Below, one piece after another: positions 1 through 64,000 of a stretch of 64,000 bases of DNA. Below the pieces are notes generated by a model. The model was not told where the DNA came from. It worked only from the letters and a program-made list of their open reading frames with translations, and did no database searches. The translations under genes and the position numbers were made by a program. Source of the stretch: Planococcus maritimus. GTDB lineage: Bacteria; Bacillota; Bacilli; Bacillales_A; Planococcaceae. Where the stretch lies: NCBI RefSeq assembly GCF_001687625.2, contig NZ_CP016538.2, forward strand, positions 2,138,501-2,202,500, written 5' to 3'. Positions within the stretch are counted from its first letter, which is position 1. Each line of letters opens with the position of its first letter.

Positions 1-442
1 CTATGATGTATTGCTTGAAATCGCTGAGGAAGCGGAACTGGACCAAGACGAGTTCAAAGATGATTTCCATTCAGTTCATAGCGCTAAAGCATTCCAATGC
101 GATCTTCGGATCACTAGGGAGATGGAAGTTTCTGAAGTACCAAGCATCGTTTTTTTTAATGAATGCATCGAAGACGAAGGCGTCAAAGTTTCTGGCCTTT
201 ATTCATACGACGTCTATCTGACCATCCTACAGGAAATGCTAGGGAAAGACCGGCTCAACCGGCAATCCCCGCCTTCTCTCGATGACCTATTCGTTAAGTA
301 CCCAACGATGGCTACTCATGAAGTCGCGAGTATTTACAATATCAGCGAACAAACGGCTGAACGCGAACTGAAAAAACAAGTGCTGCAACAGAAACTAGAA
401 CGCATCCCCCTGCAGGATGAAACATTATGGAAAGTAAAATAA
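1..442 (+). CDS. spxH: SpxH (YjbH) adaptor protein, 3' part
   Basis: C-terminal part of the DsbA-like adaptor that hands the regulator Spx to ClpXP for degradation in the cytoplasm. The frame is open from base 2 to the TAA at 440-442, with no start inside the window, so the gene is cut by the edge. About 146 residues remain; the N-terminal thioredoxin-like half and its Cys motif are outside. Recognition rests on sequence resemblance and on position: convergent with pepF, near coiA, mecA and spx, as in B. subtilis. The stop codon lies inside the 41-bp repeat that forms the terminator. Its substrate Spx is encoded 5 kb away. Confidence 0.85.
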   Translation, partial: YDVLLEIAEEAELDQDEFKDDFHSVHSAKAFQCDLRITREMEVSEVPSIVFFNECIEDEGVKVSGLYSYDVYLTILQEMLGKDRLNRQSPPSLDDLFVKYPTMATHEVASIYNISEQTAERELKKQVLQQKLERIPLQDETLWKVK

Positions 443-475
443 GCTAAGCTCCTTTTGGGAGCTTAGCTTATTTTT
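441..475 (+). terminator. Intrinsic terminator of spxH, left copy
   Basis: Perfect 12-bp stem 441-452 / 458-469 with loop TTTTG, followed by TATTTTT. It is part of a 41-bp segment (435-475) that recurs at 716-756 with one mismatch. Confidence 0.9.
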
Positions 476-715
476 CAGGCTGTCGAGAAAGGTGAAAAGT
501 CGTATTTTCCGAAGCTTATCGCTCGCTTTCCGTGGGCTCGCGCCCAAGCCTCCTCAGCCGCTACGCGCCTTCCGGGGTCTCGGTCGTCTCGCTTTACCAC
601 TGGAGTCGAGCGAACGCTTCTCCAAATACTTAGAGAGGTCATTGACTGTTGAAGAAAGCAAAAGACGCTATTTTTTTATAGTTGAGAGCAAACCATAGAC
701 TTCTTCAACACTCTG
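476..715. mobile_element. MITE-like element 1, flanked by duplicated terminator
   Basis: A 240-bp non-coding block lies exactly between two 41-bp direct repeats (435-475 and 716-756; 40 of 41 bases identical). Its ends are imperfect inverted repeats: left CAGGCTGTCGAGAAAG, right end on the other strand CAGAGTGTTGAAGAAG. The central part is strongly similar to element 2 at 21279-21516. It encodes no transposase; the open frame at 492-698 has no credible start signal or recognisable product. Non-autonomous mobility is inferred from structure only. IS1182-type elements are a possible mobiliser, because I recall that family being associated with palindromic target duplications. Confidence 0.7.
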
Positions 716-758
716 TAAAATAAGCTAAGCCCCTTTTGGGAGCTTAGCTTATTTTTTT
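716..758 (+). terminator. Terminator, right copy flanking element 1
   Basis: Near-identical second copy of the spxH terminator. One T-to-C change in the left arm shifts the pairing, so CCC pairs with GGG around a bulged A; the T-run is seven bases. Bases 716-756 match 435-475. Confidence 0.85.
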
Positions 759-771
759 CTGTAACTATAGC

Positions 772-809
772 GAAAGGCGCCTTCCACGTCCGGAAGGCGC
801 CTTTCTTAT
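772..809 (+). terminator. Strong hairpin, probable terminator
   Basis: Perfect 14-bp GC-rich stem 772-785 / 792-805 with a 6-base loop, followed by TTATCTTA. The poor T-run makes it a weaker call as a terminator, though the hairpin itself is unambiguous. It is the third hairpin downstream of spxH. Confidence 0.6.
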
Positions 810-1135
810 CTTACACAAAGGGGATGGGAGAAATGTTCACGCTCAAACAAAGGGGTGTATGTTTGTATGTGATTAATTTCACAACTTAATAATATCACGC
901 CATAATAGTTAAAGCAATAAATCACAAACTCTTTCACAAATCTGTCATAATAGCAAGCGCTTCCATATTTTAATTGCACTCAATAATTATATTAAAATAA
1001 TTTATAGCCATCAGAAATCGAGATAAATTCGCTTCATTCAAAGGATCGTACCATTTTGAAATAATAATCCGTAAATTACTTCGAATGTTAATGTGATGGC
1101 TCCTCAGGCTTCATCATTGTCCTCTTCTCCAGAAG
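810..1135. other. Non-coding stretch with an orphan Crp/Fnr-type box
   Basis: AT-rich gap between convergent spxH and pepF with no convincing gene. An 18-codon frame at 833-889 has a good Shine-Dalgarno sequence (AAAGGGG, 9-base spacing) and an ATG, but no recognisable product; it could be a micro-ORF or a relic. A perfect palindrome TGTGA-N6-TCACA overlaps its end, and a CcpA-like core AAGCGCTT lies near 953-960. Together these resemble the promoter zone of a gene that is no longer there. Confidence 0.4.
868..883. promoter_or_regulatory. Crp/Fnr-family operator-like palindrome
   Basis: TGTGATTAATTTCACA is a perfect TGTGA-N6-TCACA dyad, the form bound by Fnr/ArcR-type regulators in Bacillota. 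There is no obvious target gene on either strand, because the flanking genes converge here. Confidence 0.45.
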
Positions 1136-1173
1136 CTAAAAAACCTCTGCAAGAGGCTGTCTCTGCAGAGGTT
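1136..1173 (-). terminator. Intrinsic terminator of pepF
   Basis: On the minus strand a 10-bp stem (AACCTCTGCA / TGCAGAGGTT, 1164-1173 with 1142-1151) is followed by a T-run at 1143-1138. Confidence 0.85.
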
Positions 1174-1186
1174 GTATGGAATGTTT

Positions 1187-2998
1187 CTATAGATTTTTTC
1201 TAAGCAAAGTTTCCAACTCATCAAGCTTTTGACCAAAAACTTTACAAGCTTCTTCGACTGGTTCCGGCGAGGCCATATCGACGCCCGCTTTTTTCAAGAC
1301 TTCAATCGGATAATCAGAGCTGCCGGCTTTCAAGAACTCGTTAATATAACGTTCAACCGCAGGCTCTCCTTCCTCCAAAATCTTCTTGCTCAAGGCAGTA
1401 GCTGCACTAAAGCCCGTTGCATATTGGAAAACATAATAATTGTAGTAGAAATGAGGAATACGCGCCCATTCCAGGCCAATCTCCTCGTCTACTGCCATAT
1501 CTTCACCGAAATATTTTTTATTTAACTCATAATAGACTTCCGTCAATCGATCAGCTGTCAAAGCTTCACCATCTTGGTCCATCTGGTGGATCGCGTGCTC
1601 GAATTCAGCAAACATCGTTTGGCGGAATACTGTCCCACGGAATCCATCTAGCCAGTGATTGAGCAAATAAATACGCTCCTGCTCATCTTCAGTAGTATTG
1701 ACCAAGTGCTCGTTCAATAAAGCCTCATTTGTTGTCGAGGCAACTTCTGCCACGAAAATAGAGTAATCACCATAAACGAATGGCTGATTCTCTCTCGTGT
1801 AATGACTGTGGACGCTATGGCCAAATTCGTGCGCCAAAGTGAAGAGGTTGTCTACATTGTCTTGCCAATTCATCAAAATATACGGGTTGGTTCCATATGC
1901 TCCTGAAGAATAAGCACCGCTGCGCTTGCCTTTGTTTTCTTTGACGTCTACCCAGCGATTATCGATGCCGGACTTAACGATGCCCACATAGTCTTCACCA
2001 AGCGCGTTCAGGCCATCCAGCATCATGCCGGTCGCCTTGTTATAGGGAATTTCCATTTTGACTTCTTTAACGAGCGGTGTGTACATATCATACATATGGA
2101 CTTGGTCGACTCCAAGCACTTCTTTACGCAAGGCAACATAACGCTGCAATAGATGCAGGTTGTTGTTGACGGTCTCGACCAATTGATCATACACGGCTTC
2201 TGGAATATGATCATCTGACAACGCCGCTTGACGTGCTGATGAATAATTACGGATTCTCGCCTGGACATTATCCCGTTTCACATTGCCCGATAAAGTAGAA
2301 GCAAATGTATTGCGGAATTTTCCATATGTCGCATAGACTGCTTTAAATGCGTCTTCGCGCACGCGACGATCTTTGCTTTCCATAAAGCGAATATAATTGC
2401 CATGCGTAATCTGTACTTTTTCGCCGTCTTCATTTTCGATTTCCGGAAATTCCAAATCAGCGTTATTGAGCATACCAAAGGTTTCAGAAGATGCTCCAAC
2501 GACTTCAGACATTTGTGCAAGCAAGGCTTCCTGTTCTGCTTTCAAGACATGCGGACGCATTGTATTCAGTTCTTCAAGCGCATGTTGGTAAAGCTTCAAA
2601 CCTTTGTGTTCGTCTACGTAACGAACTAGCTCCGCTTCATCCAAAGACAAGATTTCAGGGGTCATATAAGATAAACCTGCGGCTGTTTTAGCAAATAAAG
2701 ATTTAATGCGGCTGTCCATTGCTTGATAAGTCGAGTTTGTCGTGTCCTGGTCATAACGCATATGTGAGTACGCGTACAATTTACGTAAACGCTCAGACAG
2801 TTCATCTTTATAGCTCAGTGCAGCATATAAGGCATCTGGCCCTTCAGATAATGTGCCTTCGTATTGTCCAGCTTTCTCAGCTAAAATCGAAACGGCTTTA
2901 AATTCTTCTTCCCATTGTGAATCAGTCGCAAAAATATCCTCCAAGCGCCAAGTCAGTTCTGCAGGCACTTGATCTCTCGTCATTAATTTTTCCGTCAT
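1187..2998 (-). CDS. pepF: Oligoendopeptidase F
   Basis: Cytosolic M3-family zinc metallopeptidase that trims medium-length oligopeptides. The 603-residue length is normal for PepF. The zinc motif HEFGH lies at about residues 387-391, followed by the downstream acidic region typical of the family. ATG start with AGGAGG seven bases upstream. It is 52 bp downstream of coiA with no terminator between, so coiA-pepF are probably cotranscribed. The function fits with the two oligopeptide importers nearby, which supply peptides. In B. subtilis the same gene (yjbG) sits between coiA and yjbH, exactly as here. Confidence 0.95.
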   Translation of the reverse strand: MTEKLMTRDQVPAELTWRLEDIFATDSQWEEEFKAVSILAEKAGQYEGTLSEGPDALYAALSYKDELSERLRKLYAYSHMRYDQDTTNSTYQAMDSRIKSLFAKTAAGLSYMTPEILSLDEAELVRYVDEHKGLKLYQHALEELNTMRPHVLKAEQEALLAQMSEVVGASSETFGMLNNADLEFPEIENEDGEKVQITHGNYIRFMESKDRRVREDAFKAVYATYGKFRNTFASTLSGNVKRDNVQARIRNYSSARQAALSDDHIPEAVYDQLVETVNNNLHLLQRYVALRKEVLGVDQVHMYDMYTPLVKEVKMEIPYNKATGMMLDGLNALGEDYVGIVKSGIDNRWVDVKENKGKRSGAYSSGAYGTNPYILMNWQDNVDNLFTLAHEFGHSVHSHYTRENQPFVYGDYSIFVAEVASTTNEALLNEHLVNTTEDEQERIYLLNHWLDGFRGTVFRQTMFAEFEHAIHQMDQDGEALTADRLTEVYYELNKKYFGEDMAVDEEIGLEWARIPHFYYNYYVFQYATGFSAATALSKKILEEGEPAVERYINEFLKAGSSDYPIEVLKKAGVDMASPEPVEEACKVFGQKLDELETLLRKNL

Positions 2999-3050
2999 TT
3001 GGCTGCCTCCTCTATCCCTTGTTTAGGGAAACGAATTACATCTCATTTTC

Positions 3051-4130
3051 TCAATTTTCCCACGTTTTTGCAAGCAGATGATAGGAAATATCCACCATTT
3101 TTGAAAAACCAACATATCGTCCATTTCTATAGATAGTTTCATATGCCAAAAGCACCTTAATAAGGGAATGCTTATCCACCGCTGGAGACGCAAGTTTTAC
3201 TAGCCCATCAGTTAATAAAGTTTCTACAGGTTTTCCTGATTCAATCATCAGAGCCGCTTTCATTTGCCAAATGACAGGATGCTCTAAAAACAAATGACCG
3301 CCGGCAAACGGCAGGCCAAAAATCTCTGGAATCGCTTCCCTTTCGAGCTGAAGTTCATAGCTTAAACGCCAAAAGGAATTTCTCATGCGATTCTTTGCAA
3401 ATAATTGAGAACGGAAAAACTTATTGTTTTCTATGCGCATAAGAGACATGGCTTGTGCATACTCTGACGGAGTCACCATTTTCGGGACGGCAAACGGGAA
3501 ACTTTGCGCATCCATCGGCAATACGGATGCCTTGCCGATCCATCTATTTCCTTGTATATAAAAAAGATTGGAGTAATAAAAAAAGAGGGAAAGCTGAGGA
3601 TTAAAATGCAGAAGATGAGGATGAAGTGATGCCCCTCGAAGCATTGCTCTTTCAAAAGGGCGGATATGAAAAATAGTCATTCCTGGAGCTATTAGCTTTT
3701 CTATGCCGCGGATCCATATAGCTTGAAATCCTGACTTTGTGTATCCTTGGCTACGCTTTAGTACTTGCTCGATAGGCAATGTGCTGCACTGAAATTCGAT
3801 TGCTGAGTTTTTGACCAGCAAGTCAGGACGCTGCTTGATTGAGACTAAATATTTTTCGACATGAGCTGGAATGCCTTTTTCACGAAAAAAAGAAGATAAC
3901 TTGAACTTACCTAGCAAGTGTAGCTGTGTTTCCGGTTCACCACCTGGCCTACAGGAGTATTGTTGGCGATGAGCGAAATGGGGGATTTTCCTTGTGCCGA
4001 CCTTTAAGACGACAGGAGCTTTGCACGCAGGACAAACAAAGGTGCCGTTCTGTCGAAGCTCAATTAGTTGTTCTCGTGTATGATGTGCTTGGACTGTAAA
4101 TAATTGACCATTATTGAGTGCTGTCAGTAT
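3051..4130 (-). CDS. coiA: Competence protein CoiA, probable ATA start
   Basis: Competence-induced protein acting on incoming single-stranded DNA. Recognisable features are a Cys pair (CPAC) near the N terminus, the HFAH segment, and the nuclease-like region with DLL and EFQC. The reading frame stays open upstream to a TTG at 4181, but that has no ribosome site. A near-consensus AAAGGAGG (GGAGG at 4140-4144) lies exactly 9 bases before an ATA codon at 4130-4128, followed by CTG ACA GCA CTC. Homologues typically begin M-L/F-T-A, so the Met position corresponds to this ATA. The chosen start gives 359 residues. CTG at 4127 and the upstream TTG are alternatives. Confidence 0.85.
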   Translation of the reverse strand: MLTALNNGQLFTVQAHHTREQLIELRQNGTFVCPACKAPVVLKVGTRKIPHFAHRQQYSCRPGGEPETQLHLLGKFKLSSFFREKGIPAHVEKYLVSIKQRPDLLVKNSAIEFQCSTLPIEQVLKRSQGYTKSGFQAIWIRGIEKLIAPGMTIFHIRPFERAMLRGASLHPHLLHFNPQLSLFFYYSNLFYIQGNRWIGKASVLPMDAQSFPFAVPKMVTPSEYAQAMSLMRIENNKFFRSQLFAKNRMRNSFWRLSYELQLEREAIPEIFGLPFAGGHLFLEHPVIWQMKAALMIESGKPVETLLTDGLVKLASPAVDKHSLIKVLLAYETIYRNGRYVGFSKMVDISYHLLAKTWEN

Positions 4131-4224
4131 AAAAATCACCCTCCTTTTCTTCAGTTTACGTGGAAGAGCCGGCGAGCGCAATATTCAAAAATCCATGACT
4201 AAAAATCGATGATATTGGTAAGAA

Positions 4225-4256
4225 CATAAAAAAACCTCCTAGAAAGGAGGTTTTTA
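4225..4256 (-). terminator. Intrinsic terminator of mecA
   Basis: Stem AAACCTCC (4246-4253 on the minus strand) with GGAGGTTT (4232-4239), then a run of seven T on the minus strand. It overlaps the mecA stop codon and separates mecA from coiA. Confidence 0.9.
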
Positions 4257-4910
4257 TCCGAAATAATGAAGTACGTTTGGCAACGCATCTTTTTTGAAAA
4301 TCGGCTTTCCATATTCTTCAAGACGGTGGATAGTCATTGGAGTTTGCTGCAAGTATTCCGTAATGACGCTCAATTGATCTTTGATGTCTTTTTCAGAATG
4401 CAGGATTTCGTCGAACTTGACATGCATATAGTAATTGCCGTCAAAGTGGTACAATGCCGTATCGACTGGCATGTACATTAGACGCTTCGCAATTGGAAGC
4501 AATTCTTCCACTTCGGAGAGAACAAATGAGTACTCGAGTTTCTTCGAATCACCTTCGTCATAAACTGGTTCGAATTCGTCGAACTCCTGCGAGCCAGCTT
4601 CTTCTCCAGAAAACATCTTGCGGCGCTCTTCTATATCATCTGGCAAATCTAGTTTTTGCCCGTCTTTCGTCAATTGTGCACGAGTGACAGTGACTTCCAA
4701 TCCTTTGTCCATGGCTTGTACTTGAATCCACAGCGGCCCTTCCATAACGAAATCGGCTTCTTCATTGACTTCATCCATCATTTCCCAGAAAAGCTCTTCG
4801 CTTTTGTCTCTGTTAAACCAAATTTCGTCACGGCTAAACCCTCGCTCTTCAACATCAAGATAGGAAATGTAAAATTTCACTGTGTTGTCGTTAATGCGTT
4901 CTATTTCCAT
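4254..4910 (-). CDS. mecA: Adaptor protein MecA
   Basis: Adaptor that targets ComK and other clients to ClpC-ClpP. The start is ATG at 4910 with GGAGAGG upstream, giving 218 residues, the same length as B. subtilis MecA; the frame continues upstream to 5030 but without a ribosome site. The sequence has the N-terminal substrate-binding region (starting MEIERIND) and the C-terminal ClpC-binding domain, with an acidic linker near residues 100-115. Located between spx and coiA as in Bacillus, but the small gene yjbE found there in B. subtilis is missing. Confidence 0.95.
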   Translation of the reverse strand: MEIERINDNTVKFYISYLDVEERGFSRDEIWFNRDKSEELFWEMMDEVNEEADFVMEGPLWIQVQAMDKGLEVTVTRAQLTKDGQKLDLPDDIEERRKMFSGEEAGSQEFDEFEPVYDEGDSKKLEYSFVLSEVEELLPIAKRLMYMPVDTALYHFDGNYYMHVKFDEILHSEKDIKDQLSVITEYLQQTPMTIHRLEEYGKPIFKKDALPNVLHYFG

Positions 4911-5137
4911 TTTACACCTCTCCTTTTCGGATCGGATTAAGAGGAAGCTCCTCAAAAGCCGTGATTTATTACTACCTTCATTATACCTTTCCTGAAGGCT
5001 TAAAAACATTTTTCTGCCTATAGGCGGCACGAGAAGATAATTAACTTAGAGTTTAATCGAATCGACAGACTTTTGCAACTAATCAAGATGCCGGGCGTTT
5101 CATGCCTCGAACTTTCATGTCGAGTAGACGATGAAGA

Positions 5138-5196
5138 TAAAGAAAAGCTGTCCCGTGACCCCTTATGAAAAACCATAAAGTCCGGACAGCTTTTTC
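5138..5196 (-). terminator. Intrinsic terminator of spx
   Basis: On the minus strand AAAAAGCTGTCC ... GGACAGCTTTTC form a long hairpin (5185-5196 with 5143-5151) ending in TTTTCTTT. The wide loop contains a smaller inner stem. Confidence 0.8.
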
Positions 5197-5205
5197 CCCT
5201 TATTC

Positions 5206-5604
5206 TTAGTTGACCATGCGCTGAGCTTCCAGCAATTGATATGCGCGCACTTTACGTGGCAGGAATCGGCGAATTTCATCTTCGTTATAACCAACTTGTA
5301 GGCGTTTTTCATCCATAATAATCGGGCGTCTCAATAAGCCGGGATGTTCCTGGATTAGTTCATAGAGACGTTGCAACGGCAAACTCTCTACATCTACATT
5401 CAGTTTTTGGAAGATCTTCGAACGAGTCGAGATGATTTCATCCGTCCCGTCTTCTGTCATACGCAAAATTTCTTTAATTTCACTAATAGTCAAAGGTTCG
5501 GAGAAGATATTGCGTTCTGTATATGGAATATCATGTTCCTCCAGCCACGCTTTCGCTTTACGGCAAGACGTACAGCTTGGAGAAGTGAATAAAGTAACCA
5601 TCAT
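5206..5604 (-). CDS. spx: Global redox regulator Spx
   Basis: ArsC-family RNA polymerase-binding regulator activated by thiol stress and degraded by ClpXP with SpxH. The protein is 131-132 residues, since two adjacent ATGs (5604 and 5601) both fit AAGGAAG. The redox switch is CTSC (Cys10-Cys13 counting from the second Met), and the GLLRRP segment that contacts the RNA polymerase alpha subunit is intact. Sequence is nearly superimposable on B. subtilis Spx. A TATAAT on the minus strand at 5695-5690 is a plausible -10. The presence of spx, spxH and mecA within 6 kb keeps regulator and adaptors together. Confidence 0.97.
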
Positions 5605-5689
5605 AATGGAGCACTTCCTTTCGGATTCATAGGTGTTAAGGGAATACATTCTTAAATTAGAATCACTATCGTTTAGAAGCTCTACAATC

Positions 5690-5940
5690 ATTATACAACA
5701 TTGGGCTTCAGTAATATATAGCAGACAGCAAGAATTTTAAAAAAACATTGATTCTGTCACAGTCTTGCTACATTTCTAAGAGTTTGTAAAACTTATACAA
5801 TAGAAATTTACCCGTTTCTTTTATCAATTAAACTTCAATAAGAAAAAATTATTCTCATTTACCAAACTGTCTTGAAAATAACTCTTCTATTATATAGTAC
5901 GTCTCAACACTTGAAAGGTTTCATTTTGATCCCCTCTTTA
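5690..5940. promoter_or_regulatory. spx upstream region with -10 and dyad
   Basis: Gene-free AT-rich stretch between spx and the next minus-strand gene. It holds a minus-strand TATAAT (5695-5690) and a dyad TTGTA-N7-TACAA at 5784-5800. I see no other recognisable operator and no open frame of interest. The dyad could be a regulator site, but this is untested. Confidence 0.35.
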
Positions 5941-5943
5941 AGT

Positions 5944-6004
5944 GAATTTTAAAAATCGAAATGCCCCTGACAGTCGCTTTACTGACAGCAGGGGCATTTC
6001 GATT
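5944..6004 (-). terminator. Strong intrinsic terminator
   Basis: Perfect 16-bp stem, 5989-6004 with 5954-5969, followed by TTTTTAAAATT on the minus strand. It starts inside the stop codon of the glycosidase-like gene. Confidence 0.92.
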
Positions 6005-7202
6005 ATTCAGGTGTATAGTCTACTCCCGGCGAGTAGCTATTGCCGGCATTCCATAGCAGAAATTCGTCGATTCCTTGTTCATTCAAGGCCCGGATTTGGG
6101 CTTCCACTTCTGACTTGCCATAGCGTTTATAATTTCCACTGCCTAAATAGCTTGCAGTAAAATCCTGCAACCACGGTCGTGATGTAGGAGCTTCCTCTAA
6201 TTTAGACAATACCTTATTTTCCACTTTGGCGTATTCGGCGACTAAGTTATAGGGTTCTAAATCTGGTTTTGCAATACCAAAATAAGAAGTCCAATGACTT
6301 GGATAGATCATCGAAGAAATTACATCGACGTTCTCTGAAATTTTTGAGAAGTTCTGGCCAATTCCAGGAGCCTCAGGCAATGTCGCAGCGTAGCCGAAGA
6401 TATCCACCGATACTTCTACATCATAGGGCTGGAGTTTTTCTTTTGCGTAGGCGACAAAATCTGTGACCGCTTCCACGCGGCGCTGCACAGGGTCGAGATT
6501 GGACTCCGCATAGTCGCCCATTGAATAATCGAGTTCTTCCCCAAGTCGTTCAAAGCCTTCAGGGAAACGTACATAGTCGAACTGAATTTCTTTAAATCCA
6601 AGTTTCGCAGCTTCTATGGCTACTTCTACATTATAGTCCCAAACTTCCTGCATAAATGGATTGACGAACGCTTCGCCACGGCGATTTTCCCAGACTTGTC
6701 CGCCTGAAGTAAAGGACAGCTCAGGATGCTGTTGAGCAAGCTGCGAGTCCTTAAAGACCACCACACGGGCAATTGGGTAAATCTGTTCCTCTTCCATTTG
6801 CTTAAGCACCGCGTGAGGATCTTTGATCAATGATGTACCGATGCCTTTTTCCGCTAGTGGAGAATCTTCTTCTGGCATGTATGTTAAATGCCCCATGTCC
6901 TCCTTGACATCAATGACCATAGCATTTAAATCCGTATTGCCGACAAGATCGACTAGCGAAGCAAATCGCTCCCCCCCGGCCGAGTTCCCGGTGACGAATA
7001 TCCCTCTGACTGCATCAGGATAATCGAAAGTCAATCCCGAATCGAACCGGAAACGCTCGGATGTCCCGAGTAAGACCGAGTCGATTTTAACAGCTTCATA
7101 TGCACGGGTTGAAAAGTCTTCTGTTTCGATTTCAGCTGCCTGAACAGCAGTGGCACTACCTAGTAAAAATACGGATGCAGCAAGCCATTTCAAGGATTTC
7201 AC
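6003..7202 (-). CDS. Secreted putative glycoside hydrolase (DUF4015 type)
   Basis: 399-residue exported protein with a clear signal peptide (residues 1-22, cleavage around AVQAA). The rest reads as a TIM-barrel of the putative glycosyl hydrolase DUF4015 family: VIDVKEDMG, the EIQFDYVRFPEG strand and SVDIFGYAA are typical motifs, with acidic residues at barrel strand ends. The substrate is unknown, probably a polysaccharide outside the cell. Start is GTG at 7202, with AAGGTG 9 bases upstream. It is a single gene bounded by terminators on both sides. Confidence 0.8.
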   Translation of the reverse strand: MKSLKWLAASVFLLGSATAVQAAEIETEDFSTRAYEAVKIDSVLLGTSERFRFDSGLTFDYPDAVRGIFVTGNSAGGERFASLVDLVGNTDLNAMVIDVKEDMGHLTYMPEEDSPLAEKGIGTSLIKDPHAVLKQMEEEQIYPIARVVVFKDSQLAQQHPELSFTSGGQVWENRRGEAFVNPFMQEVWDYNVEVAIEAAKLGFKEIQFDYVRFPEGFERLGEELDYSMGDYAESNLDPVQRRVEAVTDFVAYAKEKLQPYDVEVSVDIFGYAATLPEAPGIGQNFSKISENVDVISSMIYPSHWTSYFGIAKPDLEPYNLVAEYAKVENKVLSKLEEAPTSRPWLQDFTASYLGSGNYKRYGKSEVEAQIRALNEQGIDEFLLWNAGNSYSPGVDYTPE

Positions 7203-7333
7203 ACAGATTCACACACCTTTTTCGCTTTTCTTCAGTCTACCATTTCTTCAGCTATTTGGCAGGGTAAATTAGTAAATTTAGAGAAACTTCGACATTTATA
7301 TATAGAAATGCTTTAGTAAGCCTTCAATTCATT

Positions 7334-7367
7334 AAAAAAGCATGTGCCTTTTAAGGGACACATGCTT
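7334..7367 (-). terminator. Intrinsic terminator of the opp operon
   Basis: Stem AAGCATGTG / CACATGCTT around TCCCTTAAAAGG, followed on the minus strand by six T. It lies just after oppF. Confidence 0.9.
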
Positions 7368-7376
7368 GTTAAACCA

Positions 7377-8318
7377 TTATTTTTTTGTAGCCATACGCTC
7401 TTGTAATTCTGCAAATTCTTTTTCAGAACAGTCAACAAAATGGTTGGGTGCAACTTCACGCATTTTTACGTCTTCGCCATCTGTATAATTATGGACGGCC
7501 GGGTCGTATGCTTTACGCGTACGATTGCGCTCATAGTTCGGATCCGGAAGTGGAATGGCCGAAAGCAATGATTGCGTATAAGGGTGCATCGGATTTGCAT
7601 ACAACTCATCAGCTGGTGCCAATTCCACCAATTTCCCGAAATACATGACGCCAATACGGTCTGAAATGTATTTAACCATCGACAAATCATGCGCGATGAA
7701 CAAATACGTCAAGCCTTTTTCTTCTTGCAATTCTTTCAGCAAGTTGACGACCTGCGCTTGGATCGAAACATCCAGTGCCGAAATGGGCTCATCGGCAATG
7801 ATGAAGTCCGGATCGACTGCTAAAGCACGTGCGATGCCTAAACGCTGGCGCTGTCCGCCGGAGAACTCATGTGGATAACGGTTGGCGTGTTCTTTGTTCA
7901 AACCGACCGTCTCCAACAAGTCATAAACCATCTTTTTGCGTTCTGAGGAATCTTTCGCCAATCCGTGGATATCAATTCCTTCTGCAATAATATCCATGAC
8001 TTTCATCCGCTGGTTTAATGAAGCGTATGGGTCTTGAAAAATCATTTGCATTTTGCGATTGAACTTTTTCAAGTCTTTCTTGTTTTTCTTGCCATGCACG
8101 CTCTCGCCTTCATAAAGGACTTGGCCATCCGTTGCATCATACAGACGAATAATCGAGCGGCCCGTTGTTGATTTTCCGCAACCGGACTCTCCAACAAGAC
8201 CAAGCGTTTCCCCTTTATAAATGTCGAATGTAATGCCATCGACTGCTTTTACTTCGTTTGCTTTGCCAACATTGAAATGCTGCTTTAGATTCTTAATTTC
8301 AACTAATTTCTCAGCCAT
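7377..8318 (-). CDS. oppF: Oligopeptide ABC transporter ATPase OppF
   Basis: One of the two ATPases that power the peptide importer at the inner face of the membrane. Walker [10 protein letters not shown] is at about residues 43-51, the signature is FSGGQRQRL, and Walker B ends in IIADEPIS. The C-terminal oligopeptide/dipeptide extension ([12 protein letters not shown]) is present. ATG at 8318 overlaps the oppD stop (TGATG), with AAGGGAG inside the oppD end; a TTG one codon upstream is less likely. 313 residues. Last gene of oppABCDF. Confidence 0.95.
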
Positions 8319-9373
8319 CAATTTGCGCTCCCTTCGTAATAGCGGCTACCAGGGAACTTTTTCATCCGTTCGATGACCATTTCAGGCGGTTCGACTGTTG
8401 GAGCTTCCGGGTGCAAAAGCCATGTAGCAGCCATATGTGTATCGCTGACTTTAAAGAACGGTGGTGGCTGTTCCATGTCAATCTTCATAGCGTATTCACT
8501 GCGCAGCGCAAATGCATCACCTTTTGGTGGATCCAATAGATCCGGCGGCGTGCCAGGAATCGCGTAAAGTTTGGCATCTTCTGCATCCATCGACGGCATC
8601 GAACTAAGAAGGCCCCATGTGTAAGGATGCTGCGGGTTATAGAATATTTCATCGACTGTGCCGATTTCTACAATTTTCCCGCCATACATAACGGCTACAC
8701 GGTCTGCTACGTTCGCTACTACCCCAAGGTCATGCGTAATGAAAATAATCGACGTATCGATTTTCTTCTGCAAGTCTTTCATCAATTCCAGGATTTGCGC
8801 TTGGATTGTTACATCCAATGCAGTTGTCGGCTCATCGGCGATCAAGATTTGCGGATTGCACGCAAGCGCAATGGCAATAACGATCCGCTGGCGCTGTCCG
8901 CCTGAGAATTGGTGAGGGTATTGTTTCATGCGAAGCTCAGGTTTTGGCATGCCGACTAGACGTAATAAGTCGACTGCCAATTTCTTCGCTTCGTCTTTGC
9001 TGATTTTTTGGTGCTTCAAAATCGGTTCTGTAATCTGGCGTCCGATTGGCATTGTCGGGTTGAGTGATGTCATTGGATCCTGGAAAATCATCGAAATGTC
9101 TTTTCCGCGGATTTTCTGCATCTCTCTATCGCTCAACTTCGTCAAGTCACGTCCACCAAACAAAATTTCCCCATTTTTGAATTCTGCACTTTCTTCAGGC
9201 AGCAAACGCATGATCGATTTCGTTGTAACGGATTTACCAGAACCGGATTCACCTACGATTGCCAATGTTTCGCCTTTATATAAATCAAAGTTGACGCCTC
9301 GGATTGCTTTTACTTCTCCACCAAATGTGTTGAAGGAAAGTTCGAGGTCTTTTACTTGAAGTATCTTTTCCAT
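8318..9373 (-). CDS. oppD: Oligopeptide ABC transporter ATPase OppD
   Basis: 351-residue ATPase partner of OppF. Walker A GESGSGKS is near residue 39, signature FSGGQRQRI, Walker [10 protein letters not shown]. The C-terminal oligopeptide domain follows, but its usual Cys-rich segment is replaced by FALRSEYAMKID and HMAATWLL, so an iron-sulfur or Cys cluster reported in some Opp ATPases is not evident. ATG start with AAGGAGG. It lies 15 bp after oppC and overlaps oppF by one base, indicating translational coupling. Confidence 0.95.
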   Translation of the reverse strand: MEKILQVKDLELSFNTFGGEVKAIRGVNFDLYKGETLAIVGESGSGKSVTTKSIMRLLPEESAEFKNGEILFGGRDLTKLSDREMQKIRGKDISMIFQDPMTSLNPTMPIGRQITEPILKHQKISKDEAKKLAVDLLRLVGMPKPELRMKQYPHQFSGGQRQRIVIAIALACNPQILIADEPTTALDVTIQAQILELMKDLQKKIDTSIIFITHDLGVVANVADRVAVMYGGKIVEIGTVDEIFYNPQHPYTWGLLSSMPSMDAEDAKLYAIPGTPPDLLDPPKGDAFALRSEYAMKIDMEQPPPFFKVSDTHMAATWLLHPEAPTVEPPEMVIERMKKFPGSRYYEGSAN

Positions 9374-9388
9374 CTAAGGCTTTCCTCC

Positions 9389-10408
9389 TTAATCTTTCAT
9401 CTTCGGATCGAGCGCATCACGTAAACCGTCACCAATTAAGTTAAATGCAATCATAATCAAACTCAAGACTACAGCTGGGAACAAGAGGATGTGTGGCTGA
9501 TACTGGATCAGTTTGTATCCATCATTGATCAAAGTACCAAGAGACGCATCCGGAGCTTGAAGCCCGAGTCCGATAAAGCTCAAGAACGCTTCGAAGAAAA
9601 TAGCGCCTGGAATCGTGAACATCGTGTTGATGATGATAACGCCAAGGACGTTCGGCATCAAATGTTTCCAGATGATACGGGTGTCGCTTGCACCAAGCGT
9701 ACGCGCTGCGAGAACAAACTCTTGACTCTTGTACTTAAGAACCTGACCACGCACTACCCGTGACATCCCGGTCCAACCAGTGATCGTCAAGGCAATGATG
9801 ATTGCGAGTATCCCCGGATCCATGATGAGGATAAAGAGGATAACGACGACCAAGTTTGGAATACCAGTCAAAATCTCTACGATACGCTGCATGACATCAT
9901 CTACGCGGCCTCCGAAATAACCGGAAATCCCGCCGTAAATGACACCAATCAACATATCAATCGCTGCTGCTACGAATGCGATGAATAAGGATACTTGCGT
10001 CCCTTTCCATACACGCGAGAACATGTCGCGGCCGAGGCCGTCCGTTCCGAACCAGTAATTTTGTTCGACACTTTTCATTTCATACAAATCGACTTCACGT
10101 CCGCCTAGTGTACCTACTCCATCCATGATCCCTAAGTTTTCGATTACCGGAATCTTAGGCGGCAAGTTGGCATGTGTAATCGTTTGGTCATTTGGTTCAT
10201 AAGGGCTGATCACTGGTCCAAGAAAAGACATAAGGACAATCAAACCAAATAGAATCAAACTGATAATCGCGCCTTTGTTTTTCTTCAGGCTGCGCCAAGC
10301 ATCCTGCCAAAAACTGACACTAGGTTTTGAAATTTTCTCTGCTTCTTGTGTATCCCTAGGGATGCGAGTAAATGCATCTTGAGGAAGTTTATCATAATTC
10401 TGTGTCAT
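9389..10408 (-). CDS. oppC: Oligopeptide ABC transporter permease OppC
   Basis: 339-residue inner-membrane permease. A cytoplasmic N-terminal tail of about 40 residues precedes the first membrane helix (GAIISLILFGLIVLMSFLG). The ABC-permease EAA loop is visible around AARTLGASDTRIIWKHLMPN. ATG overlaps the oppB stop as TAATG, with AGGAGG upstream. It pairs with OppB to form the channel. Confidence 0.95.
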   Translation of the reverse strand: MTQNYDKLPQDAFTRIPRDTQEAEKISKPSVSFWQDAWRSLKKNKGAIISLILFGLIVLMSFLGPVISPYEPNDQTITHANLPPKIPVIENLGIMDGVGTLGGREVDLYEMKSVEQNYWFGTDGLGRDMFSRVWKGTQVSLFIAFVAAAIDMLIGVIYGGISGYFGGRVDDVMQRIVEILTGIPNLVVVILFILIMDPGILAIIIALTITGWTGMSRVVRGQVLKYKSQEFVLAARTLGASDTRIIWKHLMPNVLGVIIINTMFTIPGAIFFEAFLSFIGLGLQAPDASLGTLINDGYKLIQYQPHILLFPAVVLSLIMIAFNLIGDGLRDALDPKMKD

Positions 10409-11343
10409 TAACTCTTACCTCCTGAAAGACGAATACGAGGATCGATGACGCCATACAAAATATCTACAACCAAAATGATAACGATCAAGAATACTGAGAA
10501 GAAAATAGTCGTACCCATGATGATCGAGAAGTCATTGACCATGATTGATTTTACAAATTGTTCACCGATTCCAGGAATTGCAAAAATCTGCTCAACTACG
10601 AGTGAACCTGTCAAAATGCTGACTGCCATTGGCCCAAGAACAGTGATCAATGGAATTAAAGCATTTCGGAATGCGTGTTTAAATGCAATTTCAGATCCGC
10701 TAGCCCCTTTGGCTTTTGCCAAAGTGATATAGTCAGAGCCTAGAACTTCAATCATCTCAGTACGGATAAATCGTGCAGCTGTCGCCAGCGGGAACATTGC
10801 CAATGCGATTGATGGCAACACGCTGGACATGAATCCATCTTTCCACAATGCCACTGGGAACAGATCCAATTTTAAACCGAGCCAATATTGTAGCATGGAT
10901 GCAAAAACAAATGATGGAATGGATATACCGATAATCGCGACAATTGTACTTCCGTAATCCACCCATGTGTTTTGCCTGAGCGCCGCTACCATTCCGAACA
11001 GGATTCCGAGCACAGTTCCGAGGAGCATTCCCTGGAATCCGATCTGGGCTGACGGCCCCATGCGGCTTAAAATAACATCCGTTACGTTTGCGCCTTTGAA
11101 TTGGTTAATCGAAATACCCAAATCACCTTGTAGCAAACCAAACATATAATCGAAATATTGAACAGGAAGGGGTTGGTCCAGTCCGTACCGTGCCTCTACG
11201 ACTGCCCGTTGTTCAGGAGATAGCTTATCTGCGGAAGCAATTGGGGAACCTGGTAATATTTTCATCAAGAAAAATGTAAACGTGGCAATAAGCGCTAAGG
11301 TGATGAACATATAAATTAATCTTTTTCCAATATAGCGTGCCAT
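10408..11343 (-). CDS. oppB: Oligopeptide ABC transporter permease OppB
   Basis: 311-residue permease, about six membrane helices, starting with MARYIGKRLIYMF. The EAA loop (LAKAKGASGSEIAFKHAFRN) contacts the ATPases. ATG start with GGAGG. It follows oppA after a 184-bp gap that contains a hairpin terminator, so the membrane and ATPase genes are probably expressed at a lower level by read-through. Confidence 0.95.
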   Translation of the reverse strand: MARYIGKRLIYMFITLALIATFTFFLMKILPGSPIASADKLSPEQRAVVEARYGLDQPLPVQYFDYMFGLLQGDLGISINQFKGANVTDVILSRMGPSAQIGFQGMLLGTVLGILFGMVAALRQNTWVDYGSTIVAIIGISIPSFVFASMLQYWLGLKLDLFPVALWKDGFMSSVLPSIALAMFPLATAARFIRTEMIEVLGSDYITLAKAKGASGSEIAFKHAFRNALIPLITVLGPMAVSILTGSLVVEQIFAIPGIGEQFVKSIMVNDFSIIMGTTIFFSVFLIVIILVVDILYGVIDPRIRLSGGKS

Positions 11344-11449
11344 GGTGCACCTCCAAAATAAAATCGCTCTATTATATCAAGCGTCAATCGACACTTGTAT
11401 TTTTCTGATTAAGCAGAATATCGTTAATTTTCGGTGAATTTATCTACAG

Positions 11450-11490
11450 TAGAAAAGAGAGTATATCAATCCCTTGATATACTCTCTCTC
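11450..11490 (-). terminator. Attenuating terminator between oppA and oppB
   Basis: Perfect 13-bp stem 11474-11486 / 11457-11469 with loop GGGA on the minus strand, followed by TTTTC. Its place right after oppA and before oppBCDF fits partial termination that favours the binding protein. Confidence 0.85.
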
Positions 11491-11527
11491 TATTATGTTT
11501 TCCTAAAGTACATTCAGTTGGGAATAA

Positions 11528-13240
11528 TTATTCCTTACCGGAAATATAAGCCCATTTGTAGCTGTAATCTCCACCGAATGGGTGTTTGACGATGTTGTTA
11601 ACATATGGCTTTTGAAGGGACATGATACCGCGCTGATAGATCGGTGCGATAGCAGCGTCTTCTTCAACCAAGATTTTTTCAGCTTGAGCCATTGCTTCCC
11701 AGCGTCCTTCAGCATCCTGTGCCAATTCGCCTTTAGCTTGCTCTACCAAGTTATCAAACTCTTCGTTAGAGTAAGACATCAAGTTGTGAGAAGCGCCAGT
11801 TACGAATAGGTCGATGAATGTCATCGGATCCTGGAAGTCAGGGCCCCATCCAGAGTTTTGGATATCGTAGTCTTGTGCTTCATCAAGCTCAAGGCGTACG
11901 CCGAATGGTACAGCTTTCAAGTTAACTGTCAAACCTTCAAGGTTTGTTTCAAGTTGCTCTTTCAAGTAAGCATCCATTTTACCAGCAAGTTCAGAGTCGC
12001 CTCCAAGAAGTTCCATTGTCACTTCTGTTTCGCCGATTTCCTCTAGGCCTTTTTCCCAATAAGTTTTCGCTTCTTCAGCGTTGAATGGCAGCATGTCTCC
12101 GTTGATATCACGGAAGTCTTCGCCCGCTTCGTTGAAAGTGAAATCAGTTGGTACTAGGTAGTTAGCTGGAAGAGATCCGTTAGCTAGAACTACGTCTACT
12201 AGATCTTGTTTGTTGAAACCAGTAGCGATTGCTTTACGGATGTTTTCGTTAGCAAGTGGAGTTTCTTCTCCGTTACGCTCTTGGTTGAATTTCAAGTAGA
12301 ACAAAGTCGGTTCAAGTTCTTTTACCACTTCTGGATCTTCAGCATATTGCATTGCGAATTCACCAGAAAGTCCGACACGGTCTTTTTCACCTGATTGGTA
12401 AAGGTTAACTGCTGTTGAAGTTTCTTTTACAACGTCAACGTTAACTGTTTCAAGTTGAACAGTTTCAGCATCCCAATACTCAGCGTTTTTCTCCATTGTC
12501 CAAGTCAGGCCAGTGCCATCCCAGTTCGTAAGAGTGAACGGTCCGTTGTATAGGATTGTTTCAGAGTTTGAAGCGTAGTCATCGCCTTGCTCAGTAACGA
12601 ATTCTTCGTTCAATGGGTAGAATGTACCAAAAGCCATCAATGACATGAAGTAAGGAGTTGGGCGCTCAAGTTCTACAACAAGTGTTTTGTCGTCTTCAGC
12701 AGTGATTCCTAGTTCAGAAACTTCCATGTCCCCTTCAGATACTTCTTTAGCGTTTTTGATTGTTCCAGCCATCATGTATGGTCCGTAAGGTGAACCAGTG
12801 TCTGGGTCAATCGCGCGCTGCCAAGCATAGACGAAATCGTTAGCTGTGATCGGTGTACCGTCCGACCAGTTAGCATCACGCAGTTTGAAAGTGTAAGTCA
12901 AGCCATCTTCACTGATCTCAGGCTCGCCTTCAGCAAGTGCAGGTTCAGCAATGTTTTCTTGGTTCAAACGGAACAAACCTTCGTTTACGTTGTTAAGGAT
13001 GTTGAATGCTACTGCATCCTCAGCAATCGAAGAATCCATTGATGGAATTTCTGCTCCTTCGATCAAGTTTAGTTCTTGTACAGAATCCGGCTCTCCGCCG
13101 TTGCCTTCTGCGCCTTCTGTACCTTCTGTGTCTGTGTTTTCCGTCCCAGTATCAGTGTCATCTCCGCCGCCGCAAGCAGCTAGGAAAGCACTAAGTACCA
13201 AAACCAGGCCAAGTAGCCATAAAATCTTGCTGTTTTTCAC
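11528..13240 (-). CDS. oppA: Oligopeptide-binding lipoprotein OppA
   Basis: Extracellular solute-binding protein (family 5) that delivers peptides to OppBC. The start is GTG at 13240 with AAGGGGG 8 bases upstream, although the frame extends to an ATG at 13279. This gives 570 residues. The lipoprotein signal has the lipobox LAAC, with the lipidated Cys at residue 23, followed by an acidic linker rich in T, E and G (about residues 24-50). The first 23 residues closely resemble those of AppA in this window. First gene of the opp operon, under a CodY-like box. Confidence 0.95.
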   Translation of the reverse strand: MKNSKILWLLGLVLVLSAFLAACGGGDDTDTGTENTDTEGTEGAEGNGGEPDSVQELNLIEGAEIPSMDSSIAEDAVAFNILNNVNEGLFRLNQENIAEPALAEGEPEISEDGLTYTFKLRDANWSDGTPITANDFVYAWQRAIDPDTGSPYGPYMMAGTIKNAKEVSEGDMEVSELGITAEDDKTLVVELERPTPYFMSLMAFGTFYPLNEEFVTEQGDDYASNSETILYNGPFTLTNWDGTGLTWTMEKNAEYWDAETVQLETVNVDVVKETSTAVNLYQSGEKDRVGLSGEFAMQYAEDPEVVKELEPTLFYLKFNQERNGEETPLANENIRKAIATGFNKQDLVDVVLANGSLPANYLVPTDFTFNEAGEDFRDINGDMLPFNAEEAKTYWEKGLEEIGETEVTMELLGGDSELAGKMDAYLKEQLETNLEGLTVNLKAVPFGVRLELDEAQDYDIQNSGWGPDFQDPMTFIDLFVTGASHNLMSYSNEEFDNLVEQAKGELAQDAEGRWEAMAQAEKILVEEDAAIAPIYQRGIMSLQKPYVNNIVKHPFGGDYSYKWAYISGKE

Positions 13241-13256
13241 TGATTTTGCCCCCTTA

Positions 13257-13271
13257 AATTTTCTGAAAAAT
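13257..13271 (-). promoter_or_regulatory. CodY box in the oppA leader
   Basis: AATTTTCTGAAAAAT matches the CodY consensus AATTTTCWGAAAATT at 14 of 15 positions. It lies 17 bases upstream of the GTG start and just downstream of a TATAAT (13290-13285, minus strand), so a bound repressor would block early transcription. Opp genes are known CodY targets in Bacillota. Confidence 0.75.
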
Positions 13272-13392
13272 TGGTACATGATTAATTATACATAAATATT
13301 TATTGTTGTACAGCGTTTTTTTTGGAATATTTTACACTCTTCCCAGTAATCATGCTGTTAGGAAACCCATCAATAGGCTGAAAAGCGCGTCA

Positions 13393-13406
13393 TGTAAGCG
13401 TTTTCT
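13393..13406 (+). promoter_or_regulatory. CcpA cre site
   Basis: TGTAAGCGTTTTCT fits the relaxed cre consensus TGWAANCGNTNWCW. It sits between divergent oppA and the DUF3899 gene, about 25 bp upstream of the plus-strand -35, so which gene it controls is open. Confidence 0.55.
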
Positions 13407-13431
13407 TTAAGATCGAAATTCGAATATTTTT

Positions 13432-13460
13432 TTGATTTTTTTTGCTATTTCTTCTACAAT
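13432..13460 (+). promoter_or_regulatory. Sigma-A promoter of the DUF3899 gene
   Basis: TTGATT (13432-13437), 17-bp spacer, TACAAT (13455-13460); the start codon follows 24 bp later. Confidence 0.65.
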
Positions 13461-13483
13461 AAAGAGCGAATAGAGGTGCACTA

Positions 13484-13825
13484 ATGAGAAAAATAATTAT
13501 CGGAATCGCCGTTGTGCAGTTGCTAGTATTGCTGACAATGCTCTTCCGAAGCGAACCGTTTTCACTGTTGTCATACATTAATAACTCCTTTATTTACGGG
13601 GGTGTGCTTGTATTTTTCGGACTTTGGGTCTTCGTTGTCCAGACAGGAGTTTTCGACATCTTTACGATGAGCATGCGCAAATTTTTCAAAAGCAAATCCA
13701 CCTTGGACGATGACGAAATGCGCCTGCCTTCAGAAGTGTTGGCTTTCTCCAGTTTCCCGCTACTAATTATTGGCGGCGTTACATTGCTAGCGATGGCGAT
13801 TTCACTTGCAATTTATCAACAATAG
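13484..13825 (+). CDS. DUF3899 family small membrane protein
   Basis: 113-residue integral membrane protein of unknown function. Three hydrophobic segments are visible: residues 5-21, about 35-58 and about 88-110. A charged cytoplasmic-looking loop with KSKSTLDDDE lies between the last two. The family name is from memory of similar genes beside trpS/opp in Bacillales. ATG with AGAGGTG upstream and a good promoter. Single gene. Confidence 0.65.
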   Translation: MRKIIIGIAVVQLLVLLTMLFRSEPFSLLSYINNSFIYGGVLVFFGLWVFVVQTGVFDIFTMSMRKFFKSKSTLDDDEMRLPSEVLAFSSFPLLIIGGVTLLAMAISLAIYQQ

Positions 13826-13834
13826 AATTGCATA

Positions 13835-13864
13835 TTGCAGCAACAATCTCTTTTGTATTATAAT
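13835..13864 (+). promoter_or_regulatory. trpS promoter
   Basis: TTGCAG (13835-13840), 18-bp spacer, TATAAT (13859-13864), directly upstream of the T-box leader. Confidence 0.6.
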
Positions 13865-13869
13865 AAAAT

Positions 13870-15148
<1,279 letters not shown>

Positions 15149-15153
15149 TACAA

Positions 15154-15197
15154 GAAAAAAGGATGAACAAGTGGAATGCCACTCGTTCATCCTTTTT
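15154..15197. terminator. Bidirectional terminator between trpS and appC
   Basis: Stem AAAAAGGATGAAC (15156-15168) with GTTCATCCTTTTT (15185-15197), extended by GTGG/CCAC. A and T runs at both feet serve the two convergent genes. Confidence 0.9.
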
Positions 15198-15209
15198 ATG
15201 TGGTTTCTG

Positions 15210-16127
15210 TTAGCGCAATGATTTCGGATTTAACGCATCTTTTAACCCTTCGCCGATAAAATTAATCGACAGGATCGTCAAGGTAATGATGATCGCTGGG
15301 GGCATCCAAATCCATGGCTTGCCTTGCAGCACGTCCGGCTCATTGGCAGACGACAGCATATTGCCCCAGCTCGGCGTCGCTTGTGGAACCCCAAAGCCAA
15401 GATAGCTGAGCGCCGATTCGATCACGATCATCGTCGCAAAAATCAGCGTCCCCTGAACGATGATCGTTGAAATGACGTTCGGCAGCAAATGCTTAGTAAT
15501 GACTTTAAATGGAGAGCAGCCAATAGACAAGGCTGCAAGGATATACTCATTTTCTTTCTCTGCTAATACTTTACTCCGGACGAGACGGGCAACCCCGCCC
15601 CAGCTGAGCGCACCGATGACCATGATCAAGACCCATAAACCATCGACGATGCCGTAAAGGATAGTGTTCAAGACGATGACAAATACCAGGAATGGGAAAT
15701 TCAACACGAAATCGGTAAAGCGCATCAAAATGCTATCGATCATGCCACCAAAAAATCCGGCCAATGCCCCGACTAACGTTCCGAGCACGATGACCATCAG
15801 TGTCGCACTAAAGCCAACGAGGAGTGAAATCCGCCCGCCGTAGAACAAGCGCGTCAAAACATCCCTGCCGCTTTTATCCGTACCCAATAGATGCTCGCTA
15901 TTCGGCTCGATATTCATCGCTCCGATGTTCACTTTCGAGATATCAGGAAGCGGCGATAATACCGGTGCGAGAAACGGTGCTGACAGCGACATTAATGTCA
16001 CCAGCACGATGAAACACGAGCTGATCATCGCCAATTTATTGCGGACAAACTTTCTTCTCGCTATTTGCCATGGAGATAAACTTCTTTCCGGCTTTTTTTG
16101 TTGAGCAATGGTAGTTGATGATGCCAT
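15210..16127 (-). CDS. appC: Peptide ABC transporter permease AppC
   Basis: 305-residue permease of the second oligopeptide importer. Cytoplasmic tail of about 30 residues, then membrane helices starting at about residue 33. EAA loop near AALSIGCSPFKVITKHLLPN. ATG with GAGGAGG. Last gene of appDFABC, the order of B. subtilis app, ending at a terminator shared with trpS. Confidence 0.92.
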   Translation of the reverse strand: MASSTTIAQQKKPERSLSPWQIARRKFVRNKLAMISSCFIVLVTLMSLSAPFLAPVLSPLPDISKVNIGAMNIEPNSEHLLGTDKSGRDVLTRLFYGGRISLLVGFSATLMVIVLGTLVGALAGFFGGMIDSILMRFTDFVLNFPFLVFVIVLNTILYGIVDGLWVLIMVIGALSWGGVARLVRSKVLAEKENEYILAALSIGCSPFKVITKHLLPNVISTIIVQGTLIFATMIVIESALSYLGFGVPQATPSWGNMLSSANEPDVLQGKPWIWMPPAIIITLTILSINFIGEGLKDALNPKSLR

Positions 16128-16142
16128 TTTACTGCTTCCTCC

Positions 16143-17108
16143 TCAATCCAGGCGAATTCGTGGATCCACGACGCCGTATAGAATATCAGCCAATAAATTA
16201 CCGAATAACGTAAGGAACGACAAAAGCATGGTCAAAGCCATCAAGGTCGGATAGTCACGGCTCGTCACTGACTCCAAGAACAATTGCCCGATTCCCGGGT
16301 ATGTAAAAATCGTTTCTGTAATAATCGCTCCACCGATCAAGGCAGCAAAATCAAATCCAAGGAACGTCACCAAGGGAATGATGGAATTGCGCAGGATATG
16401 GACATTGTAAATCTTTTTCATCGGTGTCCCTTTCGCGCGTGCTGTACGGACAAAATCCTTGCGGGAGTTTTCAATGATGTCGTTGCGTAAAAATTGGGTA
16501 TAGCTCGCTGTACTCATCGCTCCTAGCACAATTGCCGGCAACAATACGTGGTGCATGCGGCTCAAGTAGTATTCGAAGCTGCCCTCTTGTGCCAAAATAT
16601 CGACAGAGCCGGCAAACGGGAACCAATTTAGCTGGAAGGCAAAAATATAAATCGCAAAAACGGCAGCGACGAACGATGGAATCGCAAGCATAATATAGTT
16701 GAATCCTGCGATGGCATTATCCCCTAACGTATATGGACGCCTTCCGGAATACATGCCCATGAGGAATGCCATGATATACGTAATAATGAGCGCCGTGATG
16801 CCGAGCAATAAAGTATTCGGTATTTTTTCCATTATCAAGTCGAATACCGGAATCTGAAAACGCGTGGATTTGCCAAACTCCCCCTGGACGAATCCACTGA
16901 TCCAATTAACATATTGAACCGGCAATGGGTCATTATAGCCGAGCTTTTCACGCATTTCTGCTATGTATTGAGGGTCGGTATTGCGCGGATCGATTTCCCC
17001 GCTGAGCGAATCGCCCGGCATTAGTTTAGCGAGGCTGAAGACCACGATAGAAATTAAAATCAGCATCGGAATCATTCCAAGCAATCGTCTAATCGAATAT
17101 TTAAGCAT
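16143..17108 (-). CDS. appB: Peptide ABC transporter permease AppB
   Basis: 321-residue permease partner of AppC, with about six helices and an EAA loop around ARAKGTPMKKIYNVHILRN. The periplasm-side loop with PGDSLSGEIDPRN is typical of the OppB family. ATG with AAGGAG. It is separated from appA by 148 bp carrying two hairpins. Confidence 0.92.
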   Translation of the reverse strand: MLKYSIRRLLGMIPMLILISIVVFSLAKLMPGDSLSGEIDPRNTDPQYIAEMREKLGYNDPLPVQYVNWISGFVQGEFGKSTRFQIPVFDLIMEKIPNTLLLGITALIITYIMAFLMGMYSGRRPYTLGDNAIAGFNYIMLAIPSFVAAVFAIYIFAFQLNWFPFAGSVDILAQEGSFEYYLSRMHHVLLPAIVLGAMSTASYTQFLRNDIIENSRKDFVRTARAKGTPMKKIYNVHILRNSIIPLVTFLGFDFAALIGGAIITETIFTYPGIGQLFLESVTSRDYPTLMALTMLLSFLTLFGNLLADILYGVVDPRIRLD

Positions 17109-17151
17109 AGGTACTCTCCTTGTCTGGTAGGTTCTGGGCTATGCTCTTTTG

Positions 17152-17225
17152 CACGGGAAGGGGTATTTGGCAAAAACAGCCCTTCCCGTGCATAAGAGCT
17201 TCATATAAAGATTCAACGATGGGCG
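17152..17225 (-). other. Two hairpins between appA and appB
   Basis: Proximal to appA: perfect 14-bp stem 17229-17242 / 17212-17225, triloop, trailing TCTTTATAT. Next: 11-bp stem 17180-17190 / 17152-17162 with a 17-base loop. Neither has a strong T-run, so they may slow or protect the 3' end of the appA message rather than fully terminate. This mirrors the hairpin after oppA. Confidence 0.6.
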
Positions 17226-17256
17226 ACACGCCCATCGTTGAAAGTTTGTGCTGAGT

Positions 17257-18966
17257 TTATTCGGTTACGAACCATTCAGCAGGGCTGTTTTGACCAGATA
17301 CATCATATTCAACTCCACCGACACGTGTGTTCAATGCCTTGATTTCTTCAAGTTCCGCGATGTAGAGCATCGGGAGGTCTTCATTGACGATCTTCTGCCA
17401 CTCTACATACAATTCTTTGCGTTTTTCCTGATCCGTGCCGACGATTTCGATATCAAGTGCATCGTCTAGCAATTGATCCGCTTCAGGATTGTTGTAGCGT
17501 GGGTAGTTCCACAGTTGATCTGCTTTCCATAGGCCAGATGGATCCGGGTCAGTGCCAGTTCCCCAGCCGCCAAAGAAGGTTTCAATGGAAGCATCGTCTT
17601 TTTCGACCATATCGTAGTAAAGATTGACTTCGACCATTTCCACTTCAGAACGCAGTCCGACTTCTTCGAAATACTGTGCAATTTGCTGGGCACGGGATTC
17701 GAAAGTCGGGTTGCCTGTTGCGTAGTGGGAGAATTTCACGATAAACTCATCGCCATTCGGGTCTTCACGGAATCCGTCGTCATTCGTATCGACGTATCCT
17801 GCGTCTTCCAGCATTTGTTTCGATTTTTCAGGATCGTATTCATATTGAATCAACTCGCTGTCATCCGCTGAATTCCAGTGGGAAGACGGTACCGGCTTGT
17901 TGACGACATCCGCATAGCCGAAGAAGAATGCATCCACCCATTCCTGGCGGTTCAATGCATACATCATCGCCTGGCGAAGCTCCTTGCTTTGGTATTTCGG
18001 AAGTTCTTCTGTGATCGTTTGGGATTCGTTATCGAATTTGCCAAGCTTGAATCCTACATAATAATACGTCAATCCAGGATACGTAACGATTTCCACGTTT
18101 TCCAAAGGCTCAACTTCAGGGCCGGATACCGGCTGAAGGGAGATCATGTCAATGTCGTTGTTCTGCAAAGCCCCGACAACAGAAGAGTTATCGATTACGC
18201 GCAGGACGATTTTATCCAAATTGACATCTCCGTTCCAGTATTCATCGAATTTCGAGAATTCGACGGACTCGCCAGGAACGATTTTATCGATTTTGAACGG
18301 CCCGATTCCGATTGGAGTCGAACGCACCCATTCCGAAGCCGACATTTCAGCGACCGGCACATCGCCGAGAACGGATTCAGGAAGCGGATATGCCCAAAGG
18401 TTGGTTAAGTTATTGACTCGCGCTTCGTCGAAAGTGATATTGATTTCGTAATCGCTGACCACTTCGATCCCTGAAATGGAATCGGCGTCGCCGCTGCGGT
18501 ATGCTTCAGCGCCTTCGATTGTTTGAACATTTGCATAGCGGGGGCCGTCATAGTCAGGATCTGCGATGGTTTCTAGCGCAAACACCCAGTCGTTGACAGT
18601 CAATTCTTCGCCATTATGCCATTTCACGCCTTCTTCGAATGTGAAGTTGAAGACTTTGCTGTCCTCGGTTTCCCAAGAAGCGACGTTCGGTTCTGGCTCT
18701 AAGTTTTCGTTATAGCTGATTAACGCTTCATCGAATAGTTCAATGACTTCAAAATCAGTGGCAATGCCATAAAACGCGGAAGAGAACAAACCTTCCGGTG
18801 GTGCATCAAGACCGTAGACCAGCGTTCCGCCTTCTTGCGGCTCGCCATCAGAAGATCCCCCTTCTGAGCCTGACTCACTGGATCCATCGTCGCCGCCGCA
18901 TGCCGCCAGAAACGCAGACAGGACAAGCACTAGCGCGAAAAGCCAGAGTAACGATTTTTTCTTCAT
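17257..18966 (-). CDS. appA: Oligopeptide-binding lipoprotein AppA
   Basis: 569-residue family 5 solute-binding lipoprotein. Lipobox LAAC with Cys23, followed by a G/S/D/E-rich linker. Typical binding-protein segments include VYGLDAPPEG near the N terminus and GIGPFKIDKIVPGESVEF. ATG start with AGGGGG. Lies 27 bp after appF. Provides the second peptide-capture protein; its specificity cannot be read from sequence. Confidence 0.92.
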   Translation of the reverse strand: MKKKSLLWLFALVLVLSAFLAACGGDDGSSESGSEGGSSDGEPQEGGTLVYGLDAPPEGLFSSAFYGIATDFEVIELFDEALISYNENLEPEPNVASWETEDSKVFNFTFEEGVKWHNGEELTVNDWVFALETIADPDYDGPRYANVQTIEGAEAYRSGDADSISGIEVVSDYEINITFDEARVNNLTNLWAYPLPESVLGDVPVAEMSASEWVRSTPIGIGPFKIDKIVPGESVEFSKFDEYWNGDVNLDKIVLRVIDNSSVVGALQNNDIDMISLQPVSGPEVEPLENVEIVTYPGLTYYYVGFKLGKFDNESQTITEELPKYQSKELRQAMMYALNRQEWVDAFFFGYADVVNKPVPSSHWNSADDSELIQYEYDPEKSKQMLEDAGYVDTNDDGFREDPNGDEFIVKFSHYATGNPTFESRAQQIAQYFEEVGLRSEVEMVEVNLYYDMVEKDDASIETFFGGWGTGTDPDPSGLWKADQLWNYPRYNNPEADQLLDDALDIEIVGTDQEKRKELYVEWQKIVNEDLPMLYIAELEEIKALNTRVGGVEYDVSGQNSPAEWFVTE

Positions 18967-18993
18967 CTCTTTTCCCCCTAAAAAATTTTTTGA

Positions 18994-20004
18994 TCAATAC
19001 AAATGGCACGCAACTTGATGGCCTGGCCGCACTTCTGTCAACACGGGTTTCTGTTGTGAGCAGACTTCCATCGCCACCGGGCAGCGCGTGTGGAACGGGC
19101 AACCGGCAGGCGGGTTTTGAGGGCTCGGCACATCCCCTTTCAAGACAATCCGCTCTTTCCGCTTTGCCGGATTTGGTTCCGGAATTGCGGAGATGAGCGC
19201 TTGTGTGTAAGGATGCAGCGGTTCTTTGTATAAATCTTTATTTGAAGCAAGCTCTACGAGGTTGCCCAAATACATCACGCCGATTCGATCGCTCATATGC
19301 TTTACGACACTCAAGTCGTGCGCAATGAAGAGATAGGTCAGATCGAATTCGATTTGCAGTTCTTTTAATAAGTTCAGCACCTGGGATTGCACAGACACGT
19401 CGAGCGCGGATACCGGTTCATCTGCGACAATCAACTTAGGGTGCAGTGCCAGCGCGCGGGCGATGCCGATGCGCTGTCTTTGGCCGCCTGAAAATTCATG
19501 GGCGTATTTATAATAAGCCTCTTCAGGCAAGCCAACCCGCTTCAGGAGCGTCTTGATTTCCTGCTCCAATTCTTTTTTATTGCGCTTTTCGTAATTGAGG
19601 ATCGGCTCGGCAATGATGTCGCCGACCATCTGCGTCGGATTCAGCGACGCGTAGGGATCTTGAAACACCATTTGAAAATTTCGTCTGGCCTTTTGCAATC
19701 TAGACCCTGATAACCGGGTGATGTCTTTTCCTTCAAAAAGGATTTCGCCTTCCGTCGGTTTCATCAGCCTCAAGATGGTTCGCCCGGCAGTTGATTTGCC
19801 GCAGCCTGATTCACCGACCAAGCCAAGCGTCTCCCCTCTCCTAATCGCAAACGACACGTCGTCCACCGCTTTAACATTGCCGATGGTCCGCTTGAAAAAG
19901 CCGCCAGTGACTGGATAGTATTTTTTCAAATTCCGGATTTCGAGAAGATTTTCACGCTTATCTAAGTGATCGATTCGGTCCTGGATAAAGTCTCTAGTGG
20001 TCAT
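18994..20004 (-). CDS. appF: Peptide ABC transporter ATPase AppF
   Basis: 336-residue ATPase. Walker [10 protein letters not shown], signature FSGGQRQRI, Walker [10 protein letters not shown]. The C-terminal segment has the Cys set typical of oligopeptide ATPases ([15 protein letters not shown] and VACHLY), which is missing from OppD and OppF of the other operon. ATG overlaps the appD stop as ATGA, with AAGGAG upstream. Confidence 0.93.
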
Positions 20005-21044
20005 AATGCCGCGACTCCTTGTCGTTCTCTTTTTTGGTCACTGGGCCAACTTTCTTCATATAATAGGCACGCGGCTTCGTGTCGATTGTCCACTTTTGCA
20101 AGCTGCGGTGTTACCGTCAGGCATTCTTCCATCGCTTTCGGGCAACGGTTCGCAAAACGGCAACCTACTTGCGGCATGTTGATAACAGATGGCACAAGCC
20201 CTTCAATCGTCGCAAGCTCCTCGACATCTTCGTCCATTTTCGGGATCGCTTTCATCAGCAATTCCGTATATGGATGCTTGGGACTACTGAACAAATCATC
20301 CACAAATGCGCGTTCTACGATTTTGCCTGCATACATGACCAATACTTCGTCGCAGATTTCTGCTACGACTCCTAAGTCGTGTGTGATGAGGATGATCGAC
20401 ATATCGTTCGCTTCTTGTATGCCTTTCATCAATTCGAGGATTTGCGCTTGCACCGTCACGTCCAAAGCGGTCGTCGGCTCGTCGGCGATCAGCAATTTCG
20501 GTTGGCACGCAATCGCCATGGCAATCATGACGCGCTGGCGCATCCCCCCGGACAATTGATGGGGGTATTCAGTAACAATTTGTTCAGCCCTCGGTATCCC
20601 CACTTGCTTCAATAAAGCGACTGACCGCAACCGAGCTTCTTTTTTGGTCAGTTTCTCATGATTCAAGATCACTTCCTCAATTTGATAGCCAATGGTGAAT
20701 ACCGGATTGAGCGAAGTCATCGGTTCTTGGAAAATCATCGAGATGTCTTTTCCGCGAATATCATTCATTTTCTTATCGGAAAATTTTGAAATTTCTTGTC
20801 CTTCGAATTCGATTTTGCCGCCTCGGATCTTACCGACGCCATTTGGCAGCAATTGCATAATCGATAGCGACATGACGCTTTTGCCGCAACCTGATTCTCC
20901 TACCACCCCGACGATTTGCTTCGGCAGGACATCAAAGCTGACGCCATCGACTGCGTTATAATAATCGCCGTCAATTTTGAAGCCAGTTTGGAGGTTTTTA
21001 ACCCGCAAGAGCGGTGTAGACTCATTTATTCCATAAGCTGTCAT
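20001..21044 (-). CDS. appD: Peptide ABC transporter ATPase AppD
   Basis: 347-residue ATPase, first gene of the app operon. Walker A GESGCGKS, signature LSGGMRQRV, Walker [11 protein letters not shown]-terminal Cys motif [18 protein letters not shown] with GAGGTG. A degenerate CodY-like match (AATTAACAGAAAAAA, four mismatches) lies 20-34 bp upstream at 21064-21078, so shared CodY control with opp is possible but weak. Confidence 0.93.
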
Positions 21045-21140
21045 GAAAACACCTCAAAATTCTTTTTTTTCTGTTAATTCCAACTAGTTTTAAGCATATT
21101 ACAAAAGTATTACATGCGCAATATAATTTTTGTATTTTAA

Positions 21141-21236
21141 GAAATGATTACCATATAGAGAAAATCATTTCTTTTCCCATGTCTTGCTTTTGCTATGTAT
21201 CGCTGATGATAGCCCACTTTGAAATGATTGCCATAT
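21141..21236. promoter_or_regulatory. Repeated GAAATGATT motifs upstream of app
   Basis: GAAATGATTRCCATAT occurs twice as a direct repeat (21141-21156 and 21221-21236, exactly 80 bp apart). An inverted AATCATTTC (21163-21171) makes a dyad with the first copy. The rest of the 21045-21248 gap has no gene. This could be an operator cluster for the app operon; the regulator is unknown. Confidence 0.4.
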
Positions 21237-21248
21237 TAAAAATTATAT

Positions 21249-21278
21249 AAAAAAACTCCTGTTTCCAGGAGTTTTTCG
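21249..21278 (-). terminator. Terminator copy on the left of element 2
   Basis: 30-bp unit: A7, then CTCCTG TTTC CAGGAG, then TTTTTCG. Identical to 21517-21546 over all 30 bases. Because A and T runs flank the stem, it can work in either direction. Confidence 0.85.
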
Positions 21279-21516
21279 CAGGTTGTTGAGAAAGTTTAGA
21301 AGCCGTAATTTCCGAAGCTTATCGCACGACTCCGTGGGCTCGCGCCCAAGCCTCCTCAGTCGCTTTGCGCCTTGCGGGGTCTCGGTCGTCTCGCTGATCC
21401 ACAGGAGTCGAGCGAACGCTTCTCCAACTACTTATAGAGGTCATTAATTGTTGGATATAGAAATGGTTGTCTTTTTTCTTAATAGATAGCGAACTATGAA
21501 ATTTTTCAACACTCTG
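21279..21516. mobile_element. MITE-like element 2, flanked by duplicated terminator
   Basis: 238-bp non-coding block between two perfect 30-bp direct repeats, each a complete hairpin terminator. Terminal inverted repeats: left CAGGTTGTTGAGAAAGTTT, right end on the other strand CAGAGTGTTGAAAAATTT (14 of 18 aligned positions equal). The central part, from CCGAAGCTTATCGC to AGAGGTCATT, is strongly similar to element 1 in the same orientation. The open frame crossing it (21319-21594, minus strand) runs into fabF in another frame and is not a gene. Confidence 0.72.
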
Positions 21517-21546
21517 AAAAAAACTCCTGTTTCCAGGAGTTTTTCG
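21517..21546 (-). terminator. fabF terminator, right copy flanking element 2
   Basis: Hairpin CTCCTG TTTC CAGGAG with a run of seven T on the minus strand, eight bases after the fabF stop. Presumed original terminator of fabHF, duplicated by the element. Confidence 0.92.
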
Positions 21547-21553
21547 ATAAGCC

Positions 21554-22789
21554 TTATACTTTTTTGAAGACGAGTGAAGCGTTATGTCCGCCAAAGCCTA
21601 GTGAATTGCTCATTGCATAAGAGAAATCAGCTGTTCTAGCTTCATTCGGTACATAATCCAAATCCAATTCCTCGTCTGGTGTTTCGTAATTGGTCGTCGG
21701 TGGCATGATGCCTTCTTTCAAGGCCAAAGCCGTGAAGATAGCTTCGATGCCGCCTGCTGCGCCTAGCAAATGCCCTGTCATTGATTTTGTTGAACTCATG
21801 CCGAGCTTGTAAGCGTGGTCGCCAAAGACCGTCTTGACTGCCATCGTTTCGAACATATCATTATAAGGCGTGCTCGTGCCATGTGCATTGATATAGCCGA
21901 TCGCGTCTTTTTCAACGCCTGCATCTTCAATTGCCTGTTGCATAGCGCGTGCTGCTCCTTCGCCGCCTGGAGCTGGAGCCGTAATATGATGCGCATCTCC
22001 AGTGGAGCCATAGCCGACCACTTCTGCATAAATTTTCGCGCCGCGTGCTTTGGCGTGCTCGTATTCTTCCAGAATGACAATACCAGCACCTTCGCCGATG
22101 ACAAAGCCGTCACGGTTTTTATCGAATGGGCGTGATGCCGTTTTGACATCTGCATTCGTTGTCAATGCCGTATTTGCTGTAAAGCCGGCTACCGACAAGC
22201 GTGTGATTGGAGCTTCTGCGCCGCCTGAAATCATGACATCCGCATCTCCACGCTGGATAACCTTAAAGGCGTCGCCGATCGAATTCGTGCCGGATGCACA
22301 AGCCGTTACCGAGCAAGAGTTGATGGCTTTCGCACCGAAGTGGATCGATACTTGGCCTGATGCCATATCGGGAATAATCATTGGCACGAAAAACGGGCTG
22401 ATGCGACGAACACCGCGTGAGTTCAACACGTCCATTTGGTTTTCGATCGTTTCCATTCCGCCGATGCCGGATCCGATCCAAACGCCCGTGCGGAGAGCCG
22501 TTTTCTCATCTAGCTCTAGTTGCGCATCTTTCATTGCCATGATCGATGAAGCGAGTGCGTAATGAGTAAAACGGTCCATCTTACGTGCTTCTTTGCGTTC
22601 GATGTAATCTTCAATTGAAAAGTCTTTTACTTCTGCAGCTACTTTCGCAGGATACTGATCGGCATCCAAGCGAGTTAGCGGGCCTACGCCTGACTTGCCT
22701 GCTTTGACCGCTTCCCATGTGCTTTCCGCACTATTTCCAAGCGGCGATACTGCACCAATACCTGTTATGACGACACGACGATTTTCCAT
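21554..22789 (-). CDS. fabF: 3-oxoacyl-ACP synthase II
   Basis: Condensing enzyme that elongates acyl-ACP with malonyl-ACP in fatty-acid synthesis. 411 residues from ATG at 22789 (AAGGAAG, 8 bases); the frame runs on to 22810 without a better start. The thiolase-fold catalytic triad is complete: Cys164 in VTACASG, His303 in NAHGTSTP and His340 in SMTGHLLG. It lies 27 bp after fabH and shares its FapR-controlled promoter. Confidence 0.97.
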
Positions 22790-22816
22790 TTGATTTACTT
22801 CCTTTCGCATATCCGA

Positions 22817-23749
22817 TTATTTCCCCCACTTCATAGCAATTGCGCCCCAAGTCAATCCACCGCCGAAGCCGACCATGACAACTACATCGTCATCTTTGAT
22901 ACGGCCTTCCTCTAAATCTTCTACAAGTGAGATTGGAATTGACGCTGCTGAAGTGTTTCCGTATTTTTGTATTGTTTTCGACATTTTCTCTACCGGTAAA
23001 TCAAGACGAGCCCGAGATGATTCCATGATTCGGATATTCGCTTGATGCGGGATAAGAAAGTCGACATCTTCTTTGTCTAAGCCAGCTTTTTCGATCACAT
23101 TGATGGCGGATTCCCCCATTTGGCGCACCGCAAATTTAAACACTTCACGGCCATTCATGACCAAATGCTTGTCTTGATACAAATGTTCGCCGCCAGTGCC
23201 GTCCGCCCCAAGTTCGAACGATAGAATCCCGCGGCCTTCTGACACTTTGCCAATTACAGCCGCGCCAGCTCCGTCGCCGAATAAGACAGCCGTGTTGCGA
23301 TCTTCCCAATTGGTGATTTTTGAGAGCTTCTCAACACCAACTACTAGGACGTAGCGATACGTATCCGATTCAATGAATTGTTTCGCTGTGATGACTCCGT
23401 ACATGAACCCCGCACATGCGGCAGAAATATCCATAGCTGCCGCATTCACCGCACCGATCTGCTGCTGAATGTCGCATGCGACAGAAGGAAATGGGCGGTC
23501 AGGCGTGACAGTCGCTACTAGGATCAGTCCGATGTCTGCTGGATCGATTCCAGCAGATGCGATTGCCTGTTGTGCCGCGACCCGGGCCATATCCGATGTA
23601 TCTTGTTCATCGCGTGCAATCCGGCGTTCTTCAATGCCGGTCATGGTTCGAATCCATTCATCCGAGGTGTCCATGCGCTGCTCCAAATCAAAGTTGGTCA
23701 ATTTATCTTCCGGCAAGCATCTGCCGGTACCAATGATTCCAGCATTCAT
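22817..23749 (-). CDS. fabH: 3-oxoacyl-ACP synthase III
   Basis: Initiates fatty-acid synthesis by joining acyl-CoA and malonyl-ACP; in Bacillota it usually prefers branched primers. 310 residues from ATG at 23749. Catalytic residues Cys112 (SAACAGF), His235 (PHQANIR) and Asn265 (YGNTSAAS) are all present. The next in-frame ATG upstream (23764) is possible but the GAGGG spacing favours 23749. First gene of fabH-fabF; yjzB-like gene divergent upstream, as in B. subtilis. Confidence 0.97.
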
Positions 23750-23782
23750 ATCTATATCCCTCATTTCGATTAATATCAATTA

Positions 23783-23799
23783 TTAGTACCTGGTATTAA
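23783..23799 (-). promoter_or_regulatory. FapR operator
   Basis: TTAGTACCTGGTATTAA closely matches the FapR palindrome TTAGTACCNGNTACTAA. It abuts the -10 on the downstream side, so FapR binding would repress fabHF until malonyl-CoA accumulates. Confidence 0.92.
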
Positions 23800-23827
23800 T
23801 AATACGCCCTTTTCCAATCGATTTCAA
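23799..23827 (-). promoter_or_regulatory. fabHF promoter
   Basis: On the minus strand TTGAAA (23827-23822), 17-bp spacer, TATTAT (23804-23799). Confidence 0.85.
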
Positions 23828-23939
23828 GTTGGCGACATATTTCCGACAAAAACTTTCGAAACGCGCGAAACTTTCTTTCTGAAAAGGCTTCCTTATGCTA
23901 TGATAAAACTAGTTATTCTATGTATAGAGGTGAAAACAG

Positions 23940-24122
23940 ATGCAATATATCGGAACTCTTTTCTGGTCTGTCCTTATTATTTCCATGTTGAATTATGTAG
24001 TAAGTGCTGTACAAAACGTGCCATTCGACTTTCCAATCGGTCTCGTCATGGCAGTAGCAGTTACTGTATTGATCATCGTTATGGATGCCATCATCCCGAA
24101 AGAAGCAGCAAAAGAATATTGA
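23940..24122 (+). CDS. DUF2929 (YjzB-like) small membrane protein
   Basis: 60-residue protein with two predicted membrane helices (about residues 4-26 and 32-52) and a short charged tail. It matches the small YjzB/DUF2929 family, which sits next to fabH in Bacillus; function unknown. ATG with AGAGGTG, 8 bases. A plausible -10, TATGAT, lies about 40 bp upstream. Divergent from fabH. Confidence 0.75.
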   Translation: MQYIGTLFWSVLIISMLNYVVSAVQNVPFDFPIGLVMAVAVTVLIIVMDAIIPKEAAKEY

Positions 24123-24130
24123 TCACAATA

Positions 24131-24166
24131 AAAACGGAAGCCCTTGTGGCTTCCGTTTTTTTTATT
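24131..24166 (+). terminator. Intrinsic terminator of the DUF2929 gene
   Basis: Perfect 12-bp stem 24131-24142 / 24148-24159, loop CTTGT, followed by a T-run to 24163. Confidence 0.93.
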
Positions 24167-24235
24167 TGGCTTGATCTTTTCGACGGCTATTTAAAGTGGA
24201 GCTAGCTTTTAAATACCTTTTTCAAGATTCATAAC

Positions 24236-24362
24236 GGCTGATGGGAATGGAGACGGCGACTCCTGCGGGGACAGCGCGAGCTGAAGCACTAGACTGAGCG
24301 AAAGCGAGAAAAGCGGCTGAAGCCGTGCCCGCGGAAAGCGTCCGTCGCACTGGACATCAGCC
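24236..24362. repeat. 127-bp intergenic repeat with terminal inverted repeats
   Basis: Ends are perfect 8-bp inverted repeats GGCTGATG (24236-24243) and CATCAGCC (24355-24362). The GC-rich interior holds an inner palindrome GGCTGAAGCC and further self-complementary blocks. It looks like a dispersed palindromic repeat family that I recall from Bacillaceae and Planococcaceae intergenic regions. It begins five bases after the clpB stop, where no ordinary terminator is present, so its folded RNA may serve as the 3' end. Confidence 0.65.
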
Positions 24363-24367
24363 TTCTC

Positions 24368-26500
24368 TTATACAGTGATAAGCAATTGTTTATCAGCGTC
24401 CATCGACACTCTCAGTGTAGATCCTGGAGTGACGTCTCCCTTGATCAATTCCTTGGCGATGCGCGTCTCGATTTCACGCTGGATAAAGCGTTTCAACGGG
24501 CGTGCACCAAATACAGGGTCCGTACCAGCTTCAATGATGTAATCGATAACCGCATCATCCACTTCCAAAGAAATTTGTTGTTTTTTCATTCGGACAGCCA
24601 GTTCACCGATCATTTTCTTGGCAATGCCGTAGAAATGCTCATTGGACAATGAATGGAAAATGACGATATCGTCGATTCGGTTTAATAGTTCCGGGCGGAA
24701 ATGCTTACGGAGTTCCATCATAACGATATCTTCTGTGTCGTGCTGGCTGCTCGTACTAATGTGCTGGGAACCGATATTCGAAGTCATGATGACGACGGTA
24801 TTGGAAAAGTTCACGAGCCGCCCTTGGCTGTCAGTGATGCGCCCATCATCCAAAATTTGCAATAAGATATTCGCGACATCCGGATGGGCTTTTTCGATTT
24901 CATCCAGCAACACGACTGAATACGGATTACGGCGAACCGCTTCGGTCAATTGGCCGCCTTCCTCGTAGCCAATATATCCAGGAGGGGCACCGACAAGACG
25001 CGACACGCTATGCTTTTCCATATACTCGGACATGTCGATACGGATAAAATGATCTTCCGAATCGAATAAATTCGCAGCGAGCGACTTCGCGAGCTCCGTT
25101 TTCCCGACACCAGTCGGTCCAAGGAAAATGAACGAGCCAATCGGCTTTTGTTCATCTTTAATGCCGGCACGTGCGCGCCAAACCGCTTCTGTCACGAGTT
25201 CGACAGCTCTGTCCTGCCCAATGACGCGCTCTTTCAGCGTGTCTCCAAGTCGCAAGAGTTTTTCGCGTTCGCCTTCGACCAACTTGGTCACCGGAATCCC
25301 CGTCCAACGGGCGACGATGCCAGCAATTTCTTCTTCTGCCACTTCCTCGCGAAGCAAGCGTTCTCCTCCGTCACCTGCAAGTTCCACTTCCATTGCGCTC
25401 AATTCTTTTTCAAGCTCTGGAATCTTCCCGTGGCGCAGCATTGCCGCAGTATTCAAATCGTATTTGTTTTCCGCATCTTCCAACTGACGGCGATACTGAT
25501 CCAGTTGTTCCCGTTTTTGCTGAACCTTCTGAAGCGATTGTTTTTCTTCATTCCATTGCTGCTGCATGCCTTCAGAGGACGCTTTCAACTCTTTGATTTC
25601 TTCTCGCAGTCCGGCGAGGCGACTCTTGCTCGCTTCGTCTTTTTCTTTGCGAAGTGCCTGCTCTTCAATTTCGAGCTGCATGAGGCGCCGTGTCACTTCA
25701 TCAAGTTCCTGTGGCATGGAATCGATTTCCGTGCGAATCATGGCACATGCTTCATCGATCAAGTCGATTGCCTTATCTGGCAGGAAACGTTCGGTAATAT
25801 AGCGGTCCGACATTGTAGCCGCTGCCACGATCGCCCGGTCATGAATGCGAACCCCGTGGTGGAGTTCAAAGCGTTCTTTCAAGCCCCGCAGGATGGAGAT
25901 CGCATCTTCAACAGAAGGCTCACGCACCATCACTTGCTGAAAACGCCGCTCGAGCGCTGCATCTTTTTCGATATGCATACGGTATTCATCCAATGTCGTA
26001 GCCCCGATGCAATACAGCTCGCCGCGCGCAAGCATCGGTTTGAGCATATTGCCGGCGTCCATTGCGCCTTCTGTTTTCCCGGCGCCGACGATCGTATGGA
26101 TTTCATCGATAAAGAGGATGATTTGCCCTTCGCTGTCTTTTACTTGCTTTAAGACGCTTTTCAGCCGCTCTTCAAACTCCCCGCGGTATTTGGCACCTGC
26201 TATCAACGCACTCATATCAAGTTCGTAAATGACACGGTTCTTTAACCCTTCCGGCACATCGTTTCGGACGATGCGCTGTGCCAGCCCTTCAACAATTGCT
26301 GTCTTGCCGACGCCAGGTTCACCGATCAGTACCGGATTGTTTTTTGTTTTTCTAGAAAGAATCCGGATAACATTGCGGATTTCTTGGTCGCGGCCGATGA
26401 CTGGATCCATTTTTCCGGACTGTGCTTGTTCGACCAGGTTGCGGCCGAATTGTTCCAATGGCGATTTCTGCTGATCGTTTGGATTTTGGAATTGAACCAA
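24368..26500 (-). CDS. clpB: ClpB disaggregase lacking the N domain
   Basis: Hsp100 chaperone that extracts proteins from aggregates with DnaK. The sequence begins directly at the linker before the first AAA+ domain ([10 protein letters not shown] near residue 13). Walker A of NBD1, GEPGVGKT, is at residues 60-67; the coiled-coil middle domain is about residues 255-375; NBD2 with GPTGVGKT is near 460. The middle domain and the absence of an IGF/ClpP loop mark ClpB rather than ClpC. About 150 residues of the usual N domain are absent. TTG at 26500 with AAGGAG 10 bases before it fits best (710 residues); GTG at 26509 is one base from the SD. A CtsR operator is only 25 bp upstream, so nothing is missing through misannotation. 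Confidence 0.9.
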
Positions 26501-26525
26501 TCGAATCACGCTCCTTCAAAATTAG

Positions 26526-26542
26526 TTTGACTATCTTTGACT
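26526..26542 (-). promoter_or_regulatory. CtsR operator of clpB
   Basis: AGTCAAAGATAGTCAAA on the minus strand is a perfect RGTCAAA-NAN-RGTCAAA heptad repeat, the target of the heat-shock repressor CtsR. It lies just downstream of the -10. Confidence 0.95.
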
Positions 26543-26548
26543 AATTAG

Positions 26549-26577
26549 ATTATATGTCCGCCCGCCCCCTTTTGCAA
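26549..26577 (-). promoter_or_regulatory. clpB sigma-A promoter
   Basis: Minus strand TTGCAA (26577-26572), 17-bp spacer, TATAAT (26554-26549); transcription should start about 42 bases before the start codon. Confidence 0.85.
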
Positions 26578-26591
26578 CGAAAACGCTCATC

Positions 26592-26630
26592 AAAAAAGCC
26601 GCAAGGAGTCTCCTCCCTGCGGCTTTTTAC
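26592..26630 (-). terminator. Terminator of yitV-yitW
   Basis: Stem AAAAGCCGCA / TGCGGCTTTT with an inner GGAG/CTCC, ending in a run of T on the minus strand. Confidence 0.9.
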
Positions 26631-26637
26631 GGTTCTA

Positions 26638-26946
26638 TTATCGAACGCCGAGCGCCATTTTAGCATAGCGCGACATATGATCTTTGCTCCAGACAGGCTG
26701 CCAGACGATTTTTACATCGACTTCTTCAACCTCCGGCAATTCATATAAGGATGTTTTGACCATCTGGACGATTTGCGGCCCCATTGGACATCCCATTGAA
26801 GTGAGTGTCATAGTGACCACGCAAAAACCGTCTTCGGATAATTCCACATCATATACAAGGCCCAAATTGACGATATCAACACCCAATTCTGGGTCGATGA
26901 CATTTTCGAGTGCACCTAATAGATAATCTTTTGTTTCTTGATCCAT
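26638..26946 (-). CDS. MIP18/DUF59 family Fe-S assembly protein (YitW-like)
   Basis: 102-residue protein of the MIP18/SufT family, involved in maturation or repair of iron-sulfur proteins. The family core is clear: DPELGVDIVNLGLVY near residues 18-32 and the conserved Cys in TSMGCPMGP near residue 53. ATG with AGGAGGG. It follows the esterase gene by 68 bp without a terminator, so the two are probably cotranscribed, as yitV and yitW adjoin in B. subtilis. Confidence 0.88.
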   Translation of the reverse strand: MDQETKDYLLGALENVIDPELGVDIVNLGLVYDVELSEDGFCVVTMTLTSMGCPMGPQIVQMVKTSLYELPEVEEVDVKIVWQPVWSKDHMSRYAKMALGVR

Positions 26947-27014
26947 TTGGAATCCCTCCTTTTCCTGTTAATGCTTATCTTACCAAACATCCTGGCGAAT
27001 TGAAATCGACTTGC

Positions 27015-27782
27015 TTATTCCGTTAATCGTGCGGTGACCCACGAAGTCGCAGCGAGCATCCCTTTTCGGCTGACTGCGTGCGCTGCCTCTGTTTCTTTCA
27101 TGAGCGACAAGCGTTCAGGATATGCAGCATAATCTTGCTGCAACGCATGGAAAAGTCGGTTGGTCGGTTCAAACGGAACGGTCGGGTCTTTCACACCATG
27201 CCAGAAAAAGACCGGGCGTCCGCCAAAGGCTTGACGATTCAAGCTAATGTCAAAGCGTGACAAAGCCTGAAGCATGCCTTCCCGTTCTTTATCAGTCAAT
27301 GGCAAATCGAAACCGCGCGATTCATACTGCCTCATTTGCGCTTTCGCCAGCTCCACATAGTTTCCGGACCCCATCATGACGGCTGCTGCTTTAATCCACG
27401 GATGGGCGGTCAAAGCACCGAGTGTCGTGATTCCACCCATCGATGTACCTCCGACAGCTGGCTCTCCTGCTATCAATTGACGCTTATGCAATTCTGCGTG
27501 TATAAATCCAAGCTCTTCAATTGAAGTTAAAACAATTTCCCAAAAGCGCAAGCTAATCTCAACTTCATCGAGCGATTGATCCCGCTCCCCGTGAAGCAAG
27601 GCATCCGGCAGAATGACACGTACCCCTTGCCGTGCCCATTGCCATGCATAATGTAGATTATGTTCTTTCGCACTCGTATGGCCATGCAAAAAAATGACCG
27701 TTGGCAACGGCCCTTCATCATGTCCATCAGGTGTTATATGTAAGATCGGGATATTTCCCCATAGTTCATTTGTTACTTTCAT
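27015..27782 (-). CDS. Alpha/beta-hydrolase esterase (YitV-like)
   Basis: 255-residue cytosolic serine hydrolase of unknown substrate. The oxyanion-type HGHTSAKE segment is near residue 35, the nucleophile elbow is GGTSMGG (Ser around residue 118), a DP acid lies in KDPTVPFEP, and the catalytic His is probably in EAAHAVS near the C terminus. ATG at 27782 with GAGGAG 8 bases upstream is preferred to the GTG at 27791. The neighbour is the YitW-like gene; a yitU-like phosphatase lies divergent. Confidence 0.85.
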   Translation of the reverse strand: MKVTNELWGNIPILHITPDGHDEGPLPTVIFLHGHTSAKEHNLHYAWQWARQGVRVILPDALLHGERDQSLDEVEISLRFWEIVLTSIEELGFIHAELHKRQLIAGEPAVGGTSMGGITTLGALTAHPWIKAAAVMMGSGNYVELAKAQMRQYESRGFDLPLTDKEREGMLQALSRFDISLNRQAFGGRPVFFWHGVKDPTVPFEPTNRLFHALQQDYAAYPERLSLMKETEAAHAVSRKGMLAATSWVTARLTE

Positions 27783-27917
27783 ATGCTTCACTCCTCACCT
27801 AAATCCTAGCAATTATTCTTTGTTCCCGCAAATTCAGGCATCGTCGTCGGCTTTTTTTGACGGATAGCCTCTATTATCGCTAAACTGAAGAGAGATAGAA
27901 GGGAGCCGGATTTTTAT

Positions 27918-28730
27918 ATGAAACAGCATTTAATCGTACTTGACTTGGACGGTACGTTATTGACCGACCAAAAAGTCATTTCACCGAAAACTAAAGCAAT
28001 TTTGAACCAAGCACGAAACGATGGCCACCAAGTCATGATCGCTACAGGTCGGCCTTACCGCGCGAGTGAAATCTACTACCGGGAACTTGGCCTCAATACG
28101 CCGATTGTCAACTTCAACGGAGCTTTCGTCCATCATCCCGATAATGAACATTGGGGGCTTCACCATACGCCGATTGGCTTGGACGTCGTACACGAAGTTG
28201 TCGAATCGATGCACGACTTCGATTTCCACAACATTGTCGCAGAAGTGATGGATGATGTCTATGTTCACCATCACGACGAGAAACTCATGGACATCTTCAA
28301 CTTCGGAGATCCAAGTATCACAACTGGCGATTTGCGCAATTACTTGAAAACCGACCCCACTTCGATGCTCATCCATGCGCCATACGAAAAAGTACACGCC
28401 ATCCATGATCATTTGTCGGAAGTCCATGCGGAAGTTATTGACCATCGCCGCTGGGGCGCACCGTGGCATGTCATTGAACTGGTCCGGGCAGGCATGAACA
28501 AAGCTGTCGGCATCGACCGTGTGTCGAAATCACTCGGCATCGCCAAAGAACATATCATTGCTTTCGGAGATGAAGACAACGATCTGGAAATGTTGGATTT
28601 TGCAGGTGTCGGAGTCGCTATGGGCAATGCCATTGAGCCTCTAAAGAATATCGCCAATGAAATTACTTTAACCAATAATGAAGACGGCATCGCTGAATTG
28701 CTGATGGACCGCTTGAAACTGAAACTTTAA
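27918..28730 (+). CDS. Cof-type HAD phosphatase (YitU-like)
   Basis: 270-residue HAD-superfamily hydrolase with cap type C2B. Motif I DLDGT has the nucleophile Asp9 and Asp11; motif II is ATGRP near residue 42; Lys in NKAVG near 200; motif IV GDEDNDLEM near 222. B. subtilis YitU and relatives dephosphorylate sugar phosphates and the riboflavin precursor ARPP; the substrate here is not defined by sequence. A His-rich segment (YVHHHDEK) lies in the cap. First gene of a three-gene run with degV and cdr, 13-14 bp spacing. Confidence 0.9.
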   Translation: MKQHLIVLDLDGTLLTDQKVISPKTKAILNQARNDGHQVMIATGRPYRASEIYYRELGLNTPIVNFNGAFVHHPDNEHWGLHHTPIGLDVVHEVVESMHDFDFHNIVAEVMDDVYVHHHDEKLMDIFNFGDPSITTGDLRNYLKTDPTSMLIHAPYEKVHAIHDHLSEVHAEVIDHRRWGAPWHVIELVRAGMNKAVGIDRVSKSLGIAKEHIIAFGDEDNDLEMLDFAGVGVAMGNAIEPLKNIANEITLTNNEDGIAELLMDRLKLKL

Positions 28731-28743
28731 AGGGGGAAATTTT

Positions 28744-29595
28744 GTGAGATTGTTTGCAGACAGCGCTTCTGATTTACCAAAAGATTTCTTTGAACAGGAA
28801 CAGGTCGTCCTGTTCCCTTTGCGTGTCCATATTGGCGAGGCGGAATATGAAGATATTAGGACGATCGATTCCATGAAAGTTTATGACGCTATTCGCTCGG
28901 GTGTCCATCCAAAAACCTCTCAAGCCTCTCCTGAAGAAATGCTCAAGGCATTTGAACAATTGGCGAAAGATGGGGAAACTGGATGCTATATCGCTTTTTC
29001 TTCAGAGTTGTCTGGAACCTATTCGACAGCGGTCATGGTTGCAGGCCAAGTACGAGAGGAATATCCGGACTTGAACTTGACGATTGTCGATTCCAAAGCA
29101 GCTTCGCTCGGCTATGGGCTGCTTGTCAAAGAAGCGGTGAACTTACGCAACGCCGGCACAAGCTACGACGAGATCATTCAAAAAGTGCGTTTCAAGGCCA
29201 ATCATCTCGAGAGCCTGTTTACAGTGGAAGATTTGGATTATATGGCACAAGGCGGACGCATTTCAAAAGGCAGCGCATTTGTTGGCGGCTTATTGAATAT
29301 TAAACCTTTGCTTCACGTGGAAGACGGCAAACTCGTGCCAATTGAAAAATTGCGCGGGCGTAAAAAAGTCATCAAGCGCATGATCGAGCTGATGAAAGAA
29401 CGCGGAAGCAATTTGGACCAGCAAATAATCGCTATCAGTCATGCCGACGACTTGGAATTTGCTGAGGCTTTAAAAGGCGAAATCGAATCCGCCTACCATC
29501 CAAAAGATATCGAAATTCATATGATCGGTTCCGTGATCGGGGCCCATACAGGACCTGGTACACTTGCGTTATTCTTCTTCAACCAAACCGATTAA
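28744..29595 (+). CDS. DegV family fatty-acid-binding protein
   Basis: 283-residue DegV-fold protein. Members bind a fatty acid and, as FakB, present it to the kinase FakA. The fold signatures are DSASDLP at residues 5-11, SSELSGTYS in the middle and the MAQGGRISKG segment. GTG at 28744 with AAAGGGGG upstream. One of two DegV paralogues here; the other is at 61259-62089. Lies between the HAD gene and cdr, so cotranscription is likely. Confidence 0.9.
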   Translation: MRLFADSASDLPKDFFEQEQVVLFPLRVHIGEAEYEDIRTIDSMKVYDAIRSGVHPKTSQASPEEMLKAFEQLAKDGETGCYIAFSSELSGTYSTAVMVAGQVREEYPDLNLTIVDSKAASLGYGLLVKEAVNLRNAGTSYDEIIQKVRFKANHLESLFTVEDLDYMAQGGRISKGSAFVGGLLNIKPLLHVEDGKLVPIEKLRGRKKVIKRMIELMKERGSNLDQQIIAISHADDLEFAEALKGEIESAYHPKDIEIHMIGSVIGAHTGPGTLALFFFNQTD

Positions 29596-29609
29596 GGAGT
29601 GAATTGTTG

Positions 29610-30941
29610 ATGAAAAAAGTTCTTATAGTCGGTGCGGTAGCCGGTGGTGCGACTGCAGCGGGCCAACTCCGTTTCTACGATAAAGAAATGAGTATTACTG
29701 TTTACGACAGGGATTCTACCATGTCGTATGCCGCTTGCGGGACGCCTTACGTGATTGGCGAGGTCATCGAAGACGAAACTTCGCTCTTGATGGCCGATCC
29801 GGAAAAATTCCAGCAAAAAAGAAATATCAAGGTCAAACTTGAACACGAAGTCGTGGAAATACTCCGCGCTGAGAAAAAAATACTTGTCCGCAACATAAAC
29901 ACCGGCGAAGAGTTTCACGATTCCTATGATGTTTTGATCCTATCGCCCGGTGGCAGTGCCATCAGGCCAGATATTGAAGGCTCACAGCAAAAGCATGTAT
30001 TCACCCTACGTAGCTATGGTGACATGCAAGACATCCATTCCTACATCCAAAGAGAGAAGCCTTTGCGTTGTGTCATTTCAGGAGCTGGATTCATTGGGCT
30101 TGAAATGGCGGAAAACCTGAAGCATCTCGGCCTGGAAGTCGATCTTGTCCATAAGTCGAGTGCTATCTTGTCGATTTTGGATAAAGACCTATCACAGCTA
30201 TTGCATGCTGAACTAGAGAAAAATGACGTTCGCGTGCATACAGAAACCGTCATCGACAAGATTGATGATCGACACGTCTATTTATCAGATGGAAAAAGCC
30301 TGAAAGCCGATTTTGTCCTTATGAGCATCGGCTTAAAACCAAATACCGTTCTTGCTGAAAGTTCCGGACTCAGCTTAGGGGAAACTGGGGGCATTCGTAC
30401 CAATGAGTTTATGCAGACCGAGGATGAAAGCATCTATGCTATCGGGGATGCGTCGGAGAATGTCGATTTTATTACCGGAGACCCGAAACGCGTACCACTC
30501 GCTTGGCCTGCACACCGTCAGGCTTTTCTCGTCGCGCAGCATATTGTCGGCAATCCGATTGCGAAAAAAGGCTTGCTTGGCACTTCCGCCTTAAAAGTTT
30601 TCAGTTTGGACGCAGCGATGACGGGATTGACGGAAACAGCGATCAAAGAAAAAGGGCTGAACGCCCAAACAGTCACACATACAGGAAATTCGAACGCAGG
30701 TTATTACCCAGATCATGAGAAACTGACTTTAAAAGTTCATTATAACCCTGAAACTAGACAAATTTTAGGGGCGCAATGCGTTGGCGGAAAAGGCGTCGAC
30801 AAGCGCATTGATGTCCTAGCGACAGCCATTTTTGGCGGATTGACCATTGATGACTTGCAAGCGCTCGAGCTATCCTATGCTCCTCCTTTTTCTTCACCAA
30901 AAGATCCTGTCAATATGATCGGCTATAAAGCCTTTGACTAA
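29610..30941 (+). CDS. cdr: CoA-disulfide reductase
   Basis: FAD-dependent pyridine nucleotide-disulfide oxidoreductase of the single-cysteine type, reducing CoA disulfide in Bacillota that use CoA as thiol buffer. FAD motif GAVAGGATAA near residue 8; the redox Cys43 lies in YAACGTPY; second nucleotide motif GAGFIGLE near 153; FAD-binding AIGDASE near 273. ATG at 29610 is chosen with AAGGAG; the preceding TTG codons (29604, 29607) are possible. 443 residues. Related NADH oxidases share this layout, so the substrate is inferred. Confidence 0.88.
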   Translation: MKKVLIVGAVAGGATAAGQLRFYDKEMSITVYDRDSTMSYAACGTPYVIGEVIEDETSLLMADPEKFQQKRNIKVKLEHEVVEILRAEKKILVRNINTGEEFHDSYDVLILSPGGSAIRPDIEGSQQKHVFTLRSYGDMQDIHSYIQREKPLRCVISGAGFIGLEMAENLKHLGLEVDLVHKSSAILSILDKDLSQLLHAELEKNDVRVHTETVIDKIDDRHVYLSDGKSLKADFVLMSIGLKPNTVLAESSGLSLGETGGIRTNEFMQTEDESIYAIGDASENVDFITGDPKRVPLAWPAHRQAFLVAQHIVGNPIAKKGLLGTSALKVFSLDAAMTGLTETAIKEKGLNAQTVTHTGNSNAGYYPDHEKLTLKVHYNPETRQILGAQCVGGKGVDKRIDVLATAIFGGLTIDDLQALELSYAPPFSSPKDPVNMIGYKAFD

Positions 30942-30951
30942 TTGTGTTGAA

Positions 30952-30979
30952 AGCGCCTGGAAACAGGTGCTTTTTTTAT
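30952..30979 (+). terminator. Terminator of the yitU-degV-cdr run
   Basis: Stem AAGCGCCTG / CAGGTGCTT with a GAAA tetraloop, followed by seven T. Confidence 0.93.
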
Positions 30980-30982
30980 GCA

Positions 30983-31024
30983 AAAAAGGCTGCGGACAGG
31001 TAGGAACCTGTTCACAGCCTTTTG
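30983..31024 (-). terminator. Terminator of the GH13-like gene
   Basis: Stem AAAAGGCTG / CAGCCTTTT with inner ACAGGT/ACCTGT, T-run on the minus strand. Confidence 0.88.
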
Positions 31025-31025
31025 T

Positions 31026-32477
31026 TTATTTAGTTTGTTTAGCCGCTTCATCAGCTTTCCGCTGCTTGCCTTTTCTCCAGACAATCCATAAAAAGCCCAT
31101 GAAAATCAAATACATTAGCCCTAAAGTGACGATGTACGCCGTGTTTAGCCCACGTTTTTCAGTGATGTGGTAGGTTTCCACCAATTCCCGGTCTAATGTG
31201 AGGCGGTACTGCCCATCCTCATCTGGGCGGACAATATCGCTTTCAAACAGCCCGCGAAGTTCCATGCCTTCACCAATAACATCCGGCGCCAAACTCAAAC
31301 TTTTCGTTTCGGAAGAGTTATTGATTGCAATGATCCAAGATTCTTCGTCATTCGAACGCTTATAGACCATCCACCCCTCTTCTGCATGGAGTATTTCCAA
31401 GTCCCCTGTGCGCAATGCTTCAGATGAATTACGCAAAGAGTTCAAGTTGGTAATGTGGTCGATCAATTCCTTTTCAACCGCCATGTCCAAAATTTGATGA
31501 GATTCCGGCAAGGCTTCGCCGTTCATCGCCGTTTCAGAACCATACTGCACGACCGGAACACCCGGCATCGTCAGCAATTGTGAAAACAGCATGCGCCAGC
31601 GTGTCGGTGGATAGCCTCTTGATTCAACGATATCGAATGTAAAGCGTGAACCGTCGAGTGAATCAACACGGATCAATTTGCCATCTGCTTGCTGCATCAA
31701 TTCAGGGACCTCAGCCAAAGACTGATCAAAATTGCGGTAGCTGTCGCGGAGAGTTTGTTCTACCCCCTCTTGCACGACCGCATCAAATCCAGCTTGATTA
31801 TCCATTTCTGCATCTGCCAGCACATAAAATTCTTCCTCCTGCTTTATATCAGCAGAAAAGGTTTCGACAAATACCGGATCCAGTGCCTCAGCATTTAACA
31901 GGCGGACGCCATCAATTGCGTATGTATCGCGGAAGTCAGCGAACATTTTAATTAAAGCTTGCTGCGCCTCTTTATTGCTTGTATCGAGCGATAGCGTCTC
32001 GTTTTCATTTTCAGTAAACCATTCAGGGTGTTCTTGCACCCATACGTGCTTCGCGCTCACTTCTTGCGTTGGCAAGTCGACAATCACTTTCATTTCACCT
32101 TCATGCACTTCCTCGATCAACGACTGAAATTCTTCCGCTGTTCCAAAATGGCGTTCCAATTGGCTATAATCGAGTACTTGGCGCCCATCGTAGCTGGCAG
32201 TCTGGAATACTGGCCCAACCGACAGCATCGTAAAACCCATATCCCGGACATGAGCCAGTTCGCTTTCCATCCCTGCGAAATCACCACCGCTAAATGATGC
32301 CGGATCGGTGGAATCGACTTCGTAATCGTTTTGGATCAGTTTATTGAAATAGCGGTCTACAAGAACGTCGTAGATGCTTTCGTCTTCAATTGTGCGGTCT
32401 TCTTCAGCTGCCACACCCGTTGTTGCCGGTAATAGCAATACTGCTACCAGTGCCCAAATCATGGTTATTCTTTTCAA
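31026..32477 (-). CDS. Membrane-anchored GH13-like protein, catalytic residues lost
   Basis: 483 residues: signal peptide (1-23), an alpha-amylase-like barrel (about 30-420), then one membrane helix near 445-467 with a basic tail. The frame of a GH13 enzyme is plain (ESIYDVLVDRYFN, NDYEVDSTDP, GGDFAGM, PPTRWRM, YGSETAMNG). Yet the four catalytic regions are altered: region I has DLPTQEV (131-140) without NH; region II has DGVRLLNAEA (189-198) with Leu194 at the nucleophile position; region III has Asp222 for the acid Glu; region IV reads VDSLD (271-275) with His replaced. Start TTG at 32477 with AGGAGG. It is probably a non-enzymatic binding or structural protein. Confidence 0.82.
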   Translation of the reverse strand: MKRITMIWALVAVLLLPATTGVAAEEDRTIEDESIYDVLVDRYFNKLIQNDYEVDSTDPASFSGGDFAGMESELAHVRDMGFTMLSVGPVFQTASYDGRQVLDYSQLERHFGTAEEFQSLIEEVHEGEMKVIVDLPTQEVSAKHVWVQEHPEWFTENENETLSLDTSNKEAQQALIKMFADFRDTYAIDGVRLLNAEALDPVFVETFSADIKQEEEFYVLADAEMDNQAGFDAVVQEGVEQTLRDSYRNFDQSLAEVPELMQQADGKLIRVDSLDGSRFTFDIVESRGYPPTRWRMLFSQLLTMPGVPVVQYGSETAMNGEALPESHQILDMAVEKELIDHITNLNSLRNSSEALRTGDLEILHAEEGWMVYKRSNDEESWIIAINNSSETKSLSLAPDVIGEGMELRGLFESDIVRPDEDGQYRLTLDRELVETYHITEKRGLNTAYIVTLGLMYLIFMGFLWIVWRKGKQRKADEAAKQTK

Positions 32478-32642
32478 TTCTGTACTCCTCCTTCACTGAG
32501 GCCTAGATGATGCTCACCCGGTCTATTTTATCAAATTCGCCTGTTTGCCGCTATGTCATATTCGTGAAAGCGATATTGTTTGGTCATAGTTTCGTCCAAA
32601 CTGTGAAATCCCGCAGGCAGTTGAACCGAAATCATCTTTTCG

Positions 32643-32698
32643 TAAAAAAAAACTGCCCGTTCCTTGTCGGTAAATACCGATAAAGAATGGGCAGTTTT
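32643..32698 (-). terminator. Terminator of yisK-yisL
   Basis: Stem AACTGCCC (32689-32696 side) with GGGCAGTT, inner TATCGGTA/TACCGATA, followed by nine T on the minus strand. Confidence 0.92.
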
Positions 32699-32719
32699 AA
32701 TTTGAGTACAGCGAATAAA

Positions 32720-33094
32720 TTATGCGAAGAAATTAAAGCCGATCGGCAATTTAAAGCCGAGGAATAAAGTCACAAGCAAGAATACTACAAACAAGGCCCA
32801 GAACAAAGTTACCGGTTTTTGTTTCTTGCCGCGAACGAGCACCATTTCCATCATGCCGATGGTCAATAGGCCGAATAGGAATTTCAAGCCGTAGAGCATA
32901 GCGTCGAATGACGAATGCGCAACGAACAATGTCAGTCCCGTAATAATGATTAAAACATACACCAATCTTGTAATCATGTGGACAATTTTACGTCCTTTGC
33001 TGTCGCGGTGCATAAACGCAGCCACGAGGAATAGCACGATGCCTACTACCCACATGGTAATGTGTAAATGCGTTGTATCAGTTAAAAATCCCAA
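32720..33094 (-). CDS. YisL family membrane protein (DUF1516)
   Basis: 124-residue protein with four predicted membrane helices and little else. The THLHITMWVVG start is characteristic of the YisL/DUF1516 family; function unknown. Start TTG at 33094 with GAGGTG. It follows yisK by 68 bp, as yisK and yisL adjoin in B. subtilis. Confidence 0.85.
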   Translation of the reverse strand: MGFLTDTTHLHITMWVVGIVLFLVAAFMHRDSKGRKIVHMITRLVYVLIIITGLTLFVAHSSFDAMLYGLKFLFGLLTIGMMEMVLVRGKKQKPVTLFWALFVVFLLVTLFLGFKLPIGFNFFA

Positions 33095-33162
33095 AAGCTC
33101 ACCTCATTTAATATAGTCCCCTCAAGTTTACCACATGCAGGACGGCAGGAAGTGATTGTTCC

Positions 33163-34062
33163 TTATGACAAATGTGTGACGAGTGTGCCAATGGACTGGA
33201 TCGATACTTTGATCGTATCGCCCGCTTTCAAGAACTTCGGCGGATTGAATCCTTTGCCGACACCAGCCGGGGTTCCAGTCAAGATGACATCTCCCGGTTC
33301 GAGCGCCACTGATTTGGAAATTTCGGCAATCAGTTCATCGACACGGCGAATCATGTTTTCCGTATTGCCATTCTGGCGGACTTCGTCATTGACTTTCGTC
33401 ACAAGAGACAGGTTCTGCGATTGCGGAATTTCATCTTTGGTAACAAGGTATGGTCCCATCGGGCAAGAGCCTGGCAAGCTTTTTCCTAGGAAATATTGCT
33501 GATGCTTTTCCTGGAGGTCACGCGCAGTCAAGTCAAGCGCGATGGTATAGCCGAACACGTAATCATAAGCCAACTGTTTCGGAATTTTATGGCCTGCCTT
33601 GCCAATCACGACAGCTAGTTCACCTTCGTAGTCATATGAATCGGTGACATCTGCATGTGCAGAGACCTTTTCTTCGTCTGCCGCGACCGTGTTAGGTGCT
33701 TTCGTGAAAACAACCATATCTGCCGGTGCTTGTCCGCCCATTTCTTCGGCGTGGTCAGCGTAGTTCTTGCCAATGCAGATAAAATTCTTCGGAGGTCTCG
33801 GGACAGGTGCCTGCCATTCGATTTCCGAAAAAGAGTGTTTGAATTGCTCAGGGGTTTCCGATTGGACAGCCGCTTCTGTCAATTTGCGGATCTGTTCCAC
33901 AAACTCCATTCCTTGTGACACTCCATCAATCAGCTTTGCAGGAAATTCCGGCAAGACATTCAACTGCTGTTGGATAGCAAGGACATCCCATACGGCTTCT
34001 TCTTTTTTTACCTTAGGTCCAAAACGTTCTTCTCCATGTAAGCGAAACGATAAAAGTTTCAT
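33163..34062 (-). CDS. Fumarylacetoacetate hydrolase family protein (YisK-like)
   Basis: 299-residue FAH-fold enzyme. The metal-binding set is visible: Glu in YEGELAVVIG, the adjacent acidic residue, and Asp in ALDLTARD; the family loops IGKNYADHA and LTGTPAGVG are intact. B. subtilis YisK is reported to decarboxylate oxaloacetate and to associate with Mbl; whether this holds here is inference. ATG with AAGGAG. A minus-strand TATAAT at 34100-34095 may be its -10. Confidence 0.88.
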   Translation of the reverse strand: MKLLSFRLHGEERFGPKVKKEEAVWDVLAIQQQLNVLPEFPAKLIDGVSQGMEFVEQIRKLTEAAVQSETPEQFKHSFSEIEWQAPVPRPPKNFICIGKNYADHAEEMGGQAPADMVVFTKAPNTVAADEEKVSAHADVTDSYDYEGELAVVIGKAGHKIPKQLAYDYVFGYTIALDLTARDLQEKHQQYFLGKSLPGSCPMGPYLVTKDEIPQSQNLSLVTKVNDEVRQNGNTENMIRRVDELIAEISKSVALEPGDVILTGTPAGVGKGFNPPKFLKAGDTIKVSIQSIGTLVTHLS

Positions 34063-34105
34063 TCGTCAAACACTCCTTTTCTGTGATTGCATTCATTATA
34101 CACAT

Positions 34106-35284
34106 TCATCGTTTTGAATTGTTGCTTTTTTCAAAATTTCTTCCGTAAGTCCACCGGCGCCAAATCATTTCGATCGGGCCACGCTTAAATTTGCTGAACC
34201 ACAGTTCTGCAAAGATCAATTGAACAACGAAAATACCTAGGGCGATCAAAGTCCCCGTCAGTAAGTCCACTTGGCCATACAAGCCAAGTCCAAAGGAATA
34301 AAAGATCGAGGTCGCGATGATGGATTGTGTCAGATAGATCGTCATCGACATCCTGCCTGCTTTAACTACCGGAGACAAAGCCTTCATAAAGTTCAGGTTC
34401 ATCGATAATAACGCGATGATCCCCGCATAACCTACAGCCACCAACGGCCCTCCGAATATTTCCTGGACATATTGAAAGGCATAATTGGTGTCGAATAAGT
34501 AAGGAGTGGATTTCAACAACAAGCCGAGCACAAGCGAACTGAAGGTCAGTAGCAACCACGTTTTTTTCTTAGCGGCAACTTGTTCAATCATCCGCCATTT
34601 GGCCGCAGCTGCCCCCACCATCATCAATGGCAAGATGGTAACGGCATAAATAATAAAACTGAATGGATTGTTGCCATAATACCAATCCGTCAACCGCCTG
34701 CTGAAAATTTCTGCGAAGTTCCCTGAGCCATAAGCCGCAATCGATTGTTCGGCTTCTTGGTACCCAATATAAATATTAGGATCTGCCATGACCGAAATAA
34801 ACATAATGGCCGTGAACATCAAATGAGGCAATGCGTAGATTAATAAAGCAAGCCCCAACAGCCAGTTGGCGGGCAAGCTGAGCATGCCAATCAGCAGCAA
34901 TCCCATCAAAGCGTAGGTGATTAAAATATCCCCGTACCAAATAAAGAACGCATGAATAATCCCAAATGCCAACAAGATCACCAGTCTCTTGACGGCTAGT
35001 GGCACAAACGGTTGACTGTGTTGTTGGGCCCGCGAAAATTGCATCATCAAGCCGTAGCCGAACAACATGGCAAATAGCGGGTAAAAGCTTGCCTGGACGA
35101 ATATATCCAAGCCGGTGAATATAGTTTGGTCCATATTGCTGCTGAACCATTTATACGGATCGATGTAACTTAAAGGCGAATGGAATGCCAGCATATTGAT
35201 GAGCAGAATTCCGAATAACGAGAACCCCCTCATCAAATCAATGGCTTCCACCCGTTCACTCAACATGGTCGGCTGTAATTTCAA
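34106..35284 (-). CDS. DUF418 membrane protein (YeiB family)
   Basis: 392-residue polytopic membrane protein, about ten helices, starting with the family hallmark DLMRGFSLFGILLINM. Conserved DUF418 features follow in the C-terminal half (GRMSMTIYLTQSI, and a final WFSKFKRGPIEMIWR). Function unknown; a transport role is often assumed. TTG at 35284 with AGGAGG, which overlaps the end of addA, so it is probably the third gene of addB-addA. Confidence 0.85.
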   Translation of the reverse strand: MKLQPTMLSERVEAIDLMRGFSLFGILLINMLAFHSPLSYIDPYKWFSSNMDQTIFTGLDIFVQASFYPLFAMLFGYGLMMQFSRAQQHSQPFVPLAVKRLVILLAFGIIHAFFIWYGDILITYALMGLLLIGMLSLPANWLLGLALLIYALPHLMFTAIMFISVMADPNIYIGYQEAEQSIAAYGSGNFAEIFSRRLTDWYYGNNPFSFIIYAVTILPLMMVGAAAAKWRMIEQVAAKKKTWLLLTFSSLVLGLLLKSTPYLFDTNYAFQYVQEIFGGPLVAVGYAGIIALLSMNLNFMKALSPVVKAGRMSMTIYLTQSIIATSIFYSFGLGLYGQVDLLTGTLIALGIFVVQLIFAELWFSKFKRGPIEMIWRRWTYGRNFEKSNNSKR

Positions 35285-35294
35285 AATAATCCTC

Positions 35295-38200
35295 CTAGAC
35301 TTTCACTTCTTCGTTTGAAGAGAAGAGATACAAAACGCGTTCTTTTATCGGAATGCGCAAAATGGCTTCCACTGCTTCTTGGTAAATGGATAATTGGATG
35401 GCGTAACGCTCTTTCATTACTGATTGAACATTGCCCATTCCGCGGGTTTGATCGGTTTTGTAATCAAGCAAGACCCACTCCCCGTTTTCTTTAAACAGGC
35501 AATCGACAATCCCTTGGACAATTTGATAATCCCCGTCTTCATCAGCACGGGCATACGTGAAAGGAACTTCTCTTCTGACATCCTCTGCAGCTATCAAGCG
35601 CTGTGCGATTGGGCTATCGAAAAAGGTTTCGACTTGTTCGGCTCTGACCGCCTGCGCTTCTTCCTCTGTCAAAATTTCACGCCCTGCCAATTCCTCTAAA
35701 AATTGACGGATTTCCGCTAGATTCATCCGGCGTTCAAGCGGCAAATGCTGCATGACCGTATGGACAGCCGTTCCGACGTCTGCTGCGGACAGTTTTCTGT
35801 CCATCAAGAAGTCTGGGCGATGGGGCGCCTTTTTCTGTGTTTTCGGTTGATATTCTTGGATGAATGATTCGGGCTCATCCAAACTCTGCAAAAGCTGCAG
35901 CCTTTTCATTTCGGTTACCGACTGCTTAGAACGCTTTTCAACAGCAGCCTGGTGGGGATAGGAAAAATCGAAACGGCTGTAGATCAATGCGGCATCGGCA
36001 TCGGCTTCTGGACGGTCTTCAGGCGCTTCCAGTACAGGCTGCAGCTCTTCTAAAGAAGCGGTCTCGACAATATCAATGTCAAAACGCGAATGATGCTCAA
36101 TCACTTCACCACCCGTGTGCAGTTGCTTTGCATCAGGATGCCTCGTGACAGCCGGACCAATCCAATCCAAATACGATTTTGCACGCGAGCGTTTAAAATC
36201 AGGCAACAGCAGATCGCCAGAAGTCGTTTTCCACTTTTCAAGTAAGCGGTCAATATCTTTTACCGAAGCAGTTAAGTAAAGCTGTTCTTTCGCGCGTGTC
36301 ATGGCTACATACAAGACGCGCATCTCTTCCGCCTTCATTTGTAGCTGCTTCATCTCTTTGACAGCCAGATACGGCAGCGACGTATATTCAATTCGCGTCT
36401 CCGGATTTACAGCCTTGACCGCGAGTCCGTATTGCTGGTCGAATAAATACGGTTTATGGAAATCCATTTCATTGAATGGCCGTCCGGTCCCTGCGAAAAA
36501 GACCACTGGAAACTCTAAGCCTTTCGATTTGTGGACGGTCATCAGCCGGACGACGTTTTCTTTTTCACTCAATGATTTGGCAGTCCCAAGGTCGTCTCCG
36601 CGTTCTCGCATGCGGTCGATAAAACGCAAGAAGCGGAACAAGCCGCGAAAAGCGGTTTGTTCGTATTCAAGTGCACGGTCGTGAAGAGCACGCAAATTAG
36701 CTTGGCGCTGTTTGCCATTTGACATGGCACCCGCCATTTCGTAATAGTTCGTATCCAAATAAACTTTCCAAATCAACTCTGCTAACGAGCCTCTTCGCGC
36801 CAAATCACGCCATTTCTGCAAGCTATTAGTAAATCGCGACAACTTAAGGCGCGTAGCTTGTTCCATAGTGCCGATGCGGATAAACGCTTTTAACGCATCG
36901 TAGAAAGTGCCTTTCGCATCAGCTAAGCGAATTGCTGCGAGCTCGTTTTCCTGAAGACCGAAAAACGGCGCACGCAAAACGGCGGCAAGCGGAATGTCCT
37001 GATACGGATTGTCGATAACACGCAATGTATCGAGCATGATCATCACTTCGAGTGCATCGAAATAACCGCCGCTCAATTCCGCATATAGAGGCACACCAGC
37101 CGCTTTAAATTCATCGGAAAAATCACTGGACCAAGTCATTGAACGCATCAAAACAACCACGTCACGATATTCAAGCGGGCGCTCTTTGCCGCTCCATGGA
37201 TCGTGCACAAGCGTTCCCGCATCCATCATTTGGCGGATTTTCTGTGCAATCCAGCGAGCTTCCCATTGCGATTTGTCCATATCCACAGATACGTCTTCGC
37301 CTTCTTCGGTTTCCGGTTCATGGATGAGCGTCAAGTGGATCGGCACATCCGCTTCAGGATAAGGCGCTTTCGGCTTTAATGCCGCATCTTCGTCGTAGCT
37401 GATTTCGCCAACGCGTTCGCCCATAATCTGCGAAAAGATGTAATTGGTGCCATCGAGTACTTCTTTGCGGCTCCTGAAATTGGCGTTCAAGTCAATCCTC
37501 AGGCCCGTTTCTTGCGCTTCCCGGCTAAAGCGGGAATACTTGCCGAGGAACAGCATCGGCTCCGCCAAACGGAAACGGTAGATCGATTGTTTCACATCCC
37601 CAACCATAAACAAATTGCCATCTTGTTCTGTACCGGACTTCACCAGGCTAAGTATCGTTTCTTGCAGCATATTCGTATCCTGGTATTCGTCGACTAAGAC
37701 TTCCTTAAAGCGTGTTCGGTAATCTTGTGCTATCGCTGAAGGTTTCCCGTCCTCGCTTAAGATTTCCAGTGCATAATGCTCCAAATCCGAGAAATCTACC
37801 AAACCGCGATCGATTTTCAGGGCTTTGTAATCTTTTGCAAAGCGCTTTGTCAAATCAACCAATGTTCTCATGAGCGGCGCCATTTCACGCATTTCCCCAA
37901 GAAGCCGTTCGGGAGCGCGGGTGAAATACCCGTCTTTTACGTCATTAATCAGTTTTTTTGCTTCATTTCTCCGCGCTTTCGCTTCTTCCGCTAACTGCGG
38001 GTCGCAGGAATCTTTTTTCACGGAAGCTAAGCGTTCCCATTTAATGTTTCGCGCATAAGCGTGAAGCGACGCCCAAGACTCATCCAAAGCGTCGAGTGCC
38101 GTACGGATCAGTGTAGCATCCATCCGGAAATGCTCTTCCAAGATGTGAGGGCCGTCCGGCTGCGTAGCTAACTCCCAGCCTTCGTCGAGTAAATCGAGCG

Positions 38201-38900
38201 CTGCCTCAAAACTATGACGTATCGTCATTTTTAAATCATTCATGAACGGCAATTCGTCAACTGTGGCATGTTCCGACACATCGTAAAGCTGTGGCAATTG
38301 TTCAAGCCAAGCCTCCGGTTTAGGGTGCACACGTGAATAATCATATAACTTCCCTAGTAAAATCTCCATGGCCTGGTCGCTGCGGTCAGAAGTAAAACTG
38401 TCCGCAAGCCTGTAAACTTTGTCGCGCCCTTCCCCCTCGTAAGCAGATTCAAGCACTGCTTCCATCACATCGTCACGCAATAAGGCCGCTTCTGTATCTC
38501 CAGCAATACGGAATCCTGGGTCGATTTCCAATAGATAGGCGTATTGCTTCACCACTTGCAAGCAAAACGAATGCAAGGTCGAAATTTGAGCTTTATTGAT
38601 CAGCCTCAGCTGTTTTTTCAAATGAACCGAGTCTGGCTGTGCAGCGACCGCCTGCTCGAGAGCCGCAGACATACGGTGGCGCATTTCTGCTGCAGAGGCA
38701 TTCGTAAAGGTCACAACCAATAGCTCGTCGACTGATATCGGATCTTGCTCATCCAGTACCTTTTCAATCATCCGATTGATCAATACAGCCGTTTTCCCAG
38801 AGCCTGCCGCGGCCGATACAAGCATGTCCTGCCCCTTGGCCCAAATCGCCTGCCATTGTTCGTCTGTCCATGTGGCATCATTCGGTTTTTTCGGTATCAT
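35295..38900 (-). CDS. addA: ATP-dependent helicase/nuclease subunit A
   Basis: 1201-residue AddA of the double-strand-break resection complex that feeds RecA. UvrD-type helicase motifs: Walker A AAAGSGKT near residue 31, DEYQDTN, and the C-terminal RMTVHKSKGLEFP-like motif. The RecB nuclease domain at the end shows EWVLLDYKTDQT. ATG at 38900 (AAGGAGGT, 9 bases) rather than 38930; it overlaps the last 23 bases of addB, so translation is coupled. Confidence 0.96.
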   Translation of the reverse strand: MIPKKPNDATWTDEQWQAIWAKGQDMLVSAAAGSGKTAVLINRMIEKVLDEQDPISVDELLVVTFTNASAAEMRHRMSAALEQAVAAQPDSVHLKKQLRLINKAQISTLHSFCLQVVKQYAYLLEIDPGFRIAGDTEAALLRDDVMEAVLESAYEGEGRDKVYRLADSFTSDRSDQAMEILLGKLYDYSRVHPKPEAWLEQLPQLYDVSEHATVDELPFMNDLKMTIRHSFEAALDLLDEGWELATQPDGPHILEEHFRMDATLIRTALDALDESWASLHAYARNIKWERLASVKKDSCDPQLAEEAKARRNEAKKLINDVKDGYFTRAPERLLGEMREMAPLMRTLVDLTKRFAKDYKALKIDRGLVDFSDLEHYALEILSEDGKPSAIAQDYRTRFKEVLVDEYQDTNMLQETILSLVKSGTEQDGNLFMVGDVKQSIYRFRLAEPMLFLGKYSRFSREAQETGLRIDLNANFRSRKEVLDGTNYIFSQIMGERVGEISYDEDAALKPKAPYPEADVPIHLTLIHEPETEEGEDVSVDMDKSQWEARWIAQKIRQMMDAGTLVHDPWSGKERPLEYRDVVVLMRSMTWSSDFSDEFKAAGVPLYAELSGGYFDALEVMIMLDTLRVIDNPYQDIPLAAVLRAPFFGLQENELAAIRLADAKGTFYDALKAFIRIGTMEQATRLKLSRFTNSLQKWRDLARRGSLAELIWKVYLDTNYYEMAGAMSNGKQRQANLRALHDRALEYEQTAFRGLFRFLRFIDRMRERGDDLGTAKSLSEKENVVRLMTVHKSKGLEFPVVFFAGTGRPFNEMDFHKPYLFDQQYGLAVKAVNPETRIEYTSLPYLAVKEMKQLQMKAEEMRVLYVAMTRAKEQLYLTASVKDIDRLLEKWKTTSGDLLLPDFKRSRAKSYLDWIGPAVTRHPDAKQLHTGGEVIEHHSRFDIDIVETASLEELQPVLEAPEDRPEADADAALIYSRFDFSYPHQAAVEKRSKQSVTEMKRLQLLQSLDEPESFIQEYQPKTQKKAPHRPDFLMDRKLSAADVGTAVHTVMQHLPLERRMNLAEIRQFLEELAGREILTEEEAQAVRAEQVETFFDSPIAQRLIAAEDVRREVPFTYARADEDGDYQIVQGIVDCLFKENGEWVLLDYKTDQTRGMGNVQSVMKERYAIQLSIYQEAVEAILRIPIKERVLYLFSSNEEVKV

Positions 38901-41900
38901 CACGACCCACCTCCTTGCGTATTTTCTCAACTGCCTGTTCAGAACTCAAGACCGGCAATTTCCGGTATGTCTGGTCGGGATCACTCGGATCGAATTGACA
39001 TACCGCGCGGAAGTTGCAAAATTGGCATGGCGTATCGTTTTTTAAGCGGTACGGAGAAACGTCCGTATGGCCATCTAGAATCCCGTTCCCTGCGCCTTGA
39101 TGTTTCTTCCTGACAAATTCACGAATGGTTTCCATGTCTTCTTTTTCTACCGTTTTCGATGAACCTTTGGAGACCGATCCATTTTTATTCAGACGGACGG
39201 GAATAACGTTCGAATATCCGTCGATTTGGTCGTCCATCGCCTGAATGACTTCTGGATCTTCTACGACGAGCCCGTTCATCTTGAACGACTTCGCTAGTTC
39301 TTCTTCCAACTCTTCAGCCGTTAATAATTTTGTCATCTTGAGCATCGGATTGTGCATATGGAAATACAACACGCCAGCCGGTTCCGCCTGCTCCCCTAGC
39401 CAGCGTTTGGAATGGGTCAAGGCGACATCCAAATACGTGAAAGTTTGCAGTGCCAGGCCGTGATACACTTCGCCTAAATCCAGCCCTTGCTTGGACGATT
39501 TATAGTCGACGACTCGCAAATACGGTTTACCGCCAATATCCGTTGAATCGATGCGGTCGATGCGTCCCCTGACATTCATTTTGCGGCCGCGTTCAAGCGG
39601 TATATCGAGCGGTGGAATCGCTTCTTTTGTGCCAAAGCCTACTTCAAGGGCGACCGGCACGAAGCCCGACACTTGTGCATGCTTGCTTAACATGAATGCC
39701 GTTTGGCGAATGATGCCCTCGAGTTTGTATTGGATATAGCGGTAACGATGCGAACTCAACAAGATTTGGTTAACGAAATAAGGTGATAATTGTTCGATTG
39801 CCCGCTTGGCGAGATCTGCACATTGTTCTTTGCTTAACGATGACCAGGAAACGCCCAGTTGCATTACTTCGTCTGAAATCCATTTGATGGCAGCATGGAA
39901 TAAATCTCCCATCGCTGGAGCCGCCAGGCGGTAGTGACTGCGCTCTTCAAGTTTCAAACCATAAGCCGCATAATGGGCAAATTGGCAGCTATGATACGTC
40001 TCGATACGGGAAACGCTCGAGGCAATCGGTGCCCCGTAGAGGGATTCAGCGGTCTCTTCCGATAATTTCTCAGCTTTCGTGTGGCTCAAAGGCTTGAATA
40101 TTTGCTGGATGATCGACGACCAAAGCGGATCTTCCCTGTAATAATCGAGCACGGCTTGCCAATGTCCCGTGAGCTCTCCGCTTCTGATTTGAGCAGCCAG
40201 GTGGGAAAGCGTCGCACGTGGATGGCTAATATATTCCAAAGCATCTGGCTCATGCAGCTCTTCTGGGCCAATCGCTGCCAGTTTCGGCTCAAGCTGAAGC
40301 AAATCAGCGATTTTCCTAATATATAACGAAGGCAACAAAGCTTTCCCTTCCTCATCAGCAATCGGGTAAGAGACGCTCAGCCGGTCGGAAGCGGAAGAGA
40401 ATGAGCGATAGGCCATATACGTTTCATCCATCAGACGCATGCGTGAACTCGGGGCAAGTTCGATTCCTATTTTTTGGAACCACTCCCGCTCCGCATCGGT
40501 CAAAAGCCCTTCATGTTCAATGCGCTGCGGCAAGACCCCATCACTTGCACCAATAATAAAGACCGAGCGGATATCCATTAAGCGCGCCAAGTCCATTTTG
40601 GCAATCGTCACTTGGTCAAGTGACGGCGGAATGCGGGAAAACTCCAAGGTTTCGAAGCCTTCATCAAGAATGCGTGCGGCGCTTTGGAGGTCCAGTTCTT
40701 TATCTCCGAACATCAGGACGAATTGGTCAAGCACACCAACCCATTGATTCCATGCCTGCTCGTGCTCGGTTGCGGCAAGCAATTGATGGTCGGCCTCTTC
40801 ACGGTCTTTCAACAATTGGATTTTCGAATAGACATCGAGTTCTTCCACAAACTGAAACAAGGTAGTGGCAAAATCGCGGCCGGTCACGCAATCGTTGAGG
40901 CGTGTTTTCAAACGCTCGAGTGGATCGCGGACGACATCGCGGACGGTTTGCAATTCCATTTGCAGCGCCAGCTCTTCATCGGTCTGGATGCCTGAATGGA
41001 ATTCGAGCCCGCGGTATTTTTTATAGACCCAACGCTTATCGTCAAACCAACGTTCGCCATAAATGCCATTTGCCAGGACGAAATTCTCGAGCTGGTCTCC
41101 TCGTTCCCGCCATTTCGTGACATTGCCTTCTGGAAAGAACAAATCCGTCTTCAATGCCCGAAAAACTGGTTCATATGCATAATTTCCGATGACCGCTTCG
41201 AGTGCAGAGCGGCTGAATTCGATCAATGGATGATGAAGCATCGATTTTTTTTGACTGATGAAATAAGGGATTTCGTATTGCGGAAAAATAGTATTGATCA
41301 ATTCGTCGTACACTTCCGGCTGTCGGTACAGCACCGCAATATCATGATAGCGGGAACCTTCCATTACTTGTTGGCGGATCGACCGGGCAAGTTCGTGGAT
41401 TTCAGCGCGCCGGTTCGACGCTTCGACTAATTCGACGGCTCCTTGGCCTTGAATGGAAGGAGCGGGAAAAGTTTCAATAAAGCGTTCGACATGCATTAGC
41501 TCCTCATTGTTGAAGCGCTTCGTTTCTCTCAAGTAGACCTCTGGTTCTAGCTCAATTCCTTCCACTGCGGCAAGATCTGTCAAACGGCTTGCTGTGACGG
41601 CCGATTGATAGAATAACGACTGCTCGTCTTCGGCGCTGCTCGCATCGTCCATCGGCAAGACGATCGTCACAGATTTGGCATGCTTCAGCAACTCTTCGAT
41701 GATTTGGAATTCACGTGCTGTAAAACTGACAAACCCGTCAATGTAAATAACCGATTGCTTAATCGTTTCTGAGTGCCGGATTTTCTCACTTAACAATCCG
41801 AGGTGACCTTCGGAATCCACAAATACTTTGCCTAGCCTGCGGTCAATTTCAAGCAAGATGAGCTCTAGGTCTGCAGCCTTGTCCTGCAATGTCCTAGGTG

Positions 41901-42354
41901 CCCCAGCTGTTTCAAGCGAGGAACGGATGGTACCGAGCTCTTCGCAATCGATGCAATAACGGGAAAATTCCTTGATCAATTGTTCAATCTGGTCAGTGAA
42001 CCCCCGCTTCCCTGCCGCTCTTCTAAACAAATTAAATTCATCTCTATGTTCTTCGAGCAAACTGCGGATCAGCATACGGTAGCCAAATGTATCGATTTCC
42101 TTGCGGCTAATCCCGCCGACTTCCTGTAATACACGCCAGGCTAGCCGCTTGAACGTGACGGCTTGCGCACGGATCATCCCATTCATGCCATATGCTGCGG
42201 ATAATCGATATTCCGTTGAAAACGACATTTGATCGGGAACAATGAGAAATATCGGATCCCCGTCTGCTTGGTCTTTTAAACTATCAGCGATTTCCTCTTG
42301 GACAAAACGGGTTTTTCCGGTTCCAGCTCGCCCGTACACAATGCGTAGAGACAT
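38878..42354 (-). CDS. addB: ATP-dependent helicase/nuclease subunit B
   Basis: 1158-residue partner of AddA. Walker A GRAGTGKT at residues 8-15; nuclease motif VVDYKSS near 960; the four iron-sulfur cysteines are at about 790 (HSCQF) and 1111, 1114 and 1120 (PCQFCNFRAVCQF). ATG at 42354 with GAAGGGG 8 bases upstream is preferred to GTG at 42363. First gene of addB-addA-DUF418, behind a LexA-type box. Confidence 0.96.
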   Translation of the reverse strand: MSLRIVYGRAGTGKTRFVQEEIADSLKDQADGDPIFLIVPDQMSFSTEYRLSAAYGMNGMIRAQAVTFKRLAWRVLQEVGGISRKEIDTFGYRMLIRSLLEEHRDEFNLFRRAAGKRGFTDQIEQLIKEFSRYCIDCEELGTIRSSLETAGAPRTLQDKAADLELILLEIDRRLGKVFVDSEGHLGLLSEKIRHSETIKQSVIYIDGFVSFTAREFQIIEELLKHAKSVTIVLPMDDASSAEDEQSLFYQSAVTASRLTDLAAVEGIELEPEVYLRETKRFNNEELMHVERFIETFPAPSIQGQGAVELVEASNRRAEIHELARSIRQQVMEGSRYHDIAVLYRQPEVYDELINTIFPQYEIPYFISQKKSMLHHPLIEFSRSALEAVIGNYAYEPVFRALKTDLFFPEGNVTKWRERGDQLENFVLANGIYGERWFDDKRWVYKKYRGLEFHSGIQTDEELALQMELQTVRDVVRDPLERLKTRLNDCVTGRDFATTLFQFVEELDVYSKIQLLKDREEADHQLLAATEHEQAWNQWVGVLDQFVLMFGDKELDLQSAARILDEGFETLEFSRIPPSLDQVTIAKMDLARLMDIRSVFIIGASDGVLPQRIEHEGLLTDAEREWFQKIGIELAPSSRMRLMDETYMAYRSFSSASDRLSVSYPIADEEGKALLPSLYIRKIADLLQLEPKLAAIGPEELHEPDALEYISHPRATLSHLAAQIRSGELTGHWQAVLDYYREDPLWSSIIQQIFKPLSHTKAEKLSEETAESLYGAPIASSVSRIETYHSCQFAHYAAYGLKLEERSHYRLAAPAMGDLFHAAIKWISDEVMQLGVSWSSLSKEQCADLAKRAIEQLSPYFVNQILLSSHRYRYIQYKLEGIIRQTAFMLSKHAQVSGFVPVALEVGFGTKEAIPPLDIPLERGRKMNVRGRIDRIDSTDIGGKPYLRVVDYKSSKQGLDLGEVYHGLALQTFTYLDVALTHSKRWLGEQAEPAGVLYFHMHNPMLKMTKLLTAEELEEELAKSFKMNGLVVEDPEVIQAMDDQIDGYSNVIPVRLNKNGSVSKGSSKTVEKEDMETIREFVRKKHQGAGNGILDGHTDVSPYRLKNDTPCQFCNFRAVCQFDPSDPDQTYRKLPVLSSEQAVEKIRKEVGRDDTEKTE

Positions 42355-42376
42355 ATAATGCACCCCTTCTCAATAA

Positions 42377-42390
42377 AGAACGTTTGTTCT
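42377..42390 (-). promoter_or_regulatory. LexA (DinR) SOS box upstream of addBA
   Basis: AGAACAAACGTTCT fits the Bacillus SOS consensus CGAACRNRYGTTYG at 12 of 14 positions, with the GAAC-N4-GTTC core perfect. It lies one base downstream of a minus-strand TATAAT (42397-42392) and 23 bp before the addB start, an ideal repressor position. The -35 is weak. Confidence 0.8.
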
Positions 42391-42428
42391 CATTATACTA
42401 TATACGATAAAAAAGAACGACTTTTCCG

Positions 42429-43061
42429 TTAAGATAGCCGTTCCTTTTCACGTTCTTCTTTCGCTCTTTTGAAATCGGCTTCTACTTTATTATTGAGCCG
42501 CTTCTCCAAAATTTTTCCAATAATATACAACAAGACGATGACGACAATCACAATAGCTGTGCGGATCGGCTGGGTAAACAAAGCGCGAATATCATAACCG
42601 ACATAAGAAATCGTCAAGACCATGACAAATTTCCCGGCCATCAAAGTCAATAAATAATAATGGCGGCTGATATTTGATAGCCCTGCCACTAGATTGACGA
42701 GTGCCGATGGCGTAAACGGAAAACACAGCAGCAAGAATAAGGGCCCGAAGCCATTGCGCTCTACCCAATGAATAAGCCGTTCCACTTTCTGATGGCGCGT
42801 CATGAATTTCATGAAGCGCGCTTGGCCGAATTTTCGGACCAACAAAAAGACTGTATAAGATCCAGCGACCGCCCCGCCCCAGGATAAGAGGAAACCGAGC
42901 CATAGACCGTATGCAGTGGCATTAGCAAAAACGAACACAAATAATGGCAAAAACGGCAAAAACGATTCGATGAACGGCAACAAAAATCCAATGAACGGAC
43001 CAAATGCCCGGTAAGATTGCGTTAACTCGACAATGTTTTCCATCGTAAAAAAATCCGACAT
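42429..43061 (-). CDS. TVP38/TMEM64 family membrane protein
   Basis: 210-residue SNARE-associated (DedA-like) membrane protein, about six helices, with a positively charged C-terminal tail. The family core GGAVAGSYTVFLLVRKFG and FPFTPSALVNLVAGLS is evident. A similar gene, yhjE, lies next to addB in B. subtilis. Function unknown, perhaps lipid scrambling by analogy. ATG with AAGGAC. A small hairpin with CTTTTTT after the stop (about 42411-42426) is a weak terminator. Confidence 0.85.
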   Translation of the reverse strand: MSDFFTMENIVELTQSYRAFGPFIGFLLPFIESFLPFLPLFVFVFANATAYGLWLGFLLSWGGAVAGSYTVFLLVRKFGQARFMKFMTRHQKVERLIHWVERNGFGPLFLLLCFPFTPSALVNLVAGLSNISRHYYLLTLMAGKFVMVLTISYVGYDIRALFTQPIRTAIVIVVIVLLYIIGKILEKRLNNKVEADFKRAKEEREKERLS

Positions 43062-43203
43062 AGGCTCAGTCCTTTTAAATTGCGTGATTTTTCAATAATG
43101 AATCTAATAACAGGAAAAAATATGCTATGCTATGATAATTACTTTACACTCTTTCTCCCGTTTTGGAAAAGAGAAATACTTGCGGCTAAAGGAGCGGAAC
43201 AAA

Positions 43204-43896
43204 TTGAAGGAACACGGATTTTCTTCTGGGATTAAAGCTGGCGCGAGCATCGCCATCGGATATTTCCCAGTCGCATTGACTTTTGGGCTATTGGCGAAAA
43301 CAACAGGCTTGTCTCTCATCGAAACGACGGCCATGAGCATCTTCGTTTTTGCCGGTGCCGCCCAGTATATATCACTTTCCCTCATCACAGCCGGCGTACT
43401 CCCGGCGCTCATCGTCGTCAACACGTTCATCGTCAATATTCGCCATTTTTTGATGACAGCGGCGTTGAACGAAAAAATGGAGCCGGCCGCCCGTTGGAAA
43501 AAAGCGCTGTATGCGTTTGGCATTACCGATGAAACCTTTACGGTGCTCGCGACACAGCCAGGCCATAAAATCCGAACCTCATTTGCAGCTGGCGTCATTG
43601 TAATATCTTACGGAAGTTGGGTATTGTTCACTGCACTTGGCCATTTGATTGGCGCCAGCCTCCCAGCTTTTTTACAGGCATCCATGTCAATCGCCCTGTA
43701 TGCAATGTTTGTCGGCTTGCTTGTTCCCTCCATGAAAGGCAACCGCAAAGTCGTCAGCCTGGCATTCATCGCTGCCCTATTCAATTCGCTATTTTTCTTC
43801 ACCGGCTGGCTGTCCACTGGCTGGGCAATCATGGTGTCGACTCTCGCTTCAGCCATTATCATTGAACTAATTTCACGGAAAGGAGTTGCCGCCTAA
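43204..43896 (+). CDS. azlC: AzlC family branched-chain amino-acid exporter, large subunit
   Basis: 230-residue membrane protein, about seven helices, the large subunit of an AzlCD-type exporter for leucine, isoleucine or valine analogues. Family start FSSGIKAGASIAIGYFPVALTFG. The TTG at 43204 has AAAGGAG 9 bases upstream and marks the start; the frame is open back to 43132. Its stop overlaps the azlD start (TAATG), so the pair is coupled. Confidence 0.9.
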   Translation: MKEHGFSSGIKAGASIAIGYFPVALTFGLLAKTTGLSLIETTAMSIFVFAGAAQYISLSLITAGVLPALIVVNTFIVNIRHFLMTAALNEKMEPAARWKKALYAFGITDETFTVLATQPGHKIRTSFAAGVIVISYGSWVLFTALGHLIGASLPAFLQASMSIALYAMFVGLLVPSMKGNRKVVSLAFIAALFNSLFFFTGWLSTGWAIMVSTLASAIIIELISRKGVAA

Positions 43897-44204
43897 TGGG
43901 TGCTTGGATCTGGTGGATGATTTTTGGAATGGCTATCGTTACCTATATTCCGCGTGCTATCCCGTTAACCTTTTTGGAAGGCCGTGAGTTGCCAGAAGTG
44001 GTACAGAATGTATTGCGCAATATTCCATACGCCGTACTGGGCGCTTTGATTTTTCCGGCTGTATTCTTCATTCAGGAAAACATCTGGTTCGGCGTGATCG
44101 GTGTCGCCTCTGCATTTGCCATCGCGATTGCCGGAGCGAATGTAATCTTCGTCGTACTTGGGACGATTGCTATACTTTCCATATATGGACTTTGGTTCGG
44201 ATAA
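43896..44204 (+). CDS. azlD: AzlD family subunit
   Basis: 102-residue small subunit with four helices; the YIPRAIPLTFLEGRELPE segment is typical. Overlaps azlC by one base. AzlC and AzlD act together in the membrane. Confidence 0.9.
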   Translation: MGAWIWWMIFGMAIVTYIPRAIPLTFLEGRELPEVVQNVLRNIPYAVLGALIFPAVFFIQENIWFGVIGVASAFAIAIAGANVIFVVLGTIAILSIYGLWFG

Positions 44205-44205
44205 G

Positions 44206-44247
44206 AAAAAAAGCCGTCACTCATTTTCATGAGCTTCGGCTTTTTTT
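44206..44247. terminator. Bidirectional terminator of azlCD and csbA
   Basis: Stem AAAAAGCCG (44208-44216) with CGGCTTTTT (44237-44245) and an inner CTCAT/ATGAG. The csbA stop codon lies inside it. Confidence 0.92.
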
Positions 44248-44474
44248 CTTTTTTGATACATATTGCTTGCATACCAGAAACCAGCTGTTAATGAAGCGGC
44301 ATTGACGATAAACAATAACCACGTATGAGTGAAGCCGGCATACACTGCCGCTGCAATCAATGCTACGGTCAAGATGAGGCCGACATAATGGTTGAACGTC
44401 ACTCGCGTAAACAGGATCACAAGAAGCCCGGGCACAAACAGCGATAGGAAAAACTTAGTCACCATTGACTCCAT
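44217..44474 (-). CDS. csbA: CsbA-like small membrane protein
   Basis: 85-residue protein with two to three helices; the segment PGLLVILFTRVTFNHYVG is nearly that of B. subtilis CsbA (DUF2198), a sigma-B-controlled protein of unknown function. ATG with AAGGAG. It follows minJ by only 12 bp, so it is probably cotranscribed; no separate sigma-B promoter is evident here. Confidence 0.82.
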   Translation of the reverse strand: MESMVTKFFLSLFVPGLLVILFTRVTFNHYVGLILTVALIAAAVYAGFTHTWLLFIVNAASLTAGFWYASNMYQKRKKAEAHENE

Positions 44475-44486
44475 ATTTTTCTCTCC

Positions 44487-45644
44487 TTACTCGACAATCA
44501 AGAGACCTAGACGATGGTGGTCATGACGGAAGACAACATGTTGTCGAAGACGCATTTCCAGGTTATGGTCGATTACTTCCAAGCGGCAATGCGCCGCGTT
44601 AAGTTGGATGGCTTCGTATAGTTCCGTTTCATTCGTCACAGTGGTGCCGTTTACTTTGCGGATGATTTCCCCGCGCACAAGCCCCATCTTCTCTGCAGGA
44701 GAGCCCGGAAGCACATCGATGATCATGACACCTTGCGCTTGTGGAGTCACTGTGTAATTCCCGCTACGCTCTTTTTGTGCATAATACACGCTGATGCCTA
44801 AACGGAACACTGCACCAGCAGCAAGTGCGATGATTGCCATCGGCTGCCAAAGAAAACCGAATAGGGCAAGAACAATCGTCAAGACAGCCGACCCTGCAAC
44901 CGATTTGGCGATTTTAGGATACAAATAAACAGGCAAGGTACGTTTACTGCGGCCTTGGAACCCGAATACGACTGGGAACAAGATGAAGGAAAAGGCCGAT
45001 TCTCCAATCGGCAGCTGCGGCCAATACGGTGCGTATTCAGAAATCATCTCTCCTGGCACGACCAAGACAGCTGGGATCAGCCACAACCGGCGGGAAATAT
45101 AAGCAGCTGCACGCAAGCCACGCGCCGATTTATGCAGGCGCGGCGATGCGGCTGCTGCCGCTGACTTGTCGATCATACGGCTCTCGATAAATAGGACAAT
45201 CCCTGAAATCAAAGCGACTGAAATGAGCCATCCGTCCGAAAAGCTTCGACCAGCCATTTCGGCGAATCCAAGATTGAGACTCCAATTACTAGCTTCAAAT
45301 AACCAAACGATTACTGCTGCAGCTCCCGCTAAATAAATAAAAGAAGCCAGATGATAAAATCCGGTCAGCATGATGATAATGCTGACGATGCTAAGCGCAA
45401 TCAGCCATTCCATCGGTACTGCTAACCCAGCGGCTGCCACGATCACCGATAGGATCAATGCATATAGCAAGCCATCCTTCAGTAAGCGCTTGAATTCCGT
45501 CCCGCCGTACACAATCCGCGTACGGAAAATACGGCGTTCTTTTTTAACGCGAAAATATCCAAGCATGGTCGCAGCAAATAATGCGACATAAAAAACAGGG
45601 TTGAGAAAAAACATGGCGATTGCCATCAAAAAATCCGTTAACAC
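44487..45644 (-). CDS. minJ: Topological determinant of cell division MinJ
   Basis: 385-residue membrane protein linking DivIVA to MinCD at the poles and division site. About seven or eight helices occupy residues 1-280, then a C-terminal PDZ domain (about 295-385) with GVMIIDVLPGSPAEKMGL as carboxylate-binding loop. GTG at 45644 with AAGGA, a moderate ribosome site. Upstream of csbA, as in related genomes. Confidence 0.88.
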   Translation of the reverse strand: MLTDFLMAIAMFFLNPVFYVALFAATMLGYFRVKKERRIFRTRIVYGGTEFKRLLKDGLLYALILSVIVAAAGLAVPMEWLIALSIVSIIIMLTGFYHLASFIYLAGAAAVIVWLFEASNWSLNLGFAEMAGRSFSDGWLISVALISGIVLFIESRMIDKSAAAAASPRLHKSARGLRAAAYISRRLWLIPAVLVVPGEMISEYAPYWPQLPIGESAFSFILFPVVFGFQGRSKRTLPVYLYPKIAKSVAGSAVLTIVLALFGFLWQPMAIIALAAGAVFRLGISVYYAQKERSGNYTVTPQAQGVMIIDVLPGSPAEKMGLVRGEIIRKVNGTTVTNETELYEAIQLNAAHCRLEVIDHNLEMRLRQHVVFRHDHHRLGLLIVE

Positions 45645-45725
45645 TCCACTGACACCATCCTTAAGCTAAATGAACTTATCTTCCATTGTACCAAAGAAGC
45701 AGGAATAGCCCTACATCTTTTTCAA

Positions 45726-46832
45726 TCAGTTGAATGCCAGTTGCAGTTGTCCGAGGATATCGTCTGTGCCTTCAATTCCAGCTGACAGTCTGACAACACG
45801 TTCCGTTACGCCGATACGAGCTTTTTCCTCCGCGGATAATGTGCGGTGTGATGTGCCGAATGGATATGACACAGTTGTCTCAACACCAGCCAAAGTCGGA
45901 ACGATTTTAATCCAACCGAGTGAAGAAAAGAAAGTGGAGACATCTATCGACTCAGGCAATTCAAACGAAACAATGGCGCCTTTTCCTGGATACCATACTC
46001 GTGCTTTGTCTTGCAGAAAATCAGCAATCGCCTGTGCATTGGCAGTCTGTTTGTCCATCCGCAGCGCTAAAGTCTTAATGCCGCGAATGGTCAGCCATGC
46101 TTCAAACGGGCTTAAATTCATGCCGAGATTGACCACACGTTTTGTGGCTTCTTCGATCAAGGATTCATCTCCGACCAATACCCCTGAAGTGACATCACTA
46201 TGTCCACCGAGATATTTGGTTGCGCTATGTACGACTAAATCCACACCTTGAGCATAAGGCGTATATGTGTAAGGTGTCGCAAAGGTATTATCTATCATCA
46301 CTTTCACACCGTATTGATTTTTCAAGCGGACAAGTCCTTCGATATCTTCGATTCGCAGAAATGGATTGGTAATCGATTCACTGACGATTAATTTCACTTC
46401 AGGAAAATCAACAAGCATTTGTTCGATCGTGCTGATATCCGAAAAATCTTCGAAGTGCACGGTAATGCCGAGCCTTTTCAATTCTTCTTTCAATAAATGG
46501 AAAGTTCCGCCATACACATCCTCAGCAGCAAGGATATGGTCTCCCGCTTGTGCAACAGCTAAGATTCCAGCAAGTATCGCTGACATGCCAGAAGATGCAG
46601 CCACGCCTCTCGGTGCCCCTTCAAGCTGTGCAACCGTTTGTCCAAGTGCATCTGTATTTGGGTTCGCTGTCCGGGTGTAGAGATACGTTCCATTTCCTTC
46701 GTAATAGCCTTCCAATTCTTCCAACGAAGAAAAAGAGAAAGCCGATGTTTGATAAAGCGGCATGACTTTCGGGCGGATGATCCGCTCTTCCATTCCTGCC
46801 GTGTGTACTGATTTCGTGTCGATTGATGTCAT
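45726..46832 (-). CDS. Transsulfuration-type PLP enzyme, shortened
   Basis: 368-residue Cys/Met-metabolism PLP enzyme (cystathionine synthase/lyase or methionine gamma-lyase type). Conserved: YTRTANPNTDALG, SSGMSAI, the PLP-Lys motif HSATKYLGGHSD and RLSAGIEGTDD at the end. Family members usually have about 380-400 residues. Here the run FLQDKARVWYPGKGAIVSFEL seems to lack about 20 residues that normally include the LPSHPQH loop. Specific activity cannot be decided. ATG overlaps the upstream resA-like stop (ATGA). Confidence 0.85.
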   Translation of the reverse strand: MTSIDTKSVHTAGMEERIIRPKVMPLYQTSAFSFSSLEELEGYYEGNGTYLYTRTANPNTDALGQTVAQLEGAPRGVAASSGMSAILAGILAVAQAGDHILAAEDVYGGTFHLLKEELKRLGITVHFEDFSDISTIEQMLVDFPEVKLIVSESITNPFLRIEDIEGLVRLKNQYGVKVMIDNTFATPYTYTPYAQGVDLVVHSATKYLGGHSDVTSGVLVGDESLIEEATKRVVNLGMNLSPFEAWLTIRGIKTLALRMDKQTANAQAIADFLQDKARVWYPGKGAIVSFELPESIDVSTFFSSLGWIKIVPTLAGVETTVSYPFGTSHRTLSAEEKARIGVTERVVRLSAGIEGTDDILGQLQLAFN

Positions 46833-47419
46833 TCTGATTCCCCCTCATTGATTTCGTCGATAAATCCATTCATCATGTCTTCGTCCATCGGGCCAACGAT
46901 TTTATGGAGTATACGGCCTTCTCTATCGATGATATAGGAAGTCGGTATCGAAAACGCTTGGTAAAGCGCACCGATGTCTCCATCCACATCCATCGGAATC
47001 GGAAAACTCAAGCCGAATTCTTCGACAAATTTTTCGATTTCCGACATGCCCCGGTCTTCTGTCGTTAAGTTAACTGCGACCACTTCAACAGCCTGCTCCT
47101 GCTGTTTGTCATAAAAAGTCTGCATGTGAGGCATTTCTGCACGGCAAGGTGGACACCATGTCGCCCAGAAGTTAAGGATGACCGCTTTTCCACGATAATC
47201 CGATAAGCGCATATCCTCGCCTGCCAATGTCGTTAATTCGAAGTCAGGGGCCAACTCGCCTTTCGCTAAGCCTTCATCGGTCGGAAGAAAATCGACCGTA
47301 CTGCCAAGCGCCATTTTATTCAATGCCCGGTCTTCTTGTTGGCTGTCAAAGACTGCCCACACCGCAAGAATGATGACCACAATGGCGGCTATTAGGAGCC
47401 CGATCATTTTTTTCGACAT
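46829..47419 (-). CDS. ResA-like membrane-bound thiol-disulfide oxidoreductase
   Basis: 196-residue thioredoxin-fold protein anchored by one N-terminal helix (residues 5-24), facing outside. The redox centre is WCPPC (Cys89-Cys92), with the TlpA/ResA cis-Pro region IPTSYII. ResA keeps apocytochrome c thiols reduced; cccB in this window needs such a function, but the partner is inferred. ATG at 47419 with GGAG is chosen over GTG at 47428. Coupled to the PLP gene by overlap. Confidence 0.88.
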   Translation of the reverse strand: MSKKMIGLLIAAIVVIILAVWAVFDSQQEDRALNKMALGSTVDFLPTDEGLAKGELAPDFELTTLAGEDMRLSDYRGKAVILNFWATWCPPCRAEMPHMQTFYDKQQEQAVEVVAVNLTTEDRGMSEIEKFVEEFGLSFPIPMDVDGDIGALYQAFSIPTSYIIDREGRILHKIVGPMDEDMMNGFIDEINEGESE

Positions 47420-47509
47420 TGTTTTCACTCCATTCCATAACCATCATACGATAAACGAACTGTTTGTAGCCAGTATATTCGCCAGAATTGCTCCGCAACA
47501 AATTGTGTC

Positions 47510-47588
47510 AACGAAAAAACCGCCCAAGCCATTTCTCCAAGCTTCACCAGTCGTGAAGCGGAAAGAACGGCCTTGACGGCTTTTTGGA
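47510..47588 (-). terminator. Long imperfect hairpin after the CwlO-like gene
   Basis: Minus-strand AAAAAGCCGTCAAGG-type arm (47567-47586) pairs with an arm at about 47518-47537 allowing G-U pairs, around an inner CTTCAC/GTGAAG stem, then TTTTTTCG. Confidence 0.6.
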
Positions 47589-49115
47589 TTAATAAGAAAG
47601 ATAGTTGGCTGGGTTCACAGCATTGCTGCGCGAACCGTTCCAAGATCCTACATGGATTTCAAAATGTAAATGAGGCCCAGTCGAACGGCCGGTGTTGCCC
47701 ATGCCTGCAATATATTGGCGCTGTTCAACTTTCTGTCCGACTGATACTCCAATCGAATTTAGATGGCCATATACAGTCGCATAAGGTTGCCCGTTAATCG
47801 AGTGGTTAATAATAATGACATTCCCGTATCCGTTCATCGACCCGGCATAGGAGACATACCCGGCAGCTGAAGCCACGATAGGTGTTCCAGGAGAGTTGGC
47901 AATATCGTATCCTAGATGCGTCTCAGCACCGTCCCCGATATCACGTCCACCAAACCCAGATGTGTGACGGCCGGATGCCGGCATGACAAAGTTTGCTGCT
48001 GGCTTGACGACAGGAGCTGGTGTCGGTGTCGGCGTTGGTGCTGGAGTTGGCGCTGGAGTTGGTGCCGGGCTTGCAGTGCTGGCACTTGCTGATGAAGATT
48101 TACTTGCTGCTTTTTCGGCTGCGGCTTTTTCCGCGGCAGCTTTCTCTGCTGCGGCACGTTCAGCTGCCGCTTTCTCTGCTGCGGCACGCTCCGCTGCTGC
48201 TTTTTCAGCTGCGGCCTTTTCGGCTGCGGCTTTACGTTCAGCCTCCGCGATACGAGCACGTTCAGATTCTTCTTCCTTAGCCAATTTCGCCATGCGAGCT
48301 TGCTGTCCCATGATTTGTTTTTCCACTTCAGCGCTGACTTCAAGCGCTTCTTCGTGTTGTGCTTCTAAATTGGTTTTTTCTGAAGCTAAGCGTTTTTGCT
48401 CTGCTTCCATTTGTTTTTTCAACCCAGCTTGTTCTTTCTTCTGGCTATCCAAAGATGCTTTCAGTGAAACAAGTTCTTCGCGGCGTTCTTCCTGGTTGGC
48501 AAGAATCGTTTCAACCGCTTCTTTTTTAGCAGCCAATTCTTTTTTATCCTCAGCTTGTTCGCGCATGATGTCACGGTCAGCCTCAATTAATGTATTGACC
48601 GCTGAAACACGGTCGATAAAATCGATAAAGCTATTGGCACCCAATAAGACATCTATGTACTCAACCGAGCCTCCGCCCATTTGAATTGCACGAGCTCGTT
48701 CTTTCAATAATTCTGTACGCTCGTCAATCTTGCGTTCAAGTTCTTCGATTGCTTCTTTCAACTCATCGATTTCTTCTTTGGTTTGGTCGATTTCAGCTTG
48801 TACAGTATCAATTTTAGACTGTGTTTCCTGCATTTTCTTATCTAATTGTTGGATTTCCGAAACGATGCGGTCAAGCTCTGAAGACGTTTCTTGGATCTCG
48901 CCTTCTTTCTTTTGGATCCCTGAGCTTAAATCTTCTTCTTTTTCTTCCAGCTCTTTACGTTCTTTTTCTAATTTTTGCTGTTCTTTTTGGACTTGCTGTT
49001 GCTCCTGTTCCAATTCATTGAGCTTGCTGCTGTTTGCGTGTGCACTAGGCATGAGCAGAGACAGTGCGAGAATTGATGAAACACCGGACAACATCCATTT
49101 AGACTTCGAATTCAA
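47589..49115 (-). CDS. CwlO-like M23 peptidoglycan endopeptidase
   Basis: 508 residues in four parts: signal peptide (1-27); long coiled coil (about 30-290), the segment by which such hydrolases are held by FtsX; eight alternating KAAAE/RAAAE pentads (about 293-337) and a Pro-Thr linker (about 347-372); C-terminal LytM/M23 zinc domain. Zinc and catalytic motifs HLGYD and HLHFE are present. TTG at 49115 with AAAGGGGG. It lies immediately downstream of ftsE-ftsX, which strongly suggests FtsEX controls it; B. subtilis CwlO has an NlpC/P60 domain instead and is unlinked. Confidence 0.92.
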   Translation of the reverse strand: MNSKSKWMLSGVSSILALSLLMPSAHANSSKLNELEQEQQQVQKEQQKLEKERKELEEKEEDLSSGIQKKEGEIQETSSELDRIVSEIQQLDKKMQETQSKIDTVQAEIDQTKEEIDELKEAIEELERKIDERTELLKERARAIQMGGGSVEYIDVLLGANSFIDFIDRVSAVNTLIEADRDIMREQAEDKKELAAKKEAVETILANQEERREELVSLKASLDSQKKEQAGLKKQMEAEQKRLASEKTNLEAQHEEALEVSAEVEKQIMGQQARMAKLAKEEESERARIAEAERKAAAEKAAAEKAAAERAAAEKAAAERAAAEKAAAEKAAAEKAASKSSSASASTASPAPTPAPTPAPTPTPTPAPVVKPAANFVMPASGRHTSGFGGRDIGDGAETHLGYDIANSPGTPIVASAAGYVSYAGSMNGYGNVIIINHSINGQPYATVYGHLNSIGVSVGQKVEQRQYIAGMGNTGRSTGPHLHFEIHVGSWNGSRSNAVNPANYLSY

Positions 49116-49186
49116 GTTCGTTTTCCCCCTTTGGATTTACGTTCTTTTTCTATGTCTGTATTTTATTTCCTAATTTATGTAAGCTT

Positions 49187-49219
49187 AAGGCCTATGGTTA
49201 ACATGCGACCATAGGCCTT
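49187..49219 (-). other. Hairpin between ftsX and the CwlO-like gene
   Basis: Perfect 12-bp stem AAGGCCTATGGT / ACCATAGGCCTT (49208-49219 with 49187-49198). No T-run on the minus strand, so it is more likely an attenuator or 3'-end stabiliser than a full terminator. Confidence 0.6.
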
Positions 49220-49226
49220 TGATTGA

Positions 49227-50111
49227 TTATACACGTAAAAACTTGCGAATGGACATAAAACTTCCCCAGATTCCGATAAAGACACCCATCGCCAAGATCA
49301 ATGCACTCACTTGGTAAATAAAAGGTGAAAACTCCAGCAGTTGGAAAAGTTCTCCGCTTAGTCGAGGTTGTACGAACTCCGTAATTTTCTGGTATAGCAG
49401 CACGACAAGACCGATCGGGATAATAGAACCCAAAATTCCTAGCCACATGCCTTCTAGAATGAACGGTACACGGACAAACCAATTGGTTGCCCCGACAAGT
49501 TTCATGATCTCAATTTCGGTACGACGCGCCACAATGGTAATGCGGATCGTATTCGATATTAAGAACATCGCTGTAAACAACAAAGCTAAAATGAGGACCA
49601 GGCCGACATTGCGCCCAGCGTTCAAGAAATTGAAAAGTTTTTCAATTTTTCCTTCCCCGTATTCTACGTCTTCGATATATTCAAGGGCAGCAATATCGTT
49701 TGCTACCGCTTCTGTCTGTTGAGGTTCTGTCGCTTTTACATAGAACACATCAAACAATGGATTGCTTTGTTCAAATAGGCTCAGTTCTTCGCCAAAGTCG
49801 AGTACGAGATCCGTCAATTCTTCTTCTTTCGTTGAAAAATCGGCTGATTCGACGCCACTCAACCCGGATATCTCTTCCTCGAGTTCAGCAATTTGCTCTT
49901 CTTCTGCCTCGAGAGAAACGAAGACTTTAATTTCGACATCATTTTCGAGGTCATCGGCTACTTTGTTCAAGTTCATCATGATCATGACGAATACTCCCAC
50001 AAGCAGCAATGTAACCGTAACGGCGCTGACAGATGCAAACGTCATCCAGCCATTTCTACCGAGGCTCTTGAGGCTTTCTTTGATGTGGCGGCCAAATGTT
50101 CTAATCTTCAT
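49227..50111 (-). CDS. ftsX: Cell-division ABC transporter permease FtsX
   Basis: 294-residue membrane protein: cytoplasmic start MKIRTFGRHIKESLK, helix 1 near residues 22-44, a large extracellular loop, then three helices near 160-285. The extracellular domain activates peptidoglycan hydrolases. ATG at 50111 with GGAGGTG 9 bases upstream, overlapping the ftsE end by 11 bases; the frame upstream of it is not used. Confidence 0.96.
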   Translation of the reverse strand: MKIRTFGRHIKESLKSLGRNGWMTFASVSAVTVTLLLVGVFVMIMMNLNKVADDLENDVEIKVFVSLEAEEEQIAELEEEISGLSGVESADFSTKEEELTDLVLDFGEELSLFEQSNPLFDVFYVKATEPQQTEAVANDIAALEYIEDVEYGEGKIEKLFNFLNAGRNVGLVLILALLFTAMFLISNTIRITIVARRTEIEIMKLVGATNWFVRVPFILEGMWLGILGSIIPIGLVVLLYQKITEFVQPRLSGELFQLLEFSPFIYQVSALILAMGVFIGIWGSFMSIRKFLRV

Positions 50112-50787
50112 AGCCGTAATCACCTCCGGCTGCGTCGCGTACAATCAGCCCGCCTTCAATAGCGATAACGCGATGTCTCAATTTGTTAACGATTTCTCGG
50201 TTGTGGGTCGCCATGATAATGGTCGTGCCTGTTGAATTGATCTGTTCGAAAAGATTCATGATATCCCACGATGTATCAGGGTCAAGGTTACCTGTTGGCT
50301 CATCGGCGATCATGATTTTCGGTGTATTGACGATGGAACGGGCGATAGATACACGCTGCTGTTCACCACCGGACAATTCACGGGGGAACATTTTCGCTTT
50401 ATGCTTCAACCCGACCATGTCCAATACTTCCATGACACGATCTTTGATGATTGGAGGTTTTTCCTCGATAACCTCTAATGCAAAGGCAACATTTTCATAA
50501 ACATTTAAGCGCGGCAATAATTTGAAATCCTGGAATACGACACCGATATCACGGCGCAGAAAAGGAACTTTCCGGTTTTTCAATTTGGCGATATCTTTTC
50601 CATCGACCAGCATTTGCCCTGAAGATGGACGTTCTTCCCGATACATCATCTTGATGAACGTCGATTTACCGGCTCCGCTTGGCCCAACGATATAGACAAA
50701 TTCGCCTTGGTCAATCTCAACATTCAAACCATTGAGTGCCACAATACCGTTCGGATATTTTTTATAGACATTTTTCATTTGTATCAT
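50101..50787 (-). CDS. ftsE: Cell-division ATP-binding protein FtsE
   Basis: 228-residue ABC ATPase partner of FtsX. Walker A GPSGAGKST at residues 35-43, signature LSGGEQQRV, Walker B IMIADEPTG and the H-loop in MATHNREIV. ATG at 50787 with GGTGG. A minus-strand TATAAT (50871-50866) upstream is a likely -10. The 50788-51026 gap holds no gene. Confidence 0.96.
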   Translation of the reverse strand: MIQMKNVYKKYPNGIVALNGLNVEIDQGEFVYIVGPSGAGKSTFIKMMYREERPSSGQMLVDGKDIAKLKNRKVPFLRRDIGVVFQDFKLLPRLNVYENVAFALEVIEEKPPIIKDRVMEVLDMVGLKHKAKMFPRELSGGEQQRVSIARSIVNTPKIMIADEPTGNLDPDTSWDIMNLFEQINSTGTTIIMATHNREIVNKLRHRVIAIEGGLIVRDAAGGDYGYED

Positions 50788-51026
50788 TTATAAACCACCT
50801 ATTAATCATCCGGCATATTGCCGAATTTAATTTCCCATGTACGTAGCAAATTTTGCAGCACGGTTATTATAACACTCCTAAACTTCTTTTTTGTTACAGT
50901 TACATTTCAATTCAGACTCAGTCTCTATACAATTAATTATCTGAAAGTTCGATAAGTTTAAGGCGAATTTCATTGCTAGTTTCCTTATTTTTATCATTTG
51001 TCTTTATATTCTCCTTGTTTTTTGGC

Positions 51027-51064
51027 AAAAAAAATAAACCGGTCAACAACCCGGTTTATTTTTG
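51027..51064 (-). terminator. Intrinsic terminator of cccB
   Basis: Perfect 11-bp stem AAATAAACCGG / CCGGTTTATTT, followed by T-run on the minus strand; overlaps the stop codon. Confidence 0.92.
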
Positions 51065-51397
51065 GTTTGCAAGATATTCAGCTACAGCTTGTGCTTCTTC
51101 ACCTTCGATAATGTTTGGAGGCATTGCGCCTTGCCCATTTTCAATAACTGATAGGATTTCTTCTTGAGATAAGCGGGATCCTACATCATTTAGTGCTGGG
51201 AAACTGCCTCCGCCTTCCAAGTTTTCACCATGGCATGAAATACAGTTTTGCTGAATAACTGCTTCAGCGTCTACTGTTGTTGTTTCCGTTTCGCCACCTG
51301 TGTCAGCAGGCTCTTCAGGAGATGATTCTTCTTCGCCTCCGCATGCACCAAGAACCAGAACAGAACCGAACAATACCGTCATCAATTGTTTTTTCAT
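51056..51397 (-). CDS. cccB: Cytochrome c-551 lipoprotein
   Basis: 113-residue membrane-tethered cytochrome c. Lipobox LGAC with Cys19, acidic linker 22-42, haem motif CISCH at 52-56 and distal ligand Met92 in GQGAMPP. It carries electrons to a terminal oxidase outside the membrane. ATG with AGAGGAGG. Upstream of ftsEX as in B. subtilis. Confidence 0.95.
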   Translation of the reverse strand: MKKQLMTVLFGSVLVLGACGGEEESSPEEPADTGGETETTTVDAEAVIQQNCISCHGENLEGGGSFPALNDVGSRLSQEEILSVIENGQGAMPPNIIEGEEAQAVAEYLANQK

Positions 51398-51451
51398 GGA
51401 AATCCTCCTCTGCGTCTTGCTTATTTTACCTTCTATAGGAGTATACCAAAT

Positions 51452-52324
51452 TTAGGCACGTTTGAAACCTTCTCCTAACACTTCAGACGCGTCGGATACA
51501 ATGACAAATGCTTGCGGATCGATTAATTTCACCAATTGTTTTAACCTTGTGAACTCTGTTTGTGGAATGACGACCATCAAAATCGGCTTTTCATTTCCTG
51601 AGTAACCGCCTGTTGCAGTCAATTCCGTTACGCCTCTATCGACTTCATCATAAATGGCATCCCGGATTTCCACTTGCTTGTTCGTGATGATGTAGACCAT
51701 CTTCGATCGGCTAAATCCGACCTGCACTAAATCTATTGTCTTGGTCGTGAGGTACAATCCAATCAAAGCATACAAGCCCTTTTCAATATCAAAAACGATA
51801 GCTGCTGCCAAGACGATCATGCCGTCGATAATCGCGACACTTGTCCCGAGCGTAAACCCGGTGTATTTGGTGATGATTTGTGCTGCCAAATCAGTTCCGC
51901 CAGTCGATGCTTTTCCTCGAAAGACGATCCCTAGTCCAAGCCCCACCATGATACCGCCGAACAGCGAGCCGAGCAACGGATCTCTCGTCCAGGCTTCCCA
52001 ATCTTCAGTCAGGTAGACGACAAGCGGCAAAAACACGGTGCCGACTGCCGTCTTGATGCCAAAATTCTTCCCAAGCAAAATGACTCCAGATATGAACAAT
52101 GGGATATTAAACGCCCATTGGACAAATGCAGGCTTCCACTCGAGCAAACCAAATAAAATCGTACTAATGCCACTCACGCCGCCCGATGCGACTTCGTTCG
52201 GCAATAAAAACACGTTAAATGAAATAGCGACGATCGCCGCGCCTGCTAATATCGAGAAGTAATCTAGTACACTCGTCAAAACCGGATGTGGATCTTTTGT
52301 TTTTCGTATATTTCGTTTTCCCAT
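51452..52324 (-). CDS. YitT family membrane protein (YvjA-like)
   Basis: 290 residues: about five membrane helices (DUF161 repeats, with the GGVSGISTILFG and ASTGGTDLAAQIITK motifs) followed by a cytoplasmic DUF2179 domain (about residues 215-285). Function unknown. B. subtilis yvjA sits at the same place. ATG with GGAAGAGGA, rather far upstream. Confidence 0.88.
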   Translation of the reverse strand: MGKRNIRKTKDPHPVLTSVLDYFSILAGAAIVAISFNVFLLPNEVASGGVSGISTILFGLLEWKPAFVQWAFNIPLFISGVILLGKNFGIKTAVGTVFLPLVVYLTEDWEAWTRDPLLGSLFGGIMVGLGLGIVFRGKASTGGTDLAAQIITKYTGFTLGTSVAIIDGMIVLAAAIVFDIEKGLYALIGLYLTTKTIDLVQVGFSRSKMVYIITNKQVEIRDAIYDEVDRGVTELTATGGYSGNEKPILMVVIPQTEFTRLKQLVKLIDPQAFVIVSDASEVLGEGFKRA

Positions 52325-52483
52325 ATGCTGTTATTCCTCTTCCTTTTCTATTCACTTGAACCCTGTCAGAGTATAGCAGACCCCCCGTTTTTTGTGAACT
52401 TCATCCGGATAAAGCAATAGACATGCCATGACGAACTAACTAATCACTTTCCTCCGCCAGATGCCAGGTTTTTGAAATGGCTT

Positions 52484-53683
52484 CTATTGAAGCTTTTTTA
52501 ATGCGATTGATAATGGATAGACGCCAATACTTTGAATAGTCAGCGATAACAAAATAACTGCAAATGCCAGTGAAATCAGCAATTCTCCCTGGCCAGATGC
52601 CGTTTCTTCAAGCCATAGCAATAACGCCACAGACATGGCACCTTTAATGCCAGACCAAGCAGTTAATGTAATTGACGATAAATCATTTTTGAATTCATGC
52701 CGCCATTTAGGCACTCCATAAATAAATACTGCAATCACAAGGAAGCGGATGATGATGGATAATAAGAAAATAGCGATCGCGAACCACCAGCCTGAAAACG
52801 TCAGATATTCTGCACCTCGTATGCCGATTAACAAAAACAGTACTGCCAATAAGATAGGGGTAACGATGTCCCAAAATCCATCCAATGACTGAGGAAGCGT
52901 ATCTTCCTCAATGTCTTTGTCCATTTCATAAGCGACGAATATACCGGCTGCCACTGTTGCAAGTACACCCGACACCCCGATGGCCTCCCCAATATAAAAA
53001 GCGCCATACGCCCCAATGACGCTAAGCATAACTTGATATCTCTTATCCTCGGTAAAGCGGATGGTTTCGCTCATTAACCAGCCAATAGCGATTCCAAGCA
53101 TGACGCCCCCCATCGAGACGAGCAACAATTCCGACATAAACTGGCCGACTGAAAATCCGTTTCCGGTTTGATACATTGTCAGGAAAATCGTGAAAAAGAC
53201 AATGCTCGTCCCGTCGTTAATCATTGACTCCCCTTCGACTACGTCAGCAATTTGTTCTGAACCGCCGCTTTCTTTCAGGATGGCAGTCACAGACACCGGA
53301 TCGGTCGGTGTCAAAATCGCTGCGAGTAAAAATGACGCCGTCAAGGTGAGTGAAGTAAACAATCCGCCCACGAAATAGACGGACAAGCCTAGCAAAATGA
53401 CCGTAAGAATCAATCCTATGGTGCTTAAACTGAGAATGATCCCAATATTTTGTCTGAGTTGCTTCAACGGGAATTGATAAGCCGAGGTAAACAACATAGC
53501 TGGAAGAAAAACAGTGAAGATAATTTCTTTGGAAATACGGAATCCATCAAAATACGGAATAAAAGAAAGTCCTAAACCTATGAACACCAAGACTACAGGT
53601 ACTGGGAAATAGTTCTTTTTGATATCGATTGTGTAAACGATATAGCCAATGATCAATAAGACCAACAGTTGATGCGTCATCAT
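52484..53683 (-). CDS. NhaP-type Na+/H+ antiporter
   Basis: 399-residue CPA1 monovalent cation/proton antiporter, about 12 helices. The ion-binding region has TPTDPVSVTAIL and, further on, EGESMINDGTSIV with the ND pair typical of NhaP/NHE. ATG at 53683 with AAGGAGGT 7-8 bases upstream (two adjacent ATGs). Exchanges Na+ or K+ for H+; the cation is not certain. No terminator is evident downstream. Confidence 0.9.
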   Translation of the reverse strand: MMTHQLLVLLIIGYIVYTIDIKKNYFPVPVVLVFIGLGLSFIPYFDGFRISKEIIFTVFLPAMLFTSAYQFPLKQLRQNIGIILSLSTIGLILTVILLGLSVYFVGGLFTSLTLTASFLLAAILTPTDPVSVTAILKESGGSEQIADVVEGESMINDGTSIVFFTIFLTMYQTGNGFSVGQFMSELLLVSMGGVMLGIAIGWLMSETIRFTEDKRYQVMLSVIGAYGAFYIGEAIGVSGVLATVAAGIFVAYEMDKDIEEDTLPQSLDGFWDIVTPILLAVLFLLIGIRGAEYLTFSGWWFAIAIFLLSIIIRFLVIAVFIYGVPKWRHEFKNDLSSITLTAWSGIKGAMSVALLLWLEETASGQGELLISLAFAVILLSLTIQSIGVYPLSIALKKLQ

Positions 53684-53739
53684 ATAGGAGACCTCCTTGG
53701 CCAATTCAAGCTCTTTACTTCTATTGCCTTTTCACCATC

Positions 53740-53783
53740 AAAAAAACCCCAAATCAGCCGGTTTCTAAGGGGCTGATTTGGGG
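53740..53783 (-). terminator. Intrinsic terminator of prfB
   Basis: Perfect 13-bp stem CCCCAAATCAGCC / GGCTGATTTGGGG, followed by seven T on the minus strand. Confidence 0.95.
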
Positions 53784-53796
53784 ACTGAACAATACC

Positions 53797-54901
53797 TTAT
53801 TGCATTTTCGAACGCAGCATAGCGTGGATAAAGCCATCCAAATCGCCGTCCATGACAGCTTGAAGGTTTCCAGTTTCATGATTCGTCCGATGATCTTTGA
53901 CCATGGAGTACGGATGGAAAACATAAGACCGGATTTGGCTGCCCCAGCCGATTTCTTTTTGCTCTCCGCGGATTTCGAGCAATTCCTGTTCTTGCTCTTC
54001 AATCTTCAATGCGTAAAGCTTCGCTTTCAGCATCTGCATCGCTTTTTCACGGTTTTTAATTTGCGAACGTTCTTGTTGGCACGTCACGACTGCGCCTGTT
54101 GGTAAATGTGTGATCCGGACGGCAGAGTCTGTCGTATTGATATGCTGCCCGCCGGCGCCACTTGCACGGTAGGTATCGACTTTTAAATCTTCGGTGCGGA
54201 TATCGATTTCGATTTCGCCCGTGAATTCTGGCATCACTTCGCATGACACGAATGATGTGTGACGGCGTCCTGAGGAATCGAACGGTGAGATACGGACCAA
54301 ACGGTGAACGCCTTTTTCAGCTTTTAAATAGCCGTAAGCATTATGCCCTTTGATTCCGAGCGTCACCGATTTGACACCAGCTTCATCTCCCGCCAAATAA
54401 TCCAAAGTCTCGACTTTGAATCCGCGTTTTTCAGCCCAGCGCGTATACATGCGCAAAAGCATCGAACACCAATCCTGTGATTCCGTTCCGCCAGCCCCTG
54501 GGTGCAGTTCCAGTATGGCATTGTTTTTATCGTGCTCTTCACTTAATAAGAGCTCTAACTCGTAAGCATTTAAGTCTTTGAGAAACTGCTTAAGTTCACC
54601 GCTCACTTCTTCATGGAGTTCCTCGTCGGGTTCTTCACGTAACAGCTCGAGGGTCATTTCCATGTTTTCTTGGTCTTCCTCGAACTTACGGTAACGATTC
54701 ACTACATCTTTTAATGCATTCACTTCGGAAATGACCACTTGCGCTTCTTCTTGGTTATTCCAGAAATTCGGGTCGATCATTCTCTCATCTAGTTCCTGTA
54801 TCCGAGCCTCTTTGTTTTCTAAGTCAAAGAGACCCCCTAAAGTCCGCCAGTTTTTCGGCTGTTTTGTCGAGCTCGTTGCGAATATCCGATAATTCCATCA
54901 T
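53797..54901 (-). CDS. prfB: Peptide chain release factor 2 with programmed frameshift
   Basis: RF2 recognises UGA and UAA. The gene starts at ATG 54901 (AGGAGG), runs 25 codons to CTT, meets an in-frame TGA at 54826-54824, and continues in the +1 frame from GAC at 54825. The product is 367 residues. The stop-recognition motif SPF is near residue 207 and the catalytic GGQ near 251. Low RF2 level allows the frameshift, giving autoregulation. Downstream of secA by 66 bp; a short GC hairpin lies between. Confidence 0.97.
54823..54838 (-). promoter_or_regulatory. RF2 programmed +1 frameshift signal
   Basis: AGGGGG (54838-54833), three bases, then CTT TGA C. This is the classical Shine-Dalgarno-like stimulator spaced as in other bacteria, with the slippery CTT and a UGA stop. 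Confidence 0.97.
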
Positions 54902-54967
54902 GTAAAGTTCCTCCTCATAATAATGCCGAAGAGCTGTTGCTCTCCGGCAATGTACACCTGTTTTCGT

Positions 54968-57484
54968 TTAAGATGCAGCCCCGTGGCAGTTTTTGAACTT
55001 CTTGCCGCTGCCACATGGACATAGATCGTTGCGTCCGACTTCCATCTCGCGACGAGCCGGTTCTTTTCTCTTATTTGTGGCTTGACCGCCCTCTTTTGGG
55101 TTGACCGCCTGTCCTTTCGCCACTTCCTCACGCTCGAGATTGTTCTTGATTTCCGCTTTCATGGCATATTTCGCCACGTCGTCTTCAATCGCCTCGATCA
55201 TCGCTTCGAACATGGCAAATCCTTCATTCTGGTATTCGCGTAATGGATCGTTCTGACCATAAGCACGCAAATGAATTCCCTGGCGCAATTGATCCATCGC
55301 ATCGATGTGGTCGATCCATTTTGTATCAATTGAACGCAACAACACGACTTTTTCAAATTCGCGCATACGGGCCGGCGTCATTTCTACTTCTTTTTCATTA
55401 TAATGCGCCGTTACTTTTTCGCGCACATGTTCAATAATTTGCTCTTGTGTCTTGCCTTCTAACTCTTGCGGCGTGATCGTATCTTCTGGCAATAGATTGC
55501 CAGAAATCACTTCAGTCAACGACTTCAAATGCCATTCTTCCGGCTTTTCTGCCGTAGTGTAGCTTGCGACCATCCGACCGATTGAGCTATCAATCATACT
55601 GTCGACAAGTTCGCGCATATCGCCAGTCTCGAGCACTTCCAAACGCTCTTTATAAATGATTTCGCGCTGTTCGCGCAGCACATCATCATATTGCAAAAGG
55701 CGTTTCCGTGCGTCGAAGTTATTGCCTTCCACTCGTTTTTGGGCAGATTCGACAGAACGCGTCACCATGCGAGACTGAAGCGGTTGGGAATCATCCATCC
55801 CTAATTTACCCATCATATTACGCATAGCATCTGAACCGAAGCGGCGCATCAAATCATCTTCAAGCGACAGATAAAATTGTGTCACACCAGGATCTCCCTG
55901 ACGTCCAGAACGTCCTCGCAGCTGATTATCGATGCGGCGGGATTCATGGCGTTCGGTACCAATTACCGCAAGTCCACCTGCTTCAATGACGCCTTCACCG
56001 AGTTTGATATCCGTTCCGCGCCCTGCCATGTTAGTGGCGATGGTAACGGCACCTTTTTGACCGGCATCCAAAATGATTTCAGCCTCGTGAGCGTGATTTT
56101 TTGCATTCAAGACTGAATGCTTGATGCCTTTTTTCGTCAAATACGCGGAAATGATCTCAGACGTTTCAATCGCAACGGTACCGACTAGAACCGGTTGCCC
56201 TTTTTTATGACGCTCAATGATGTCTTCAGAAACTGCTTTGTACTTGCCTTCCGTTGTCGCGTAGATCAAGTCAACGCGGTCGTCACGGATGATTGGCTTA
56301 TTGGTCGGGATCGAAATGACGTTCATATTGTAGATATTGCGGAACTCTTCTTCTTCTGTTTTCGCAGTACCCGTCATACCAGAAAGCTTTTCGTATTTCC
56401 GGAAATAGTTCTGGAAGGTGATAGTCGCCATTGTCATCGATTCATTTTGGACTTCAAGGCCTTCTTTGGCTTCGATTGCTTGATGAAGCCCATCAGAATA
56501 GCGGCGTCCTTTCATCAAACGGCCAGTGAATTGGTCAACAATGACCACTTCGCCGTCCTGTACAACATAGTCGACGTCTTTTTGCATCGTCACATGTGCT
56601 TTTAATGATTGATTGATCGCATGGTTCAAGCGCACATGCGTTAAGTCGAATAAGTTATCAATGCTGAAGGCTTTCTCGACTTTTTCTATGCCTTCTTCGG
56701 TTAACACTACGCCTTTTGTCGTTTCGTCATAAGCGTAATCGCTATCCTTCTGGAGCAGTCTTCCGAAAGCATTTGCTTGCATGTAAAGCTGGGCAGATTT
56801 TGCAGCCTGCCCTGAGATGATCAATGGTGTTCGTGCTTCATCGATCAAGATTGAATCGACTTCATCGATAACCGCAAAGTGAAGCGGGCGCTGGACCATA
56901 TCTTCTTTATACAAAACCATATTATCGCGCAAATAATCGAAGCCGAGCTCATTATTCGTGCTATATGTGATGTCCGCTTGATAGGCTTCACGCTTTTGTT
57001 CTTTCGTTAAGCTGTTGACATTGAGCCCGACAGTCAATCCAAGCCAATTATAAAGCTGGCCCATTTCTTCCGCATCGCGGCTCGCCAAATATTCATTGAC
57101 CGTTACCACATGAACGCCTTTTTTCGTGATGGCGTTCAAATAGACGGCCATCGTCGAAGTCAAAGTTTTACCTTCACCGGTCTTCATCTCGGAAATATTC
57201 CCTTGATGAAGCGAAGCGGCACCCATGATTTGTACGCGGAATGGATACATCCCGAGCACGCGTTTTGATGCTTCACGTACGGTTGCAAAGGCTTCAGGCA
57301 ATATATCATCAAGCAACTCACCTTGTTCGAAACGTGCTGTGAACTCGGCAGTTTTTGCTTTTAAGGCTTCATCCGTTTTAGCTGTATACTCATCTGCTAA
57401 GGCTTCCACTTGATCTGATACTTTTTCCAATCGTTTTAAATCCCGTTTATTCGGGTCAAATACTTTATTCAATACTCCAAGCAT
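54968..57484 (-). CDS. secA: Preprotein translocase ATPase SecA
   Basis: 838-residue motor that drives secretory proteins through SecYEG. Walker A MKTGEGKT near residues 101-107, helicase motifs including GRGTDIKLG, and a C-terminal zinc SEC-C motif [16 protein letters not shown] at 57484 with AGGGAG, 9 bases; the frame upstream to 57529 lacks a ribosome site. Followed by prfB. Promoter at 57607-57635. Confidence 0.98.
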
Positions 57485-57606
57485 GTTTAACCGCTCCCTG
57501 CATGGCGAATCTGGCTTTAAAAAGCCCAAAAACGCTATTGCTCATATTTTCATTCTTTGGGTTTATCTGAATCATATGCAGCATTTTTTAAAAAATCTCA
57601 TCATTC

Positions 57607-57635
57607 ATTTTAACACTGCACTATAAAGCGTGCAA
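57607..57635 (-). promoter_or_regulatory. secA promoter
   Basis: Minus strand TTGCAC (57635-57630), 17-bp spacer, TAAAAT (57612-57607). Confidence 0.7.
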
Positions 57636-57740
57636 ACAATGCATTTTTTGAACTGGCAAAAGAGTATTACAACAACTTGGTTTCTATAAGTCTTTCTTTT
57701 AACAAGCTTGGTGTATCGACAAGCGCTTAAAAATTGGCAA

Positions 57741-57768
57741 TAGAAAAGCCTCCCGTTACAGGAGGCTT
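57741..57768 (-). terminator. Intrinsic terminator of hpf
   Basis: Stem AAGCCTCC / GGAGGCTT (57761-57768 with 57746-57753), then TTTTCTATT on the minus strand. Confidence 0.88.
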
Positions 57769-57772
57769 ACTT

Positions 57773-58342
57773 TTATGAAGTGGTCTCAATCAATCCGTAA
57801 GAACCGTCTTTGCGTTTATAGACGATGTTTGTGCCGTTGGATTCAGCATCTGTGAAGACGAAGAAACTATGCCCGAGCATATTCATCTGTAGGACTGCTT
57901 CTTCCTCATCCATTGGCTTCAAATCGAATTGTTTCGTCCGGACAATTTTCAAATCTTCCTCGTCTTCCGTCTCTGCAGAAGAAACACTTTGCGCTTCGCT
58001 TTCAGCTATAGCAAATGCTAACCCCATTCCTTCGCGGTCACGGAATTTGCGATTGACTTTCGTTTTATACTTGCGGATTTGACGCTCCAATTTTGAAACG
58101 ATCAAATCGATCGCTGCATAGAGATCATCGTGCCGTTCTTCAGCACGTAGTGTTAGGTTTTTCATCGGGATTGTAACTTCTACTTTTGTTTGGTTGTGGT
58201 TATACGTTTTCAAGTTGACCATCGCGGTTGCATTCGCTCCATCGGTGAAAAAGCGTTCGATTTTTTCTACCTTCTTCTCGATGTGTTCGCGAATTGCGGG
58301 AGTTACCTCAATATTCTCGCCTCTGATGTTGAATTGCAACAT
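57773..58342 (-). CDS. hpf: Long-form ribosome hibernation promoting factor
   Basis: 189-residue protein that dimerises 70S ribosomes in resting cells. N-terminal HPF/RaiA domain (1-105), variable acidic linker with ETEDEEDLKIV (about 124-134), and C-terminal dimerisation domain with GHSFFVFTDAESN. ATG with AAGGAGG. Upstream of secA as in B. subtilis (yvyD). Preceded by a sigma-B-like promoter. Confidence 0.95.
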   Translation of the reverse strand: MLQFNIRGENIEVTPAIREHIEKKVEKIERFFTDGANATAMVNLKTYNHNQTKVEVTIPMKNLTLRAEERHDDLYAAIDLIVSKLERQIRKYKTKVNRKFRDREGMGLAFAIAESEAQSVSSAETEDEEDLKIVRTKQFDLKPMDEEEAVLQMNMLGHSFFVFTDAESNGTNIVYKRKDGSYGLIETTS

Positions 58343-58384
58343 GTGAACTCCTCCTTCTGTTTTGCTATCTATCTATTTCTATTT

Positions 58385-58410
58385 GTTCCCTACGGAATCC
58401 TTCTTGAAAC
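58385..58410 (-). promoter_or_regulatory. Sigma-B-like promoter of hpf
   Basis: Minus strand GTTTCA (58410-58405), 14-bp spacer, GGGAAC (58390-58385), near the sigma-B consensus GTTTAA-N14-GGGTAT. B. subtilis yvyD is a known sigma-B target. Confidence 0.55.
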
Positions 58411-58468
58411 GTAAAAAGTTTCATCACAATAGTAAAAAGGTAAACTATACGACAAGGAGATGAAGTTT

Positions 58469-59176
58469 ATGTTTGCAAATAAGACAGTTATTGTCACAGG
58501 TGCCGCACAAGGCATCGGCAAAACCGTAGCGCAATATTTTCAAAAAGAAGGCGCACAGGTCATTGGCCTGGATATTGAAGAAGTCAAAATCGATGGTGTG
58601 GAATACCGGCAATGTGATGTAGGAAGTTTCTCGGAAGTCGAACGCGTCTTTTCGGACATCCACAAGACCCATGGCAGCATCCATGTGCTGATCAATAACG
58701 CTGGAATCTCAGAATTCACCCCCCTCTTCGAGTTAACCGAAGAAGACTGGGACCGCGTGATTGATACGAACTTGAAGAGTGTATTTATCTGCAGTCGTGA
58801 AGCTGCACGATACATGGATGAGGACATCCGGTCTATCGTCAATATGTCCTCGACACGAGCATTTATGTCAGAACAAGGAACAGAAAGTTACTCTGCTTCA
58901 AAAGGCGGGATTTTCGCACTAAGCCATTCTCTCGCAGCGAGCCTCCATTCAAAAGGCATTCGCGTTAATTCTATCGCCCCGGGTTGGATTCACACGGGCG
59001 ATTCGGAAGAACTGCGGAAAGTCGATCACGAGCAGCACTGGAGTGGACGCGTCGGCACTACCGATGATGTCGCTAGAGCTTGCTTGTTCCTGTCGAATCC
59101 CGACAATTCGTTTATTACAGGGGAATGCTTGACCGTCGACGGTGGCATGACACGCAAAATGATCTATGAGCATTAA
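58469..59176 (+). CDS. SDR family oxidoreductase
   Basis: 235-residue classical short-chain dehydrogenase. Cofactor motif TGAAQGIG near residue 10, NNAG near 80, and the catalytic Ser and YSASK (Tyr and Lys) around 130-145; ends with the GGMTRKM-type tail. Asp following beta-2 (GLDIEEV) suggests NAD(H) preference. ATG at 58469 with AAGGAG 9 bases upstream; the ATG at 58460 is too close to the SD. Substrate unknown. Single gene. Confidence 0.88.
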   Translation: MFANKTVIVTGAAQGIGKTVAQYFQKEGAQVIGLDIEEVKIDGVEYRQCDVGSFSEVERVFSDIHKTHGSIHVLINNAGISEFTPLFELTEEDWDRVIDTNLKSVFICSREAARYMDEDIRSIVNMSSTRAFMSEQGTESYSASKGGIFALSHSLAASLHSKGIRVNSIAPGWIHTGDSEELRKVDHEQHWSGRVGTTDDVARACLFLSNPDNSFITGECLTVDGGMTRKMIYEH

Positions 59177-59180
59177 GACG

Positions 59181-59208
59181 AGCGGCTGCTATTGCAGCTG
59201 CTTTTTTC
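59181..59208 (+). terminator. Terminator of the SDR gene
   Basis: Stem AGCGGCTGC / GCAGCTGCT with one mismatch, loop TATT, then six T. Confidence 0.88.
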
Positions 59209-59234
59209 ATGTTGTCGCTCACTTCTCGCCCTTT

Positions 59235-59894
59235 TCATGCGCGAATCAATGTCAGGGTTCGGATAGATACAGCCCCCGCTTCCTTCAATGTTTTAGCTGC
59301 CTGGCGCATCGTCGTGCCGGTTGTGTAGAGATCATCCACCAACAATAACTGTTTAGGAACCGCTTCACCGTTTAGGCGAAATAGCTGTTGTGTCGCCATC
59401 CGTTCTTGGCGGTTTTTTGTCCCCAAGGTCTCACCGCATTTCTCGAGCAAGTGCTGGAATGGAATATCCGCTGACAGCAGCAATTGATCCACTTGCGAAA
59501 AGCTCCGTTCGTGGAGTTTTTCTTTATTCAGCGGAATCGGAACGACCACTGCCCGTTCATGCGCCAAGGCTTCTCTTAACTCCTTCGCGAACACTTGCGC
59601 CAACAAAACATCTTTCAAAAATTTATATTGGTGAAACCAATCTTTCATAGCTTCATTATAGCCATACAAGCTTTTTCCCGATTCGATGACCTCTCGGTAG
59701 CCATGCTCTTCCCAGTAGCGACAGTCCTCGCATAGGATATCTCCTTCTTTGCTGCAAAATTTACAGCCCGTCAAAGAAATCTTCGTAAATTCTTTTTTAC
59801 ATGCCCGGCACGCAATTTCCGGCACTTCGTAGAGAAAAATTCCGCGCCATGAAGGAATAAAATGCAATTGTTGGTCACATAAGCAACAGTTCAT
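59235..59894 (-). CDS. comFC: Competence protein ComFC
   Basis: 219-residue PRTase-fold protein needed for transformation. An N-terminal zinc-type Cys set (CCLC, CRAC, CKFC, CEDC within the first 60 residues) precedes the phosphoribosyl-binding motif LLLVDDLYTTGTT near residue 188. ATG overlaps the comFA stop (ATGA). The comFB gene that separates comFA and comFC in B. subtilis is absent. Confidence 0.93.
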   Translation of the reverse strand: MNCCLCDQQLHFIPSWRGIFLYEVPEIACRACKKEFTKISLTGCKFCSKEGDILCEDCRYWEEHGYREVIESGKSLYGYNEAMKDWFHQYKFLKDVLLAQVFAKELREALAHERAVVVPIPLNKEKLHERSFSQVDQLLLSADIPFQHLLEKCGETLGTKNRQERMATQQLFRLNGEAVPKQLLLVDDLYTTGTTMRQAAKTLKEAGAVSIRTLTLIRA

Positions 59895-61219
59895 GACTCC
59901 CCCTCCTTGTTATAAAAAAGGATATCTGCTCTGGCGGCATCCATTTGCCCCGTAATGCCGTTGTGGAAAAAGACAATTTCCCCCGTGGGATCTTTTCCGC
60001 TTCTCCCAACCCTGCCCGCAATTTGGATGAGCGCTGCCCGGTCGAATACCCGGTGGCAAGACCCGATGACGGCGACTTGCAGATGAGGAATGGTGATACC
60101 GCGTTCCAAAATAGTGGAGGTGGCCAGACCAGCCAATTTCCCTCCTCTTAATTGCAGGACTTTTTCTTTTCGCTCAGCATCCTCAGAATGAACAGCTTCT
60201 ATGGTCTGATCAATTTGCTTTAACAGCGGAGCAACCTGGTTGATTAATTCGATTGTTGGAAAGAACAAAAGAAATGGCTGCTTTCTTTTCAACCTGTTTT
60301 CGATCCAATTTTTTAATGCAACGGGAATCTTGCCTTTTTGGATGTGGCGCTCATAATTCCATAACGCCTGGTATGTGGGGACTGGCAAGGGAGCGCCATG
60401 ATAGCGGCGGAATATCTTGGAGTGGATGATGATTTGTTTTTGAAGTGTTTGTGATGGAGTGGCAGAAATGTAGATAATCGGAGCAAACGGTTTAACCGCT
60501 TTTTTCACGGCCCGTTCTAGCGACTGATCAAGCGAGTAAGGAAAAGCATCCGCTTCGTCGACAAAGAGTAAATCAAAGGCTTCCTGAAATCGATATAATT
60601 GATGCGTCGTAGCCAACACAATTTCGCCGTAACCCGTTTGTTCTGGGCTATTGCCGTAGAGTGTATGAATGGCAGCATCGGGAAACGCTTGTTGGAATCT
60701 CGGGGACAACTCGAGGATGACATCGGTTCGCGGGGCAGCCACACAAATACGCAGGCCATTTTGCAATGCTTCGTGGATAGGGGGAAAGAGGATTTCGGTT
60801 TTACCGGCACCGCAAACGGCGTACAATAGATGGTGCTCATTTTTCCGGATGCTTTCCGAGATAGCTTTTGATGCGGTTTCCTGCTGTGGAGTCAAATGGC
60901 CTTGCCAGCCAAAGTCGCGTGGCCCAGCATGCGGAATGGAAGGGGCTCTCCATAAAACCAATTGGGTGCAACTGCTGATGCGCCCCATCCTTATGCACTT
61001 CCGGCAATACCGGCAAACTTTGCCGCATGTTGCGCAGTCGAATGGAATCACGTATTCTTTTGAGTTTTCAAGGCATCTTGCACATTCGCCATTTGCCGAT
61101 ATGCCGCTAACGATGGTGGCGTCTCCTTTATCGATCACTTCCTGTATCAGTTCTTCAGGGAATGGAACGAATTGTTTTATCCATATTCTGCCCCTTAAAA
61201 ACGCTTCAATGGCTTGCAT
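59891..61219 (-). CDS. comFA: ComFA DNA translocase
   Basis: 442-residue DEAD-type ATPase that helps pull transforming DNA into the cytoplasm. Zinc-finger cysteines at 46, 49, 62, 65, 69, 72, 75 and 84; Walker A GAGKT at 137-141; DEAD at 221-224; SATPS and the C-terminal QIAGRVGRSG motif. ATG with AGGAGG. Follows a degV gene by 39 bp; a hairpin partly covers the ribosome site. Confidence 0.95.
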   Translation of the reverse strand: MQAIEAFLRGRIWIKQFVPFPEELIQEVIDKGDATIVSGISANGECARCLENSKEYVIPFDCATCGKVCRYCRKCIRMGRISSCTQLVLWRAPSIPHAGPRDFGWQGHLTPQQETASKAISESIRKNEHHLLYAVCGAGKTEILFPPIHEALQNGLRICVAAPRTDVILELSPRFQQAFPDAAIHTLYGNSPEQTGYGEIVLATTHQLYRFQEAFDLLFVDEADAFPYSLDQSLERAVKKAVKPFAPIIYISATPSQTLQKQIIIHSKIFRRYHGAPLPVPTYQALWNYERHIQKGKIPVALKNWIENRLKRKQPFLLFFPTIELINQVAPLLKQIDQTIEAVHSEDAERKEKVLQLRGGKLAGLATSTILERGITIPHLQVAVIGSCHRVFDRAALIQIAGRVGRSGKDPTGEIVFFHNGITGQMDAARADILFYNKEGES

Positions 61220-61225
61220 AAATTT

Positions 61226-61248
61226 CCTCCTTTTGGGTAGCCAAAAGG
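61226..61248 (-). promoter_or_regulatory. Hairpin overlapping the comFA ribosome site
   Basis: CCTTTTGG (61248-61241) and CCAAAAGG (61236-61229) pair on the minus strand around CTAC; the last two G of the stem are the first part of the AGGAGG. It could reduce comFA translation relative to degV. Confidence 0.5.
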
Positions 61249-61258
61249 CCTTAACCGG

Positions 61259-62089
61259 TCATTTCTTTGCCCAGCCAAGGCCCATTGCGCCTTCTCCTAA
61301 ATGCGTACCGATCACTGGCCCAAAATGGGAAATGGTGAATTCCACATTCGGACAATCACGTTCAAGCTCCGCTTTCCATTTCTCCGCTTCTTCTAGCCGG
61401 TTGGCATGAATGACGGTTGCTTGAAGCGGCTCTTTTCCGCAGTCTTTTTTTAATTCTTCCACAATGCGGTTCATCGCTTTTTTTCTTGTACGGATCTTTT
61501 CGTATGGAACGATTAGCTTGTCTTGGAAATGCAGGATCGGTTTAATTTGGAGCATGCTGCCAACCAAAGCCTGTGCTCCTGACAAACGTCCTCCCCTCTG
61601 CAGGTGACGAAGATCTTCCACCATAAAATAAGCACGCAAGGTTTTTTTCATTTCCTCAAGTTCTGCTAAAATTTCTTTAGCCTTCATTCCTTTGTTTGCG
61701 AGTTCCGCTGCCTTTAACGCATAAAACCCTTGGACGGCACAAGCAATTTCAGAATCGAACACGTGAACGTCCATGTTCTCTACCATATCGCCTGCCTGTT
61801 TCGACCCAGCCATCGTTCCGCTGATACCACTCGACAAATGAATGGCCACTACTTCATCATACTGTTCTGAAAGCTTTTCATATAATGAGACAAATTCACC
61901 GATGGGTGGCTGAGAGGTTTTCGGAAGTTCTTCCCGTGCTTTTTCGTAAAACTCCACAGTATCCAATGCCGTTTCCGCATAGGACTCGGCGCCGAATGTA
62001 ATCTGCAAGGGCACAACGTGTATACCTTTGTCTTGTGCTTGTTGCTGTGGGATATATGCCGTGCTGTCTGTCACAATCGCTGTTTTCAT
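61259..62089 (-). CDS. DegV family fatty-acid-binding protein
   Basis: 276-residue DegV-fold protein upstream of comFA, the position of degV (yviA) in B. subtilis. Signatures: TDSTAY at the start, HLSSGISGTMAGS, and LQRGGRLSG. ATG at 62089 with GGAGG 10 bases upstream is preferred to TTG at 62095. Binds fatty acid; a FakB-like role is inferred. Second DegV paralogue of the window. Confidence 0.9.
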   Translation of the reverse strand: MKTAIVTDSTAYIPQQQAQDKGIHVVPLQITFGAESYAETALDTVEFYEKAREELPKTSQPPIGEFVSLYEKLSEQYDEVVAIHLSSGISGTMAGSKQAGDMVENMDVHVFDSEIACAVQGFYALKAAELANKGMKAKEILAELEEMKKTLRAYFMVEDLRHLQRGGRLSGAQALVGSMLQIKPILHFQDKLIVPYEKIRTRKKAMNRIVEELKKDCGKEPLQATVIHANRLEEAEKWKAELERDCPNVEFTISHFGPVIGTHLGEGAMGLGWAKK

Positions 62090-62195
62090 TTTCAATCAGC
62101 CTCCACTGCTATCTTACCAAAACTTGCCTGTCAGTAGGCAAAAAATCCAGTCCTTGAATCAACACGTTCAAGCTTTCTTTCCCTTTGCGTGCATG

Positions 62196-62246
62196 TAAAA
62201 AAGCTTTTCCGGACACAAGCCCTATTCGCCTGCCAGGAAAAGCTTT
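62196..62246 (-). terminator. Terminator of the NTF2-like lipoprotein gene
   Basis: Stem AAAGCTTTTCC / GGAAAAGCTTT with a 25-base loop, then T-run on the minus strand. Confidence 0.85.
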
Positions 62247-62261
62247 GATTGTAGTTGTTGA

Positions 62262-62822
62262 TTATTGATTTCCGATAAAATGCAGGCTCGTCACTTTCCA
62301 ATCGCCCTGCTCTTTCTTGAACACAACCACTTGCCGCCCAGATTGCTGCATGCCTTGGTCGGTTCCGGATTCATTCATCTCTACATTGATGGTCGCAAAT
62401 ACTTCTGCCCGGTCTTCTTCGTATTTCACAATCGTTTCATCACTCGTCGTATAGGTCGTATCGTAATTATCGAAAGCCTCAGCTAAAGCTTGCTGATCTT
62501 CTTCACGGTCAAAGCCATCCGGATTTTCAGCAATCGTCGCCATATATCGTTCCATATCTTCCGCATTGAACGCTGCGATGTATTCGCCGTATGCATCTAA
62601 CAATTTCTGCTTGTCCTCTTCCGGAACTTCCGCTGCGACAACATCTCCCTCATCATCAAGAGTGAAGCCAACTTCTTGGTCCGTTATGCCGTGTTCTATG
62701 GCATTGTTTTCAGTAGCCGCATTGCCATCTTCTGCGGTATTGCTATTGACTGTAGCGTCTTCTTCACTTGAACAACCCGCGAGCGTCAATATGAGCCCAG
62801 TTGCCATAATCCATTTTTTCAT
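62262..62822 (-). CDS. Lipoprotein with NTF2-like C-terminal domain
   Basis: 186-residue predicted lipoprotein: lipobox LAGC with Cys17, an Asn/Glu/Ala-rich linker to about 45, and a C-terminal cone-type domain (about 68-184) with YIAAFNAEDMERYMATI and VVVFKKEQGDWKV, as in SnoaL/DUF4440 nuclear-transport-factor-2-like proteins. Function unknown. ATG with AGGAGG. Divergent from the exonuclease gene. Confidence 0.75.
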   Translation of the reverse strand: MKKWIMATGLILTLAGCSSEEDATVNSNTAEDGNAATENNAIEHGITDQEVGFTLDDEGDVVAAEVPEEDKQKLLDAYGEYIAAFNAEDMERYMATIAENPDGFDREEDQQALAEAFDNYDTTYTTSDETIVKYEEDRAEVFATINVEMNESGTDQGMQQSGRQVVVFKKEQGDWKVTSLHFIGNQ

Positions 62823-62881
62823 GATGCATTCCTCCTGCGCTCATTTTGCCATAGCTCCATGCGGAATACAATGAAGAAACA

Positions 62882-62898
62882 GTGTCAATATGCGACAC
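62882..62898. promoter_or_regulatory. Dyad in the divergent promoter region
   Basis: GTGTC-N7-GACAC between the lipoprotein and exonuclease genes. A plus-strand TACAAT lies near 62921-62926. Regulator unknown. Confidence 0.3.
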
Positions 62899-62953
62899 GA
62901 CAATTCCATTAGCTGTCATGTACAATGTAAGGAAACCTTAAGGAGGCGATCAT

Positions 62954-63562
62954 GTGGAAAAATGGGAAGCTGAACGTTTGCTCAACCAAAAAATGCAAGA
63001 CACTCGAACCTATCCAAAAAGAAGAACCGCGACACGAGCGAAAAAATACAATTTGACGATGGAACCTGCAGATGACTATATAGTACTGGATTTTGAAACG
63101 ACCGGTTTGCGCGCTGGTGACGATAAAATCATCCAAATCGGTGCTGTGAAGTATATCGGTCATCACCAGCAAGACACCATGTATTTATTGATTAATCCGG
63201 AACGGCCGATTTCTAGTACCATCACCCGCATTACAGGTATCCGAAACAGTGATGTCCAGAATGCGCCGGTCATAGAAGAAATTGCTCCTCAGTTGATTGA
63301 CTTTATCGGGGAGCTGCCAATCGTCGCTCATAATGCCCCCTTCGATATGGGATTTTTGTACGCACTTGAGCGCATCACGCCTGTGCCGCCTTATCAAGTA
63401 ATTGATACGGTCCGGCTGGCACGCAAATTCATCACGGAAACACCCAATCATAAACTGACGACCTTATCCGCCTATTTAGAGCTCGAGCACAATGCTCACG
63501 ATGCACTTGGCGATTGCTTAGTTACTGCATCGATCTATCAATTTTGCATCGGACGCATGTAA
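62954..63562 (+). CDS. DnaQ-like 3'-5' exonuclease
   Basis: 202-residue stand-alone DEDDh exonuclease. Basic N-terminal extension of about 40 residues, then Asp46-x-Glu48 (LDFETTG), Asp131 in HNAPFD, and His182/Asp187 in HNAHDALGD. Role in DNA repair or RNA trimming is possible; it has no polymerase domain. GTG at 62954 with AAGGAGG 7 bases upstream. The ATG two bases earlier is in another frame. Confidence 0.88.
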   Translation: MEKWEAERLLNQKMQDTRTYPKRRTATRAKKYNLTMEPADDYIVLDFETTGLRAGDDKIIQIGAVKYIGHHQQDTMYLLINPERPISSTITRITGIRNSDVQNAPVIEEIAPQLIDFIGELPIVAHNAPFDMGFLYALERITPVPPYQVIDTVRLARKFITETPNHKLTTLSAYLELEHNAHDALGDCLVTASIYQFCIGRM

Positions 63563-63599
63563 AAAAGCGCCGGAAGCAATTGCTTCCGGCGCTTTTTAT
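63562..63599. terminator. Bidirectional terminator between the exonuclease gene and degU
   Basis: Nearly perfect palindrome AAAAAGCGCCGGAAGCAA / TTGCTTCCGGCGCTTTTT, with A and T runs at both feet. Confidence 0.95.
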
Positions 63600-63637
63600 A
63601 TGTTCACGGTGAGATCACCTACTGCGGCCTGTTGGCT

Positions 63638-64000
63638 TTAGCGGACTTCCACCCATCCGTTTTTAATAGCTGTTACCACTGCCTGCGTGCGGTCGTTAAC
63701 CTGCATTTTTTGCAAAATGCTCGACACGTGATTTTTAACGGTCTTTTCAGAGATGAACAAAGTTTCACCAATGACACGGTTGCTTTGCCCATCCGTCAGC
63801 AATTGCAAAACTTCGCTTTCGCGTTTTGTCAATAAATGGTAAGGTCGACGGATTTCTGTTTGGTGGAATGAACCTTTGTTTTCCCGTTCGCTCAAACGGC
63901 GGAATTCCATTACCAAATTTCGCGTTACTTTTGGATGCAGGTACGATCCGCCTTTAGCCACGACTTTGATCGCCTGGATAATGGCATCTGCGTCCATTTC
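63638..64000 (-). CDS. degU: Response regulator DegU, C-terminal part
   Basis: C-terminal 120 or so residues of the NarL-family regulator controlling exoenzymes, competence and motility. The LuxR-type helix-turn-helix is complete: [26 protein letters not shown] and NDRTQAVV. Sequence around [10 protein letters not shown] and IRRPYHLLT is that of DegU. The receiver domain and start lie beyond base 64000. Its place upstream of degV-comFA matches B. subtilis, except that the exonuclease and lipoprotein genes are in between. Confidence 0.93.

Follow-up and report, generated by a model that had tools for sequence, protein, structure and literature searches.

Group IIC introns are retroelements that insert at terminator hairpins, beside the stem, and they are not known to duplicate the terminator. 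As a rule, the transposase determines the length of target-site duplications, which is then constant; for the IS1182 family, ISfinder reportedly gives duplications of up to about 60 bp, and the IS1182-family transposase is usually annotated as a single ORF. Within this family, IS1272 (TnSha1) targets hairpins, several of them confirmed terminators, without primary sequence specificity, and each of its insertions deletes a portion of the hairpin without creating a duplication, according to the portion of Furi et al. 2016 used here (PMC4923244). For the stem-loop replacement model, the sections of Wan et al. 2017 used here propose pathway a for IS1272, and their abstract states that IS1272 targets both inverted-repeat and other sites (PMC5678879). 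In the excerpts of three further sources, IS1182-related transposases act with or without target duplication or deletion, by target sequence or structure (PMC12056078), IS1182 is over-represented between convergent genes (PMC9208149), and bacterial MITEs are short and non-coding, with terminal inverted repeats, many copies and target duplication (PMC10969869). The IS1182 family and its terminator targeting are already known. Here, we report a MITE of Planococcus that is very probably moved in trans by an IS1182-family transposase that prefers hairpins and duplicates the entire hairpin.

The window is the whole stretch of DNA analysed, 64,000 nucleotides of Planococcus maritimus (contig NZ_CP016538.2, positions 2,138,501 to 2,202,500, forward strand) from a genome of 3.28 Mb in one contig. 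A first-pass annotation, made from the letters alone, had placed a 238-bp relative of a first element between two identical 30-bp hairpin terminators and had called these unrelated to the first pair. Both points were confirmed: the 238-bp element at 21279-21516 is flanked by identical 30-mers (21249-21278 and 21517-21546), each a stem-loop with A and T tracts; it is 88% identical to the first element (~476-715) across an ungapped 133 nt, and the 41-bp terminator pair of the first element is unrelated in sequence to the 30-bp pair. The plus strand of the MITE was set by the end that resembles the left (transposase-upstream) end of the partner IS, and the core coordinates are approximate, mapped from consensus columns. 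The features are as follows.

435..475, no strand: terminator copy 1 of the first element (41 bp), from flank comparison
476..715, plus strand: first MITE copy, same family as the fabF-site MITE
716..756, no strand: terminator copy 2 of the first element, 40/41 identical to copy 1
21249..21278, no strand: terminator hairpin copy 1 (30 bp), rho-independent-type, putative target, identical to 21517-21546
21279..21516, plus strand: 238-bp non-autonomous element (MITE)
21279..21293, plus strand: left terminal inverted repeat CAGGTTGTTGAGAAA, end type as in the IS of L071, L072 and L073
21314..21421, no strand: conserved core with homology to IS1182 left ends from two subgroups; predicted to fold, on either strand, as a long imperfect hairpin
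21502..21516, minus strand: right terminal inverted repeat, TTTTTCAACACTCTG on the plus strand (the L071 IS end is TTTCTCAACACTCTG)
21517..21546, no strand: terminator copy 2, 7 bases past the fabF stop codon
21554..22810, minus strand: ORF taken, as in the first-pass annotation, to be fabF-like; its 3' end bears the target terminator

The fabF-site element has the marks of a MITE: it is short, lacks a transposase and shares its ends with autonomous-type IS (L071), the IS left end matching MITE consensus positions 1-132. Its terminal inverted repeats are imperfect (12/15 positions pair, counted by eye). The sole ORF listed across it, 91 codons from a TTG start where the ORF minimum was 90 codons, was taken as chance. 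Target duplication and a precise empty site, both expected of an IS1182-family MITE, are present. Rfam at gathering scores left the element unmatched; its sole matches, a T-box and RsaE, lie in other parts of the window. Like group IIC introns, the MITE lies at terminator hairpins; unlike the MITE, those introns are retroelements and are not known to duplicate the terminator.

With the fabF copy as query, the window genome gave 43 matches in 40 places, and an iterated nhmmer model (238 positions) gave 43 hits covering all 40 loci; the figure of 40 copies is a lower bound, with at least 12 further places in the same genome. The pattern CAGNNTGTTGARAAA was too strict for the family, occurring at 4 genome sites, of which the two ends of the fabF element itself account for 2. 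Most model-aligned copies have the same terminal repeats and are bordered on both sides by a hairpin that varies from site to site. The flanks of each copy were compared against 1560 control pairings of left and right flanks from different copies. Chance, which the first-pass annotation had thought unlikely on two cases, is excluded as the source of the flank repeats, because a copy's own left-right match lay above the 99th percentile of controls in 34/40 copies and above the control maximum in 30/40. Six copies fell under the 99th percentile (L007, L013, L022, L035, L036 and L039; L numbers denote loci and G numbers genomes), and in the first four of these the left terminator is still discernible by eye. 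Three of the 40 copies (L035, L038 and L040) carry related inserts of ~73 bp, with their own small hairpin, near consensus position 128.

At the fabF site, both flanks were matched in 26 of 29 related loci and one flank only in 3. The spacing leaves the element no room in 22/29; in 4/29 (L089, L095, L099 and L101) it is longer, and these loci are counted as neither empty nor filled. The identical 30-bp terminator is present once at this site in G024 (97% identity at the locus) and in G012 (94-95%), and the other relatives have a terminator of different sequence. At the site of the first element, the flank matches overlap by 42-45 bp in 6/6 relatives searched, which therefore hold a single terminator and an empty site; at a further copy, L010, one terminator was read as sequence in 8/8 relatives. 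An element confined to the same orthologous locus by vertical descent, which the first-pass annotation had set against mobilisation, is thus not what these three sites display. By eye, sites L131/L142, L133/L135 and L128/L152 seem common to different species. New insertion and inheritance would both appear to occur, because sites are empty in some relatives and apparently shared elsewhere. The empty sites also bear on the idea that the element brings its own terminators at both ends when it moves. This would account for nearly all copies being bordered by terminators, but the terminators match within copies and not between them (own pairs versus the 1560 cross pairs), and the idea is refuted by element-free relatives in which the same terminator stands single; we give it practically no credence.

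The relation of duplication to hairpin was measured on 80 pooled copies from 10 genomes, namely, the 40 own copies and 40 of the 53 MITE loci of relatives (nine genomes). Flank repeats, 24-41 bp long with a median of 32, were present in 70/80; the other 10 had no duplication, and several of these had one degraded end. With dyads sought solely inside the duplication plus 5 bp per side, the centre of the duplication lay within 1 bp of the hairpin dyad in 67/70 copies (the exceptions are L031, L037 and L129), and the hairpin score was at least 20 in 67/70 (below 20 in L030, L031 and L037). The duplication ends at the palindrome feet (median distance 0 on both sides), and it tends to be longer where the palindrome spans more bases (r = 0.51, p ~5e-6, 70 copies), a correlation that may be inflated, both quantities being taken from the same sequence. 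A duplication whose length depends on the targeted hairpin points to a transposase that reads structure. The longer T tract fell on either strand without bias (26 versus 33, with 11 ties), so no fixed orientation of the element to the terminator is apparent.

Because the terminators differ among copies and the duplication is dyad-centred (67/70), the target looks like a structure rather than a sequence. The first-pass annotation had argued for hairpin structure as the target, and this stands as a preference and not as an absolute rule: by eye, one MITE (L169) has a 9-bp repeat without a hairpin and one IS (L106, from Bacillus sp. 165) a 5-bp repeat, AACAT, without a hairpin, so hairpins are preferred, not required. 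These exceptions resemble the non-inverted-repeat targets of IS1272 in the abstract of Wan et al. (PMC5678879). Both are also what would be expected from a long staggered cut at any A/T-rich intergenic site, with terminators merely filling the space downstream of genes, and the copies do sit there: by simple ORF calling, 39/40 own copies lie downstream of at least one ORF (convergent, 22; co-directional, 17; divergent, 1). The centring on the dyad to within 1 bp in 67/70 and a duplication length that varies with the hairpin speak against such a cut, which we consider very unlikely.

Survivorship offers another account, in which insertion is broad and just those copies survive that leave intact terminators on both sides. 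Every copy seen has indeed passed selection, and divergent intergenic sites are almost absent (1/40). Selection nevertheless leaves unexplained why the duplication stops at the hairpin feet on both sides and why insertions of opposite orientation occur in one terminator in different genomes (the L071 site, described below). The terminators themselves were compared in 64 ungapped pairs, of which 23 were identical and 41 diverged. Changes in the diverged pairs broke pairing in 33 cases, kept it in 17 (3 compensatory and 14 one-sided) and fell outside the stems in 21; this shows little sign of selection for both hairpins, and selection to retain both terminator copies was unsupported in the 64 pairs. 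The diverged pairs suggest instead that one terminator copy decays freely, and survivorship seems to us highly improbable.

Candidate partners were sought by profile. The NCBIfam IS1182 profile matched in 19/40 genomes of the genus, above the cut-off in 5, and a scan of genome contigs with ORF B confirmed 5 loci, including a fragment (L108) without usable ends. The first-pass annotation had looked to a full-length IS of the same ends, with an IS1182-type transposase as its first guess. The guess at the family was right, and related genomes, whose lack of any such IS would have counted against mobilisation, contain IS1182-family elements with the same ends and insertion mode. The expectation that the IS would lie in the same genome fell short: in the window genome, a full-length partner IS was not found, the IS1182 profile giving just a short fragment with a stop and a PF13751 search no match. 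Three elements of the genus have the MITE ends (left, CAGGCTGTCGAGAAA; right, TTTCTCAACACTCTG or TTTCTCAACAAGCTG), namely, L071, L072 (Planococcus salinarum) and L073 (Planococcus sp. CP5-4_YE), and similar ends are found in L106 and L107 (Flavobacteriaceae bacterium CP2B).

Whole-terminator duplications are present at three partner IS. At L071, the order is terminator, IS (1590-3249, ~1.66 kb), terminator, MITE, terminator; terminators 1 and 2 are identical, and terminator 3 is two bases different (by eye). Among 8 relatives, the L071 site has one terminator and no insertion in 6 and a MITE in the opposite orientation in 2 (G024 and G004), the left terminator copy being missing in G004. The L072 IS is bordered by two copies of one terminator and the L107 IS by a whole-terminator repeat, a hairpin repeat of 32 bp (both by eye). 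The L073 IS has differing terminators on either side and adjoins a MITE.

In 5/5 partner IS (L071, L072, L073, L106 and L107), ORF B follows ORF A in the -1 phase, and ORF A ends with A AAA AAG, then one codon, then a stop, an arrangement that probably reflects programmed -1 frameshifting; in L107, ORF B is itself split over several frames. L071 ORF A matches PF05598 (DUF772) and ORF B the DDE domain PF13751, both above cut-offs. NF033551 is the best match for both ORF A (206 bits, profile 10-178) and ORF B (250.6 bits, 234-487), neither of which, searched separately, reaches the curated cut-off of 270 meant for the whole protein. The partner IS thus combines a match to the IS1182-family transposase profile with terminal inverted repeats around the transposase gene. 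The single-ORF form is absent (5/5 have two ORFs); as that form is a matter of general background, the two-ORF form was not counted against IS1182 membership. Separately, repeated 54-codon ORFs in G009 (L054, L066 and L170-L172) match just the last ~47 positions of the IS1182 profile; they may derive by deletion from another IS1182 element or result from cuts at contig ends.

The window genome's lack of a partner IS would be natural if an unrelated enzyme moved the MITE and the IS1182-like ends were captured or convergent, and the core common to IS of two subgroups, which is also found alone, fits that account as well. Against it, MITE and IS are alike in ends, target kind and boundary, and L071 has an IS and a MITE adjoining, within copies of one terminator. 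We regard an unrelated enzyme as very unlikely.

Mobilisation in trans by an IS1182-family transposase can be put as a mechanism. A DDE transposase from a same-ended IS (~1.66 kb in L071) would act on the MITE, with a preference for dyad-symmetric DNA able to form hairpins, which for the most part means rho-independent terminators, and would presumably recognise the target as a cruciform or single-strand hairpin. The element's two 3' ends would be joined to the stem-loop at both of its 5' feet, and gap repair would consequently copy the entire hairpin and leave it whole on each side. The terminator-element-terminator layout at fabF is most likely the product of insertion into hairpin stop signals that were copied to both sides. 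Target preference, dyad-centred duplication of hairpin length, precise empty sites and a same-ended partner IS with a like duplication can be read from the sequences and point the same way. Pathway b of the Wan et al. model (PMC5678879) is the most economical account and fits the dyad centring, the variable duplication length and the lack of orientation; in the sections of that article used here, it is drawn as an alternative, a natural example was not seen, and the MITE copies would be natural examples. Since both sides retain a terminator, the upstream gene's transcripts could still be terminated, and insertion is therefore likely to be nearly neutral for the host; dozens of copies would be reachable because the neighbouring gene keeps a terminator.

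A sister subgroup of the IS1182 family in the genus, type B (L041, L042 and L068), has ends GGGGCTGTCCC...GGGACAGCCCC, and the L041 and L042 proteins are ~25% identical to the partner-IS (L071-type) subgroup. Where L068 has the IS, 8/8 relatives instead have 19-31 additional bp. The sequence was seen for four of them, and there these bases form the interior of a terminator hairpin whose outer stem is retained in the filled site. The type-B IS at L068, the one type-B site studied for its empty state, removes the hairpin as IS1272 does, in the portions of PMC4923244 and PMC5678879 used here. Stem-loop replacement of the IS1272 type was found at this site and not for the MITE (duplication in 70/80). 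The MITE and IS1272, as far as the cited portions describe the latter, thus have IS1182-family hairpin targeting in common, whereas IS1272 removes the hairpin and the MITE duplicates the complete hairpin. Two related IS groups in one genus would then give opposite outcomes, the hairpin duplicated or replaced, and the cruciform model in the sections of PMC5678879 used here allows both.

We give even chances to a wider reading, in which IS1182-family transposases read DNA shape and act on extruded hairpins, and a change in the enzyme sets strand transfer at the 5' feet (duplication) or on the 3' side (replacement). If true, strand transfer at the 5' feet would duplicate the hairpin, preserve the host terminator and permit wide spread of the MITE, an example of genome colonisation at almost no host cost; the genus, holding both IS kinds with a shared structured left-end core, would offer a natural pair for finding the switch. 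A possible use would be DNA insertion just behind genes, leaving the genes unbroken.

Among the titles and abstract openings listed by searches of the open-licence full-text literature, none reported an IS or MITE that duplicates a whole terminator. Neither the duplication of entire hairpins together with a MITE nor its occurrence beside a replacing sister group was seen in these searches, which listed no Planococcus MITEs either. Parts of the whole-terminator duplication finding may be known via ISfinder. The excerpts of PMC12056078 and PMC9208149 on the IS1182 family do not describe whole-terminator duplication or such a MITE. The element shares the traits of bacterial MITEs given in PMC10969869, and a structural target and a 24-41 bp duplication are not described in the excerpt of that source.

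A core near the left end is common to the MITE and both IS subgroups. In an alignment of 77 copies, its conservation exceeds 90% in most columns. It was not seen in L072 or, as judged by eye, in L106 and L107. On either strand, the core is predicted to fold as a long imperfect hairpin, its energy lying at z ~-8 and -10 against 30 shuffles of the alignment columns for each strand, although shuffling of this kind destroys local order too. The 77 copies gave about no covariation, and so no covariation support for the hairpin, because the core is nearly invariant. Its role might, at a guess, be that of a transposase binding site or of a leader limiting transposase expression.

Several further sequences were met in passing. 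A second MITE family of ~300 bp with GGGGCTGTCCC-type ends is found in G000 (L189, L191-L193 and probably L187, L190 and L194), and belongs to the hairpin-replacing IS1182 subgroup. In the same genome, two core copies (L196 and L186) are interrupted or flanked by other sequence containing CACAGGATGTGGGTCATGCAGC. The window has a solitary core without MITE ends at 24237-24367 (minus strand), bordered by GGCTGATG/CATCAGCC and adjoining a Clp ATPase-like ORF at its 3' end, and the window genome has more core matches outside the MITE. At 48090-48248, the window contains nine overlapping repeat copies with 15-bp spacing, resembling an alanine-rich coding repeat.
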